From: Alphaproteobacteria bacterium
GTDB taxonomy: Bacteria > Pseudomonadota > Alphaproteobacteria > SMXQ01
Direction of reading: 5' to 3'
DNA length: 46,863 bases
Assembly: GCA_009380075.1 (NCBI GenBank)
Contig: WHSO01000021.1
Span: forward strand, 1 to 46,863
Positions 1 through 46,863 of this stretch are shown in pieces. Within the stretch, counting starts at the first letter, position 1. Every line of letters begins with the position of its first letter. Under the pieces are notes generated by a model. That model had not been told where the DNA came from and ran no database searches. It worked only from the letters and a program-made list of their open reading frames with translations. Both the position numbers and the translations under genes were made by a program.

Positions 1-346
1 CCGCCCGCGCGGCCCAGTCGCGCGCCGCCTCGAGGTCCATCACCGCCTTCGACCAGTCGTAGTTGCGGTAAAGGTCCTTGGCCCGCAAGTTATCCTCGTC
101 GGTGTACTCGAAGGTTAGGCCGGGCTGCAGCCGGTCGTAGAGCGACGGTGCGATGGCGAGGTAGCCGTGCCCGGCGTACCAGGCGCAGACGTCGCGGAGG
201 TAGCCGTTGACCCCGTACATCTCCTGGGCGATCACCAGCCCCGCCCGCGGGGTGACCGAGGGCGGTGCGACCCAGGCGGCGAGGCGATGCCCGTCGGCGG
301 CGGTCAGCGTGATCTCCGCCGCGGCGGCGGGTGCGATTCCGGTCAC
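1..346 (-). CDS. Dienelactone hydrolase family protein, 3' part cut by window edge
   Basis: The reading frame starts at a GTG whose complement is at 344-346, preceded by an AGGAAG ribosome site, and runs off the left edge after about 115 residues. The visible part contains QEMYGVNGYLRDVCAWYAGH followed by GYLAIAPSLYDR, the pattern of the N-terminal half of the dienelactone hydrolase family (alpha/beta hydrolase fold). The Glu and the first part of the active-site region are visible; the nucleophile Cys/Ser, Asp and His would lie beyond the edge. Family members hydrolyse dienelactones in chlorocatechol breakdown, but many act on other esters, so the substrate is not known. It lies 12 bases downstream of the SDR gene on the same strand and is probably co-transcribed with it. 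Confidence 0.75.
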   Translation of the reverse strand, partial: MTGIAPAAAAEITLTAADGHRLAAWVAPPSVTPRAGLVIAQEMYGVNGYLRDVCAWYAGHGYLAIAPSLYDRLQPGLTFEYTDEDNLRAKDLYRNYDWSKAVMDLEAARDWAARA

Positions 347-358
347 GGGCGCGGCTTC

Positions 359-1171
359 CTAGAGATGGTTGACACCGCCCTCGCAGGCGATGGTCTGGCC
401 GGTGACGAAATCGCTCGCCGACGACATCAGGAAGATGATGGTGCCGACCAGGTCTTCGGGCATCTGCACCCGGGGGATGGCGGCGGTGCCCGCCATCTTC
501 TTCTCGCGCGCCTGCCAGTGGCTCTCGGGCATGGTGGCGCCGATGGTCTCGCTCTTGGTCAGGCCCGGGCAGACGGCGTTGACGGTGATCCCCTCGCTGC
601 CGAGATCGTGGCTGATCGAGCGCGTGAATCCGACGACGCCCGCCTTCGACGTGGTGTAGTGCAGCCGCCCGGTGGTGCCGGTGAGCCAGGTGGAGGACGA
701 GATGTTGACGATCTTGCCGTAGCCCTGGGCCCTCATCCGGGCATGGACCGCCTTGCAGCAGTTGAAGATGCCCTTCAGGTTCACCGCCATCAGGCGGTCC
801 CATTCCTCCTCGGGGATATCTTCCCAGTTCTTGCGCTTCGGGATCTTGGCGTAGAGGGCGGCGTTGTTGACCAGCCCGTCGATGCGCCCGAAACGGTCGA
901 CGGCGGCCTGCGCCATGGCCTGACAGGCCGCCATCCTCGACACGTCGGTCTCGACGAAGATGGCGTGGCCGCCGGTTTCGTTGCTGGCGGCCTCGATCCC
1001 CGCGGCCAGGGCCTTGCCGGCCTCGGCCTCGATATCGGCGATGACGACGTTGGCGCCGACCTCGCCCAGCGCCTTCGAATAGACCTTGCCGATGCCGACG
1101 GCGCCGCCGGTGACGACGATGGTGCGCCCCGCGATGTCGAACAGGCCGCGCGCGGAAAACCCTTCGGGCAT
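359..1171 (-). CDS. SDR family NAD(P)-dependent oxidoreductase
   Basis: A 270-residue classical short-chain dehydrogenase/reductase. The ATG at 1169-1171 is chosen because GGGAGGA lies just upstream on the coding strand; a longer open frame upstream has no family similarity. The cofactor motif TGGAVGIG is at residues 21-28, NNAA is near residue 101, the catalytic Ser is in NISSSTW, and the Tyr/Lys pair is in YTTSK near residue 172, so the active site is complete. ADIEAE after the second beta strand places an acidic residue where NAD rather than NADP is usually preferred (inference). It is first in a two-gene unit with the dienelactone-hydrolase-like gene and divergent from a binding-protein gene, which suggests a role in breaking down an imported organic acid. 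The substrate is unknown. Confidence 0.88.
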   Translation of the reverse strand: MPEGFSARGLFDIAGRTIVVTGGAVGIGKVYSKALGEVGANVVIADIEAEAGKALAAGIEAASNETGGHAIFVETDVSRMAACQAMAQAAVDRFGRIDGLVNNAALYAKIPKRKNWEDIPEEEWDRLMAVNLKGIFNCCKAVHARMRAQGYGKIVNISSSTWLTGTTGRLHYTTSKAGVVGFTRSISHDLGSEGITVNAVCPGLTKSETIGATMPESHWQAREKKMAGTAAIPRVQMPEDLVGTIIFLMSSASDFVTGQTIACEGGVNHL

Positions 1172-1349
1172 GGACCGATCCTCCCTTCCATCCTGGTGCC
1201 TGTGGTAGCGCCGAACGTGCCGCCGGGCAAGGGGCGCGCGCGGCGATTGACAAGGGGGGGCCCGCGTCCCAAGCTTTCGGCCGGCGTCCCGGGACGGGAC
1301 GGGGAAGGCGTCACGCACGAGTTCGGAACGGACCACAGGGAGACCCATC

Positions 1350-2411
1350 ATGATCATGCGCAAACCGTTGAAAGCGTTGTCTTACGGCCTCGTCCTGGGG
1401 GCCATGTGCGTACCCGCGGCGGGTGCGGCGGATTACTTCAAGGGCAAGACGGTGACCATCACCGTCGGTTCCAGCGCCGGCGGCGGTTACGACGGCTACG
1501 CCCGTTTCCTCGGGCGCCATTGGGGGCGACTGATTCCAGGCAACCCCAGCTTCATCGTCAAGAACATGCCCGGCGCCGGCAGCCTCAAGGCGACCAACCA
1601 TATCTACAGCGTCGCGGCGAAGGACGGCACCCAGGTCGGCGCCGTCCAGAACGGCATCATCTTCGAGCCCCTGTTCAAGGTCATGGGCAGCGGCAACGAC
1701 GCCAAGTTCGACGCGACGAAGCTGAGCTGGATCGGCGCCGTCACCAAGGAAACCGCCGTCATGGTCGTGTGGCACGCGACGCCGTTCAAGTCCGTGGCCG
1801 ACGTGCGCAAGGCCGCCAAGGTGCGGACCGGCGCTTCGGGACCGACCACCAGCTACGGCGTCTATCCGCGCCTGATGAATGCCACCATGGGCACAAATAT
1901 CCAGGTCGTCATGGGCTACAGCGGCACCTCGGACATCACGCTGGCGCTGGAACGCGGCGAGATCGAGGCTATGACCGGCTGGGATTTTTCATCGGTCGCG
2001 AGCCGCAAGGGCCAGTGGCTGAAGGACAAGAAGATACGCATCCTGGTCCAGTTCGCCAAGAAGCGCCACCCGCAGATGCCCGACGTGCCGCTGGCGAGCG
2101 AGCTGACCACCAGCAAGCTCAACCGCGACGTGCTCGAGCTCATCGCCGCACGCCAGGAGATCGGCCGCCCCTATATCGCACCGCCGGGGGTGCCGGCGGA
2201 GGCGATCACGCCGCTCCGCACGTCGTTTATGGCGATGATGAAGGATCCGACGTTCCTCGCGGACGCCAAGAAGAGCCGGATCGAGATCATGCCGTCCGAC
2301 CATAAGGAGGCTCTCACCTCGGTCAAGGCCGCCTTCGCCGCGTCGCCCGATGTGGTCGCCAGGGCGCGCAGTATCCTGTTCGTCAAGAAGGCGAAAAAGA
2401 AGAAGAAATAA
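1350..2411 (+). CDS. TctC/Bug-type periplasmic binding protein (tripartite tricarboxylate family), copy 1
   Basis: A 353-residue exported solute-binding protein. A signal peptide covers about residues 1-27 (MIMRKPLKAL then a hydrophobic core ending AAGAA). The start of the mature protein, DYFKGKTVTITVGSSAGGGY, then IPGNPSFIVKNMPGAGSLKA, matches the ligand-loop region of the Bug/TctC family, which captures carboxylates for TctAB permeases. An AGGGAG ribosome site precedes the ATG; the second Met (position 3) is an alternative start. The last residues are KKAKKKKK, an odd lysine tail. No tctA or tctB gene lies in the window, so it is an orphan receptor that either serves a distant permease or has a sensing role. 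It is divergent from the SDR gene with 178 bases between them. Confidence 0.85.
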   Translation: MIMRKPLKALSYGLVLGAMCVPAAGAADYFKGKTVTITVGSSAGGGYDGYARFLGRHWGRLIPGNPSFIVKNMPGAGSLKATNHIYSVAAKDGTQVGAVQNGIIFEPLFKVMGSGNDAKFDATKLSWIGAVTKETAVMVVWHATPFKSVADVRKAAKVRTGASGPTTSYGVYPRLMNATMGTNIQVVMGYSGTSDITLALERGEIEAMTGWDFSSVASRKGQWLKDKKIRILVQFAKKRHPQMPDVPLASELTTSKLNRDVLELIAARQEIGRPYIAPPGVPAEAITPLRTSFMAMMKDPTFLADAKKSRIEIMPSDHKEALTSVKAAFAASPDVVARARSILFVKKAKKKKK

Positions 2412-2430
2412 GCGCGTTGCACAGAAAAAT

Positions 2431-2459
2431 GCCGCCGGCCCTACGCCAGGACCGGCGGC
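2431..2459. terminator. Bidirectional terminator-like hairpin between convergent genes
   Basis: GCCGCCGG (2431-2438) pairs with CCGGCGGC (2452-2459). AAAAAT precedes it and TTTCATTCT follows, so each strand has a weak T tract after the stem. It lies between the convergent binding-protein and MDR genes. Confidence 0.6.
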
Positions 2460-2477
2460 TTCATTCTGACGGCGTCC

Positions 2478-3491
2478 TCAACCGAGCGTCGGGTCGAGGA
2501 TGACCTTGCCCGGCACGGCGCCGGATTCGATCAGGCGGTGCGCCTCGCGGATCCGGCTCAACGGGAAGACCTTTTCGATATTGACCCTGATCTTGCCCCG
2601 GCCCGCGGCGTCGAGCGCCTGACGCACGTTCTCCATGGTCGAGCCGGCGCTGCCCATGATGGTGATTTTCGAATCGTAGAGCTTGAAGCAGTCGAGCGGG
2701 ACGATCGGCCCCCCATGGGCGCCCGCCGTCACCAGACGGCTGTCGTGGGCCATGGCGGCGAAGGCCTTGGGGAAGGTCTTCGGGTTGGCGATGTTGTCGT
2801 AGACGAGATCGACGCCGTGGCCGTCGGTGATGCGCAGAATTTCCTCGGTCAGGTCCTGTTCGCCGTAGTTGACGACGAAGTCGGCGCCGAGATCCTTGCC
2901 GATCTGGGCGCGGTCGGCCGAGCCGGCGGCCCCGATCACCTTCGCGCCCGCCATCTTGGCGATCTGCACGCCGATCGAGCCGAGCCCGCCGGAACAGCCC
3001 ATCACCAGCACCCAGTCCTCGGCCTTCACCTTGCCCATGGTGTACATGAGGTGGAACGCCGTCGGGCAATGGCGGATGACGACGGAGGCCTGGTGGTAAT
3101 CAAGCCCGTCGGCGATGGGGAAGCACATGGTGGCATGGGCCACCACCAGTTCCGCATCGCCGCCCCAGCGGTTGACGCCGAGCATGCCCTTTTCCCCGGG
3201 CCCCGCCCGCGACAGAACGGAGACGCGCGAACCGACGGGAGGCATGGTCACGCCGTCGACGGCGGGGCCTTGGGCGACGACCTCGCCGGACGGATCGACG
3301 CCCAGCACCAGCGGCAGGATGGGTTTGCGCTGCATCTGGGTGCCGGCGCGGACGCCGCAATTGAGCACGCGGTTGACCGTCGTGGCGTGGACCCTGACGA
3401 CGACCTGCCCGGCCCCCGGGACGGGGTCGGGCACGTCTTCGTAGCGGAGGACCTCGGGCGGGCCGAACTCGCGCAGGATGGCTGCCTTCAT
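2478..3491 (-). CDS. Zinc-independent medium-chain oxidoreductase (quinone oxidoreductase-like)
   Basis: A 337-residue protein opening MKAAILREFGPPEVLRYEDV, typical of the NADPH:quinone oxidoreductase branch of the medium-chain dehydrogenase superfamily. The GroES-like half is at about residues 1-120; the Rossmann half carries GCSGGLGSIGVQIAK near residue 165. The four-Cys structural zinc loop is absent, so it is assigned to the zinc-free branch. It starts 7 bases after the fumarylacetoacetase-like gene with no strong ribosome site of its own, which suggests translational coupling. It is the third gene of a catabolic operon behind the VOC and FAH genes and probably reduces an unsaturated or carbonyl intermediate. 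The exact substrate cannot be told. Confidence 0.83.
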   Translation of the reverse strand: MKAAILREFGPPEVLRYEDVPDPVPGAGQVVVRVHATTVNRVLNCGVRAGTQMQRKPILPLVLGVDPSGEVVAQGPAVDGVTMPPVGSRVSVLSRAGPGEKGMLGVNRWGGDAELVVAHATMCFPIADGLDYHQASVVIRHCPTAFHLMYTMGKVKAEDWVLVMGCSGGLGSIGVQIAKMAGAKVIGAAGSADRAQIGKDLGADFVVNYGEQDLTEEILRITDGHGVDLVYDNIANPKTFPKAFAAMAHDSRLVTAGAHGGPIVPLDCFKLYDSKITIMGSAGSTMENVRQALDAAGRGKIRVNIEKVFPLSRIREAHRLIESGAVPGKVILDPTLG

Positions 3492-3498
3492 GCAGGCG

Positions 3499-4440
3499 TC
3501 ACTTCGGCTTGACGAAGCTGGTCTTCAGCGTGCCGAGCTCGCCAATGGTGGTGACGATCTTGTCGCCTGCCTTGAGGAAGATGCCGCGGCCCTTACCGAC
3601 GCCGGCAGGCGTGCCCGTGGTGATGACGTCGCCGGGCGCCAGCGTCAGGTGCTGACTCAGGTAGGCGATCTGCTCCTCGATCTTGTACCACATCTCGCCG
3701 GAGTTGCCGTCCTGCATCTGTTCGCCGTTGAGCCAGAGCTGGATCGGCTGGCTGTAGATGTCCTTGATGTACTGGCGCGGCGTGATCCACGGCCCCATGG
3801 GGGTCGAGCCGTCCCAGTTCTTGCGTCGGAAGCGGTCGCGCCGGAAGGCTTGGTCCTGCGGCGTCTTCGCCTCGGCCGCGGTGGGACCACGCACCGACAT
3901 GTCGTTGAGGATGGTAAAGCCGGCGACGTATTTGAACGCGTCCTCCTTCTTCACCCAGAAGGCGGGCTTGCCGATCACGACCGCGACCTCGGATTCCCAG
4001 TCGATAGCGGTCGAGGTGCGGGGCAGGTGGATCTTCGCCCCTTCGCCGACGACGACCTGACGCGGCGTCTTGAGGAAAAACACCGGAGCGTTGATGGACT
4101 TGTCGGGCATCGGCGCGGTATTGCCCATCTCGGCCCGATGGGCGACGTAGTTGGACGCTATGCAGAAGATGTTGCCGGGATACATGATCGGCGGCAGCAG
4201 GGTGGTCCGCGACAGCGGCTTGCACGCCGCCTTGTGCTTGCCGGCGGCGACCTCGGCCGCCACTTTTTTCATCCAGCCGTTGGCGGCGGACCATTTTTCC
4301 AGAAGGGTCAGGGTGGAGGTCGTGTCCACCGGCGCCTTCCGGACCTTGCTCAGGTCGACGACGGTCTTGTCGACGAGAATCCCGGGTGTCGGCTTGCCTT
4401 TGTCTCCCTTGAACGTCAGCAGGCGGTATTGCGTGGCCAT
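3499..4440 (-). CDS. Fumarylacetoacetate hydrolase family protein
   Basis: A 313-residue member of the FAH superfamily, which cleaves C-C bonds in, decarboxylates or isomerises 2-oxo acids from aromatic ring cleavage. The ATG at 4438-4440 is chosen because AAGGAG sits 6-7 bases before it; an in-frame ATG seven codons further upstream lacks a ribosome site. Motifs: GNIFCIASNYVAHRAEMG, the metal-binding acidic pair in DWESEVAVVIGK, the third metal acid in TILNDMSVRG, and the C-terminal TTGTPAGVG. All three acidic ligands appear present. It sits 46 bases after the two-domain VOC gene and 7 bases before the MDR gene. That order fits a meta-cleavage-like pathway in which the VOC enzyme opens a ring and this enzyme processes the product (inference). 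Confidence 0.88.
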   Translation of the reverse strand: MATQYRLLTFKGDKGKPTPGILVDKTVVDLSKVRKAPVDTTSTLTLLEKWSAANGWMKKVAAEVAAGKHKAACKPLSRTTLLPPIMYPGNIFCIASNYVAHRAEMGNTAPMPDKSINAPVFFLKTPRQVVVGEGAKIHLPRTSTAIDWESEVAVVIGKPAFWVKKEDAFKYVAGFTILNDMSVRGPTAAEAKTPQDQAFRRDRFRRKNWDGSTPMGPWITPRQYIKDIYSQPIQLWLNGEQMQDGNSGEMWYKIEEQIAYLSQHLTLAPGDVITTGTPAGVGKGRGIFLKAGDKIVTTIGELGTLKTSFVKPK

Positions 4441-4486
4441 TCCTGTCTCCTTGATGGGCACATTTCTTTTTCGGTGAAAGAGGCGG

Positions 4487-5746
4487 CTATTCCCACGGAC
4501 CCAGGAACGGTTCGCCGGCGTAGCTGTCGGACAGCGCGGGCAGGCGCTCCGGCCACACGCCCGGCTTGACCTTGCGGCGCTTCGACGCCGGGCGCGGCTT
4601 GCCGTCCCAGCCGATCTGTTCCATGTAGTAGTAGAGCTGCACCGCGTGGCCGTCGGGATCGCGGACGATGACGTGATAGTCGATCCCGGGGAGCAGTTCG
4701 GGCGGCAGCTCGGATACCGTGCAGCCTTTGTCGGTGAGAAACGTCCGCGCGTCGCGTAGCTGCCGGTAGTTAGCGACCTGCAGGCCGAGGGCGAAGTTCG
4801 TCGTGTGCGGCGACAGGCCGAGCTCCGCGCGAAGCGCGAGGGGATAAAGCGCCACCGAATGGTGTTCGGTATTGGCGCGGAGGAATTCGCAGACGTGTCC
4901 CTTGTAGGTCACGGTCTCCGTCGGCGTGAAGCCGAGCATGTCCCTGTAGAACCGCTTTGCCGCCGCGACGTCCTTCATGAACAGGCGCACCGGGCCCAGG
5001 CGCACCACCTTGAACGGACGCGCCAGAAGGATGCCGTCCACGTCGTAGGTCGCTTCGGGACGTTTCGTTTCGCGATGGCCGGAGGCGAGATCGACGCCGC
5101 GCACCAGCGCGTCCTGGACTTCCTGGTATTCCGATATCTGGGGAAGCTCGGGCGCCTCGTGGAAGATTCGGTCGTGCATGGCGAGCGGCTTCGAATGCCC
5201 GTCCCATCCGATCTGCTCGATGCCGTAAAAGAGCTCGTTGACGTTGCCATCGGGGTCGGAGAGGTAGGTGTGCCAGTTCGACCCCGGCATGTCGCGCCCC
5301 GACCGCACCAGCGGCACCTGCTTGGCACGGAACCACTTGATGGCGTCGGAGATCTGGCCGAGGCTGCCGCACTGCCATGTGATCTGGTTTGTGGTGATCC
5401 CTTCGGGCCAGCGCTCCTTGCCGTCCCGGACCTCGCGGGCGGAGCGGTTGAACAGCACGAGAGCATGGTGATCGGAGCCGTAGCGGGTGAACACGCCGAT
5501 CGGCGGCCCCTGCACCCGGGCGAGCTGTTCCGGCGTCATGCGCTTGGAGAAATCGATCCGGTCGCTGACGATGAAACCGAGAAGATCGGTGTAGAACCGG
5601 AGGCCTTCCTCAATCTTGTAGAGGTTGAAGCCGAAGTGACCGAGGCGGGTGATGCAGAAGGGCCGGTCGAGGGCGACGCCGCCCACGGCGAACTTCCCGT
5701 CGCCGGTGGGGCGCCCGTAGAAGCCTTCGAAATCCGCGTCGTTCAC
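4487..5746 (-). CDS. Two-domain VOC/extradiol dioxygenase-like protein
   Basis: A 419-residue protein of two vicinal-oxygen-chelate domains, about residues 30-180 and 245-385, each ending in a (M)EQIGWDG motif. In the N-terminal domain the metal triad looks complete: His37 in GHFGFN, His93/His94 in HHALV and Glu171 in NELFYG. In the C-terminal domain the first ligand position reads GPVRLF (Pro for His) and the last reads VQLYYY (Gln for Glu), with HHSVALY kept. So the N-terminal half is probably catalytic, the reverse of most two-domain extradiol dioxygenases, where the C-terminal half binds iron. It is first in an operon with an FAH-type hydrolase and an MDR oxidoreductase, which supports a ring-cleavage role. 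The substrate is unknown. Confidence 0.8.
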   Translation of the reverse strand: MNDADFEGFYGRPTGDGKFAVGGVALDRPFCITRLGHFGFNLYKIEEGLRFYTDLLGFIVSDRIDFSKRMTPEQLARVQGPPIGVFTRYGSDHHALVLFNRSAREVRDGKERWPEGITTNQITWQCGSLGQISDAIKWFRAKQVPLVRSGRDMPGSNWHTYLSDPDGNVNELFYGIEQIGWDGHSKPLAMHDRIFHEAPELPQISEYQEVQDALVRGVDLASGHRETKRPEATYDVDGILLARPFKVVRLGPVRLFMKDVAAAKRFYRDMLGFTPTETVTYKGHVCEFLRANTEHHSVALYPLALRAELGLSPHTTNFALGLQVANYRQLRDARTFLTDKGCTVSELPPELLPGIDYHVIVRDPDGHAVQLYYYMEQIGWDGKPRPASKRRKVKPGVWPERLPALSDSYAGEPFLGPWE

Positions 5747-6066
5747 GCCCTTCTCCCCAGTGCTTTGCCAGCATCCCGTCCCGCGCCGGAATTCCTCTTT
5801 GTTTTCAAAGGGAGTTAGACAGATTTTCTCGGCAAATCAAGCACTACGTTAGGGATGTTTGCGGGCGACGCGCCACTTACGGTCGATGACGGCGCCATGC
5901 CCTCGGGCTGCTGAGCTCGCGATGGTCGAGCCGGCCGCCGGACCGGGACACGTTCCCGCCGAATTTTAGATGAGAAGATTCGGGTAAAGTATTGATCTAT
6001 TTTTATTGATTGGCTCGGACGTGAGCGGCTTGCTGCTGCGGCATATGCGCCGCACGGGCATGAGGT
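5747..6066. other. 320-bp intergenic region, no gene seen
   Basis: No convincing reading frame or RNA gene. It holds a small CTTTG-TTTT-CAAAG hairpin just upstream of the VOC gene, an AT-rich patch at about 5965-6010 unlike its surroundings with ATTGAT twice, and a TGCGGC/GCCGCA hairpin at 6037-6054 just past the stop of the pilin gene that may act as its terminator, though no T tract follows directly. Confidence 0.5.
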
Positions 6067-6261
6067 TTACGTGCCGGACACGGCGTTGTGGACGGCGGTG
6101 GACCAGGTATCGAAGGTGACCTCCACCTGTGTACTGAGGGCGGTGACGCCACCGATAATGGCAACGCAAATAAGGGCAGCAATCAGGCCGTATTCGATCG
6201 CCGTGACCCCGTCCTCGGCCGCACAGAAGGTCTTGATCCAGGTCCTCAGAGAAGCAGGCAT
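6067..6261 (-). CDS. flp: Flp family type IVb pilin
   Basis: A 64-residue pilin precursor. The ATG at 6259-6261 follows GGAG at seven bases. After a short leader (MPASLRTWIKTFCAAEDG) comes VTAIEYGLIAALICVAIIGG, the hallmark hydrophobic segment of Flp pilins, with Gly before the predicted cleavage site and Glu five residues after it. Flp pilins are cut by a TadV/CpaA-type peptidase and polymerised by the Tad machinery for surface attachment. No tad or cpa gene is in the window, so this is a lone pilin gene; the machinery must be elsewhere if it works. It is divergent from the YciI gene. Confidence 0.9.
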   Translation of the reverse strand: MPASLRTWIKTFCAAEDGVTAIEYGLIAALICVAIIGGVTALSTQVEVTFDTWSTAVHNAVSGT

Positions 6262-6425
6262 TTCTCGCTCCTGATAATGGTTCCGCGGGCCCGGCCCGGG
6301 TTGTCGAATTCCAGTCTTCTCCATCCTCACTATCGGGGGCGGGCTCTTAAAAAACGCTTAACATCAGCGGGCTACGGGCCATACTGGGCCTTCGGCACAG
6401 AGGAAGTACACGGAGAACACGGGAC

Positions 6426-6809
6426 ATGGCGGAACAATCGCGAGGGACGGGCGGACGACCCGAACGGCCGCAGTATTACGTCTGCTGGATGACAAATGTC
6501 GATCCGGCGCCCAGGACCGACAAGACCGTCGAAGAGATACGCCAGGAACATTTCGCCTACCTGTCGGACCTTGAGGCGCGCGGCATCCTCCTGGCTGCCG
6601 GCCCGTTCATGGATCGCGACGGCAAGCGTCACGGCGCCGGCATGATGATCCTGCGTGCCGGCTCCATCGAAGAGGCGGACCGCATCGCCGCCGAGGAACC
6701 CTATCGGAAGCACGGACTGCGCCATCACGCGCCGATGCCGTGGCAATGGGCCGAAGGCGCGGTTACCCAGACGTTCCGCATGAAGGCGCGCGACTTCGAA
6801 GTGAAGTAG
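6426..6809 (+). CDS. YciI family protein
   Basis: A 127-residue protein with the YciI-like dimeric ferredoxin fold: YYVCWMTNV, then RQEHFAYLSDLEARGILLAA, then GAGMMILRAGSIEEADRIAA and the end piece with HHAPMPWQWAEG. The conserved His in the EHFAYL helix and the Asp of the DR/DG region, which form the putative active site, are present. The function of the family is mostly unproven; some members act in catabolic pathways as small isomerase- or dehalogenase-like enzymes. CGGAGAAC precedes the ATG. It converges on the two TauD genes and may belong to the same metabolic context. Confidence 0.8.
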   Translation: MAEQSRGTGGRPERPQYYVCWMTNVDPAPRTDKTVEEIRQEHFAYLSDLEARGILLAAGPFMDRDGKRHGAGMMILRAGSIEEADRIAAEEPYRKHGLRHHAPMPWQWAEGAVTQTFRMKARDFEVK

Positions 6810-6854
6810 GCGGAATACGGGCCGCCCGGTGGGCTCTTGTGCCGGCGGCCTGTC

Positions 6855-7706
6855 TCAGGCCGGGACGGGCTTTTCCCCCTGCGTCGCGAAGCGGCGGAGC
6901 AGGCGGCGCTCGGCCGGATCGAAATCGGTGCGGGCATGGGCGGTCGAGCGGTTGTCCCAGATCAGCAGGTCGCCGGGCCGCCACTTGTGGACGTAGATGA
7001 ATTCGGGGCTTTCGATCAGGGTGAAAAGCCGTTCCAGCAGGGCATCGGATTCCTTCTCCGGCAGGTCCTCGATGGCAAAGGTCATCAATCGGCTCAGGAA
7101 CAGCGCCTTGCGCCCCGTCTCGGGGACGATGCGGACGGCCGGGTGGCTGTAGCTCTTGAGGGCGGTGTTGTCGCGCCGCAATGTGGTGCCGTGCAGAAAT
7201 CCCTGGAGTGCGTTGCGTCCCGCCAGCAGCCGCCGGGTGTCGCCGTCGAGGGCGTCATAGGCCGCGGTAGTTGAGGCGAACATGGTGTCGCCGCCGGCCT
7301 TCGGCACTTCGATGGCATAGAGCACGGTCGCCCGCGACGGCGTCTCGACATAGGACATGTCGGAATGGAAATGCATCTCCCCGTCCGGCAGGGAGCCGAT
7401 GGGCTTGCCGTTCTCGCGGATGTTGGACACCAGCATGGTGTAGCCGTCGTAGGAATCGGCCGCGTCGCGCTTTGATTCGTTTCGCAGTTCCTTGGGGCGG
7501 GGTCGCTCGATCAACTCGCCGAACAGACGGGCGATGGTGACCTGCCGGTGTTCGTCGAGGTCCTGGCCACGAACGACGATGACCCCAAAATCGAGCCAGG
7601 CGCGGACGAGTGCGTCGGCGTCTGCGGAGGCGAGCGGGCAGGAAAGGTCGACGCCGGAAATCTCGGCGCCGATGTGGCGGGTGAGGGGGGTGACGGCGAG
7701 GGGCAT
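6855..7706 (-). CDS. TauD/TfdA family Fe(II)/2-oxoglutarate dioxygenase, copy 1
   Basis: A 283-residue enzyme. The ATG at 7704-7706 is chosen from the AGGAAG just upstream and because MPLAVTPLTRHIGAEISGVD is the usual family start. The iron-binding HxD is in MHFHSDMSY, the distal His is in STAHARTDF, and the 2-oxoglutarate-binding Arg is in RRLLRRFA. The family uses Fe(II), O2 and 2-oxoglutarate to hydroxylate substrates such as taurine, sulfonates, carnitine precursors or aryloxyacetates. It begins 8 bases after the stop of a homologous gene and is translated in tandem with it. The substrate is not predictable. Confidence 0.88.
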   Translation of the reverse strand: MPLAVTPLTRHIGAEISGVDLSCPLASADADALVRAWLDFGVIVVRGQDLDEHRQVTIARLFGELIERPRPKELRNESKRDAADSYDGYTMLVSNIRENGKPIGSLPDGEMHFHSDMSYVETPSRATVLYAIEVPKAGGDTMFASTTAAYDALDGDTRRLLAGRNALQGFLHGTTLRRDNTALKSYSHPAVRIVPETGRKALFLSRLMTFAIEDLPEKESDALLERLFTLIESPEFIYVHKWRPGDLLIWDNRSTAHARTDFDPAERRLLRRFATQGEKPVPA

Positions 7707-7714
7707 GGGTCTTC

Positions 7715-8566
7715 CTAGAAAGGTCGGGTACCTTGAATGGTCAGGCGCTTCATGAGCCGCGTTTCCGTGGGCGGAAAGTCGCGCCGGGCATGGGCAAGGC
7801 AGCGATTGTCCCACAGCAGCACGTCCCCCGCCCGCCAGCGGTGCTCGTAGATGAAGGCCGGGGTCTCGATATGGTCGAACAGGATCGCGAGTATATCCCG
7901 ACTCTCATCAGGGGGCAGTCCGACAATCTCCTGGGTCATCAGGCGATTGACGTAGAGCGCCTTGCGCCCGGTGACCGGGTGGGCGCGCACGACGGGGTGG
8001 ACGCATCGGGCGACGTCGTCGGGGTTGGTCTTGCGTTGTTCGTTGTCGGTCGCGCGAGTGCTGTTGTAGGTGAAGGCGTGCAGTGCCTTCCGCCCGTCGA
8101 TGCGCGACTTGAGCCCGGCGGGCAGCGCGTCGTAGGCGGCATACATGTTGGCGAAGGCGGTTTCGCCGCCGTGGGTGGTGGGCGTAATGCAGTGCAGCAT
8201 CGTCGCCGCGAGCGGTTCCTCGACGTAGATGCCGTCGGAATGGAATTCGATGTCGCCTTCGGGAAGCGTGCCGATATAGGCCCCGTTTTCCTGGATGTTG
8301 GTGACCAGCATGATGTAGGGATTGCGGCCGCCTTCCGTGGGTACCTTGTCGGCGAAGCGCGACCATGGGGCGAGGGGGCCGAAACGGGCGCCGAAAGCTA
8401 CTTGCTGGTCCTCGTCGATATGCTGGTCGCGCAGCAGGATCAGCGCCGATTTATGCCAGGCGGACTCGATCGCGGCGAAGTCGGCATCGTCGATCCCGGC
8501 GGCGATATCGGCGCCGCCGATTTCGGCACCGAGCGCAGGCGACAGCGGTGTGGCGGTGATAGGCAC
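7715..8566 (-). CDS. TauD/TfdA family Fe(II)/2-oxoglutarate dioxygenase, copy 2
   Basis: A 283-residue paralogue of the following gene, starting at a GTG (complement at 8564-8566) with GGGAGGAG close upstream. The iron motif is in IEFHSDGIY, the distal His in CLAHARRDF and the cosubstrate Arg in TRLMKR. Shared block HPVVRAHPVTGRKALYVNRL matches the sister gene closely, so the pair probably arose by tandem duplication; the substrate-facing loops differ (for example GPLAPWSRF here against GELIERPRP in the sister). Two active sites with different pockets in one operon suggest two steps or two related substrates (inference). Confidence 0.88.
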   Translation of the reverse strand: MPITATPLSPALGAEIGGADIAAGIDDADFAAIESAWHKSALILLRDQHIDEDQQVAFGARFGPLAPWSRFADKVPTEGGRNPYIMLVTNIQENGAYIGTLPEGDIEFHSDGIYVEEPLAATMLHCITPTTHGGETAFANMYAAYDALPAGLKSRIDGRKALHAFTYNSTRATDNEQRKTNPDDVARCVHPVVRAHPVTGRKALYVNRLMTQEIVGLPPDESRDILAILFDHIETPAFIYEHRWRAGDVLLWDNRCLAHARRDFPPTETRLMKRLTIQGTRPF

Positions 8567-8651
8567 CGGCTCCTCCCTGGAAGAAGGCGTCGAATATTCT
8601 AGGCCGGGGAGAGGGATGATTCCAGCGCTGGTGATGCAGCTGGCGGGAGGT

Positions 8652-10160
8652 TCAGTCGTTCCGGATGCGGACTTCGCGGCTCAGGAAGGCCGGCATATGG
8701 TCGCCGAAGGCCACGACCTTGTCTTCTTCGCGGCTGTCGTCCTGCCGTTCGCGGCGGGGTTTCCCGCGGCTGCGAGAGTCGCGGCCGCCGCTGCGGCGGC
8801 TCTTTTGGTCGCTATCGTCGTGCTCACGTGCGGCAACGGGCTCACGGGGCTGTGCGACGCCCGCGTTTTCATCGGCCGCCGGCTCCGCTGGGGCCGCGGG
8901 GCGGTCGTTGCGTGATCGCTCGCCACGTCCACTGGGCTCGCGCGATTTGCGTGAGCGCCCGCGCGAACGATCGGGCCTCGCACCGTCATCGCCCGTCGCC
9001 TGCGGCGAGACGAATCCCTCGATCGTGGTGATGGGAATGGTCTTGCCCAGCAATCGTTCGATCGCAGCGATGAACTTGGCGTCGTCGGGGGTGGCCAGGG
9101 TGATGGCGCGTCCCTTGGCGCCGGCGCGGCCGGTTCGGCCGATGCGGTGGACATAGTCCTCGGCATGGAAGGGCACGTCGAAATTGAAGACATGGCTCAT
9201 GCCCTGAATGTCAAGTCCGCGACCGGCCACGTCGGTGGCGACCAGATAGGTGATCTTTCCCGCCTTGAAGGCCTCGAGGGTCTCGGTCCGAGCCGACTGC
9301 GCCATGTCGCCGTGCAGCGGGGCCACGGAAAACCCGTGCCTGCGCAGGGACTTCGCGAGAACGTCCACGTCACGCTTGCGGTTGCAGAAGACGAGTGCGT
9401 TCTTGACGTCCTCGGAGCCCAGAAGCGCCCGGAAGGCGGCCCGTTTCTCCGCATCGCGTCCGGAACAACGGAAGAAGGAATGCTCCACCGTTTCGGCCGC
9501 CGAGGACATGCGCGAAACCGTGATTTCCTTCGGGTTCATCAGGAATTTGTCGGCGAGCCGCTTCACCTCCGGCGGGAAGGTGGCGGAGAAGAACAGCGTC
9601 TGTCGGATGCGCGGCAGGAAGCCGACGATCCGCTCGACGTCGGGAATGAAGCCCATGTCGAGCATCCGGTCCGCTTCGTCGATCACCAGGATCTTGACGT
9701 CGGTGAGGAGGATGCGGCCGCGTTCGAAGTGATCGATCAGTCGGCCTGGCGTCGCGATCAGCACGTCGACGCCGCGGTCGAGCTTCTCGATCTGCGGCCC
9801 GAAGGATTCGCCGCCGATCAGCAGGGCCATGGTCAGCTTGTTGTACTTGCCGTAGATCTGGAAATTCTCGGCGATCTGCGCAGCAAGCTCGCGCGTCGGC
9901 GTCAGGATGAGCGATCGCGGCATGCGCGCCCGCGCCCGTCCCTGGGCCAGGATATCGATCATCGGCAGGGTGAAAGATGCCGTCTTCCCGGTCCCGGTCT
10001 GGGCGGAACCGAGGATATCCCGCCCCATCAGAACGAAGGGAATGGCCTGGGCCTGGATCGGGGTGGGTTTCTGGTAGCCGGCGTCGACGACGGCCTTGAG
10101 CACGTTGCTGGACAGGCCAAGCGCGTCGAAAGTGGCGGAATCAGCGGGGTTTTCGGACAA
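8652..10160 (-). CDS. rhlE: DEAD-box ATP-dependent RNA helicase, RhlE type
   Basis: A 502-residue helicase. From N to C: Q motif (YQKPTPIQAQAIP), Walker A AQTGTGKT, PTRELAAQ, TPGRLID, DEADRMLD, FSATFP, then the second RecA domain with VFCNRKRDVD, LHGDMAQSAR, VATDVAGRGLDI and YVHRIGRTGRAG. All catalytic motifs are intact. After about residue 375 a low-complexity tail rich in Arg, Ser, Asp and Glu follows, as is common in RhlE proteins and probably for RNA contact. Such helicases remodel structured RNA in ribosome assembly and decay, often at low temperature. The gene stands alone; its stop is 85 bases upstream of the dioxygenase pair. Confidence 0.92.
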   Translation of the reverse strand: MSENPADSATFDALGLSSNVLKAVVDAGYQKPTPIQAQAIPFVLMGRDILGSAQTGTGKTASFTLPMIDILAQGRARARMPRSLILTPTRELAAQIAENFQIYGKYNKLTMALLIGGESFGPQIEKLDRGVDVLIATPGRLIDHFERGRILLTDVKILVIDEADRMLDMGFIPDVERIVGFLPRIRQTLFFSATFPPEVKRLADKFLMNPKEITVSRMSSAAETVEHSFFRCSGRDAEKRAAFRALLGSEDVKNALVFCNRKRDVDVLAKSLRRHGFSVAPLHGDMAQSARTETLEAFKAGKITYLVATDVAGRGLDIQGMSHVFNFDVPFHAEDYVHRIGRTGRAGAKGRAITLATPDDAKFIAAIERLLGKTIPITTIEGFVSPQATGDDGARPDRSRGRSRKSREPSGRGERSRNDRPAAPAEPAADENAGVAQPREPVAAREHDDSDQKSRRSGGRDSRSRGKPRRERQDDSREEDKVVAFGDHMPAFLSREVRIRND

Positions 10161-10250
10161 TGAACTCTATCAGTCTCTCGCGAGTGGGTACCCCTCATAT
10201 GGGGGCGGCGCCACCATAGTCAATAGAGGGTCGGGTTGGAAGCGCTATTG

Positions 10251-10284
10251 CAGGGGCCCCGCGCCCCGCGTGACGGGGCCCCTG
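10251..10284 (-). terminator. Strong GC hairpin, candidate terminator
   Basis: CAGGGGCCCCG (10251-10261) and CGGGGCCCCTG (10274-10284) form an 11-bp perfect stem with a 12-base loop just after the last of the three exported-protein genes. There is no good T tract, so Rho-independent termination is uncertain. Confidence 0.45.
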
Positions 10285-10298
10285 TGGGGCGAGGACGG

Positions 10299-10862
10299 TC
10301 AGTCCGGGAAGGAGTCTCCGCCGTTATCCATGATGGTTTCGTCGTCCGCGCGGGGCGGGAACAGCTCACGGGTGGCCTCGACCACGAGGGCGCGAAACGC
10401 CGGATCGCTGATCCCGTTGATGGCGCCAGCGCGGGCGACGACGTAGGAATCGAGGCGGTCGCCGAAACACCATGCCGCCTGGAGAGTCGTCCCGTCACCC
10501 GGCGCAGCGGCAAGGGTGCCGTCGTCGCAAATCTTGGTCGGCGCGAGCGTCGTGTTGAACGCGAGCACGACCTTCAGGTTCTTCTCGGCGCTGGGACCAG
10601 GGCTGGTCGTGAAGTTGGTGGTGCCCCCGGCGTTCTGGCCATGCATGCTTTCGGTCACCGCGCGCGCGAAGCTCTGTGCGTCGGCGCCGAACGTGCTTCC
10701 CAGAATTTCGACCTTCGTGTCGCGGTTCTGATGATAGGCCGTGAAATTGTAGAAATCGTATGCCGGCTCGAGCTGTGAGGTCACGCTGACTCCGTTCGGC
10801 GCGCAGGCACCGGCAAGGCCGAGGACGAACGCTGTACGGACGGCAATACCGATTCGTGTCAT
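10299..10862 (-). CDS. Unrecognised exported lipoprotein, tandem family copy C
   Basis: A 187-residue protein starting at 10862 behind GAGGAGAAGGA. The N-terminus MTRIGIAVRTAFVLGLAGAC ends in a lipobox (LAGAC), so it is probably a lipoprotein. I do not recognise the family. It shares with the two upstream genes: YDFYNFTAYHQNRDTKVEI, then FARAVTESM, then TNFTTSPGPSAEKN, a first Cys (KIC), a second Cys in AAWC, and a final FRALVVEATRELFP block. The two shared Cys outside the lipobox could form a disulfide. The acidic end (DDETIMDNGGDSFPD) is unique to this copy. It is 52 bases after copy B; the three form one transcription unit downstream of parE. No function is proposed. Confidence 0.75.
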   Translation of the reverse strand: MTRIGIAVRTAFVLGLAGACAPNGVSVTSQLEPAYDFYNFTAYHQNRDTKVEILGSTFGADAQSFARAVTESMHGQNAGGTTNFTTSPGPSAEKNLKVVLAFNTTLAPTKICDDGTLAAAPGDGTTLQAAWCFGDRLDSYVVARAGAINGISDPAFRALVVEATRELFPPRADDETIMDNGGDSFPD

Positions 10863-10914
10863 GGGTTCCTTCTCCTCTCTCTCGCAATGCGCGGCGGACC
10901 GCTGCATTCGCCGA

Positions 10915-11484
10915 TTAGCGCATGATCCCCAGCCGCAATCCGCGGTCACGGTCATTATCGCGGTTTTCGTCCCGGCGCGGAAACAACTCCGCCGTGACCT
11001 GGGCGACCATGGTACGGAAGCGTGGATCCTCGATCGACGTCACCGGCGTGACGTAGGCGGTGACATCCGAATCGGCGCGGTCGCTCCAGCACCAGGCGGC
11101 GCGTAGTATGGTGATGCCGCCTTGCCCGGTCGGGGTGAAGCCCTTGGCTTGGCACATGCCGAGCCCCTCCGGCGACGAATTGAACGCCAGCACGACACGG
11201 AAATTCTTTTCGGCGCTGGGGCCCGGCGTGGTTGTGAAGTTGCTCTGCACGCTGGAATTCGGCCGGTTCATGGCGGCGGTCACGGCGTGGGCGAAACGCC
11301 CGGCGTCAAGGCCCAGCGTGTTGCCGTGAATCTCCACCAGTGTGTCGCGGTTGTAGTGATATTTGGTGAAGTTGTAGTAGTCGTAGGACGAACGATATTG
11401 CGACGTCAGGCGCGGCGCGTCCGTGGAGCAGCCCATGACCGTTGCAAGGACAACGGCCGCAGCGAGCAGGGATTTCTTCGTCAT
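10915..11484 (-). CDS. Unrecognised exported lipoprotein, tandem family copy B
   Basis: A 189-residue protein starting MTKKSLLAAAVVLATVMGCS, a lipoprotein signal with a slightly unusual lipobox (VMGC). The mature part has YDYYNFTKYHYNRDTLVEI, FAHAVTAAMN, SNFTTTPGPSAEKN, Cys pair in GMCQAKG and RAAWCWSD, and FRTMVAQVTAELFP, all aligned with its neighbours. It is closest to copy C. The C-terminus is highly charged (RRDENRDNDRDRG). The gene lies 93 bases after copy A and 52 before copy C on the same strand. Family and function are not recognised; the PGPSA block looks like a turn or binding loop but that is only a guess. Confidence 0.75.
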   Translation of the reverse strand: MTKKSLLAAAVVLATVMGCSTDAPRLTSQYRSSYDYYNFTKYHYNRDTLVEIHGNTLGLDAGRFAHAVTAAMNRPNSSVQSNFTTTPGPSAEKNFRVVLAFNSSPEGLGMCQAKGFTPTGQGGITILRAAWCWSDRADSDVTAYVTPVTSIEDPRFRTMVAQVTAELFPRRDENRDNDRDRGLRLGIMR

Positions 11485-11577
11485 GACGGGTCTCCTGACA
11501 TTCCGGCGATTCCGGATGGACGCGGGATCGTGAAGCCTAGGGGAAAACCGCCCGAACGTCCGATGAACGGCACAGCG

Positions 11578-12156
11578 TCATTCGCCGTTATTGGGCTCGC
11601 TCGGCAGATGATGGTTGTCCGTGGGGAACAGTTCCGTCGCGGTCTCCTGCACCAGGGCGCGGAACCCTGTGTCGGCGATGCCGCTCGCTGCACCGAGGTA
11701 CCCGGTTGCAAAAGAATGGCCGCTGGTACCGGGACACCAGGCCGCATCGAGCCGCACGGCGCCACCGCGGGATTTTGCCGGCTCGAACGTCTCCATGCGG
11801 CAGATGTCGCCTCTGGAGCGGACGTTGAACAGGAGGACGAGGCGCGCCGTCTTGTCCGCGCTCGGTCCCGGCGTCGTGGTGAAGTTGGTGACGGCGCCCC
11901 GACGTTTGTTCGGGATCATTTTGGTCACCGCCTCGGCGAAGGCTTCGACGCCCATGCCGAAGGGATCCCCCTTAATGACGACGCGCGCGTCGCGGTCGCG
12001 CAAATAGAGGTCGAAGTCCTGGGGGTCGTAGGCCGTTTCGATGTCACCGACGATGCGCGGTGTCGCGGCTTGCGAGGACCTGCCGCCTGACACTGCGGCG
12101 GTAAAGACCAGTCCAACGACCAACGGACCGGCGATGGCGGGGAGAAACCTGATCAT
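11578..12156 (-). CDS. Unrecognised exported protein, tandem family copy A
   Basis: A 192-residue protein, the first and most divergent of three paralogues. GGAG lies eight bases before the ATG at 12154-12156. The signal peptide (MIRFLPAIAGPLVVGLVFTA, cleavage perhaps near SSQA-A) has no lipobox Cys, unlike the other two copies, so this one is probably free in the periplasm or secreted. Shared blocks: YDPQDFDLYLRDRDARVVI, FAEAVTKMI, TNFTTTPGPSADK, Cys pair in DICRMET and AAWCPGT, FRALVQETATELFP. It begins 155 bases after the stop of parE. Role unknown. Confidence 0.72.
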   Translation of the reverse strand: MIRFLPAIAGPLVVGLVFTAAVSGGRSSQAATPRIVGDIETAYDPQDFDLYLRDRDARVVIKGDPFGMGVEAFAEAVTKMIPNKRRGAVTNFTTTPGPSADKTARLVLLFNVRSRGDICRMETFEPAKSRGGAVRLDAAWCPGTSGHSFATGYLGAASGIADTGFRALVQETATELFPTDNHHLPSEPNNGE

Positions 12157-12311
12157 GGCAATGCTCCGAATGCCCGGATTGCGGCGGCGCTTTCACCTGC
12201 CGATCCTTGTTGCCCGGATTTTCGCGCCAATCGGCCGCGAACGCAGCAGGATTCGCGATCACATCTCGGTGATCGGCGGACGCCAGGGAGCCTCGAAAAG
12301 GCGCCGATGTC

Positions 12312-14306
12312 CTAGATATCGAGGTCGGAGGCCTCGCGCGCGTGCTCCTGGATGAACTGGAGACGCAGTTCGGGCTTCCGCCCCATCAGGCTTTCGACCC
12401 GCTTCCGGGTATCCTTTTGCGCGCCGTCGGGAATGACGATGCGCAGAAGAATCCGGCGGGCCGGGTCCATGGTGGTTTCCTTGAGCTGGGCCGGCGGCAT
12501 CTCGCCGAGCCCCTTGAACCGGCTGATCTCGACCTTCCCCCGTCCGTTGAAGGTGGACTTGAGCAGAACATCCTTGTGGGCGTCGTCGCGCGCGTATTCG
12601 CTGTGTCCGCCCTGGGTCAGGCGGTAGAGCGGCGGCACGGCGAGATAGAGGCGCCCGGCCGCGATCAGGTCCGGCATCTCGCGGTAGAAAAAGGTGATCA
12701 GGAGCGAGGCGATATGCGCGCCGTCGACGTCGGCGTCGGTCATGATGATGACCCGTTCGTAACGCAGCCTGGCGAGGTCGAAGCGTGTTCCCGCGCCGCA
12801 GCCGAGCGCCTGCACGAGGTCGTTGATTTCCTGGTTGCCGTGCATCTTCTCCGTCGTCGCGGTGGCGACGTTGAGGATCTTGCCGCGGAGTGGCAGGACC
12901 GCCTGGATGCGGCGGTCTCGGGCCTGCTTGGCCGATCCGCCGGCGGAATCGCCTTCGACCAGGAAGATCTCCGTGCCCTCGGATGTGCCTTCCGAGCAAT
13001 CGGCGAGCTTCCCCGGCAGCCGGAGCTTGCGGGTCGCGGATTTGCGCGTCTGTTCCTTGTCGCGGCGGCGCGCGGCGCGTTCTTCGGCCCGTTCGATGAG
13101 GGCTTCGAGCAAACGGTCGGCGGTCGCCGGGTCGGCCGCCAGCCAGTGGTCGAAATGATCCTTGATGGCGGCGTCCACCATGCGCGTGACGGCGGACGAG
13201 GCGAGTTTTTCCTTGGTCTGGCCCTGGAACTGGGGATCACGGATGAAGATCGACAGCGCGCCGAGGACGCCTTCCATCACGTCGTCGGCGGTGATCTGGG
13301 CGGCCTTGCGGTTTCCGGTCAGATCGCCATAGGCCTTGATGGCGCGGCCGAGCCCGGTGCGCAGCCCCGCCTCATGGGTGCCGCCCTGGGGCGTGGGCAC
13401 GGTGTTGCAGTAGGAATCCAGCTGGCCTTCGCCGTCCGCCGGCCAGGTCAACGCCCATTCGATGCGGCCCGCTGTTTCGCCGTTCGTGCCCAGCTTGCCC
13501 TCGCCGGCGAAAGGCGTCGGTGTGAACGAACGACGATCGCCCAGGGCCTCGGCGATGAAATCGGCGAGTCCGCCGGGGAAGTGCAGTACAGCCTTTTCCG
13601 GCGTGGCGTCCTTGGGCCCGAGCAGCGCCTTGTCGCAGTTCCAGACGATTTCGACGCCGCGGTGCAGGTGCGCCTTGGCGCGCGCCATACGGTAGAGGCG
13701 GGCAGGGCGGAACTCCACATCCTTTCCGAAGATCTCGATGTCGGGATGAAAGCGTATGGTGGTGCCGCGGCGGTTGGGCGCGGCGCCGGCGTTCTTCAGT
13801 TTGCCCTTGGGCTTGCCTCGGGAATAGGTCTGCGTCCACAGCTTCTTCTCGCGCGCGACCTCGACCTCGAGCGTATCGGCCAGCGCGTTAACCACCGACA
13901 GGCCGACGCCGTGCAAACCGCCCGAGGTCTCATAGACCTTGGCGGAAAATTTGCCGCCCGAATGCAGGGTGGTGAGGATCACCTCCAGCGCCGAACGGTT
14001 CCGGAACTTGGGATGCGGGTCCACCGGGATGCCGCGGCCGTTGTCGCGCACCGTGAGCCAGTTGCCGGGCACCAGCGCTATCTCGATGCGCGAGGCTTCG
14101 CCGGCGATCGCCTCGTCCATGGCATTGTCGATGACTTCGGCGGCGAGGTGGTGCATGGCCGCCTCGTCGGTGCCGCCGATGTACATGCCGGGGCGGCGGC
14201 GGACCGGCTCGAGCCCCTCGAGGACCTCGATGTCCTTGGCGGAATAACCCGACGTGCCCTTGCCCCCGGCCTTGCCCGGCTTCGCCGACGAAAACAGGTC
14301 TGCCAT
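12312..14306 (-). CDS. parE: DNA topoisomerase IV subunit B
   Basis: A 664-residue GyrB/ParE ATPase subunit, which with ParC unlinks daughter chromosomes. The GHKL ATPase domain shows EVLEGLEPVRRRPGMYIG, VIDNAMDEAIAG, DNGRGIP and GGLHGVGLSVVNAL. The transducer domain follows, then the TOPRIM region with FLVEGDSAGGSAKQARDR and the metal motif DADVDGAHI, and the C-terminal block RFKGLGEMPPAQL. At 664 residues and without the GyrB insert it fits ParE better than GyrB (usually about 800). ParC is not in the window. The gene stands between the glnA terminator and the exported-protein triplet. Confidence 0.93.
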   Translation of the reverse strand: MADLFSSAKPGKAGGKGTSGYSAKDIEVLEGLEPVRRRPGMYIGGTDEAAMHHLAAEVIDNAMDEAIAGEASRIEIALVPGNWLTVRDNGRGIPVDPHPKFRNRSALEVILTTLHSGGKFSAKVYETSGGLHGVGLSVVNALADTLEVEVAREKKLWTQTYSRGKPKGKLKNAGAAPNRRGTTIRFHPDIEIFGKDVEFRPARLYRMARAKAHLHRGVEIVWNCDKALLGPKDATPEKAVLHFPGGLADFIAEALGDRRSFTPTPFAGEGKLGTNGETAGRIEWALTWPADGEGQLDSYCNTVPTPQGGTHEAGLRTGLGRAIKAYGDLTGNRKAAQITADDVMEGVLGALSIFIRDPQFQGQTKEKLASSAVTRMVDAAIKDHFDHWLAADPATADRLLEALIERAEERAARRRDKEQTRKSATRKLRLPGKLADCSEGTSEGTEIFLVEGDSAGGSAKQARDRRIQAVLPLRGKILNVATATTEKMHGNQEINDLVQALGCGAGTRFDLARLRYERVIIMTDADVDGAHIASLLITFFYREMPDLIAAGRLYLAVPPLYRLTQGGHSEYARDDAHKDVLLKSTFNGRGKVEISRFKGLGEMPPAQLKETTMDPARRILLRIVIPDGAQKDTRKRVESLMGRKPELRLQFIQEHAREASDLDI

Positions 14307-14437
14307 ACGTTCTACGCCCTGTGCTTGCGTGATCCACCAGCCGTGCCGGGGGTTCTAGATATAGGAGCGGTCGGGGCCGGTATGCAAGTAAATCTAGGGA
14401 GAACGGCAGCGTCAGGCGCAAGATATTGTAGTGGCCC

Positions 14438-14470
14438 AAAAAAACCGGCCGCCCCCGAAGGAGCGGCCGG
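14438..14470 (-). terminator. Rho-independent terminator of glnA
   Basis: Read on the minus strand, CCGGCCGC (14470-14463) pairs with GCGGCCGG (14452-14445) and is followed by seven T (14444-14438). It lies 25 bases after the glnA stop and separates glnBA from parE. Confidence 0.9.
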
Positions 14471-14494
14471 CGGAGACGCCTGGTCCGGGCAGGC

Positions 14495-15907
14495 TCAGAC
14501 CGAGTAGTACATCGCGAACTCGATCGGGTGCGGTGCGGTCTCAAAGGCCACGACTTCGGCCCACCGGAGGTCGCAATAGGCCTTGATCTGATCTTCGCTG
14601 AAGACATCGCCCTTGAGCAGGAAGTCCTTGTCCGCCCACAGTGAGTCGAGCGCCTCGCGCAGAGAGCCGCACACCGTCGGCACGTTGACCAATTCTTCGG
14701 GTGGCAGATCATAGAGGTCCTTGTCCATGGCCTCGCCCGGATCGATCTTGTTCTGGATGCCGTCGAGCCCCGCCATCAGCATGGCCGCGAAGGCGAGGTA
14801 GGGATTCGCCGACGGGTCGGGGAAGCGGACCTCGACGCGCTTGCCCTTGGGGCTGGCGGCATAGGGGATGCGGCACGAGGCGGAGCGGTTGCGCGCCGAA
14901 TAGGCGAGCAGCACCGGCGCCTCGAACCCCGGCACCAGGCGCTTGTAGCTGTTGGTGGTGGGGTTGGTGAAGGCGTTGATGGCCTTGGCGTGCTTGATGA
15001 TGCCGCCGATGTAATGCAGGCAGGTCTCCGACAGGTCGGCGTAGCCGGAGCCGGCGAAGACGTTCTTGTCGCCCTTCCAGATCGACTGGTGACAATGCAT
15101 GCCCGAGCCGTTGTCGCCGAACACCGGCTTCGGCATGAAGGTCGCGGTCTTGCCGTAGGAATGGGCGACCATATGGACGACGTACTTGTAGATCTGCATC
15201 TCATCGGCCATGCGCAGCAGCGAGCCGAAGCGCGAGCCGAGCTCGTTCTGGCTGGGAGCCACCTCGTGATGGTGCTTCTCCATATTGAGACCCATTTCGG
15301 CCATGACGGTGGTCATCTCGGCGCGCAGATCGGTCATCGAATCGACCGGCGGCACCGGGAAATAGCCGCCCTTGATGGCCGGGCGGTGACCGGTGTTGCC
15401 TTCGTCGAATTCGTCGCCGGAGACCCAGGGGCCTTCATCGCTGTCGATCTTGTAGAAGCAGTGCTCCATCGAGCTCTTGAAGCGCACGCTGTCGAACACG
15501 AAGAATTCCGCTTCCGGGCCGAAATAGGCGGTGTCGCCGATTCCGGTCGAGGCGAGATAAGCCTCGGCCAGCTTGGCTGTCGACCGCGGATCGCGCCCGT
15601 AGGGCTGTCCCGTCGACGGCTCCAGGACGTCGCAGAACAGGATCAGCTGGGGCTGCGCCGTGAACGGGTCCATGACCGCCGTGGCCGGGTCCGGCATCAG
15701 GGTCATGTCGGATTCATTGATCGCTTTCCAGCCGGCGATGGACGAACCGTCGAACATAATCCCTTCGGCGAAGATGTCTTCATTGATGGTCGCGACGGTC
15801 TGTGCCGTATGCTGCCACTTGCCTTTCGGATCGGTGAACCGGAAATCAACGTACTTGACGTCGTTGTCCTTGATCATCTGAAGGACTTTTTTGACTTCGT
15901 CGGCCAT
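14495..15907 (-). CDS. glnA: Type I glutamine synthetase
   Basis: A 470-residue GSI enzyme, which makes glutamine from glutamate, ammonia and ATP. The ATG at 15905-15907 is preferred over the GTG two codons upstream because AGGGAAG is 8 bases from the ATG but only 2 from the GTG. Motifs: [43 protein letters not shown], and near residue 395 [10 protein letters not shown] containing the Tyr that is adenylylated by GlnE when nitrogen is plentiful. It is 87 bases after glnB and co-transcribed with it, the usual alphaproteobacterial arrangement, and ends at a strong terminator. Confidence 0.96.
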
Positions 15908-15994
15908 TGTCACAACTTCCCTTTTTTTGTCTCGTCGTTGGCGGATCAGGCCCGGCCGGCCTGACGCGGGGCGTGGCCGGGAAACTGCATTAAT

Positions 15995-16396
<402 letters not shown>

Positions 16397-16411
16397 TTAC
16401 GAGGCCATCAA

Positions 16412-16427
16412 GCAGGGCTTGTGCCAA
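16412..16427 (-). promoter_or_regulatory. Sigma-54 (-24/-12) promoter of glnBA
   Basis: On the minus strand the sequence is TTGGCAC-AAGCC-CTGC, close to the sigma-54 consensus TGGCAC-N5-TTGC, with the GG and GC doublets 12 bases apart as required. One base differs in the -12 half. The start point would be near 16400, giving a leader of about 67 bases before glnB. Confidence 0.75.
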
Positions 16428-16455
16428 CTTCGTTTTTTTAATATATTCAGATACT

Positions 16456-16505
16456 TATGCAACTTTCGGGGGCGTTTTGGATGGCGTTCCGACAATAGTT
16501 GCATA
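16456..16505. promoter_or_regulatory. Inverted repeat upstream of the sigma-54 promoter, candidate activator site
   Basis: TATGCAAC (16456-16463) and GTTGCATA (16498-16505) form an 8-bp inverted repeat with a 34-base spacer, 30 to 80 bases upstream of the sigma-54 element in an AT-rich tract. The position suits an enhancer-binding protein, but the sequence does not closely match the NtrC consensus, so the partner is open. Confidence 0.35.
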
Positions 16506-16628
16506 ATTTTTCGGCAAAATGTCCAATTTATGTGCATATGGGCTCAAAACCGGCATCGCGAGCCGTTCTGGAGCTCCCGGCCACCTTGACGGAACCACAG
16601 CTATTCACTACTAAGTCGCCTTCTTTAC

Positions 16629-16706
16629 GGCGGGTGTAGCTCAGTTGGTTAGAGCGCCAGATTGTGGATCTGGAGGTCGTGGGTTCGATCCCCATCACTC
16701 GCCCCA
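16629..16706 (+). tRNA. tRNA-His (GTG anticodon)
   Basis: A full cloverleaf: acceptor GCGGGTG (16630-16636) pairs with CACTCGC (16696-16702); the D arm has AGCTCAGTTGGTTAGAGC; the anticodon arm CCAGATTGTGGATCTGG carries GTG; the T arm has GTGGGTTCGATCCCCAT. The extra 5' G of histidine tRNAs is encoded at 16629 opposite discriminator C at 16703, and the CCA end is encoded (16704-16706). Confidence 0.97.
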
Positions 16707-16722
16707 TATTTTGGCGTTTTTC

Positions 16723-16752
16723 AAGGGCTTGGCTGGAAACGGCCAAGCCCTT
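16723..16752. repeat. 11-bp perfect inverted repeat after tRNA-His
   Basis: AAGGGCTTGGC (16723-16733) and GCCAAGCCCTT (16742-16752) with an 8-base loop, between the tRNA and the 3' end of the binding-protein gene. It could end transcription from either side, but neither strand has a T tract after the stem; instead TTTTT comes before it on the plus strand. Confidence 0.45.
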
Positions 16753-16759
16753 CCCCGTG

Positions 16760-17854
16760 TCAGCCCGGGACGTCGGATTTTTTCTTTCCTTTGCCCTTGC
16801 CCTTGCCCTTGTCCTTGCGCTTGACGATGCCCTTCTCGGCGAGCTTGATCTCCTCACGCATCTTCCGGATCGTGCTTTCGGGGATCGAGTAGATGCGCTT
16901 CATGAAGACGGTGAGCTCCTCCCCGGAGACCGGATTGATGGAAATGCGCGAGGCCTCCGCCGCCCTGAGAAAAGTGGGATCCTTCACCGTCTTCGTCAGC
17001 GCCGTGCGATAGGTCGCGACGGCGTCCGGCGCCATTCCCGGCGGGCCCATGAAGGGCCGGCCCAGCTTCTGCTTGGCCAGGAGAATCTCCAAGATGTCAC
17101 GGGATTCGGGATCGGTGACGTAGCTGCCGATGAAGGGAATGCCCTTGAGCAGCGGGTCGTTCACGGGTTCCATCGTCATCTGCATGATGATGCGGATCTT
17201 CTTGTTGTTGAGCCAGTCCGTGCGTGAGCCGGTGATGCTGTCCCATTCGTAGTTGATCGAGCCCTGGACCTCGCCGTTTTCGATCGCGAGCGCCATGTTG
17301 TTGGTGCCCTTGTAGCCGCCGATCACCTTGAACTTCGTGCCGACGAGACGGTTCATCATCGCCGGGATAATGGCCGAGGGACCGCTGGAATTTCCGAGGA
17401 TCATCTCCTGCTTGAAGATCTGGTCGGCGCGGTGAAACGGCGTGGTGTGCCACACCAGCAGCATGTTGTTGAGCTTGTTGAGGCTGATGAGGTAGGTGAA
17501 TTTCGGCGGGTCGTACGGGATCGGCCGATCGACGATGAGCGGCGCGAAGGCGGACGCGGCCGAGATCAGGGCGAAATGCTTGCCGTCCTTCTCCGCGGTA
17601 TTGTAGAGCCAGGTCAACGACTTGATACCTCCGGCGCCGGGCATATTCTGGACGACGATGGACGGCTGCCCGGGCAGGTACTGCTTGAGATACTTCGCGG
17701 TCAGGCGGCCGTATTTGTCGAACCCTCCGCCCGCTGCGGAACCGACGACCATGGTCACCGTCGGCGGCAATGTGGTTTCAGCCGCCGCGGTTGACGGAAA
17801 CAGGGCCGCCGCGCACAAGGACAATGTCGCGGCATGAAACACAGTTCGAATCAT
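16760..17854 (-). CDS. TctC/Bug-type periplasmic binding protein, copy 2
   Basis: A 364-residue exported binding protein. The ATG at 17852-17854 follows GGGAGGT; the open frame continues far upstream but only as a chance extension. Signal peptide [20 protein letters not shown] ends near STAAAE. The mature start [20 protein letters not shown] and [20 protein letters not shown] match the ligand region of copy 1 and copy 3. The last 25 residues are a lysine/glycine tail ([20 protein letters not shown]) encoded by tandem hexamers near 16793-16820. No permease genes are adjacent. Ligand unknown, probably a carboxylate. Confidence 0.85.
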
Positions 17855-18075
17855 GATTTTACCTCCCTCTGCGCCTGCGATGAGGCGTTCGGCCCGCGAC
17901 GGCGGGCAGACGTCTCGTTGTGATTTCCGGGGGGCGGCATCGCATAGGCGCCGTCCCGACTTACGCAACCGAACTGAACGTGGCTTCCGATGCCAAGCCG
18001 GAATAATGAGATTCATCGTAAGCTGCGGCGTTGCCTCCGGCAATCGGGTCGTTGCGGGGTGGGGACCCGGTCCCG

Positions 18076-18729
18076 CTACGGGCGCCAGTCGTCGCGGTCC
18101 GTCGCCCCCGTCGCGGGCGGGTCCGGTTTCGCGGCTTCCTCCTTGCCGCCGCCGAACAGCCAGCGGAATACGCGCTTCACGCCGCGCCAGATCTTGGGAA
18201 GCAGCCAGATCATCAACGCGATGAACAGGACCAGCAGGGCTATGAAGATCCAGGGGTGCTTCACCGCCGCCCACATGCCGGCGATGACGGCGACATCTTC
18301 GCCGATGGACAATGTCCAGTTCGAGAACGGTTCCGGCGAGGTATTGACCACCGCACGGGTGCCAGCCTTGGTTGCGTGGGTCGAGGCCGCGAGCGTGCCG
18401 CCCACCAGCGCCGCTGCCAGCTCGACGCCGACGCCCATTTCCCCCACCGCGCCTGCCGCCAGGATGGCGCCCGCCGGGATGCGCACGAAGGTGTGGATCG
18501 AATCCCACAGGGTATCGACGCCCGGAATCTTGTCGGCAACGAACTCGACCGCGTACATCAGGCCGGCGGCGGCAATCACCAGCGGATTGGCGAGGATCTG
18601 CAGGTCCGGGGGCAACACCATGTTGCCGGTGACGGCGAGGATGCCGAGGGTCAGGATGGCGGCGTAGAGGTTGATGCCGCTGGCCCACGAGGTCCCAAGG
18701 GCGAGCGCGATCGGCTGCACGATGTCCAT
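18076..18729 (-). CDS. DUF4126 family membrane protein
   Basis: A 217-residue protein with an estimated four or five hydrophobic segments. It carries SWASGINLYAAILTLGILAV near the N-terminus, FVADKIPGVDTLWDSIHTFV near residue 62 and LVGGTLAASTHATKAGTRA near residue 110, the arrangement I associate with DUF4126. A last membrane segment at about residues 162-182 is followed by a basic then acidic soluble tail. The function of the family is not known. The ATG at 18727-18729 has only a weak ribosome site (AGGGGACC). It lies between a rhomboid protease gene and a binding-protein gene on the same strand, 97 bases past the rhomboid stop. Confidence 0.72.
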   Translation of the reverse strand: MDIVQPIALALGTSWASGINLYAAILTLGILAVTGNMVLPPDLQILANPLVIAAAGLMYAVEFVADKIPGVDTLWDSIHTFVRIPAGAILAAGAVGEMGVGVELAAALVGGTLAASTHATKAGTRAVVNTSPEPFSNWTLSIGEDVAVIAGMWAAVKHPWIFIALLVLFIALMIWLLPKIWRGVKRVFRWLFGGGKEEAAKPDPPATGATDRDDWRP

Positions 18730-18826
18730 CGGTCCGGGTCCCCTGTGGTTGCTATGGCGCCCATGTTGGCGGTACGGACGATGCTTGGCAAGGGTGGCGG
18801 GCCGTCGCCGGCGGGCGTGGTGCGGG

Positions 18827-19999
18827 TCAGCGCGGCCGCCGCCGGATGACGGGAATGGTGCGGCGCGGCGCACCAATGCGGCCGGAGAGAGCATCGTCGA
18901 ACCGCTGCATGGCATGGTCCAGTGCCGCGTCCGGATCGTCGGGCGCGTTTCGGGCCGCCGCTGCATCGGCGCGAACGTTCTTCTGCCGGTAGCTCGCTAC
19001 GATCACTACGGTTGCCACGAGCACGACAAGGACGATCCCGCCGGCGAGCACGATGGTAAGGACGCCCACTGCCGCCAGGGTGGCCAGGGCGATGGCGCCC
19101 AGTATCCATATCAGGACCATGCTCGCCGCAGCATCGGACCGTCGCGCCCGCGCGGCGGCATCGAGCTGGTCGAGACCGCGCCCTTTTGTTGGTCGGACCC
19201 TTAGGTCCTGCGTCAGGGCATGACGAGGACGCCGTACCGGTTCGGGTACGGCAGCCGGACGCCCGATGTCTCGGATACGAGTCGCTGGCGTCGAGGCGCC
19301 GACCGCCGCACCCGGCACGGCCGCATGGTTCGGCATGAAAAATTTCACGGCGGCGGCGCCGAACATGAAACCCCCGATATGCGCCCACCATGCGACGTGG
19401 GAGCTGCCGTCGTCGATGATCGCGAACAGCACCTGCATGCCGATCCAAAGGCCGATAAGCAGGAACGCCGGCACCATGGGGTAGTAGAACCAGAAGACAA
19501 AGATACGGATGCGCGCCGTCGGATAGAGCACGGCGTAGGCACCAATGATTCCCGATATCGCCCCCGATGCGCCGACCATGGGAATCTGCGCATGCGGGTC
19601 GGGCAGGGTCTGCGCTACCGCCGCCGCCACGCCGCACAGCAGATAGAACAGCAAGTATCGTCCGTGCCCGAGGGAATCCTCGATGTTGTCCCCGAACACC
19701 CGGAGGAACAGCATGTTGGCAACTAGATGTCCGAGGCCGGCATGCAGGAACTGGCTGGTGAGCGGCGACAGAATCAGGAGAGGTTCCCGGACCAGTGCGC
19801 GCATGTCCACGTTTCCCGACACGGGTCCGAACCATAACGACGGCGTGTAGGCGAAGCGGGCGAACCAGTAGTTCAGTTCACGCTCCGTCAACGTCCATTC
19901 GGCGATGAAGACACCGATACAGGCGACGATCAGGCCGATGGTGACCCATCCCGCGTGTATGCGGCGGAGCGGATTGGCGTCGGAGATCGGGAGGAACAT
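18827..19999 (-). CDS. Rhomboid family intramembrane serine protease
   Basis: A 390-residue membrane protein. The rhomboid core covers about residues 15-225: HAGLGHLVANMLFL in TM2, catalytic Ser145 in GASGAISG, and catalytic His207 in WWAHIGGF, so the dyad is complete. This class cuts membrane-spanning segments of other proteins. After a linker of about 75 residues rich in Arg and Pro, an additional strongly hydrophobic stretch of about 50 residues (VLIWILGAIALATL to VVIVASY) and a charged tail follow; that extension is not part of the standard six-helix core. The gene is divergent from the GST gene. Confidence 0.9.
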   Translation of the reverse strand: MFLPISDANPLRRIHAGWVTIGLIVACIGVFIAEWTLTERELNYWFARFAYTPSLWFGPVSGNVDMRALVREPLLILSPLTSQFLHAGLGHLVANMLFLRVFGDNIEDSLGHGRYLLFYLLCGVAAAVAQTLPDPHAQIPMVGASGAISGIIGAYAVLYPTARIRIFVFWFYYPMVPAFLLIGLWIGMQVLFAIIDDGSSHVAWWAHIGGFMFGAAAVKFFMPNHAAVPGAAVGASTPATRIRDIGRPAAVPEPVRRPRHALTQDLRVRPTKGRGLDQLDAAARARRSDAAASMVLIWILGAIALATLAAVGVLTIVLAGGIVLVVLVATVVIVASYRQKNVRADAAAARNAPDDPDAALDHAMQRFDDALSGRIGAPRRTIPVIRRRPR

Positions 20000-20126
20000 G
20001 GGACGATCCTGCTCCGGGGTTGCTGACGATCCGGCGTCGGTCTGGCATCATGGCGCGCCGCGTTGGTGCGCGGCAACCTGAAAGACGGTGCCCGATGACG
20101 GGGCGCCTCATCGCGGCGGAGGTCCC

Positions 20127-20894
20127 ATGCTGACCCTTTATCACGGCCTGGCCTCGACATGCTCCAAGAAGGCGCGCCTCGCGCTGTTCGAAAAGGGCGT
20201 GCCGTTCGAAAGCCGCCTTCTCAATCTGCAGGCGTTCGAGCAACACGCGCCGGAATACCTCAAGCTCAATCCCAATGGCGTGGTGCCGACCCTCGTCCAT
20301 GACGGCCGCCCCGTGATCGAATCGACCATGATCGTCGGCTACGTCGATGACGTGTTCGCCGACCCGCCGCTGACGCCCCGCGACCCGTTCGCGCGAGCGG
20401 AGATGCGTCTGTGGCTGAAATGGTCCGACGAACACGCTTACAAGGCAGTCTACGTGCCGACCTGGGACCGGCTCAGTCGTCCCGTGGCGCAGAAGCTGTC
20501 CGACGAGGAACTCGCCCGGCGCCTCGCCCATGTCCCGACGGCGGAGCGCCGTTCCCGTTGGGAGGCGACGGCGCGGCAAGGCTTTACCCAGGACGAATTC
20601 GACGCCGCCTATGCCGAGATGACGGCGACCTTCGACCGGATGGAGGCGGCGCTGGCGGACGGGCGCGACTGGCTCGCGGGGAACTATTCCCTTGCCGACA
20701 TCGCTATCGTGCCCTTCGTCGAGCGCATCGACGACCTGCGTCCGGACCTCCTGGACTCGGGCAAATGGCCGGGCGTATCGGCGTGGTTCGCCCGCTACCG
20801 CGAACGCCCCGCATTCGAGTCGGCCTTCTTCTTCGAGGGCAAGGACGCCAGAATCTCCGCCATCCGCAAGGCGCTCGGCCTCGATAACCCTTAA
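20127..20894 (+). CDS. Glutathione S-transferase family protein
   Basis: A 255-residue GST. The ATG at 20127 follows GCGGAGG. The thioredoxin-like domain begins MLTLYHGLASTCSKKARLAL, where the STCS segment holds the likely catalytic Ser/Cys, followed by LNPNGVVPTL (cis-Pro) and VIESTMIVGYVDD (glutathione-binding ES). The all-helical domain has WLAGNYSLADIAIVPFVERI, with the conserved N-capping box. It is probably cytosolic and may detoxify electrophiles or help isomerise ring-cleavage products; which cannot be told. Standalone gene, divergent from the rhomboid gene. Confidence 0.88.
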   Translation: MLTLYHGLASTCSKKARLALFEKGVPFESRLLNLQAFEQHAPEYLKLNPNGVVPTLVHDGRPVIESTMIVGYVDDVFADPPLTPRDPFARAEMRLWLKWSDEHAYKAVYVPTWDRLSRPVAQKLSDEELARRLAHVPTAERRSRWEATARQGFTQDEFDAAYAEMTATFDRMEAALADGRDWLAGNYSLADIAIVPFVERIDDLRPDLLDSGKWPGVSAWFARYRERPAFESAFFFEGKDARISAIRKALGLDNP

Positions 20895-20984
20895 AAATTG
20901 ACGCAAATTCAATCTGTTAAAGAAATCCGTGCCCACTGGAAAATAGTCCTTGATTCTCCCCGCGATTCGTCCCAAGTTCGCAAC

Positions 20985-20999
20985 TGCGAAGCATTCGCA
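20985..20999 (+). promoter_or_regulatory. Fur/Irr-like palindrome upstream of bfd
   Basis: TGCGAAGCATTCGCA is a 6-3-6 palindrome, overlapped on its left by TTCGC-AACT-GCGAA, and ends 54 bases before the bfd start. Its half-site AATGCGAATG resembles those of iron-responsive Fur boxes. Assignment to Fur, Irr or another iron regulator is inference from sequence and gene context. Confidence 0.45.
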
Positions 21000-21053
21000 T
21001 TATTAACAACAGGTGCCGCGATTGACGGTGCCGGCAGGGAAGAAGGGTCGTCC

Positions 21054-21251
21054 ATGTACGTCTGCATTTGTCGCAATTTCAATGAGCGCCAGGTCCGCGA
21101 TGCGGCGAAGACCTGCGGCACGGTTGGCGAGATTTTCCGCGTCCTTGGTGGACGGCCGAGTTGCGGCAAGTGTGTCAGCGCCGTTCGGGACCTCGCAAAC
21201 GACGTTTCCGGCGCCAACCGCACCATCTCCTGCGAAGCCGCCTCCGGATAG
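21054..21251 (+). CDS. bfd: Bacterioferritin-associated ferredoxin
   Basis: A 65-residue [2Fe-2S] protein of the BFD family. It starts MYVCICRNFNERQVRDA, with Cys4 and Cys6, and continues GGRPSCGKCVSAVRDL with Cys37 and Cys40, the four cluster ligands in family spacing. Bfd passes electrons to the heme of bacterioferritin so that stored Fe(III) can be released when iron is scarce. Its partner gene bfr follows 135 bases downstream. A palindrome like an iron-regulator site sits just upstream. Confidence 0.93.
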   Translation: MYVCICRNFNERQVRDAAKTCGTVGEIFRVLGGRPSCGKCVSAVRDLANDVSGANRTISCEAASG

Positions 21252-21292
21252 GTTTCGGTTCCCCCATCCATCCGCATTAGTTACACTTGAGT

Positions 21293-21356
21293 TGCAATTG
21301 CACGAGAGGCGCGCCGCCTGTGGCGGGGCGCCGGTCGTTGTGCCCGCGTGCGGGCA
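21293..21356 (+). promoter_or_regulatory. Two palindromes in the bfr leader region
   Basis: TGCAATTGCA (21293-21302) is a perfect 10-bp palindrome, and TGCCCGC-GT-GCGGGCA (21341-21356) has 7-bp perfect arms. Both lie between bfd and bfr, the second ending 30 bases before the bfr start. They may be separate control sites for bfr, or the second may be an intercistronic hairpin. Confidence 0.3.
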
Positions 21357-21386
21357 TGTTGGGGTCACTGAGAAAGGAGCGGACTC

Positions 21387-21851
21387 ATGCAAGGCGACAA
21401 GGCTGTTCTCGATGTCCTCAACCGAATCCTGACCAACGAGTTGACGGCGATAAACCAGTATTTCCTGCATGCGCGCACGCTCGAGCAGTGGGGATACGAA
21501 AAGCTGGGTCACAAGACCTACGAAGCGTCCATCGACGAAATGAAGGACGCGGACGAGATCGTGAAGCGAATCCTGTTCATCGAGGGGCTGCCGAACCTCC
21601 AGGAAATCGGCAAGCTCAACGTCGGTGAGGACGTGGAGGAAATCATCAAGGCGGACCTGGCACTGGAGATGAAGGCCATTCCCGTCTATCGCGAAGCGAT
21701 CGAGATCTGCGAAAAAAAAGACGATTTCGTTACCCGGTGCCTGCTTGCCGAACTGCTGAAGGGCGAGGAGCACCAAGCCGACTGGCTCGAAACCCAGGTC
21801 GAGCTGATCGAGGCCATGGGCCTGCAGAACTACCTCCAGTCCCAGGTCTGA
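21387..21851 (+). CDS. bfr: Bacterioferritin with altered ferroxidase ligands
   Basis: A 154-residue bacterioferritin; GAAAGGAG precedes the ATG. The family forms a 24-subunit, heme-bearing iron-storage shell. The heme ligand Met52 is present (IDEMKDAD). Of the six usual di-iron ligands, Glu18, Glu51, Glu94 and Glu127 are present, but the position of His54 is Asp (EMKDAD) and that of His130 is Gln, with a His one place earlier (GEEHQADW). Numbering matches the standard subunit without gaps. So heme binding is kept and the ferroxidase centre is changed, as might occur in one subunit of a mixed shell (inference). bfd lies upstream. Confidence 0.9.
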   Translation: MQGDKAVLDVLNRILTNELTAINQYFLHARTLEQWGYEKLGHKTYEASIDEMKDADEIVKRILFIEGLPNLQEIGKLNVGEDVEEIIKADLALEMKAIPVYREAIEICEKKDDFVTRCLLAELLKGEEHQADWLETQVELIEAMGLQNYLQSQV

Positions 21852-22010
21852 TCGCCGATCCTCCTCCGGACCCTTGCGGGCTGTTGATACGCACTTATTC
21901 TTGTTATCGTCGGAGACGATAGGCCGGTGGTCGTGCGCAACCGCGGCTGGCCGGAACCGAACAAGGAACGCGTGCGGCCGCGGCCAAACGCGCCGCCCAG
22001 GGAGATACCG

Positions 22011-23495
22011 ATGACCGATGCCCCCACCCTCGAGCCGAAGGGCAGGACCGCCCCGTCGGCGCTGCCCGCCCACCGTGATCTCTATTACGGCGGCGGCTGG
22101 CACAAGCCGGCCGGCGGCTACGAGCCAACCTGGAATCCGGCGACGGGCGAAAGCCTCGGCGACGCACCCGTTGCCAACTCCGCCGACCTGGATGCGGCGG
22201 CGAAGGCCGCCCATGCGGCCTTCCTCGACTGGCGGCGGGTCAAGCCGCTGGAGCGCGCCGCGCTGATGCGCAAGGCGGCCGCGGCGATCCGCGCTCATGC
22301 CGAGGACCTGACGCTCGCCGATTCGCTCAACGGCGGCAATCCCGTCAGCGCGGCCCGGGGCGACGTGCTGCGCTCGGCCCAGGTCATCGAGCATTATGCC
22401 GGACTGGTGCTGGAGCTGCGCGGCGATACCGTGCCGCTCGGCGAAGGCATCCTCGACTACACCCAGTACGAACCGATGGGCGTGATCGGCACCATCGTCG
22501 CCTTCAACCATCCCTTCGCCTTCGCCGCCTGCAAGCTTGGTCCGGTTCTCGGCGCCGGCTGCACCATCCTGATCAAGACGCCGGCGCAGGCGCCGCTTTC
22601 GGCGCTCCGGATGGTGGAAGTGCTGGACGGCATCTTCCCGCCCGGCGTCGTCAACGTTGTCACCGGCGGTATGGAATGCGGCGAGGCGCTGGTGGCGCAT
22701 CCGCTGGTGCCGCGCATCACCCTGATCGGCAGCGTGCCCACGGGGCGTGCCGTGGCGAAGGGTGCCGCGGCGCGCCTCAAGACCACCGAAATGGAGCTCG
22801 GCGGCAAGAACGCGATGGTGGTCTACCCCGACGCCGACATCAAGAAGGCGGTGGCCGGCGCCATCGCGGGCATGAACTACACCTGGTGCGGCCAGTCCTG
22901 CATGTCCATGTCGCGGCTGTTCCTGCACGAGAAGATTTACGATGAGGTCCTGGCGGGCGTCGTCGACGCGGTGAGCAAGATCAAGCCGGGCAACCCGCAG
23001 GACGAAAACACCAAGATGGGCGCCGTGGTTTCCAGGGCGCAGTTCGACAAGATCATGAGCTACATCGAGCTCGGTCAAAAGGAGGGCGGCAAGATCATGA
23101 CCGGCGGCAAGCGCCCCGACGATCCCGCCCTCGCCAGGGGCTGGTTCGTCGAGCCCACCATCATCGCCGGCATCACCCAGGACATGCGCATCGCCAACGA
23201 GGAAATCTTCGGTCCCGTCCAGTCGGTGATCAAGTGGTCGGACGAGGAGAAGATGCTGGCGGACGTGAACCGGGTCGACTACGGGCTCACGGCCTCCATC
23301 TATACCCGCGACATTTCCACCGCGCATCGCTTGGCCGGGCGCATCGACGTCGGCTACGTCTGGATCAACGCCTTTGTGCCGCCGGCGCTGGGCACGCCCT
23401 ACGGCGGCATCAAGCAGTCCGGCTACGGGCGCAACAAGGTGATCGAGGAAATGCTCGGCAACATGAACATCAAGAACGTCCACGTGACGTTGTGA
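22011..23495 (+). CDS. NAD(P)-dependent aldehyde dehydrogenase
   Basis: A 494-residue enzyme of the aldehyde dehydrogenase superfamily. The ATG at 22011 follows GGGAG; the open frame upstream is not conserved in character. Motifs: IVAFNHPFAFAACKLGP for cofactor binding, general-base Glu in MELGGKN, nucleophile Cys in WCGQSCMS, and the late EEIFGPVQSV block. All catalytic residues are present. It oxidises an aldehyde to the acid. It resembles the betaine-aldehyde/aromatic-aldehyde type, but the substrate is open. It converges on the deacetylase gene. Confidence 0.9.
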   Translation: MTDAPTLEPKGRTAPSALPAHRDLYYGGGWHKPAGGYEPTWNPATGESLGDAPVANSADLDAAAKAAHAAFLDWRRVKPLERAALMRKAAAAIRAHAEDLTLADSLNGGNPVSAARGDVLRSAQVIEHYAGLVLELRGDTVPLGEGILDYTQYEPMGVIGTIVAFNHPFAFAACKLGPVLGAGCTILIKTPAQAPLSALRMVEVLDGIFPPGVVNVVTGGMECGEALVAHPLVPRITLIGSVPTGRAVAKGAAARLKTTEMELGGKNAMVVYPDADIKKAVAGAIAGMNYTWCGQSCMSMSRLFLHEKIYDEVLAGVVDAVSKIKPGNPQDENTKMGAVVSRAQFDKIMSYIELGQKEGGKIMTGGKRPDDPALARGWFVEPTIIAGITQDMRIANEEIFGPVQSVIKWSDEEKMLADVNRVDYGLTASIYTRDISTAHRLAGRIDVGYVWINAFVPPALGTPYGGIKQSGYGRNKVIEEMLGNMNIKNVHVTL

Positions 23496-23517
23496 TGTTC
23501 ATCCAGGGTATGGCGCT

Positions 23518-24387
23518 TCAGAACGTGTTGCCCGACTTGACGTAGTGCTCCGCGATCTCGCGGCCGGTCGCCTTCCACACGTGCTCGTGCCGGTTGATGT
23601 AGGCGAGCGCCCGGTCCACCGCCCGGATGCGGTAGGCGGGGCCGGCGACGAAGGGGTGCAGACCGATGGGCAGGACCATGCCCGTTTCCGAGCCCTCCTC
23701 GTAGAGCGTGTCGAAGGCGTCCTTGATCATCTGCTCGAACTCCGCCGGCGAATAGTGCATGCGGTTGATGGCGCCGTTGTCGTGGGGGTGCTCGCCGTAG
23801 GGCATCGACACGATCTTCTTGCCGCCGACAGTCATCATGTAGGGCTGGTCGTCGTTGATCCAGTCGGCGCAATAGAGCAACCCTTCCGCCACGAGGTGAT
23901 CGAGCGTCTGCCACGTCTCGTGCATGCCGGGGCCCATCCAGCCGACGGGACGGCTGCCGGTCGCCTTCTCGATCCGGTCGATGGACCGGCGGATGACGTC
24001 GCGCTCCGTCGTCGGATCGATCCTGTGCATGGGATGCGAATTGGATTCGCCGTGGGCCATGAACTCCCAGCCGGCGTCGCGCGCGGCGTCGATGATCTCG
24101 GGATGGGCGTCGCAGATGCCGGCGTTGGTGTTGGCGGTGACCGGAAACCCGTGCTTGCGGAACAGCTTCAACAGGCGCCAGAAACCCACCCGGTTGCCGT
24201 AGTCGCGCTTGCTCCAGCCGACCACGTCGGGCGTATGGCCGGTGCCGCGCGGGATCGGCTCATCGAGCGGGAAGTATTCGATGTTGAGGATGATCCACAC
24301 CGCCACCCGCGCGCCGCCGGGCCAGGTGATCTTCGGCCGTCGGGGCAGGGGCACGTAGGCGAAGGGTCCGTAGGGCGCGGGCTTCAA
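23518..24387 (-). CDS. Polysaccharide deacetylase (NodB-fold) family protein
   Basis: A 289-residue protein of the NodB-homology hydrolase fold, in the branch that includes PuuE-type allantoinase-like proteins: VAVWIILNIEYFPLDEP, then DYGNRVGFWRLLKLFRKHGF, GWEFMAHGESNSHPMH with metal-site His pair, GWMGPGMHETWQTLDHL and LPIGLHPFVAG. No signal peptide, so it is probably cytosolic and acts on a small amide or ureide rather than on cell-wall glycan (inference). The first metal Asp of the NodB motif appears replaced (NIEYF), as in the PuuE-like branch. Divergent from the amidohydrolase gene with 175 bases between. Confidence 0.82.
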   Translation of the reverse strand: MKPAPYGPFAYVPLPRRPKITWPGGARVAVWIILNIEYFPLDEPIPRGTGHTPDVVGWSKRDYGNRVGFWRLLKLFRKHGFPVTANTNAGICDAHPEIIDAARDAGWEFMAHGESNSHPMHRIDPTTERDVIRRSIDRIEKATGSRPVGWMGPGMHETWQTLDHLVAEGLLYCADWINDDQPYMMTVGGKKIVSMPYGEHPHDNGAINRMHYSPAEFEQMIKDAFDTLYEEGSETGMVLPIGLHPFVAGPAYRIRAVDRALAYINRHEHVWKATGREIAEHYVKSGNTF

Positions 24388-24562
24388 GGCGGTTCTCCCG
24401 GGAATCGCCCGCCGGACCGGGGGCGCGTGGATTTGGGCGTGGGGCGATTAAGTCGCGCGCCGGCGACCCTGTCAATGGCTCGGGGCGGGCGTATAATGAA
24501 ACGAATACGACGTCGCCCCTGCGGTCCCACGGGCGGCGGCAAGACGTAACCCGGAGGATGCC

Positions 24563-25642
24563 GTGCTGATCGACGCCGATACCCATGTGCGCGAGGATTA
24601 CTGCCTTGACGAGGTCTACGACCTGAAGGGCGAATTCGCCGACCGCAAGCCGAAACTGATTTCCGACGGCGATTACTCGCGCCGGCGTTACCAGCATTCG
24701 CTGTCGCCGTGGCCGGCGGCGGCGGAAACGGGCCACGCTCACAAGGAGCTCTACGATCCCAACCGCTGGGAAGGCCGCGTTGCGCGCATGCAGGAGGAGT
24801 CCCGCGACATTGACCGCCGCCTGCAGGCGTTCCGCGACGCCGGCATTTCCAAGCAGGTCATCTTCGGCACCAACATGGACCCGGCGGTGCTGAACCGCGG
24901 CCCCTTCGGCGCGGCGCTGGCGACCGCCTACAACGACTGGTTGGCGAAACTGGCCAAGAGCCGCGGCGGCGCCATGCTGCCGGTCGCCATCCTGCCGCTG
25001 GGCGCGCCCGAGGCCATGGCCGGCGAGCTGCGCCGCTGCGTCACCGGGCTCGGCTTCAAGGCAGGGCTGCTCGGCGCGTATTCGCTGGACCATACGCTCG
25101 ATGAGGCGGTGTTCGATCCGCTCTACGCCGAGGCCGAGCGCCTCGACGTGCCGCTCTTCGTGCATCCCAATTCGCGCGGCGAGATGACCAACCGCTTCAA
25201 GAACTTCTACATCATGCACACGCTGGCGCGGCCGACCAACTGCACGGCGGCGCTGGTGGGCCTCGTCATAGGTGGCGTGTTCGAGCGCTTTCCCAAGCTG
25301 CGGGTGGCGTTCTTCGAGTGCAACACCGAGTGGCTGCTCTACTGGATGCACCGCATGGACGCAACCTACGAGTACCTGAAGGATCTCTACGCACCCTACC
25401 TGACGATGAAGCCGTCGGACTACGTGCGGCGCAACTGCTGGCTGACCTGCGAGGGGCACGAGCCGCTCGGTGCCGCGATCGAGCAGATCGGCGAGGACCG
25501 GCTGATGATGGCTTCCGACTACCCGCACTGGGACGCGGGCTTCCCCTTCATGATCAAGGAGTTCAAGGAACGCACCGACCTCACGGCGCGCCAGAAGGGC
25601 ATGGTCATGGGCGAGAACGTGCGCGCGCTGATGCGGCTGTAG
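24563..25642 (+). CDS. Amidohydrolase family protein (ACMSD-like)
   Basis: A 359-residue metal-dependent hydrolase of the amidohydrolase-2 family. It starts at GTG (24563) seven bases after GGAGG. N-terminal DADTHVRED replaces the usual HxH with a single His; LFVHPNSRG holds the next ligand; AFFECNTEWLLYWMHRMD holds a Glu where many members have His; the final Asp is in MMASDYPHWD. The family decarboxylates or hydrolyses aromatic and carboxylic acids. It is divergent from the NodB-type gene and near the aldehyde dehydrogenase gene, consistent with a catabolic role. Confidence 0.85.
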   Translation: MLIDADTHVREDYCLDEVYDLKGEFADRKPKLISDGDYSRRRYQHSLSPWPAAAETGHAHKELYDPNRWEGRVARMQEESRDIDRRLQAFRDAGISKQVIFGTNMDPAVLNRGPFGAALATAYNDWLAKLAKSRGGAMLPVAILPLGAPEAMAGELRRCVTGLGFKAGLLGAYSLDHTLDEAVFDPLYAEAERLDVPLFVHPNSRGEMTNRFKNFYIMHTLARPTNCTAALVGLVIGGVFERFPKLRVAFFECNTEWLLYWMHRMDATYEYLKDLYAPYLTMKPSDYVRRNCWLTCEGHEPLGAAIEQIGEDRLMMASDYPHWDAGFPFMIKEFKERTDLTARQKGMVMGENVRALMRL

Positions 25643-25675
25643 GGCCGTTCCGGCACGGGCCTTTCGGCCTGCGCC

Positions 25676-28600
25676 CTAATGAAAGTCATGCGAGGGCACG
25701 GCGATGGGCTCACCGCCCTCGTCCAGTGAATCGAGCAGTCCCGACAGGTCGTAGAGCCGTTCGGCAATGACATGGGTCACGCGGTGCGGGGGCGTGCCCT
25801 CGTGCTCGGCCCGGCCGGCGACGCCGACCAGCCGCGCGCCCATCACCTCGCGCCGGTAGCGCTCGAAAGTCTTCGGCCAGACGACGATATTGGCGATAGC
25901 GTCCTCGTCCTCGACGGTCATGAAGATGACGCCGCTCGCCGTGCCGGGTCGCTGGCGCACCAGCACCAGGCCGGCGAGGCGGATCCAGCCGCGGTGCGGG
26001 CTTGCCGTGAGCTCGTGGCAGGGACGGAAGCCGAGGGCGTCGAGGCGCGGGCGGAGGAGACGTACCGGATGGTCGCGCAGGCTGAGGCGCAGCATGCGGT
26101 AATCCTCGGCCACTGCCTCGCCGCGGCCGAGGACGGGCAGGGGTGGCACCGGTTCCGAGGGCTCAATCCCGGGGCCGCCGTTGCTGCGCCGGACCGCGGC
26201 AGCGGCGAACAGCGGCAGGGGGGCATCGTCGTCCAGCCCCGTCACTGCCCACAGCGCCGGGCGGCGCGAGAGCATTGAGTTGAAGGCGTCCGCCCGGGCG
26301 AGGCGAGCGAGCACGGCCTTGGCGAGACGGGTCCGCGCGGCGAGGTCGTCGACGTCGCGGAACGGCCCGTCCAGCGCCCGCGCCGCGACGAGGCTCTCCG
26401 TGGCGTCCTCGCTCATGCCCTTGATCTGGCGGAGGCCGAGGCGGAGCGCCTTCCGTGAACCGGTCTCCGGCTCCCTTGCCGATTCATCCACCGCCTCCTC
26501 GAGGGTGCAATCCCAGTGGCTGGCGTTGACGTCCACCGGCCGCATCTCGACGCCGTGCTCGCGCGCGTCGCGCACGATCTGGGCCGGGGCGTAGAAGCCC
26601 ATTGGCTGGCTGTTGAGCAGCGCCGCGGCGAAGACGTCGGGGTAATGGCACTTGACCCAGGCCGAGGCATAGACCAGGAGCGCGAAGCTCGCCGCGTGGC
26701 TCTCGGGAAAGCCGTAGTCGCCGAAGCCCTCGATCTGACGGAAGCAGCGCTCGGCGAAGTCGCGCTCGTAGCCGCGCGCCACCATGCCTTCGACCATCTT
26801 GTCGCGGAAGGCGGAGACATGGCCGGTGTGCCGGAAGGTGGCCATGGCGCGGCGCAGGCGGTCGGCGTCTTCCGGCGTGAAGCCGGCGGCGACGATGGCG
26901 ATCCTCATCGCCTGTTCCTGGAACAGGGGCACGCCGAAGGTCTTGTCCAGCACGCTCCGCAGTTCGTCCGACGGGAAGCTGACCACCTCGCGGCCGTCGC
27001 GGCGGCGCAGGTAGGGATGCACCATGTCGCCCTGGATCGGACCCGGGCGCACGATCGCCACCTCGATGACGAGGTCGTAGAAATTGCGGGGCCTGAGGCG
27101 CGGCAGCATCGACATCTGCGCCCGGCTTTCGACCTGGAACACGCCGATGGAATCGGCCCGGGACAGCATGTCGTAGACGGCTGGGTCCTCGGCCGGCAGG
27201 GTGGCGAGGTCGAAGCGGCGGCCGTGGTGGTCGGCGATCAGGTCGAAGGCCCGGCGCAGGCAGCTCAGCATGCCGAGCGCGAGGACGTCGATCTTGAGGA
27301 TGTTCAGCGCGTCGAGGTCCTCCTTGTCCCATTCGATGACGGTGCGGTCGTCCATGGCCGCGTTCTCGATCGGCACCACCTCGTCGAGCCGTCCGCGGGT
27401 GATGACGAATCCGCCGACGTGCTGGGACAGGTGGCGGGGGAAGCCGATCAGCTCGCGCGTCAGCGCCATCAACTGGGCGACGGGCAGGGCGGCGTGGTCG
27501 AGGCCGGCCTCCCGCGTCCGGCCGGTATCGAGCCCGCGGGAGGAGCGCCCCCAGACGCCACGGACCAGCGCCGAGGCCGTGTCCTCGGACAGGCCCAGAA
27601 CCTTGCCGACCTCGCGCACCGCCGAGCGGGTGCGATAGCGGATGACCGTGGCGGCGAGGCCGGCACGTTCGCGCCCGTAGCGGGCGTAGATGTGCTGGAT
27701 CACCTCCTCGCGGCGCTCGTGCTCGAAATCGACGTCGATGTCGGGCGGTTCGCCGCGGGCGGCGGAGACGAAGCGCTCGAACAGGAGATCCAGGCGCTCC
27801 GGATCCACCGCGGTGACGCCAAGGCAGTAGCACACCGCCGAATTGGCCGCCGAACCCCGGCCCTGGCACAGGATGCCGCGCCCGCGGGCAAAGCCGACGA
27901 TGTCGTGGACGGTGAGGAAATAGGGGGCATAACCGAGATCACGGATGATGCGGAGCTCATGGGCTATCTGGGCGCGCACCTTGGCCGGCACGCCTTTCGG
28001 GTAACGCGCGCGCCCCCCCTTGAAGGCGAGGCGGGCGAGCTGGCCGTCGGGGCTCCGTCCCGCCGGCACCGGCTCGCGCGGGTATTCGTAGGCGAGGTGG
28101 TCGAGGGAGAAGGCGAGGCGTGCCGCGATCTTCCCGCTCGCCGCCAGCGCGTCGGGGCGGTCGGCGAACAGTCGCGCCATCGCCTCCGGCGCCTTGAGAT
28201 GGCGCTCGCCGTTGGCGGCGAGGCGATAGCCGGCAGTGGCCAGCGTGCATTTCTCGCGGATGCAGGTGAGCACGTCGAGGAGGGGGCGGCGTTCGGGGAC
28301 ATGCATGAGCACGTCGCCGGCGGCGACGAGGCCGGTACCGCCGGCCTCGGCCAAGTGGGCGGCGCGGGTCCGGCGCTCGCCGTCGCGGCCGTCGCAGCGG
28401 GGGCTCGTCATCACATGCAGAGATACATCAAATATAGTCTTTAATAGACTGATTTTACTTATGAATATGTCGTCATTTTCCGGGGAATCGTCGGGCGGGA
28501 CGACTATCCCGGCGAAGCCGCCTTCGAGCCCGGCGAGGTCGTCGGTGGTGAGGATGCAGTTCCCCTTTTCCGCTCGCCGCTTGCCCACGGTCAGCACCCG

Positions 28601-28921
28601 GCACAGCCGCCCCCAGGCGGCGCGGTCGGCGGGATAGGCCAGCACCTCGATCCCGTCCACGGTGACCAGACGACAGCCGGGGACGAGGCGGATGCCCGCC
28701 GCCTTCGCCGCGACATGGGCGCGCACCACGCCGGCGACGGTGTTGCGGTCGGCGATCCCGATCGCCCGGTAGCCGAGCGCCGCCGCGCGCTCGACCAGTT
28801 CGTGCGGATGCGACGCCCCGCGCAGGAAGCTGAAGTTGCTGGTGACGGCGAGCTCGACGTCAGGCGCCGCGGACATGACCGGCACGGTGGTCGCGGCTAT
28901 AGGCGTCACGGTTGCCGTCAT
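25676..28921 (-). CDS. dnaE2: Error-prone DNA polymerase III alpha subunit DnaE2
   Basis: A 1081-residue C-family polymerase of the damage-tolerance type. PHP domain at about residues 20-230 (LAVTSNFSFLRGASHPHELVERA; GDVLMHVPERRPLLDVLTCI); palm with PDIDVDFEHERREEVIQHIY (two catalytic Asp) and the third Asp in LNILKIDVLALGML; thumb/fingers; C-terminal OB-like region. The end VPSHDFH is typical of DnaE2. It copies past lesions with ImuA and ImuB. The start overlaps the imuB stop by four bases (ATGA). Codons 147-169 lie in an AT-rich patch (about 30% GC, 28414-28481) with no similarity in composition to the rest of the gene. Confidence 0.93.
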   Translation of the reverse strand: MTATVTPIAATTVPVMSAAPDVELAVTSNFSFLRGASHPHELVERAAALGYRAIGIADRNTVAGVVRAHVAAKAAGIRLVPGCRLVTVDGIEVLAYPADRAAWGRLCRVLTVGKRRAEKGNCILTTDDLAGLEGGFAGIVVPPDDSPENDDIFISKISLLKTIFDVSLHVMTSPRCDGRDGERRTRAAHLAEAGGTGLVAAGDVLMHVPERRPLLDVLTCIREKCTLATAGYRLAANGERHLKAPEAMARLFADRPDALAASGKIAARLAFSLDHLAYEYPREPVPAGRSPDGQLARLAFKGGRARYPKGVPAKVRAQIAHELRIIRDLGYAPYFLTVHDIVGFARGRGILCQGRGSAANSAVCYCLGVTAVDPERLDLLFERFVSAARGEPPDIDVDFEHERREEVIQHIYARYGRERAGLAATVIRYRTRSAVREVGKVLGLSEDTASALVRGVWGRSSRGLDTGRTREAGLDHAALPVAQLMALTRELIGFPRHLSQHVGGFVITRGRLDEVVPIENAAMDDRTVIEWDKEDLDALNILKIDVLALGMLSCLRRAFDLIADHHGRRFDLATLPAEDPAVYDMLSRADSIGVFQVESRAQMSMLPRLRPRNFYDLVIEVAIVRPGPIQGDMVHPYLRRRDGREVVSFPSDELRSVLDKTFGVPLFQEQAMRIAIVAAGFTPEDADRLRRAMATFRHTGHVSAFRDKMVEGMVARGYERDFAERCFRQIEGFGDYGFPESHAASFALLVYASAWVKCHYPDVFAAALLNSQPMGFYAPAQIVRDAREHGVEMRPVDVNASHWDCTLEEAVDESAREPETGSRKALRLGLRQIKGMSEDATESLVAARALDGPFRDVDDLAARTRLAKAVLARLARADAFNSMLSRRPALWAVTGLDDDAPLPLFAAAAVRRSNGGPGIEPSEPVPPLPVLGRGEAVAEDYRMLRLSLRDHPVRLLRPRLDALGFRPCHELTASPHRGWIRLAGLVLVRQRPGTASGVIFMTVEDEDAIANIVVWPKTFERYRREVMGARLVGVAGRAEHEGTPPHRVTHVIAERLYDLSGLLDSLDEGGEPIAVPSHDFH

Positions 28922-30582
28922 GGAAAAACCCCATGTAGGAACCAGTGCTCGGGCGTGCCCCCGTGAGGAAGGCCGGCGCGGTAGAGCCAGAAGCGCGCGC
29001 CCGCGGTGTCCTCGACGCGCCAGTAGTCGCGCACCGTCTCATCGAATCCGGGCGGCACGCCGATGCCGTCCGCCTGCCAACCGGGCAGCGTCCACCAGTC
29101 GAGCGCGATGCGTTCGGGCCCCTCGGCGCGGGCGACGCGGTGATGGGCGCCGCGCCAGCGGAACCACGCGGGCGGGCCTTCCGGTTCCCGGGAGGCCGCC
29201 GTCACCGGCACCGGGGACGCCAGCAGGCGAAGCGGCCGGGCCGGTCGGCGGGGACCGGGCCCGGCTTCGGCATCCAGCGGGGGCAACGGTGCCGCGTCGG
29301 GGCTGCCGATGCCGGTACGTTCGAAGCTCTGGGCGCGTTCGGGCAGGTGGTTGGGGCGCAACGCGAGGCGGCCGACGCGGTCGCCACCGAGGCGGGCGGC
29401 CAGTTTCTCGACCAGCGGCGCGAGCTGGCGCTCCGTTTCGGCATCGGATGGGGCACCGGTAATGGCTTCCGGACCAAGCTGTCCCTGAACGGCGCGCAGC
29501 GGCTCGACGGTTGGGGCCTCGAGGACGAAGCCGTCGGCGCCGGGGCCGAGGTCGAGGCGACCGAGCTGGAAACCGAGCAGCCTGGCGAGGGTCTTGGCCT
29601 CGGCAACCGGCCGCGCCGTGCCGACGATGACGCGGGCGCGCCGCCCGTCGGCGCGGAAGGCGGAGAAGGCGAGCCGCCGGGCGCCCAGGCCTTCGCGCGC
29701 CAGCATCGGCGCGAGCCCGGCGACGAGACGGCCCATGATGCGGGCGACCGCTTGCGTATCGTGGACCGGTTCGGGCGCGGTGAAACGGGTGAGGTGGCGG
29801 GCCCGGGGCAGGGCCGGGCTGATCGGTTCGAACATCTGGCCGAGCGCGGCGTCGAGCCGGCCGAGCAGTTCAGGCGGAAAGCGCCGGGCAAGACCAGCGC
29901 GTCCGGCTGCGTCGGCGGCGAAGGGATAGAGATCGCCGATGCGCCGCAGGCCGAGGCCGCCGAGCCCCTCCACCATTGCCGCATCGAGGCGCAGCGCCGC
30001 GACGGGCAGGGGGGCGAGGGCGTCCGCTTCCCCGCCCGCGGGCGCGATCACGGGGCCGGTCGCGGTGGACCGTGCGGAATATCCGTTCCAGCCGTAGCGG
30101 GCGAGCGCATAGGCTGCCCCCGGCGTGCCGGCGAGGCCGGCATGGGCGGTAAAGCCGAGGCGGGCGAGATCGACCACGACGGTGCGGCACAGGGACTCTT
30201 CGCCGCCGAACAGGTGGGCGCAGCCGGTGATGTCGAGCCAGATGCCGGGGCCGTATGTGCCGAGCGTTGCCGTCCACGGCGAATAGCGCCGGCACCAGGC
30301 GGCGAGGCGGCGCAGCGTGCGGGCATCGGCACATTCGTCGACGGGGGCGGTGACGAGGCCGGCGGCGATGGCGCGCGCATCGGCGAGGGTCTGGCCGGGG
30401 ACGACGCCGGCCTGCCGGCCCGGCCGGTTGGCGGCGGCGATGAGCTGGCGGTTGCCCGCGGCAATCCACACCGCGAACGGCTGCGGCGCCGGCGCGGTCC
30501 CGGTTGCCCGGTGTTCGGCCTCAGGCCGCTCCGCGGGCAGATGCGGCAGCCACAGGGCGAGTATCCGCCGCGGCACCGGCAT
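28918..30582 (-). CDS. imuB: Y-family polymerase-like protein ImuB
   Basis: A 554-residue DinB-like protein that bridges DnaE2, ImuA and the sliding clamp in the SOS mutasome. The N-terminus PRRILALWLPHLPAERPE and GIWLDITGCAHLFGGE correspond to the Y-family palm, but the catalytic acidic residues are not kept, as is usual for ImuB. LARFGFTAH-like region and the helix-hairpin GLGGLGLRRIGDLYPF follow, then FRWRGAHHRVARAEGPERI and the C-terminal DYWRVEDTAGARFWLYR, a typical ending. The start is set at 30582; it overlaps the imuA 3' end by 62 bases, and its stop overlaps the dnaE2 start. Confidence 0.9.
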   Translation of the reverse strand: MPVPRRILALWLPHLPAERPEAEHRATGTAPAPQPFAVWIAAGNRQLIAAANRPGRQAGVVPGQTLADARAIAAGLVTAPVDECADARTLRRLAAWCRRYSPWTATLGTYGPGIWLDITGCAHLFGGEESLCRTVVVDLARLGFTAHAGLAGTPGAAYALARYGWNGYSARSTATGPVIAPAGGEADALAPLPVAALRLDAAMVEGLGGLGLRRIGDLYPFAADAAGRAGLARRFPPELLGRLDAALGQMFEPISPALPRARHLTRFTAPEPVHDTQAVARIMGRLVAGLAPMLAREGLGARRLAFSAFRADGRRARVIVGTARPVAEAKTLARLLGFQLGRLDLGPGADGFVLEAPTVEPLRAVQGQLGPEAITGAPSDAETERQLAPLVEKLAARLGGDRVGRLALRPNHLPERAQSFERTGIGSPDAAPLPPLDAEAGPGPRRPARPLRLLASPVPVTAASREPEGPPAWFRWRGAHHRVARAEGPERIALDWWTLPGWQADGIGVPPGFDETVRDYWRVEDTAGARFWLYRAGLPHGGTPEHWFLHGVFP

Positions 30583-31357
30583 CCTGACGATCGTTCCGCC
30601 CGTCATCGGCCTTGTCCATGTGATCGTTGTCGACGGGGAGGGGCACCGCCCCGTCGGACCCGCGCCAGAGCACGCGCCAGCGCCGGGGGAAGACGCCGGC
30701 CGCGCGCAGGAGCACGATTTCCCACGCGCCGCCCGGCGCGCCGGTGACACGCCAGCGGGTGGCGGCGGGACCGGCGACGGCGGCTTCGGGACGCAGCAGG
30801 ACGAGGGGGACGCCACTGGAGCGGGCGGCAAGCGCGAGGCGCCGGGCGGCGATGTCCGAGACTGCCGCGGCTTCGGCCAGCACGGCACCGAGGGCGGGCG
30901 TGGCGAGGCCTTCCTCCGCCGCCCACAGGGTTTCGCGCTCGAACGCCGTGTGCGCCAGCAGCAGGCGGCGGGGCCTGAGGCCGAAATCGGCGAGCGCCGG
31001 GGTGTAAGGCGTGGGTGCCCGCATGCTGCCCTGCACGTCGTCCTGGACGCACCACAGCCACGTCCGCCCGCGCACCATGCGCGCGACGATCCACAGCGCG
31101 AAGCCGAGCGCCGCGGCGCTGTCGTCGCCGGCGACGATGTCGTGCACCGCGCCGCGGGCGAGCCCGCCACCGGGCAGATGACGGTCGATGTCGTCGAGGC
31201 CGAGGGGGACGACCCGCGCTCCGCCATAGGCGTCCTCGACGAGGCTGCCGGCCTCGATGCGGTTGATGCGGGCGCGCAGCATGGCGAGCCGCCTTTCGGT
31301 GGTGCCGTGGGGCATGCCCCGCGTCGTCGTGCCCTGTGTCGTACTGGTTGCCGTCAT
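30521..31357 (-). CDS. imuA: SOS mutagenesis protein ImuA (RecA/SulA-like)
   Basis: About 278 residues. RecA-like core: LPGGGLARGAVHDIVAGDD, LWIVARMVRGRTWLWCVQDD, LLLAHTAFERETLWAAEEGL, GVPLVLLRP and TRWRVTGAPGG. ImuA links RecA filaments to ImuB and DnaE2 in damage-induced mutagenesis. The ATG at 31355-31357 follows CGGAGA; an in-frame ATG at 31382-31384 is too near the LexA box to leave room for a leader. The 3' end (residues 258 on) is translated in overlap with imuB. First gene of the cassette and preceded by a LexA site. Confidence 0.88.
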   Translation of the reverse strand: MTATSTTQGTTTRGMPHGTTERRLAMLRARINRIEAGSLVEDAYGGARVVPLGLDDIDRHLPGGGLARGAVHDIVAGDDSAAALGFALWIVARMVRGRTWLWCVQDDVQGSMRAPTPYTPALADFGLRPRRLLLAHTAFERETLWAAEEGLATPALGAVLAEAAAVSDIAARRLALAARSSGVPLVLLRPEAAVAGPAATRWRVTGAPGGAWEIVLLRAAGVFPRRWRVLWRGSDGAVPLPVDNDHMDKADDGRNDRQDAGAAADTRPVAAASARGAA

Positions 31358-31388
31358 GACCGTCTCCGGGCGCTGTGCCCTCATAAAT

Positions 31389-31403
31389 GTTCGCTTTTTG
31401 TTC
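31389..31403 (-). promoter_or_regulatory. LexA box of the imuA-imuB-dnaE2 operon
   Basis: On the plus strand GTTC-GCTTTTT-GTTC, a perfect match to the alphaproteobacterial LexA motif GTTC-N7-GTTC, 32 bases before the chosen imuA start. Predicts SOS induction of the operon. Confidence 0.88.
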
Positions 31404-31577
31404 TAATCGCTGCGGGGCCGTGAGTCAATCCCCGCCGGTGGGGGCCAGGCGACCGTTCCGGCGACAGTGGGCAAGGGCCTCAAGGCCTTGACGGACAAGG
31501 ATTCGGCGGCTCGACCCGCCCGCCGCCCTTTGCCATAATGGCGGCAAGAACACCGTCCTGCCGGGGAGCCACGCCAC

Positions 31578-32566
31578 ATGACCAGCGTCATCGACATCCA
31601 CGCCCATCTCAACGTGCCCGCGGCCCAGCGCATGATGAAGGCCGCGGCCGAGCGCGGTGACGTCTCCGCCGCTGCCAGGAACCAGGGCGGCATCGGCATT
31701 ACCGGCGAACGCTCGGCCAACGAGATGGTGCTGTCCGACCCCGAGTGGCGCATCAAGGACATGGACAAGATGGGCGTCGACATCGGCGCGCTGAGCTCGG
31801 GCGCGCCCAAGGGCTTCTACGAGGCCGATACCAACCTCGCCATGACCGTGGCCCAGCACATCAACGACCACGCCGCTTCGGTGGTGAAGGCCTATCCCGA
31901 CCGCTTCGTCGCCATGGCCATCGCGCCGCTGCAGCACGTCGACCTCGCCATCAAGGAAACCGAGCGCGCGGTCAGGACGCTCGGCCTCAAGCCATCCGCT
32001 TTCCCTGCGACATCGCCGGCATGGAGCTGTCGGACCCCAAGCTCGAACCCTACTGGGATGCGGTGGAAAAGCTCGGCATCCCCGTCTACGTCCATCCCCA
32101 GGGCTTTTCCCATCCGCAGCGGTTCAAGGCCTTCTACATGTCGAACGTGGTGTCGAACCCGCTCGAGACCACGCTGGCGACGTCGCACCTGATCCACGCC
32201 GGCGTGCCCCGGCGGCACCCCAGGATCAAGTTCTACACCGCCCACGGCGGCGGCTTCTTCCCGTTCTACCTCGGCCGCTTCGACCATGCCTGGGAGACGC
32301 GCGAGGAATGCCGCGTCCACATCGACCAGCCGCCGTCGGCCTATATCGACAGCTTCTATTTCGACACGGTGGTGTTCCGCCCGCAGCAGATCCGCCATCT
32401 CGTCGATCTCGTCGGCGCGGAGCACGTCATGCTCGGCACCGACAGTCCCTATGACATGGGGGAAACGGACCCGGTCGGCCTCGTCGACCAGGTCGAGGGG
32501 TTGAGCGCGACCGAACGAGACCTCATCCTCGGCAACGGCGCGCGCAAGCTCCTGCGCATGAACTGA
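31578..32566 (+). pseudogene. Amidohydrolase (ACMSD-like) interrupted by one frameshift
   Basis: Starts MTSVIDIHAHLNVPA with the HxH metal motif and reads well to GLKPS, about residue 139. From there the similarity moves to the next frame: IRFPCDIAGMELSDPKLEPY, then VYVHPQGFSHPQ, YTAHGGGFFPFYLG, and MLGTDSPYDMGE, ending at RKLLRMN. One missing base near 31990-31993 restores a single frame of about 330 residues (adding a base gives Lys-Ala-Ile-Arg). All metal ligands survive across the two halves. It could be a real pseudogene, a sequencing error or a programmed shift; the intact 3' half favours error or a very recent event. Convergent with the third binding-protein gene. Confidence 0.82.
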
Positions 32567-32588
32567 CTCCCCGCGGGCGCGGCAACGA

Positions 32589-32618
32589 AAAACCCCCGGG
32601 GCGGGCCCCGGGGGTTTT
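32589..32618. terminator. Bidirectional Rho-independent terminator
   Basis: A 13-bp perfect stem, AAAACCCCCGGGG (32589-32601) with CCCCGGGGGTTTT (32606-32618) and a 4-base loop. It has T or A tracts on both sides, so it can stop the amidohydrolase transcript (plus) and the binding-protein transcript (minus). Confidence 0.92.
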
Positions 32619-32638
32619 CACGCACACGAGCCGTAGTC

Positions 32639-33937
32639 CTACTTGCAGGAAATCTCCTTGGCATCGCGGCCCTGGTAGACAAGGGTGCAGGCCATGCCGG
32701 TCTTGAGCGCGTCGCGTTTGGCCGTCTGGCCACCGACGCTGACCTTGGTCTTGGAATTGGACACGCTGACGCTGCCCTTGACGTTTGCGCCGTCCTTGCC
32801 CTTGCCCTTGAACGACACCTTGCTGCCGCCCTTGCCGACCTTGCCGAGCTTCACGGAAGCCGTAATGACCGGGATCTTGGCCATCTCGACCTTGCCGGTG
32901 GGCTCTGACGCGGCGCGCAGCGCGGCGACGATGTCGGGCGGGCTGGAATACATTTCCTTCAGCAGCGATGCTATCTCGTCGCCGAAGATCGGATCGATCT
33001 CCATGCGCGCCTTCTTGGCGTCGGCGAGCAGGCCCGGGTCCTTGACCACCTGCTTGAACGCGGCCTGGACGGCCTCGTAGCGTTCCTTGGGCACGCCCGG
33101 TCCCATGACGTAGGGGTAGCCGAATTCGTTGACGCCGAACTTGAGAAACAGGATCTTGCGGGTCTTCTCGTCCTTGGCGAAGTCGAGGGCGAAGGGTACG
33201 TCCTTGAGAAGGCCATCGTTGTTCTTCTTGGCGCCCATCTGGTAGAGCAGGATGAGCTTGCCTTCCTGCACGCGGGTATAATCGCCCGACTTGATCGACG
33301 ACCAGGAATTGGTCGCGCGGCCCATGACCTCGCCGCGCTGCATGGCGAGGTTCACCTCGGAGCCGCCGGGATAGCCCGCGATCATACGGAACTTCATGCC
33401 GAGCAGGCGGGTGAGGATATAGCCGGTGATGACCGAATCGGTGGTCGCCCCGGTGCCGCCGGCGATGAATTCCTTGGTGTAGAGGTCCTTGTAGGACTTG
33501 ACGCCGGATGTGTGCCAGGCGACCCCGAGCGACGTTTCGCGCGCCAGCGAGCCGATCCAGTGCATCTTTAGCGGGTCGAGCTTGGCCTTGGAGTCGCTGC
33601 CGGCGACCAGGGGCTCGATCGGGACGCCGCGTTGCGGCGCGCCGATGATCGTTCCGTCCTGCGCTGCGGCGTTGTAGAGGAAGTTCGCCATGACCAGCGA
33701 GCCGCCGCCGGTCATGTTGCGGGGGATGAAGGTCGGTTTTCCGGGAATGTAGTTGCCGAGATAGCGGGACGTCAGGCGCGCATAGCGGTCGTAACCGCCG
33801 CCGGTGGACAGGCCAATGAGCATCGTCATCCGCTTGCCCGCATAGAAGTCCGAAACGGCGTCGGCGCGGGCATCGGCGGCGATGCCGAGCGCGAATCCGG
33901 CGACCGCCAGGATTCCGATCTTACGGACATGGATCAT
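32639..33937 (-). CDS. TctC/Bug-type periplasmic binding protein, copy 3, with extra C-terminal domain
   Basis: A 432-residue exported protein. The ATG at 33935-33937 follows GGAGG. Signal peptide MIHVRKIGILAVAGFALGIA to about ADARA. Ligand region MTMLIGLSTGGGYDRYARLT and IPGKPTFIPRNMTGGGSL. The Bug core ends near residue 340; after it a spacer rich in Gly and Lys (KVGKGGSKVSFKGKGKDG) leads to a small beta-rich module (VSVSNSKTKVSVGGQTAKRD, LKTGMACTLVYQG, AKEISCK) with two Cys that could pair in the periplasm. The other two copies in the window lack this module. No tctAB nearby. Ligand unknown. Confidence 0.85.
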   Translation of the reverse strand: MIHVRKIGILAVAGFALGIAADARADAVSDFYAGKRMTMLIGLSTGGGYDRYARLTSRYLGNYIPGKPTFIPRNMTGGGSLVMANFLYNAAAQDGTIIGAPQRGVPIEPLVAGSDSKAKLDPLKMHWIGSLARETSLGVAWHTSGVKSYKDLYTKEFIAGGTGATTDSVITGYILTRLLGMKFRMIAGYPGGSEVNLAMQRGEVMGRATNSWSSIKSGDYTRVQEGKLILLYQMGAKKNNDGLLKDVPFALDFAKDEKTRKILFLKFGVNEFGYPYVMGPGVPKERYEAVQAAFKQVVKDPGLLADAKKARMEIDPIFGDEIASLLKEMYSSPPDIVAALRAASEPTGKVEMAKIPVITASVKLGKVGKGGSKVSFKGKGKDGANVKGSVSVSNSKTKVSVGGQTAKRDALKTGMACTLVYQGRDAKEISCK

Positions 33938-34304
33938 GTTCTGCCTCCACTGATGATTATGGTATTCGTCGTTGGCTTTGCGGGCGGCAGGATAGCATTC
34001 CGGCCCTTCCCGCGTAAGTGGAAAGGGCCGGGTGCTTGTTCCGCGAAACCGCGGAAAAAGGCGTTTTCTGGGTGTTTCGGCTTGGCCCTTCTCTCCGGCT
34101 TCCACCGTGCCGGGCTCTCGCACGCCTCGGCAATGCCCCGGTTCCCTCGGACACAGAATGGCCACAGAGCCGTGCGGGAGGACGAGGCTATCATGGCTAA
34201 CAAATCCTTAATGGCGTCCATCGTCGGCGCCCGGCCCGGTGTCCGGGTGCCGACGGCTGTTCGCGCTGAACGGGGACCCAGGCAGTTGGGTTTCGGGGAG
34301 AGGG
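33938..34304. promoter_or_regulatory. Divergent intergenic region with inverted repeats
   Basis: A 367-bp region between the third binding-protein gene and the sigma factor gene. It holds CCGGCCCTT/AAGGGCCGG (34000-34008, 34023-34031) in the likely leader of the binding-protein gene, and TTCCGCG-AAAC-CGCGGAA (34039-34056), which looks like an operator or short hairpin. No convincing gene; a start-like ATG at 34194 opens only a frame that runs against the sigma factor. Confidence 0.4.
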
Positions 34305-34874
34305 ATGCAACCGAAGGCGTCGGCCAACCCGTATCAAAAGACCATAAGTTACGAAGCGGCATTGCTGGAATGCGCTGCCGGACGCAAGGCCGCCGTCGCA
34401 AGAATCTACCGCGGCGAAAAGGAACACCTCCGCGGTGTCGTAAAGCGCATCGTACGCAATCACGACCGTGTCGATGACGTGATCCACGATGCGTTCATCC
34501 AGATCTTGCGGGATTCCCCGAATTTCGATCCATCCCGCGGTTCGGCGCGCGCCTGGATTTACACGATCGTTCGCAACACCGCGCTTAAGAGCTGCCGCAA
34601 GGCGAGCCGCGAAGTTGCCGTCGAAGACGAGCGGCTCGACGCCATGCGCGAGCGCAGGTTTGGGTCCGAAGACGCCGATGACCGGATGGCGGAATACGCC
34701 ACCTTGCGGGCCTGCCTTGAAGCGCTGGAGCCCCAACGGCGCGCGAGCCTGATCCTCGCGATCATCGACGGCCGCACGCATGCCGAGATAGCGCTCTGCC
34801 TCGGTGTTCCGGTCGGCACCGTCAAGTCGTGGATACGCCGCGAACTCGTCGCGCTTCGCGCGCAAATGAAATGA
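34305..34874 (+). CDS. ECF-type RNA polymerase sigma factor
   Basis: A 189-residue sigma-70 family factor of the extracytoplasmic-function class. The ATG at 34305 follows GGGAGAGGG closely; an in-frame GTG lies 22 codons upstream. Region 2: YRGEKEHLRGVVKRIVRNHD, VDDVIHDAFIQIL, FDPSRGSARAWIYTIVRN. Region 4: CLEALEPQRRASLILAIIDG, THAEIALCLGVPVGTVKSWI, the helix-turn-helix that reads the -35. No anti-sigma gene sits next to it, which is unusual. It is 146 bases upstream of, and on the same strand as, the repeat-protein/type I secretion genes, so it may control them (inference). Confidence 0.9.
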   Translation: MQPKASANPYQKTISYEAALLECAAGRKAAVARIYRGEKEHLRGVVKRIVRNHDRVDDVIHDAFIQILRDSPNFDPSRGSARAWIYTIVRNTALKSCRKASREVAVEDERLDAMRERRFGSEDADDRMAEYATLRACLEALEPQRRASLILAIIDGRTHAEIALCLGVPVGTVKSWIRRELVALRAQMK

Positions 34875-35020
34875 TCTCTGAAATGATGCTGTGGGAAAAA
34901 AATTTTCGCGGCCTGCATCCATGATGGTGTGCCAGGGACAGTACTAGGTGACGGCGTGGTGTTGCGATCAGTGCGTATGCCCCCGGCCGTCGGATGCAAC
35001 CCGAACGCAGGAGCCCGGAC

Positions 35021-35635
35021 ATGATCAACATCAAGGACACGCTCAATTTCAAGGACACGATCGACGTCAAGAACTTAGTGGAAGTTTCCGACGTTAAGGT
35101 GACGGTTATCGACAAGGACGGTGGCGGGCCGAAGGATTCCCACGACAGCAAGTATGACGGCAAGGACAAGGACGACGGCCGCGACGGCAAGCACGGCGAC
35201 AAAGACGATTACGACGGCTGGAAGTCCAAGGATTCCTACGACCATGATGGCAAGCATGGTGACAAGGACAAGTACGACGGCCGCGACGGCAAGCACGGTG
35301 ACAAGGACGAGTACGACGGCTGGAAGTCCAAGGATTCCTACGACCACGATGGCAAGCATGGCGACAAGGACGGGTACGATGGCCACGATGGCAAGCACGC
35401 CCGCAAGGACGACGACTACGACAAAGATGGCGGGAAGTGGAAGGACCATGATGACGGCTACGGCAAGCATGGTTACGACGACAACCAGGACTGCGGGGAC
35501 CTCCACGCCGTCCTGGCCGGCATCCATCACGTGCCGTCGCTTCTAGATTATGCCGTGGAGCACCTCGATTCGGGGATGAATTCGTTCGACTCCGCTCCAT
35601 TCGACGTTCCTAACGGCGGTGAAGACATTGTCTGA
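35021..35635 (+). CDS. Asp/Lys/Gly/His-rich tandem-repeat protein, candidate type I secretion cargo
   Basis: A 204-residue protein; GGAG precedes the ATG at 35021. No signal peptide or membrane segment. Residues 1-35 are simple (INIKDTLNFKDTIDVKNLVE), then about residues 40-155 are built of YDG/DGKHGDKD units with a 34-residue period (GRDGKHGDKD.YDGWKSKDSY then DHDGKHGDKD.YD). The DxDG-like spacing suggests cation, perhaps Ca2+, binding (inference). The last 45 residues are non-repetitive (LHAVLAGIHHVPSLLDYAVE) and end GGEDIV; an acidic residue followed by hydrophobic ones at the very end is known in PrtB-like type I substrates. The exporter genes follow on the same strand. I do not recognise a named family. 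Confidence 0.72.
   Translation: MINIKDTLNFKDTIDVKNLVEVSDVKVTVIDKDGGGPKDSHDSKYDGKDKDDGRDGKHGDKDDYDGWKSKDSYDHDGKHGDKDKYDGRDGKHGDKDEYDGWKSKDSYDHDGKHGDKDGYDGHDGKHARKDDDYDKDGGKWKDHDDGYGKHGYDDNQDCGDLHAVLAGIHHVPSLLDYAVEHLDSGMNSFDSAPFDVPNGGEDIV
35177..35398 (+). repeat. 102-bp tandem repeat inside the repeat-protein gene
   Basis: Copies start at 35177 and 35279, with a partial third from 35381. Each encodes 34 residues and differs mostly at third positions and at one Asp/Glu and one Lys/Gly site. GC is lower here than in flanking genes. Confidence 0.8.
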
Positions 35636-35645
35636 TGGCGACATC

Positions 35646-35679
35646 GTTCCGGCGGCATGCGATCCAATGCCGCCGGAAC
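35646..35679 (+). terminator. 13-bp perfect hairpin between cargo and exporter genes
   Basis: GTTCCGGCGGCAT (35646-35658) pairs with ATGCCGCCGGAAC (35667-35679), loop of 8, beginning 11 bases after the repeat-protein stop. A TTTTT run comes only 20 bases later, so it may be a partial terminator or an mRNA-protecting stem that lets the first gene be expressed more than the exporter genes. Confidence 0.6.
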
Positions 35680-35721
35680 CCGGCGTCGGAACCCGGCAAT
35701 TTTTCAAGGGAGGGTTGCACC

Positions 35722-37029
35722 ATGATCGACATGAACGGAAAGGATTCACCTGATCCGGCCACCGGCATGGGACGATCCTCAGGCCCTGACTCAGGCCCTG
35801 AATCAGGCCCCGAGTCAGGCATGCGCCCGCCGGAAAAACCGCGCGGGTTTCTCAGTTTCCTGACCTGGCCGTTCCTTCTCGCCCAGTTGGCCGCGCTCGA
35901 CCATGCACTCGGCGGATTGATACGCCCGGCGGCAGCGGTGGAAAGCGCCGATACCGACCAGGCGCCGGCCTCGGCAGGGGATGCGGGCAGCGGCGAACTT
36001 TCCGATCGTGAGTATCCGGCAATGCAAATGACTGCTGCAGAGGAGCCACGACCTGAAAGCAGGGATTCCGAAGGCGCAGACCCGACCGATGCCGGTTTTG
36101 GCGGCGATTCTCACGTGGGCGTTCCCGAGACGCCCATCGCCGACGACCACGTGCTTTCAGGTGTTGGCTTGACCGGTGCGATCGTCGTTAACGGCGGAAG
36201 CTCCGGGGGCGGCGGGGGCCCGTTAGGTGCCCATATGACGCCCAATGCACAAATACCCGCCGCTGGTGCGTCGGATGGTTCCGGCACGTGGAGCATTCCG
36301 GATGTTTGGGATTCCATGGGTTGGAGTCAGCCCGACGGGATTGGTGGTCTGTCGGACTTCGGCGAGGTTCTTCCCGGCGTCGGGACAACGGTGGGCAACG
36401 TAACAGGCATTGCCGGCGAAGTCCTACAAACCGCGGAGCCAGTCGTTGATTCCGTGCTGCCGACGCTGGCCGCCGCGACGAATGCCGTGACGGGTGTCGT
36501 GGGCGGTGCCCTGGAGGCCACGGAGGTGGTTGTCGAATCCGTGCCGGCAACGTTGGACGCCGCGACAGACGCCGTGACGGGTGTCGTGGGTGGCACACTC
36601 AAGGTCACGGAGCCCGTCCTTGATTCCGCGCTGTCGACACTGAACGCCATAACGGATGCCGCGACCGGTGGAGGCGGATTCCTCGGCTCCGGCGGAAGCC
36701 TCGCCTTCGAAGCCCAACCTTCACCGGCGAGCGGCACGGACGATCTCTTTTCCGGAGGCCGTTACACCGACTACGGCCTGGCGATGCGGACGGATGGCAC
36801 CGACACCGCCGCGGGTGGCGTCGATCCTGATCGCGACCCCGTGGACGCGGAAGGAAGCGCTCCTCAGGACGGAGATCGCGGCGGTGCGGAGGCGAGCGGG
36901 GACGATGCCACGGATCAAGGGGAGCATGATTCCAACGATCTCCTTCATGCCGCCCCGGCGCCGGTGTTCGCGGAGCTCGCGAGTGCCCTCGACGATGCCG
37001 CTCTTCGGGGCGGCGACAGCCTGCTCTAG
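35722..37029 (+). CDS. Acidic repeat protein of unknown family, upstream of the type I exporter
   Basis: A 435-residue protein; GGGAGG precedes the ATG at 35722. N-terminal SGPDSGPESGPESG comes from a 12-bp repeat. Residues about 50-75 (FLSFLTWPFLLAQLAALDHA) are hydrophobic but not a classical signal. A Gly- and Asp-rich middle follows, then three 29-residue repeats at residues 235-319 (AEPVVDSVLPTLAAATNAVTG; ATEVVVESVPATLDAATDAV; VTEPVLDSALSTLNAITDAA), probably helical or coiled. The rest is strongly acidic and ends DDAALRGGDSLL. It lies 12 bases before the ATPase gene. It may be a second cargo or an exporter accessory protein; no family is recognised. Confidence 0.7.
   Translation: MIDMNGKDSPDPATGMGRSSGPDSGPESGPESGMRPPEKPRGFLSFLTWPFLLAQLAALDHALGGLIRPAAAVESADTDQAPASAGDAGSGELSDREYPAMQMTAAEEPRPESRDSEGADPTDAGFGGDSHVGVPETPIADDHVLSGVGLTGAIVVNGGSSGGGGGPLGAHMTPNAQIPAAGASDGSGTWSIPDVWDSMGWSQPDGIGGLSDFGEVLPGVGTTVGNVTGIAGEVLQTAEPVVDSVLPTLAAATNAVTGVVGGALEATEVVVESVPATLDAATDAVTGVVGGTLKVTEPVLDSALSTLNAITDAATGGGGFLGSGGSLAFEAQPSPASGTDDLFSGGRYTDYGLAMRTDGTDTAAGGVDPDRDPVDAEGSAPQDGDRGGAEASGDDATDQGEHDSNDLLHAAPAPVFAELASALDDAALRGGDSLL
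35779..35820 (+). repeat. 12-bp minisatellite, about 3.5 copies
   Basis: Units of TCAGGCCCTGAC type at 35779, 35791 and 35803 and a partial one at 35815, encoding Ser-Gly-Pro-Asp/Glu. A candidate site for copy-number change between strains. Confidence 0.85.
36424..36678 (+). repeat. 87-bp repeats coding for three 29-residue units
   Basis: Units at 36424-36510, 36511-36597 and 36598-36678 (last one 6 bases short). The first two share VTGVVGG at the end of the unit; the third ends ATGGGG. Confidence 0.8.
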
Positions 37030-37041
37030 AGAGGGGGCGAA

Positions 37042-38949
37042 ATGTCGTCCAGTGCATCGTCGCCTCGTGCCATCCATCAAGCCCTGGCGCCGGCTGTTGC
37101 CGCCGGTGTCGATACGGCGCGCCGATGGGCCCGGCAACTTGCCGCGCGCGTAGCGGGAGACCACCCGTCCGATCCGGTCGTTTCCGAACCCGGTGATCCT
37201 TCCGTATCGGTACCGCTGAATGCCTGGCGGGCCGCTGCCCGTCGCACCATGACGATCGTGGTTCTGTTTTCGGTGGTCGTGAACCTCCTGATGCTGACGC
37301 TGCCGATCTACCTGTTTCAGATATCCGACAGGGTCCTGACCAGCCGCAGTCTTGAGACGCTGGTGATGCTCACGGTACTGGCGCTCTGCTTCCTGGGTAT
37401 CCTCTCGATCCTCGACGTTCTCCGCCGGCAGATTCTCGGACGGCTTGCGGCAAAGCTGGAAGTGATGCTCGGCGGTCCCGTCCTGACCAGCATGATCAAC
37501 AGCGCGCGCGGTGGCGAAGGCGGCAACGTCCAGGCGCTGCGCAGCCTTCAACAGGTGCGCAATTTTATCCTGAGTCCCGTCATGCTCCTCCTCATCGACG
37601 TTCCGCTGACGCCGCTCTATCTTGGGGTCATATTCCTGATTCATGTCGATCTCGGCTTCATCGCCCTGGCCGCCGCCGTGCTGCTGTTCTCGATTGCGGT
37701 GCTCAATCAAAGGGCGACCGCCGGGTCGCTCAGCCGGGCGCACGCACATGCCGCTCGGGCGGATGCCGCTGCGGAATCGCTCGGCCGCAACGCGCAGGTT
37801 ATCAATGCGATGGGGATGCTGAAGGAAAGCATCCTTCATTGGGGCCGGCAGCAGGCACAATCGCTGACCGTTCAGAGTACCGCCCTGGATCGCAACTTCT
37901 GGATTACCGGGCTGTCGAAGTTCGTCCGCTACGTCACCCAGATCATCGTCCTCGGCTGCGGCGCCTATCTCGCGCTTCAGGGCGAGTTGACCGGTGGCAT
38001 GATGATCGCCGCCGCCATTATCGTCGGTCGCGCCCTTCAGCCGCTGGAAGGGCTGATCGAAGGCTGGCGCAGCTTCGTCCAGACGCGGGCCGCCTATGGG
38101 CGCGTCTGCAGCGCTGTCGAGATTCTGCGAAACGAACCGCGGAAGCTCCGCCTGCCGCGACCGAAGGGGCACCTTTCGGTCGAGCGCGTACTGTACCTTC
38201 CACCCGGTTCGAAGGAGCCCATTCTCAACGGTGTGGGCTTCATGATCGGGCCGGGCGAATCGCTCGCCATCGTGGGCCCCTCGGGCTCGGGCAAGTCGAC
38301 TCTCGCCCGGATCCTCGTGGGATGCATCGTGCCGACCGCGGGAAAGGTGCGCCTGGACGGCACGGAGCTCCGCAACTGGGACCGGCGCCAGTTCGGTGAA
38401 TACTCCGGGTACCTGCCCCAGGAAGTGGAGCTTTTTCCCGGCACAATCAGGCAGAACGTTTGCCGCATGCGCGACGACCTGCCCGATTCCAGCATCTACG
38501 AAGCGGCAGTGCTTACCGGAATTCACGACATGGTGTGCCAGTTGCCGAACGGGTATGAAACGATACTCGAACGTGGCGGGGCGCCCCTGTCGGGCGGGCA
38601 GAAGCAGCGCCTCGCGCTTGCGCGCGCCTTTTTCGGCAATCCCTCCCTCGTGGTGCTGGATGAGCCGAACTCCAATCTCGATGCCGCCGGGGAACAGGCT
38701 CTTACCGAGACACTCCAGCGTGCGAAGAAGCGGGGCGTAACAGTGGTCGTCGTGACCTTGAGGCCGGCGCTGCTGAACAACGTGGACAAGGTTCTGATCT
38801 TGCGCTCCGGTCGGATGGAGGCTTTCGGCCCGCCGGACGATGTGCTGCACCGCTTCGTGCGTGCCGGCGGCGAGAGGCCGCGTCCAGCGCGCGGGGAGGA
38901 GAGGGGCAGCGCAGATCATGCGTCGCACCCAACAAGGGCTGCAGAATGA
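37042..38949 (+). CDS. Type I secretion system permease/ATPase (PrtD-like)
   Basis: A 635-residue inner-membrane ABC exporter half-transporter; GAGGGGG precedes the ATG. After about 65 polar residues come the membrane domain (about 68-345) and the nucleotide-binding domain: Walker A GPSGSGKST at 412-420, Q-loop in YLPQEVELFPGTIRQN, signature LSGGQKQR at 516-523, Walker B LVVLDEPNSNLD with Glu541. The H-loop, normally a His-Arg-Pro here, reads TLRPALL with Leu573 in place of His. No N-terminal C39-like domain, so cargo is not expected to be trimmed by it. Its stop overlaps the membrane-fusion gene start (ATGA). It drives export of an unfolded cargo, likely one of the two proteins upstream. Confidence 0.92.
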   Translation: MSSSASSPRAIHQALAPAVAAGVDTARRWARQLAARVAGDHPSDPVVSEPGDPSVSVPLNAWRAAARRTMTIVVLFSVVVNLLMLTLPIYLFQISDRVLTSRSLETLVMLTVLALCFLGILSILDVLRRQILGRLAAKLEVMLGGPVLTSMINSARGGEGGNVQALRSLQQVRNFILSPVMLLLIDVPLTPLYLGVIFLIHVDLGFIALAAAVLLFSIAVLNQRATAGSLSRAHAHAARADAAAESLGRNAQVINAMGMLKESILHWGRQQAQSLTVQSTALDRNFWITGLSKFVRYVTQIIVLGCGAYLALQGELTGGMMIAAAIIVGRALQPLEGLIEGWRSFVQTRAAYGRVCSAVEILRNEPRKLRLPRPKGHLSVERVLYLPPGSKEPILNGVGFMIGPGESLAIVGPSGSGKSTLARILVGCIVPTAGKVRLDGTELRNWDRRQFGEYSGYLPQEVELFPGTIRQNVCRMRDDLPDSSIYEAAVLTGIHDMVCQLPNGYETILERGGAPLSGGQKQRLALARAFFGNPSLVVLDEPNSNLDAAGEQALTETLQRAKKRGVTVVVVTLRPALLNNVDKVLILRSGRMEAFGPPDDVLHRFVRAGGERPRPARGEERGSADHASHPTRAAE

Positions 38950-40316
38950 TGGCTGACCAGAGAGATGGATCGTGGCATCTCGGTGTGCCATTGAGCGCAA
39001 AGTGGCCGGTGATCGTCGGCTTGGCCATTCTCTTCGTCTGGGGTGGTGGTTTCGGGGTCTGGGCGGCGCTGGCTCCCTTGCACGGCGCGGTGGTCGCGCC
39101 GGGCACCTTCGTCGCCACGGGCCAGAACAAGCTCGTCCAGCATCTCGAGGGCGGCATCGTGCGCGAGATATTGGTGAGGGAGGGCGACCTGGTCGCCGCG
39201 GGACAGACGCTCGTACGCATGGACGAAACTTCGGCCCGGGCGAAGCTACGGCGACTCGTCCTCAAGAACTACCGCCTTGCGGCCATGAAGGCCCGGCTCG
39301 AAACCGAGATGGAGGGGCGGGACGAAATGGAAATCCCGCCCACGCTCGCGGCAAGGCAGGACGATCCGGAGGTCCGTGCCATCATCGCGCGACATCGCTC
39401 CGAACTGCGGGCCCGGAGGACGAGCCTTGCCACGGAGGAACTGGTCCTGGACAAGGAAATCGCCGGGATCAGGGAGAGCATTCAGGGCTATGAAGCCCAG
39501 GTCCGCTCCACGAAACAGCGCATCGCGATGTTCGCCGAGGAGCTGAAGGACAAGTCGGCGCTGCTCAAGAAACACCTGACCCGCAAGACGGAGGTTCTCG
39601 ATCTGCAGCGCGCCGAGGCGGGCCTGGTGGGCAATCTGGGTGAGCTGGTCGGCCGGATCGCGGATTCCCACCAGCGCATTGCACGGGCCAACCAGCACAT
39701 CGCGCATCTCAGGTCCGAGGCCGTGAGGGCGGCGATCGAGGAGTTGAGGCAGGTCGAGGCGGAGATCGACGACGTCCAGGAGCAGATTCATGCCGCGCAG
39801 GACGTGGTTGACCGTGCCGAGGTCCAGGCACCGACGCGGGGAATTGTCGTCCGGCTCCACTACCACACGCCTGGCGCCGTGGTCGCTCCAGGGGGGATGA
39901 TCGTGGAACTCCTGCCCGTGAACGATGAACTGATCATCGAGGCCCAGGTCAAGCCGAGCGACGTCACCCATGTCGCCATCGGGCAGGAGGCGTTGGTCCG
40001 GCTGTCGGCGCTCAACCGCCGCGTCACCCCGACGATTGCGGCAAACGTGATCTACCTGTCGGCCGACGCTCTGAGGGAACAGATGCCATCGATGGAACGC
40101 GGCGCAGGGTCGGCACGGGGGATGGGGACGCGGCAGGACTATTACGTCGTGCGCGTCCGGCTCGACGAAGCGGACGTGCTCGAACGCCTGGAGGCGTTCC
40201 AACCCACCCCCGGCATGCCCGCCGAGGTTTACATCAAGACGGGCGAACGGACTTTCTTCGAGTACGTCATGCGGCCGGTGTTCGACAGCTTCTCCCACGC
40301 CTTCCGCGAAAGCTGA
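38946..40316 (+). CDS. HlyD-family membrane fusion protein of type I secretion system
   Basis: A 456-residue periplasmic adaptor. One membrane helix at about residues 18-40 (WPVIVGLAILFVWGGGFGVW), a biotinyl-lipoyl-like start (VVAPGTFVATGQNKLVQHLE, then GGIVREILVREGDLVAAGQT), a long alpha-helical hairpin of about 180 residues rich in Glu, Arg and Leu, and the second lipoyl half (VQAPTRGIVVRLHYHTPGAV) followed by a beta-barrel region (ELLPVNDELIIEAQVKPSDV) and the typical ending PAEVYIKTGERTFFEYVMRP. It links the ATPase to a TolC-like outer-membrane channel; no tolC gene is in the window. Translation is coupled to the ATPase gene. Confidence 0.93.
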   Translation: MMADQRDGSWHLGVPLSAKWPVIVGLAILFVWGGGFGVWAALAPLHGAVVAPGTFVATGQNKLVQHLEGGIVREILVREGDLVAAGQTLVRMDETSARAKLRRLVLKNYRLAAMKARLETEMEGRDEMEIPPTLAARQDDPEVRAIIARHRSELRARRTSLATEELVLDKEIAGIRESIQGYEAQVRSTKQRIAMFAEELKDKSALLKKHLTRKTEVLDLQRAEAGLVGNLGELVGRIADSHQRIARANQHIAHLRSEAVRAAIEELRQVEAEIDDVQEQIHAAQDVVDRAEVQAPTRGIVVRLHYHTPGAVVAPGGMIVELLPVNDELIIEAQVKPSDVTHVAIGQEALVRLSALNRRVTPTIAANVIYLSADALREQMPSMERGAGSARGMGTRQDYYVVRVRLDEADVLERLEAFQPTPGMPAEVYIKTGERTFFEYVMRPVFDSFSHAFRES

Positions 40317-40340
40317 CACAGGGCACTCGCGGATAACGAA

Positions 40341-40364
40341 AGCCCCCGGAATTGACCGGGGGCT
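40341..40364. terminator. Hairpin terminator after the type I secretion genes
   Basis: AGCCCCCGG (40341-40349) with CCGGGGGCT (40356-40364), 6-base loop, preceded by GAA and followed by TCGCGTTT. The T tract is short. It lies between the convergent exporter and thiamine-diphosphate enzyme genes. Confidence 0.75.
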
Positions 40365-40397
40365 TCGCGTTTCAGCACAGGACCGAGGCGTTTCGGC

Positions 40398-42314
40398 CTA
40401 GCCCTTCTTCTCACCGCGCCCGCCGTCCGAGGAGCGGCGGCCGACCGCGTCGTCCTTCTCGATCCAGGCGTCGACCATGTAACGCCCGCCGGCGGCGACG
40501 ACCTTGTAGCCGCGCTTGAGGGCGGCGCGGAACTCCTTCACCGTTTTCACCGGGCCCTCGGCCTCGAAGCCCTGGGCGCGGGCGAGGCCGCAGACGTCCG
40601 GCGCCGGATCGTCGATGCGCAGGCCGATCCAGCGGTTCTCCGGGGCGCGGCCGCGCTCGAGCGCGACGTGGTGCTGGTGCGCCTCGTCGTTGAAGTAAGA
40701 GCGGTTGTTCATGACCACGGCGAGCAGCGGGATGCGCATGCGCGAAGCGGTCCACAGCGCGTTGCAGCCCATCGACGTGTCGCCGTCGCCCATCATGGAG
40801 ACGGGGATGCGCCCCGCGTCGCGATAGGCGAGCGCCGAGCCGACGGACTGGCCAGGGCCGGCGCCGACGCCGCCGCCGGAATCGTTGCCGGCGTAGTCGA
40901 GCGGGCTGCGCCAGCGCGCCGCCGTGCCGGGCCAGCCGGTCGAGGTGTGGCAGAGCGAGATCTTCGGATCGCCGCAGACGAATTCCGACATCACCAGGTG
41001 GAAGTCCTTGGCCTCCATCGGGCCGTTTTCGCTCGACGGTTTGGCCTTGGCTGCGGCGCTCCTGGTCCAGTGCGGGATTTTCTTTACCGCCGGCTTGAGC
41101 CTGGGCTTGCCCGTCGGCTTGCCCTTGGCGCCGATCTCTTCGAGCATCTGGGCGATGAAAGTGTCGGGGTCGGCGGCGATGTTGATGTCCGCCGCGGACA
41201 GCGCCTGGTAGTCGGTGTTCCAACCGTTATGCAGGTACTGCTGCAGCGACACGTTGGCGACGGTCGCGCTGGTCGGCTTCTGGGTCTGGCTCTCACCGAG
41301 AATGAGGCGCAGGAACCCGGCGAAGTCGTTGAAGCCGAAGTTGAGGATCATGTCCGCCGAGCGGATGAGTTCCTTGTTCGAGTCGGTCGGCCGCTGGCAG
41401 GTGGGCGTGACGTGGCAGGGGTGTTCGGTCGGGAAGACGGAGCCGGCGCGGCTGTGGGTCAGGACCGCGGCCCCCAGCACCTCGGCGAGCTTGACGCGGT
41501 TGTCCCAGGCCTGCTGGCTGCGCGCCCCACGCCCGATCGTGATCACCGGCAGCTTGGCCTTCTTCATCGCGGCAACGACCTTGCGGACGTTGGCGCGGTC
41601 GGCCGCCGGCGGCGGCGGCGGCGCGAACCGCGACACGTCGGGGATGGTGACGCCATCGGGCAGGGTTTCCTCCTGCAGGCCGGCGTCGAGGCAGACGTAG
41701 ACCGGGCCGCAGGGCTTGGAACGCGTGATCTGGTTGGCGCGCAGCACAGCTTCGATGGCGGCCTGGGCCGATTGCGGTTCGTCATCCCACTTGATGAAGT
41801 TGCGGATCAGGCCGGCGTGGTCCTTGGTGGTATGGATCCAGTCGATCCACGGGCGGCGGATATGGGCGTCGATGGGGCCGTTGGCGCCGAACATCAGCAC
41901 CGGTGCGCGGCCTTCCCAGGCGCAGAAGATGGCCATGGAGGCGTGCAAAAGGCCGACATTGGTATGGATGGCGACGGCCATGGGTTCGTCGGCGACGCGC
42001 GCATAGCCGTCGGCGATGGCGACGGAGTGTTCTTCATGCAGGCAGATGAGCATCTGCGGCGTGGCGTTGCCGAGATAGTTCACGATCGAATCGTGAAAAC
42101 CGCGGTAGCTCGCGCCGGGGACCAGCGCCATGTACTTGTATCCCAGGCGTCGCACGGTTTCGGCGATGGCATCGGAGACCCAGCCCATGCGCGGGTTACC
42201 GAGCTTGACCGGACGGTCGAGGCTGGTGGTTGCGATGTTGAGCGCGGGCTTTCCCGCGGGACCCTTCTGTGTCTTGCCCCTTGCCTGGAGCTGCTTGGAC
42301 TTGGCTCTCGCCAT
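40398..42314 (-). CDS. Thiamine-diphosphate-dependent enzyme, acetolactate synthase-like
   Basis: A 638-residue three-domain ThDP enzyme. The basic N-terminus (ARAKSKQLQARGKTQKG) precedes the PYR domain, with the activating Glu in CLHEEHSVAIADGYAR. A middle domain has LPVITIGRGARSQQAW and GAAVLTHSRAGSVFP. The C-terminal PP domain carries the ThDP/Mg motif GDGDTSMGCNALWTAS followed by LLAVVMNNRS. The split into catalytic Glu and GDG-N motif is complete. Longer than typical acetolactate synthases (about 570). Members decarboxylate or condense 2-oxo acids; which one is open. Placed next to a molybdenum transhydroxylase-like enzyme, it may belong to aromatic-acid metabolism (inference). Confidence 0.85.
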   Translation of the reverse strand: MARAKSKQLQARGKTQKGPAGKPALNIATTSLDRPVKLGNPRMGWVSDAIAETVRRLGYKYMALVPGASYRGFHDSIVNYLGNATPQMLICLHEEHSVAIADGYARVADEPMAVAIHTNVGLLHASMAIFCAWEGRAPVLMFGANGPIDAHIRRPWIDWIHTTKDHAGLIRNFIKWDDEPQSAQAAIEAVLRANQITRSKPCGPVYVCLDAGLQEETLPDGVTIPDVSRFAPPPPPAADRANVRKVVAAMKKAKLPVITIGRGARSQQAWDNRVKLAEVLGAAVLTHSRAGSVFPTEHPCHVTPTCQRPTDSNKELIRSADMILNFGFNDFAGFLRLILGESQTQKPTSATVANVSLQQYLHNGWNTDYQALSAADINIAADPDTFIAQMLEEIGAKGKPTGKPRLKPAVKKIPHWTRSAAAKAKPSSENGPMEAKDFHLVMSEFVCGDPKISLCHTSTGWPGTAARWRSPLDYAGNDSGGGVGAGPGQSVGSALAYRDAGRIPVSMMGDGDTSMGCNALWTASRMRIPLLAVVMNNRSYFNDEAHQHHVALERGRAPENRWIGLRIDDPAPDVCGLARAQGFEAEGPVKTVKEFRAALKRGYKVVAAGGRYMVDAWIEKDDAVGRRSSDGGRGEKKG

Positions 42315-42502
42315 GACGTTCTCCTCTGCCGATCTCTACCGTACCGTTCACCGGTGCGCGGGCACGGATGATAACAGTCCGGGCTTCGGCGGCAAGGCCA
42401 AAGGGCCGGAAAAAGTGCCGGAAAATTGTGCGAAATCGGGCGCAAAGTGCGGGGCCGGGAGAAGCGCCGACCCCGGGACGCTGGAGGCGTCGTCGCGGAG
42501 GA

Positions 42503-43021
42503 TCAGGAGGGTTGGCGGTCGATCCTGGACCCCAGGCGCTCGATGACGGCGCGGGCGTCATAGGCGTCGGGATCGTCGGGCTTGGCGCCCTTGCGCATCA
42601 CGATATTGGCATAGGCCGAATAACGGTCGATGGGGTGTGCGTCGAGGGAGGCGAATCCGCCAAACCCGTAAGGGCGATCGTACCAGGAACGGTAGCCGTA
42701 GAACCCGAAGGGCCCGCCGAAATCGTTGACGCTGCCGTGGTAGGTGGTGGTGCGCTCGGTATCCATCTTGACCACTACGAAGTGCGCGTGACCGCGCTCG
42801 AGGGTGACTTCGGCGGCGCGGTAAAGCAGGTAGTTTTCCACAGTCTCCCGCGGCGTGGCGCTGTTGCCGGAGAAGGTGACGCGATAGCGGTCCTCCTCGA
42901 TCGCCTGTTCCGTAAAGCCGAAGCCGTCGGTGGCGGGGCCATAGGGTGTCGGCCCGACGCAGGCGCCGAGGCCAAGGGCCGCCAGAACGATGAAACCGCC
43001 AAGGAACTTGCGCACGGGCAT
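42503..43021 (-). CDS. CC0125/CC1285-type lipoprotein
   Basis: A 172-residue lipoprotein; GGGAGG precedes the ATG at 43019-43021. MPVRKFLGGFIVLAALGLGAC ends in a lipobox (LGAC). The conserved part is RYRVTFSGNSATPRETVENY then LLYRAAEVTLERGHAHFVVV, the signature I recall for alphaproteobacterial CC0125/CC1285 lipoproteins, followed by a Gly/Tyr/Phe-rich stretch (DFGGPFGFYGYRSWYDRPYG). Function unknown. A 17-bp inverted repeat lies about 85 bases upstream of the start. Confidence 0.82.
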   Translation of the reverse strand: MPVRKFLGGFIVLAALGLGACVGPTPYGPATDGFGFTEQAIEEDRYRVTFSGNSATPRETVENYLLYRAAEVTLERGHAHFVVVKMDTERTTTYHGSVNDFGGPFGFYGYRSWYDRPYGFGGFASLDAHPIDRYSAYANIVMRKGAKPDDPDAYDARAVIERLGSRIDRQPS

Positions 43022-43103
43022 CGCAGCCTCCCTTTGAGAATCGTTATCACTAAATATAGGAGCGGCGGAGCGCCGTCGCAATGGGCCGCCACTCACTTCG
43101 TTG

Positions 43104-43120
43104 TTGTCATCTCATGACAA
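43104..43120 (-). promoter_or_regulatory. 7-3-7 inverted repeat, candidate operator of the lipoprotein gene
   Basis: TTGTCATCTCATGACAA: TTGTCAT and ATGACAA with a CTC spacer. It lies between the lipoprotein gene start (43021) and the end of the iron-sulfur subunit gene (43170). The shape suits a dimeric helix-turn-helix repressor such as a GntR type; the regulator is unknown. Confidence 0.45.
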
Positions 43121-43169
43121 AAGGGCTGGTTTGGGCCCGGCCACAGTGTTGCCTGCTTGGAGACAGTCG

Positions 43170-44009
43170 CTACAGGGTGACGGTGCCGATGGTGATGCTG
43201 TCCGTGACCGCGACGTCAAGAGTGCGGGCAGGGAAGCCTTCCTTCTCGATGGTCAGGGCATAGGTGCCGCTGTCGGGCTCCAGCCGGTCGATACGGAAAT
43301 CGCCGAAGGCGTCGGTCGTGGCCGTGCCCACCGTCGCGTCGCCACGGCGAAGGGTGACGGCGGCGCCTTCGATGCATTCCTCCTGGCCGTCGATCGTTGC
43401 CGCGACGGTCCCGGCCACCATGCACTTGGTGTAGCGGTACAGGTTGCGGTACCACACGCGCGGCTTGACCCCGGCCTCGGGCTTGAGCTGCTCGAGCCCG
43501 TCGCGCGCCCGGATCGCGGTCATTTCCTCATCCTCGACGTTGACCGCGCGGATGGCGCCGGTGGGGCAGGCGGTGGCGGCGCGCGGCTCCTTCCATCCGG
43601 CGTCCAGCAGATGCGCGTCGAACGGCCAGGCCTGGGGGAGCTGCTTCTCCTCGTTCCAGAACACGGCGTCGAAGGGGCAGGCCTCGACGATCTGCTTCTG
43701 GCCCCTGGCCTTGACCGGATCGATGATGACGATGCCGTCCGCGCGCTTGGTCACGGCGCCGTCCTTCGCCACTTTCATGCACGGCGCGTCGTCGCAATGC
43801 TGGCACATGACCGGCAGGTAGGCGACGTCGACCTGGGGCACTTGGCCGCGCTCCTTGCGCTTGATGTCGATCCAGCGATGGCCGTGGCGTGGCATCTCGG
43901 CGGCGACACCGGGCCATTCGTTGCCGGAGTATTCGTCCTGGGTCGCGAGCGCGCAGAGATTGCAGTTGGTGCACTCGGCGACATCGACGATGAGGTTCCA
44001 CTTCTTCAC
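43170..44009 (-). CDS. Iron-sulfur subunit of a molybdenum enzyme, transhydroxylase beta-like
   Basis: A 279-residue protein. The ferredoxin-like part (1-190) starts MKKWNLIVDVAECTNCNLCA and continues VMCQHCDDAPCMKV, EACPFDAVFWN and TACPTGAIRA. The rest, from KPRVWYRNLYRYTKC, leads into a domain like carboxypeptidase-regulatory or transthyretin folds (ECIEGAAVTLRRGDATVGTA, FGDFRIDRLEPDSG, YALTIEKEGF). This two-part build is the one I recall for the beta subunit of Pelobacter pyrogallol-phloroglucinol transhydroxylase. Only 8 cysteines remain in the ferredoxin part, against 12 expected there: the fourth Cys of the first motif is Thr, and the K-C-x-x-C region reads KQLPQAWPF. So fewer clusters are likely. 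It is 22 bases after the large subunit gene. Confidence 0.85.
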   Translation of the reverse strand: MKKWNLIVDVAECTNCNLCALATQDEYSGNEWPGVAAEMPRHGHRWIDIKRKERGQVPQVDVAYLPVMCQHCDDAPCMKVAKDGAVTKRADGIVIIDPVKARGQKQIVEACPFDAVFWNEEKQLPQAWPFDAHLLDAGWKEPRAATACPTGAIRAVNVEDEEMTAIRARDGLEQLKPEAGVKPRVWYRNLYRYTKCMVAGTVAATIDGQEECIEGAAVTLRRGDATVGTATTDAFGDFRIDRLEPDSGTYALTIEKEGFPARTLDVAVTDSITIGTVTL

Positions 44010-44031
44010 GGCCGTGCTCTCCCTGCCGCGG

Positions 44032-46863
44032 TCACTGGGCGGGAACCGGCTTCGCCAAGGGTTCGATCGTTGCGGCCGCCGGAGCGATGTGCCCGGGCCT
44101 GCCGTCCCATGGTTCGATCTCGACCAGTGCCGAGGACGACGCCATGGCGTGGGCCTGCTTCACTTGGGACCGCTTGGGCGACAGCAGGTTGAGGCAGCCA
44201 CCGATGTCGACGCTCTTGCCCGGCTCGCCCAAAGGCTTGTAATTGGCCGAGGATTCGTAGCCGTGGACGACGCCCGCGGGCAGCCGGTTGGTGAGCATGG
44301 CAGCGCAGATGACGGCGCCCCGTTCGTTGTGGACCTTGACCAGATCGTCGTTCCCGATCCCGCGCGCCGCGGCGTCCTTCGGGTTTATCCGGATGATCCA
44401 GTAGTAGTGCCCGTTGATCAGGCGGCGGTGGTCGGGGATGTCGTTGAGGAAGCTGTCCTTGCCGTCGCCCTGGGTGTGGAAGCTGAAGCGCGGGTGAGGC
44501 GTCAGCAGTTGCAGCGGATATTCGGCGAAGCGCGGATCGTGGCTCGATTCGAAGGCCGGGTTGTACTTGACGATGGGCGGGCGTTCCGGGTCTTCCGCAT
44601 CGAAGCGTTTGAGGCTCTCGCATTCAAACTCCAGGAGGCCCGACTGGGTCTGCAGGCCCTTCAGGTAGTCGCCGCCGTAATCGGACGGCAGCGGGTGCGG
44701 CTCCGGCACGTCTTTCTTGCGCCCCTCGGCGAACCAGCGGAACGACGTCGGCGCGCGCAGAGCCTTCTGCTCCGCCGGGACCACGTAATAGCCCTTGCGG
44801 ATGAATTCCTTCCACGAGATGACCTTGGCAAGGTCGGAGCCATCGAACTGGCGCTTGACCCAGTCGAGCTCGCCCATCCCTTCGGAGAAATAGGCGCTGA
44901 GGCCGAGCCGCTTGCTGATGTCGTTGAAGATCTCGTAATCCGACCGCGATTCGCCCATGGGCTCGATGCACTTGTGCTGGAAGACGATGACCCGGTGGTT
45001 GAGCTGCATCTGGCCGTGATGGGCGTAGCCGCCGAGACCCGCCCATTCGGAGATGTCGGGCCGTTCGAAATTGGTGCAGGCGGGCAGGATAACGTCGGCG
45101 AACGGCGCCTCGCCCTCCATCCAGATCGACTGGTTGACCACGAATTCGAGGTTGGGCGACCGGTAGGCCGCGATCCAGCGGTTCGAATCCGGCATCGTGG
45201 ATATGGCCGAGCCGCCGTATTTGTACAGCATCCGCACCTTGGCGTGGCCGGGCATGGGATAAACGATCTTGCGGAACTGGTGCTCGATCGACTTGCCGTC
45301 CCACATGTAGCCTTCCGCCTTGCCCTCGAGGATCGCCTCGGGGAACTGCAGGCGTGGGATCTTCTGGCCCGGGGTGTTGATGGTGGGCAGCTGCGGCATG
45401 CGCTGGAACAGCTGAACCGCCATGGCGGTGTGCTCCATGTCGCCGGACATGCCACCTTCGGCATAGCCGGGGAAGTAGAAGTTGAAGTCGACCGGCGTGC
45501 CCCATTGCAGGTTGCCGAAGTTGACGCCCGGCTTGCCGAGGCCCTGCATCGCCATCAGACAGACACAGACACGCGCCCACTGGATGCCGGTGGCGTTGCG
45601 GCAGGCGCCGCCGTGGCCGGTGCCCCAGCCGCCGGCACCGAGGTAGGTGCGCCTGGTGCCCCATTCGCGCGCCAGCGCCCGGATCTCGCGGGCGGGGACG
45701 CCGGTTTCCTTCTCGGCCCATTCCGGGGTCTTGGGAATACCGTCCTCGGCGCCCGTGAGGTAGGCCTTCCACACATCGAAGCCCTTGGTCCGGGTAGCGA
45801 CGTAGTCCTTGTCGTAGAGGTCTTCCTTGATCCACACATAGGCCAACGCCATGCCCAGCGCCGGCGAGGTGGTCGGCCGCGGCGCGATCCACTTGCCGCC
45901 CAGGAACTGCGCCGTGTCGTTGTAATACGGATCGATGTGGACGATCTTGATGCCCGATTCCTTCAGCCACTGGCGGCGCACGGTGCCTTCGAAGGCACCG
46001 TAGGCGCCCGAGGTCGCCTCCGGGTTGGCGGACCAGAACACGATCATCTCGCAGTTCTGCAGGCAGTCCTCGACGGTGCCGTAGTTCTCGCACTGGCCGA
46101 CCCGCAGGCTGTAGCCCCAGTGATGGGTGGCGCCCCAGTACCAGCCTTCCCAGCTGTCGGGGTTGTGGTGTACCTCGGTATGGCCGATGGCATTCATGAA
46201 GCGGAAATTGGCCGACAGGTAGTAGCCGATGTTGCCCCAGGTATGGTGCGAGCCGTGGGAGGAGGCGATGGCGCCGGGGCCGTATTCGCGCTTCATGCGC
46301 TTGATTTCGCCGGCGACGATATCGAGCGCCTCGTCCCACGAGATCCGCTCGTAGCCCGAAACGCCACGGTTCTGCGGATTCCGATCGCCGTTGGGGTCGA
46401 AGTCGACGCGTTTCATCGGGTAGAGGCAGCGCGCCGGCGAATAGATGATCGACTTGAAGTTCTGGCCGTGGGGCGCCAGCGTCGTCTTGCGCGGCGGCGT
46501 GTAGGTCTTGCCGCGCGCCTCGATGGTCCAGGGCTGGGGGTCGGTGTCGTCGAAGGTGATGGGGGTGAGGCGCTGGATCTTGCCGTCCTTGACGTAGACG
46601 AAGACCGGGCCGCCGTTGGTCATGGAGGTATAGCGCGTCGCGCCGTCGGGGGCCGGGACGCCGTATTTCCAGCCCATGGTCTGGGTCAGCAGGATGGTGC
46701 GGGTGAACCAGCTGGTCAGCTCGTCCGGGCCGTCCATCTTGAGCTTGAAATCCTTGATGGCGTCGATCTGCCGCTGCTGGTTGATGGGCGGCATCAGGAG
46801 CTGGGCGGCGATCTTCGCGTCCTTGAAGCTCAGCACCATGTCGGGGGCGGACGCGATGCCGGC
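44032..46863 (-). CDS. Molybdopterin oxidoreductase large subunit, pyrogallol transhydroxylase-like, 5' end at window edge
   Basis: At least 935 residues; the frame stays open to the right edge, so the true start may lie beyond. From [20 protein letters not shown] on it follows the DMSO-reductase family, most like the alpha subunit of pyrogallol-phloroglucinol transhydroxylase. [17 protein letters not shown] and [13 protein letters not shown] hold the His and the Asp-Ser pair that, from memory, face and bind Mo in that enzyme; [10 protein letters not shown] has the Tyr region. No N-terminal Cys motif for a [4Fe-4S] cluster is seen, also as in that enzyme. Before the core is an extension of about 70 residues ([20 protein letters not shown] and [18 protein letters not shown]) not in that protein. 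No Tat signal is visible. The substrate is probably a phenolic; unproven. Confidence 0.85.

Follow-up and report, generated by a model that had tools for sequence, protein, structure and literature searches.

A tandem triplet of paralogues from an unnamed alphaproteobacterial lipoprotein family with a predicted fold resembling PelC

A triplet of exported paralogues

Between a parE-type gene and a DEAD-box helicase gene on an alphaproteobacterial contig (the window, 46,863 nucleotides in its full length) lie three adjacent, similar genes, and they raise the question of whether they represent a real protein family and what such proteins might do in the cell envelope. A first-pass annotation had read them as ORFs of 187 to 192 residues from an unrecognised exported family. 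All three are present, arranged in tandem in the transcription order A, B, C with intergenic gaps of 93 and 52 bp (Table 1). Reading the DNA directly, we found a Shine-Dalgarno-like stretch ahead of each start. For gene C a good one, GGAGAAGGAACCC, precedes ATG 10862, the start that we preferred to the one at 10955 in the program-made ORF list. A promoter scan returned 0 promoters, and a terminator scan returned 3 terminator-like sites versus 1.8 expected, the sole minus-strand site lying inside gene B.

Table 1. Features of the window, with positions counted from its first nucleotide
Feature	Position	Strand	Remarks
TctC-type receptor	1350-2411		about 8 kb from the triplet; no link evident
TauD/TfdA-type dioxygenase genes, two in tandem	6855-7814 and 7715-8566	minus	ORFs overlap by 100 bp; downstream of the DEAD-box helicase gene
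DEAD-box RNA helicase, 502 aa	8652-10160	minus	downstream, 138 bp after C; conserved flank
Gene C	10299-10862	minus	187 aa lipoprotein; lipobox ..GLAGAC followed by A; Cys pair kept
Gene B	10915-11484	minus	189 aa lipoprotein; lipobox ..LATVMGC followed by S; Cys pair C111/C132
Gene A	11578-12156	minus	192 aa paralogue; signal peptide, no N-terminal Cys; Cys pair C119/C141 kept
parE-type topoisomerase subunit, 664 aa	12312-14306	minus	upstream, 155 bp before A; conserved flank
Glutamine synthetase (glnA)	14495-15913	minus	upstream of parE; in the block of many, not all, regions
Polysaccharide deacetylase	23518-24387	minus	lone, about 11 kb from the triplet and 9 kb beyond parE; no link evident
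DNA polymerase III alpha-type gene	25676-28921	minus	overlaps the end of the next gene
impB/mucB/samB-family gene	28918-31227	minus
ABC exporter gene, then HlyD-like gene	37042-40316	plus	about 25 kb from the triplet; no link evident

The three genes are paralogues within one unnamed alphaproteobacterial family, with C 46% and A 34% identical to B. Local alignment of the parts after residue 25 gave z scores of 45 (A-B), 50 (A-C) and 66 (B-C) against 500 shuffles, which rules out chance resemblance. A search of the whole genome (162 contigs, 97% complete) found exactly three copies, namely these. The motifs that the first-pass annotation had listed were all found in the three proteins: NFTT-P-PGPSA-[ED]-K, a Cys followed further on by AAWC, Y..RD, and a FR..V....ELFP block. 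It had also seen lipoboxes in two of the three, and this agrees with what we found at the N-termini of B (..TVMGC) and C (..LAGAC). The leader of A is hydrophobic and ends in SSQAA, it fails the lipobox pattern, and the first Cys of the protein is residue 119; its signal peptide looks like the signal peptidase I type. In enterobacteria, Ser or Ala at position +2 favours the outer membrane. Since that residue is Ser in B and Ala in C, not Asp, we predict both at the outer membrane, in its inner leaflet.

Range, conserved residues and duplication

We asked whether the family had been described before. Searches of Pfam, NCBIfam, PHROGs and PADLOC with A, B and C returned nothing above noise (one NCBIfam row at E 0.11 and one PHROG at E 0.27), and Pfam searches with 25 family members gave scattered noise only, the best being Prismane at E 0.0059 in 2 of the 25. 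Neither the three proteins nor the 25 members matched the Pfam models for PF03886, CsgG (PF03783), LptE (PF04390) or DUF4136 (PF13590), or contained an OmpA or other peptidoglycan-binding domain by Pfam. Searching PDB chain sequences with two family profiles at E up to 10 yielded 1 and 3 matches, none of them PelC, TraT or otherwise credible. Among the papers listed in literature searches, none was recognisably about the family, DalA and LppA having been considered by description only. The original description as unrecognised is thus borne out by four family libraries and by the PDB chain sequences, and the strong match to a described family that could have overturned it did not appear at the sequence level; what did appear was a PelC-type match of fold, described below.

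The family is widespread among relatives of the host. A single-protein query found it in 15 of 41 genomes (the host's own and relatives), and it occurs in all 11 genomes searched from the order, which belong to a single taxonomic family and include that of the host. With a profile of 25 members we detected it in at least 89 of 385 genomes sampled from the class, a lower bound set by the limited number of candidates scored per genome. In a phylum-wide sample, 7 of 299 genomes matched, all of them members of the same class, a result that no more than hints at a limit to that class. Sixteen named loci come from alphaproteobacterial or unassigned Proteobacteria/Pseudomonadota MAGs, one Rhodospirillales MAG and two Azospirillum, and an Azospirillum family protein used as query matched eight Azospirillum records in a plasmid collection. 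Viral origin was also considered and was rejected: for B, a pattern scan of IMG/VR and a search of phage records found no relatives, and no BFVD structure matched at E <= 0.001.

To find conserved positions we used an alignment of 96 distinct rows from loci L025 to L136 plus the window (E <= 1e-6, span of at least 120 model positions, shorter spans excluded). Both core cysteines are aligned in 94 rows. The other two rows, third copies in L034 and L037, are incomplete in the alignment, so that their column 132 in fact shows the first of the two Cys; their full frames keep both cysteines around insertions. The mature stretch holds exactly two Cys in 91 of the 96 rows. Three further rows have three or four, and the 2 incomplete rows were counted as having one. 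In these two copies (L037:807-1472, minus strand, and L034:2069-2785, plus strand) the insertions surround the first core Cys, and each copy sits in a three-copy array. As the two cysteines are the deepest feature of the family, they likely form a disulfide. Other well-kept positions are F101 (89 rows), Y34 (86), G54 (81), P169 (81), F83 (75) and P56 (74; Thr in B), and the deep signature consists of the Cys pair, F101, Y34, G54 and P169. The first-pass annotation had treated PGPSA and the Cys pair alike as conserved motifs; the Cys pair stands as a deep signature, whereas PGPSA is a local feature only, its residues being kept in 24 (G88), 20 (P89), 28 (S90) and 38 (A91) of the 96 rows.

An alternative use for the two cysteines, which are the most conserved positions of all, would be catalysis, in a periplasmic thiol-redox or other enzyme. 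We consider this quite improbable: there is no CxxC, the cysteines stand about 20 residues apart, and among the columns of charged residues, His or Ser, just R96 and D153 (65 rows each) have a single residue in 60 or more of 96 rows, leaving no catalytic-looking set. The Foldseek matches of the predicted B structure to beta-lactamase are weak and span only about 76 columns.

The coding sequences appear to be under purifying selection while evolving fairly fast, since simple Nei-Gojobori counts gave dN/dS of 0.08 to 0.63 in 8 of 10 pairs (rough in five of these eight, where dS exceeds 1, and saturated in the other two pairs). Together with the occurrence in every genome searched from the order and in at least 89 of those sampled from the class, this agrees with the earlier suggestion that the domain has a real function.

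Lipidation was assessed across the same 96 rows with a PS51257-like lipobox pattern. It fits 80 rows, with Asp at +2 in only 2 of the 80, and fails in 16, of which 6 still carry a Cys where one is expected and 10 lack any lipobox-like Cys. Lipidation is therefore not essential to the whole family. Copies without a lipobox are found in more than one lineage. Tandem arrays that pair a lipidated with a predicted soluble copy stand in the window and in L122 and L112, and these cases of a non-lipidated copy beside at least one lipidated copy occupy three separate parts of the tree. In L126 both copies lack a lipobox.

The tree places A, B and C within a clade of 11 rows (100/97), in which B groups with C and the single copy of a same-genus genome (99/84), and A branches off before the remaining ten rows on a long branch (99/76). 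In L122, L112 and L101 the tandem copies are mutual nearest neighbours with full support, and in L057 and L054 they are so less firmly. Because tandem pairs in separate loci group with each other, we conclude that duplication happened many times, as read from a tree whose bootstrap had not settled and which has many long branches. We also compared 59 regions from 58 genomes, hand-picked from hit lists and hence non-random, some of them ending at contig ends (L130, which repeats L082, was left out). In 14 of the 59 there were two or more matched copies or pieces, so the local amplification proposed from the window alone recurs elsewhere. One region, L118 (G166), contains four family-matching ORF pieces in a single parE-helicase interval, some of them fragmentary.

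Predicted fold compared with known lipoproteins

AlphaFold2 models of B and A were both built from the same 19 sequences and reached pLDDT 83.4 and pTM 0.77 for B, where 102 of the 189 residues scored at least 90, and pLDDT 82.1 and pTM 0.75 for A. In Foldseek searches of the PDB, PelC chains took ranks 1-18 and PelBC rank 19 for B (best E 1.6e-4, probability 1.00), and PelC or PelBC took ranks 1-15 for A (best E 9.2e-4, probability 1.00). VIA-align gave PelC a Z of 8.8 with both models (118 aligned at 3.7 A for B, 117 at 3.5 A for A). The kinds that follow score under 8, a range in which VIA itself cautions that a match may be a mere common arrangement: TraT at 7.9 (B) and 7.8 (A), PqiC (8q2d) at 7.5 and 7.3, and CsgG, the TolB N-domain, DUF330, DUF4136 and LptE at about 5-6, with the TolB N-domain at 5.4-6.2, DUF4136 at 5.6 (B) and 6.2 (A), and HpaA at 5.2. 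Chains of other sorts score in this range as well, among them a Parabacteroides PDZ protein (6.6 for B, 7.2 for A), FlgT (6.1, 6.0) and ribosome hibernation factors (up to 5.9, 6.0). Query TM values against PelC chains were 0.40-0.47 for B and 0.32-0.40 for A, and identity was 6-15% depending on the aligner. Since TM is moderate and identity this low, the likeness to PelC is one of fold only, between predicted and solved structures.

Profile comparison did not extend this likeness to sequence. We aligned the 96-row family by hhalign with PF03886 (20 proteins), CsgG (13 proteins) and LptE (20 proteins) alignments built from alphaproteobacterial genomes. The first gave 11 signal-peptide columns only, at probability 5.9, and the other two gave 0.1 and 0.2; a reversed family profile gave 0.1-0.2. 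PF03886, CsgG and LptE barely find one another (probability at most 6.3), and because three fold-related families hardly match one another the method is weak for very remote kinship. We regard the proteins as a separate family whose predicted fold is shared with the PqiC, CsgG and LptE families, no sequence homology having been shown by a comparison of this limited reach.

PelC, which serves Pel exopolysaccharide export (5t10, 5t11, 5t0z, 9h80), is the best structural match of both models. The likeness includes similar size, a predicted lipid anchor in B and C, and an alpha/beta topology that extends through almost all of the mature domain. Its lipidated N-terminal Cys has a counterpart in the predicted lipobox of B, C and 80 of the 96 rows, absent from A. 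PelC has a conserved C-terminal Trp; in the family no conserved Trp is seen, the top column (77) having it in 20 of 96 rows and any column after 145 in at most one. The near-invariant Cys pair, in turn, is a feature of the family, and Pfam scans of 30 window ORFs found no pel-type cluster, only the lone polysaccharide deacetylase gene beyond parE. We therefore do not file the family as PelC: the predicted lipid anchor is shared and the fold suggestive, but the sequence relation and the conserved Trp are missing. PelC is described as a twelve-membered ring that surrounds the stalk region of PelB, with a highly conserved Trp needed for assembly (PMC12141448).

PqiC, of the ABC_trans_aux family (PF03886, formerly DUF330; 8q2d, 8q2c, 2iqi), is likewise a small outer-membrane lipoprotein of related fold, described as an octameric toroid (PMC10897342). 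The present family differs from it in having neither a Pfam match nor profile homology, and no MCE-family gene is among the 30 window ORFs scanned with Pfam. CsgG, LptE, the TolB N-domain and DUF4136 belong to the same broad fold class; CsgG and LptE have no profile relation to the family, and the genome has its own CsgG-family and LptE genes elsewhere.

TraT (9fs5, 9fsm), the next-ranked kind of structure after PelC, is a surface-exclusion lipoprotein with a related core, and with the HpaA match it suggests another arrangement, in which the proteins would be surface-exposed or shielding lipoproteins on the outer face, where tandem duplication would diversify them, perhaps as a defence from phages or to serve adhesion. 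Frequent duplication and the dN/dS of 0.59 and 0.63 in the two lowest-dS pairs would fit such a life. We give it a low probability, if the highest among the alternatives. TraT gave no sequence match (A, B and C have no Pfam match of any kind), its chains are larger (225-226 residues) and it is plasmid-borne in the two solved entries, whereas the present family is kept across all the genomes searched from the order. Its conserved core and Cys pair are unlike hypervariable surface loops, non-lipidated copies recur, and B, the one protein queried, found nothing in phage records.

The TolB scores invite a different reading, of a periplasmic regulator of envelope machinery akin to the TolB N-domain or to an LpoB-like activator and not a transport or ring subunit. 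The Alphaproteobacteria do have other lineage-specific envelope lipoproteins, such as DalA and PapS (PMC10470522, PMC11369160), and PapS differs in having an OmpA-like domain. TolB scores below PelC, TraT and PqiC, and Pfam found no peptidoglycan-binding domain of any sort in the proteins scanned, so we think this role rather unlikely.

Gene neighbourhood and proposed role

The flanks of the triplet recur in the 59 hand-picked regions: 30 have parE upstream and the DEAD-box helicase gene downstream, 4 parE only, 7 the helicase gene only and 18 neither. In none of the 59 is parE or the helicase gene on the opposite strand, and the order parE-family-helicase is kept in Azospirillum brasilense Sp7, with one family copy in the stretch analysed (L196). 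This linkage could mean that the family has a joint role with ParE (topoisomerase IV) or with the helicase, and proximity speaks for it, since parE lies upstream in 34 of the 59 regions (no more than 331 bp away in 29 of them) and the helicase gene downstream in 37. We nevertheless judge it very improbable, as the family products are exported while ParE and the helicase are cytoplasmic. We also queried 15 genomes without a family match for parE and obtained 14 regions (G035 had a weaker, gyrase-like match only). The helicase gene lay in the same co-directional block as parE in 8 of the 14, up to 6 kb apart, and ORFs of at least 110 aa in those eight gaps, read by eye, included no evident diverged family copy. 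Because the block exists without the family, it is old, the family may have no more than a passive place in it, and position says little on function.

Other contexts were no more informative. Among ten neighbours scanned in contexts away from parE no shared partner was evident, most being metabolic or unmatched, and the window ORFs directly beside the triplet include no transporter, barrel, polysaccharide, secretion or lipid-transport gene. A DUF3576 gene adjoins the family in L113 (5721-6281, by Pfam) and L119 (6313-6927, by clustering) and lies 3 kb from a family copy in L131 (9933-10463, by clustering); in L119 and L131 it is followed by a large gene of one common cluster. Elsewhere in the window, the two overlapping genes at 25676-31227 have a layout that we take to resemble an imuB-dnaE2 mutagenesis cassette.

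Our preferred reading, to which we assign a probability of about 0.5, is that the three products are periplasm-facing outer-membrane accessory lipoproteins, with A as a soluble paralogue. A lipid anchor would hold B and C in the inner leaflet of the outer membrane, and a disulfide between the two cysteines would pin the domain. In an accessory role like that of PelC and PqiC, the domain may dock either on a partner in the outer membrane or on its own copies, and A would carry this domain as a paralogue released into the periplasm. The family proteins are perhaps oligomeric, with formation of rings suggested by analogy with those two proteins. A bolder version, in our estimate unlikely, is that the disulfide-pinned family forms toroids on the periplasmic face as the class's own counterpart of the PelC and PqiC collars, and that tandem lineages combine lipidated and soluble paralogues (here A, B and C) into mixed rings or collars for export or lipid transport.

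Altogether, the family is real, lacks a name and falls into a fold class that can be recognised; lipoproteins of this sort are common, and in that respect it is ordinary. We think it deserves a name, since every genome searched from the order has it, its Cys pair is strict and it has split repeatedly into lipidated and soluble forms. A family profile could name hypothetical proteins, such as the one in Azospirillum thermophilum annotated 'hypothetical protein'. The analysis yields a testable fold and localisation, and mixed collars could be studied to advantage in the recurrent tandem sets of lipidated and soluble copies. For the Alphaproteobacteria, whose outer membrane has been described only thinly, it brings to light an envelope lipoprotein family that is unnamed and vertically kept.

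Follow-up and report, generated by a model that had tools for sequence, protein, structure and literature searches.

A candidate type I secretion operon with two non-RTX repeat proteins and its own ECF sigma factor in an alphaproteobacterium

What does a PrtD-type exporter carry when the repeat proteins encoded beside it have no RTX motifs, and what switches such a locus on? The question was raised by a cluster of genes on the forward strand of a 46,863-nucleotide stretch of alphaproteobacterial DNA (here called the window). Our answer, which we hold to be probable on sequence analysis, is that the cluster forms an operon dedicated to the type I secretion of two non-RTX cargos and that its own sigma factor drives it.

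Gene content and secretion machinery

The ORF listing of the window bore out the five same-strand genes described in the initial annotation between 34305 and 40316 (Table 1). The sigma factor gene likely starts at 34305, preceded by GGGGAGAGGG; the most likely starts of the next two genes are 35021 for ORF2 (RBS AGGAG), rather than 34994, and 35722 for ORF3 (RBS GGGAGGG), rather than 35635.

Table 1. Features of the operon, in window positions
Feature	Position	Strand	Description
ECF sigma factor gene	34305..34874	+	189 aa; Sigma70_r2/r4_2; in-frame GTG upstream at 34239
Candidate sigma-dependent promoter of ORF2	34914..34944	+	TGCATCC-N16-GACAGTAC; conserved at exact spacing in sigma-positive operons; putative function
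ORF2	35021..35635	+	204 aa, Asp/Lys/Gly/His-rich; small-cargo candidate; without Pfam/NCBIfam match
ORF2 34-aa repeats	35140-35412	+	Repeat detection
ORF2 C-terminal conserved module, candidate secretion signal	35495..35632	+	DLHAVLA...LLDYAVEHL...FDVP; A2/A6 profiles
Strong hairpin in ORF2-ORF3 gap	35644..35680	+	Folding energy; possible attenuator or mRNA stabiliser
ORF3	35722..37029	+	435 aa, acidic; large-cargo candidate; alignments A1, A3, A4
ORF3 N-terminal hydrophobic helix	35830-35949	+	Alignments A1, A3, A4; AlphaFold
ORF3 29-aa helical repeats	36434-36648	+	Repeat detection; AlphaFold
PrtD-type ABC exporter	37042..38949	+	635 aa; TIGR01842; without C39 or CLD domain
HlyD-family periplasmic adaptor	38946..40316	+	456 aa; TIGR01843

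In NCBIfam profile searches, the ABC exporter scored 688 bits against TIGR01842 (PrtD; cut-off, 510), and the adaptor encoded by the adjoining gene scored 374 bits against TIGR01843 (HlyD; cut-off, 209). The closest solved structure to the exporter was Aquifex PrtD 5L22 (E 2.7e-133), and in the exporter class of the window the FxT motif known from PrtD exporters reads F-x-S/A/L, a point against the proposal made below. The locus had been called self-contained, which it is not: a TolC gene is missing, with no OEP profile match in the operon and four such matches elsewhere in the same genome, on contigs C87, C91, and C97.

The two repeat proteins

The 34- and 29-residue repeats attributed to ORF2 and ORF3 proved to be real. 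ORF2 contains 2.7 copies of a 102-nt (34-aa) repeat and ORF3 contains 2.5 copies of an 87-nt (29-aa) repeat, and the same periods ranked top in protein autocorrelation (0.335 for ORF2, with shuffles at 0.19; 0.166 for ORF3, with shuffles at 0.12). The RTX nonapeptide GGxGxDxUx was sought in both proteins and, in agreement with the first reading, GGxGxD was present in neither. Neither protein matched a Pfam or NCBIfam family, and single-protein searches in 96 relatives returned chance matches only. Both are acidic, with a pI of 4.75 for ORF2 and 4.05 for ORF3; ORF2 consists of 25% Asp, 14% Lys, 14% Gly, and 7% His.

The relatives of ORF2 have in common a C-terminal module of ~45 residues, set on otherwise unrelated low-complexity bodies. 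Profiles of this C-terminus (A2 and A6; own E 1e-19 to 1e-20) picked up ORF2-slot proteins with unrelated bodies in Bradyrhizobium and Hyphomicrobium, and their matches were confined to ORF2-type genes by the operon or to the tail of a nearby ABC gene. This is the pattern that an export signal would give, making the module a candidate for one. The terminal residues of ORF2, EDIV, had also been put forward as a mark of type I export, and an [FLI][VAI] ending is typical of RTX cargo (PMC8861453). Only ORF2 of the two proteins has such an ending (IV), with ORF3 ending in LL, and the argument is weak, since the relatives of ORF2 end in other residues and none keeps EDIV.

ORF3 ranged from 411 to 1548 aa across relatives, and the 29-aa period ranked top in the ORF3 proteins of the window, four Bradyrhizobium loci, and L040. 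Its C-terminus carries the motif GGRYTDYGLAM and a tail ending in GGDSLL. AlphaFold predicted window ORF3 to be helical or disordered, with helices at residues 43-66, 227-315, and 416-434 (low confidence; mean pLDDT, 46).

Linkage across genomes and the candidate promoter

An ORF3 gene of class A or B was located directly upstream of the exporter gene in 73 of 73 related loci, that is, in all related exporters with enough upstream sequence, and both classes followed the exporter tree. A search starting from ORF3 gave 22 carrier genomes with one copy each, and the five-gene unit recurred in Bradyrhizobium and Hyphomicrobium. Bradyrhizobium sp. 195 carries the operon in full on its plasmid p195_1, and Hyphomicrobium SB8 has a second ORF2-like gene. 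Exporters 43% and 40% identical in genomes of the window's own family were without the two acidic neighbour genes. Homologues of the repeat proteins occurring without an exporter, named in the initial annotation as the case that would speak against it, were looked for and not found; the profile search and neighbourhood survey that it had proposed yielded no known family and a strict exporter linkage across genera.

Class B gave one match in 385 Alphaproteobacteria, which was beside the exporter, as were those plasmid class B matches that were read out; in the class B loci of Sinorhizobium and Rhizobium, the ORF3 gene adjoins an AprD-like exporter gene. Direct profile comparison of class A and class B C-termini was not significant, and the link between the classes goes through L039, which matches both. 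Class B ORF3 was predicted to form strand repeats (pLDDT mostly 80-95); a fold search with it returned no significant match, with FapC and CsgA at Foldseek E values of 0.4-1.0 only. A sigma factor of the window kind was not found in class B loci.

The window sigma factor comprises regions 2 and 4 and no other domains (Pfam search; Sigma70_r2, 6.5e-17; r4_2, 6.9e-13). Homologues 56-59% identical to it start the five-gene-type operon in 11 other loci, and the sigma-positive operons formed a single exporter clade (12/12; UFBoot 96, aLRT 87). No anti-sigma gene was present beside the sigma gene in the window, L016, L025, or L130; many ECF groups have no adjacent anti-sigma gene, and its absence does not exclude an ECF sigma factor. 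Every informative sigma-positive operon contained TGCATCC-N16-GACA directly before ORF2 at exact spacing. The motif held in five loci outside its defining set (L130, L172, L175, L176, and L177) and predicted a second ORF2-like gene in L025. The form with the 16-base spacer occurs once in the 3.54-Mb genome, with 1.4 expected at 65% GC, a count that alone is not significant; the motif takes its weight from position and conservation. Most of the extra motif matches in relatives look like chance. The motif is a candidate promoter of the operon's own sigma factor, which may recognise it. In addition, folding of the ORF2-ORF3 gap gave -41 kcal/mol (z -2.9). Of the other loci, three had a strong hairpin as well (L016, L020, and L025), two had a weak one (L018 and L024), and L023 had none; terminator-like (hairpin plus T) matches were at chance level only.

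Proposed function, alternatives, and known systems

Linkage, co-inheritance, the candidate promoter, and the ORF2 C-terminal module together point to an exporter that is dedicated to non-RTX cargo and controlled by the operon's own sigma factor; to this extent the original proposal stands, with its EDIV and metal arguments weak. The lone ECF sigma factor would transcribe ORF2 from TGCATCC-N16-GACA, with read-through into ORF3 and the exporter genes, and attenuation at the hairpin after ORF2 may leave the small protein as the product of highest abundance. The PrtD-HlyD pump, together with a TolC encoded elsewhere, would thread the two unfolded, acidic, non-RTX proteins outward, ORF2 via its conserved C-terminal module and ORF3 via its C-terminal helix. 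Outside the cell, ORF2, a putative disordered polyampholyte, and ORF3, a predicted long amphipathic-helix protein with its length set by the 29-aa repeats, might form a coat or matrix on the surface that is charged and holds water, a role suggested by composition and repeat-length variation.

ORF2 could instead be the sole cargo, with ORF3 a dedicated exporter accessory that escorts or retains ORF2, being either targeted to Sec or held in the inner membrane through its N-terminal helix. Whereas the bodies of ORF2 differ, ORF3 invariably adjoins the ABC gene, and its hydrophobic N-terminal helix, conserved among relatives, is the most conserved and most confidently predicted part of the protein and is followed by AxA in most relatives (AAA in the window), an arrangement unusual for type I cargo. 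Both proteins had been said to have no cleavable signal; this holds for ORF2, in which no hydrophobic N-terminus was found, but is insecure for ORF3, which may or may not be targeted to Sec. We nevertheless regard an accessory role as unlikely: the length of ORF3 varies almost four-fold by repeat number, as is typical of exported structural proteins and not of machinery; the helix, with a KD15 of ~1.1-1.8 in most relatives versus 2.4 for the TctC-like protein encoded next door, is low in hydrophobicity for a Sec signal and is preceded by ~30 or more residues; and class B relatives lack the helix-AxA arrangement.

A metal- or calcium-binding secreted system, in which ORF2 traps metal extracellularly and is a counterpart, free of RTX repeats, to calcium-folded cargo, would suit the Asp and His content of ORF2 and the GRGKEHHGKKDDDD repeats of a Hyphomicrobium ORF2. 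It appears improbable, however, because the ORF2-slot proteins of Bradyrhizobium and other Hyphomicrobium are poorer in His or have no His repeats, so that this composition does not amount to a conserved set of ligands, and because metal genes are absent from the immediate surroundings of the window operon; no sequence evidence was found for the metal-binding use suggested at the outset. Hydrophilic low-complexity proteins often act as protectants inside cells, and the repeat proteins might be intracellular, for example as stress-protective disordered proteins, with an incidental exporter linkage. The strict linkage and co-inheritance at 73 loci in several families and the C-terminal module common to ORF2 relatives make this very improbable.

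No description of the operon was found in the literature searched, and the recurrence of the five-gene unit in Bradyrhizobium and Hyphomicrobium is suggestive of a class of exported surface proteins not described before. We see an even chance that ORF2 and ORF3 represent the first described two-component non-RTX type I cargo class, forming an extracellular coat in Hyphomicrobiales and relatives, carried partly on conjugative plasmids, and governed by exchangeable regulators (an ECF sigma factor in one clade and LuxR-type regulators in others), with class B providing the cargo still missing for orphan exporters of rhizobia. These linked, unnamed protein families provide concrete cargo candidates for orphan PrtD/AprD-type exporters of rhizobia, the locus supplies a candidate sigma-promoter pair for switching such cargos on, and the short ORF2 module is a testable candidate export signal.

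Among known systems, PrtDEF, AprDEF, and Aquifex PrtD 5L22 have in common with the window TIGR01842/TIGR01843 scores above the cut-offs, upstream cargo-type genes, and a CLD-less ABC protein; unlike PrtD/AprD type I secretion, the window has no RTX cargo and no TolC gene in the locus, and the FxT threonine is replaced in its exporter class. CLD-less PrtD/HasD exporters do move non-RTX cargo, such as HasA, an RTX-free, uncleaved protein exported by the likewise CLD-less HasDE (PMC8277102), but ORF2 and ORF3 do not resemble HasA in sequence or composition (no Pfam match), and the lone ECF sigma factor of the window, without an adjacent anti-sigma gene, distinguishes it from HasDE-HasA. LapBCE/BTLCP-type adhesin secretion is similar to our proposal in that a large repeat protein leaves the cell by a type I route. 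A probable system of this type is encoded on contig C86 of the same genome; its ABC protein is only 31% identical to that of the window, with genes for a giant adhesin-like protein and a probable BTLCP protease beside it. Functional amyloid secretion (curli CsgA and Fap FapC) is marked by cargo with amyloid-type beta-solenoid repeats, a kind to which the predicted strand repeats of class B ORF3 may or may not belong; window ORF3 is predicted to be helical or disordered. Finally, ToaDE and TobDE of Rhizobium leguminosarum are AprD-like exporters of Hyphomicrobiales that may or may not be orthologous to those of class B; they are orphans for which a systematic mutant study found nothing exported (PMC2275737). 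The class B loci of Sinorhizobium and Rhizobium have an ORF3 class B gene next to an exporter of this kind.

ORF3-type genes and the exporter pair

A profile search and neighborhood survey of the repeat proteins, as proposed in the initial annotation, placed an ORF3-type gene directly upstream of the ABC gene in all 73 loci with enough upstream sequence, from a total of 80 collected by a scan with the window ABC protein. These loci formed two blocks: class A, with ABC identities of 65-77% (Bradyrhizobium, Hyphomicrobium and kin), and class B, with identities of about 52-57% (Bosea, Nitrobacter, Afipia, Methylobacterium, and Microvirga). Class A ORF3 proteins carried N-terminal RGxWSFLTWSFFLAQ and C-terminal YTDYG motifs, and class B proteins (about 640 aa) carried repeated GDYYxxNxIxQxN motifs. 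The ORF3 of one locus, L039, had both motif sets and matched the class B profile (E 9e-20), from whose building it had been left out; the two classes are therefore probably one superfamily. In reverse searches, the class A N-terminal profile found exactly one copy per genome in 22 of 22 carrier genomes and, among 385 sampled Alphaproteobacteria, only its own copy and one weak match (E 0.005), while the class B profile had a single match in the same sample, adjoining its exporter. Ten representatives from both classes and both slots had no accepted match in Pfam or NCBIfam.

All five genes of the window operon were confirmed, with revised starts for the first three, each preceded by a good ribosome-binding site. 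The identity of the exporter pair was secure by profile scores above cut-off: 688 bits for the ABC protein with TIGR01842 (PrtD) and 374 bits for the adaptor with TIGR01843. ORF2 and ORF3 had no match above chance in Pfam and NCBIfam. In the DNA, tandem units of 102 nt and 87 nt matched the 34- and 29-residue repeats, well over shuffles, and neither protein contained RTX nonapeptides, as had been stated. The locus is not self-contained as described, since it lacks a TolC gene; OEP-family matches were located elsewhere in the genome. That genome also has a second, probably LapBCE-type, type I system (L129, contig C86), which includes a large adhesin-like gene and a gene for a probable BTLCP protease.

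Features of the window and of related loci
Feature	Location	Strand	Remark
TctC-like solute-binding protein gene	window 32639-34165	-	flanks operon; normal Sec signal
ECF sigma factor, start	window 34305	+	revised
ORF2, start	window 35021	+	revised
ORF3, start	window 35722	+	revised
FxT motif of PrtD exporters	window 37564-37572	+	ABC residues 175-177; F-x-S/A/L in class A, F-x-T in class B rows read
Gene similar to TctC-like one	L127:9306-10574		near distant exporter, same-genus genome
Peptidase-C39 ABC exporter gene	L172:1301-3796	-	Bradyrhizobium-type locus; bacteriocin type
Second ORF2 match	G096 contig C77:29455-29511		weaker; same region of G096
Low-complexity ORF2-slot protein	L036:5212-6354		Hyphomicrobium type
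Low-complexity ORF2-slot protein	L039:870-5537		Hyphomicrobium type
Low-complexity ORF2-slot protein	L026:683-2728		Hyphomicrobium type
Gln/Asn-rich ORF2-slot protein	L041:4538-5449		class B
Gln/Asn-rich ORF2-slot protein	L050:4669-5580		class B

The ORF2 slot and its C-terminal module

The body of ORF2 was unconserved, and its last 45 residues were conserved (DLHAVLAGI..LLDYAVEHLDS..FD..FDVP). A profile of this module matched, near exporter genes, Bradyrhizobium ORF2-slot proteins, a 95-aa protein in locus L025, and Hyphomicrobium proteins in loci L028/L178 and L038/L174, and had no match other than its own copy in the sampled Alphaproteobacteria. Because the module is constant, follows unrelated low-complexity bodies, and always lies near one exporter clade, we infer that it is a candidate export signal. 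The EDIV ending, earlier likened to that of type I substrates of the PrtB type, proved unique to the window ORF2 and absent in relatives.

The Hyphomicrobium-type slot held very dissimilar Gly/Asp/Ser-rich proteins, the longest of about 1550 aa. The two class B slot proteins listed contained LQGQ and DNK repeats and a common NQTITxGANIQFNS C-terminal region, recalling amyloid-type repeats. At its end, the peptidase-C39 exporter gene neighboring the L172 operon repeats a portion of ORF2 (DCDPKPSDDCGKGDSYRNPGEALAKFDFSH); this tail has the look of a fusion with ORF2 sequence.

Sigma factor, candidate promoter and probable regulator exchange

The ECF sigma factor gene was first in the operon in the window and eleven relatives, and in the ABC tree these 12 operons formed one clade (UFBoot 96, aLRT 87), with class B forming another. 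An exact TGCATCC-N16-GACA lay between sigma and ORF2 in seven aligned loci with diverging flanks, and a second exact copy in L025 preceded the 95-aa ORF2-like gene; the probability that a 150-base gap contains this motif by chance is about 3e-5. ECF sigma factors are known to demand strict promoter elements and spacing (PMC6411747). The 16-base-spacer form occurred in 0 of 74 fetched loci without a detected sigma factor, a set including L015, L019, L021, and L030, whose fetched sequence ends before sigma; it was in place in the four contigs completing these loci and in plasmid p195_1. A LuxR/GerE-family regulator adjoined the operon in six class A loci without an ECF sigma factor (L022, L026, L031, L036, L174, and L178). 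Control of the class A operon thus seems to have been exchanged.

Proposed export and relation to known systems

The ECF sigma factor would drive ORF2 expression, with read-through into ORF3 and the exporter genes tempered by a hairpin; such a hairpin follows ORF2 (-41 kcal/mol, z -2.9), and several relatives also have one. Both acidic proteins would then leave the cell through the PrtD channel and a shared TolC. The solved structure nearest to the window ABC protein is Aquifex PrtD, whose narrow channel for unfolded cargo and basic entry bowl (PMC8277102) would suit acidic disordered cargo. The coat role proposed for the two proteins is the weakest step. In the main rival explanation, ORF3 is an anchored or Sec-targeted helper rather than cargo, in line with its conserved N-terminal hydrophobic helix followed by AxA.

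In the AlphaFold model of the window ORF3, only a helix at residues 43-66 rose above low confidence; the repeats and C terminus were predicted to be helical. Eight alpha-helix turns span about 29 residues, so the repeat period would fit amphipathic helices. This period was also strongest in the proteins of L040 and four Bradyrhizobium loci, which range from 835 to 1548 aa. Class B ORF3 was predicted to be a beta-repeat protein (pLDDT mostly 80-95 over residues 250-595), with no significant match in the PDB.

In the literature searched, no description was found of the ORF2 and ORF3 families proposed as cargo, the C-terminal module of ORF2, the unit of sigma factor and promoter, or their spread. 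A conjugative plasmid of Bradyrhizobium sp. 195 also bears the operon, and its record annotates both repeat proteins as hypothetical. The window exporter itself is a typical representative of a known kind, and orphan exporters of the PrtD type are a recognized puzzle from the study of ToaDE and TobDE in R. leguminosarum (PMC2275737).
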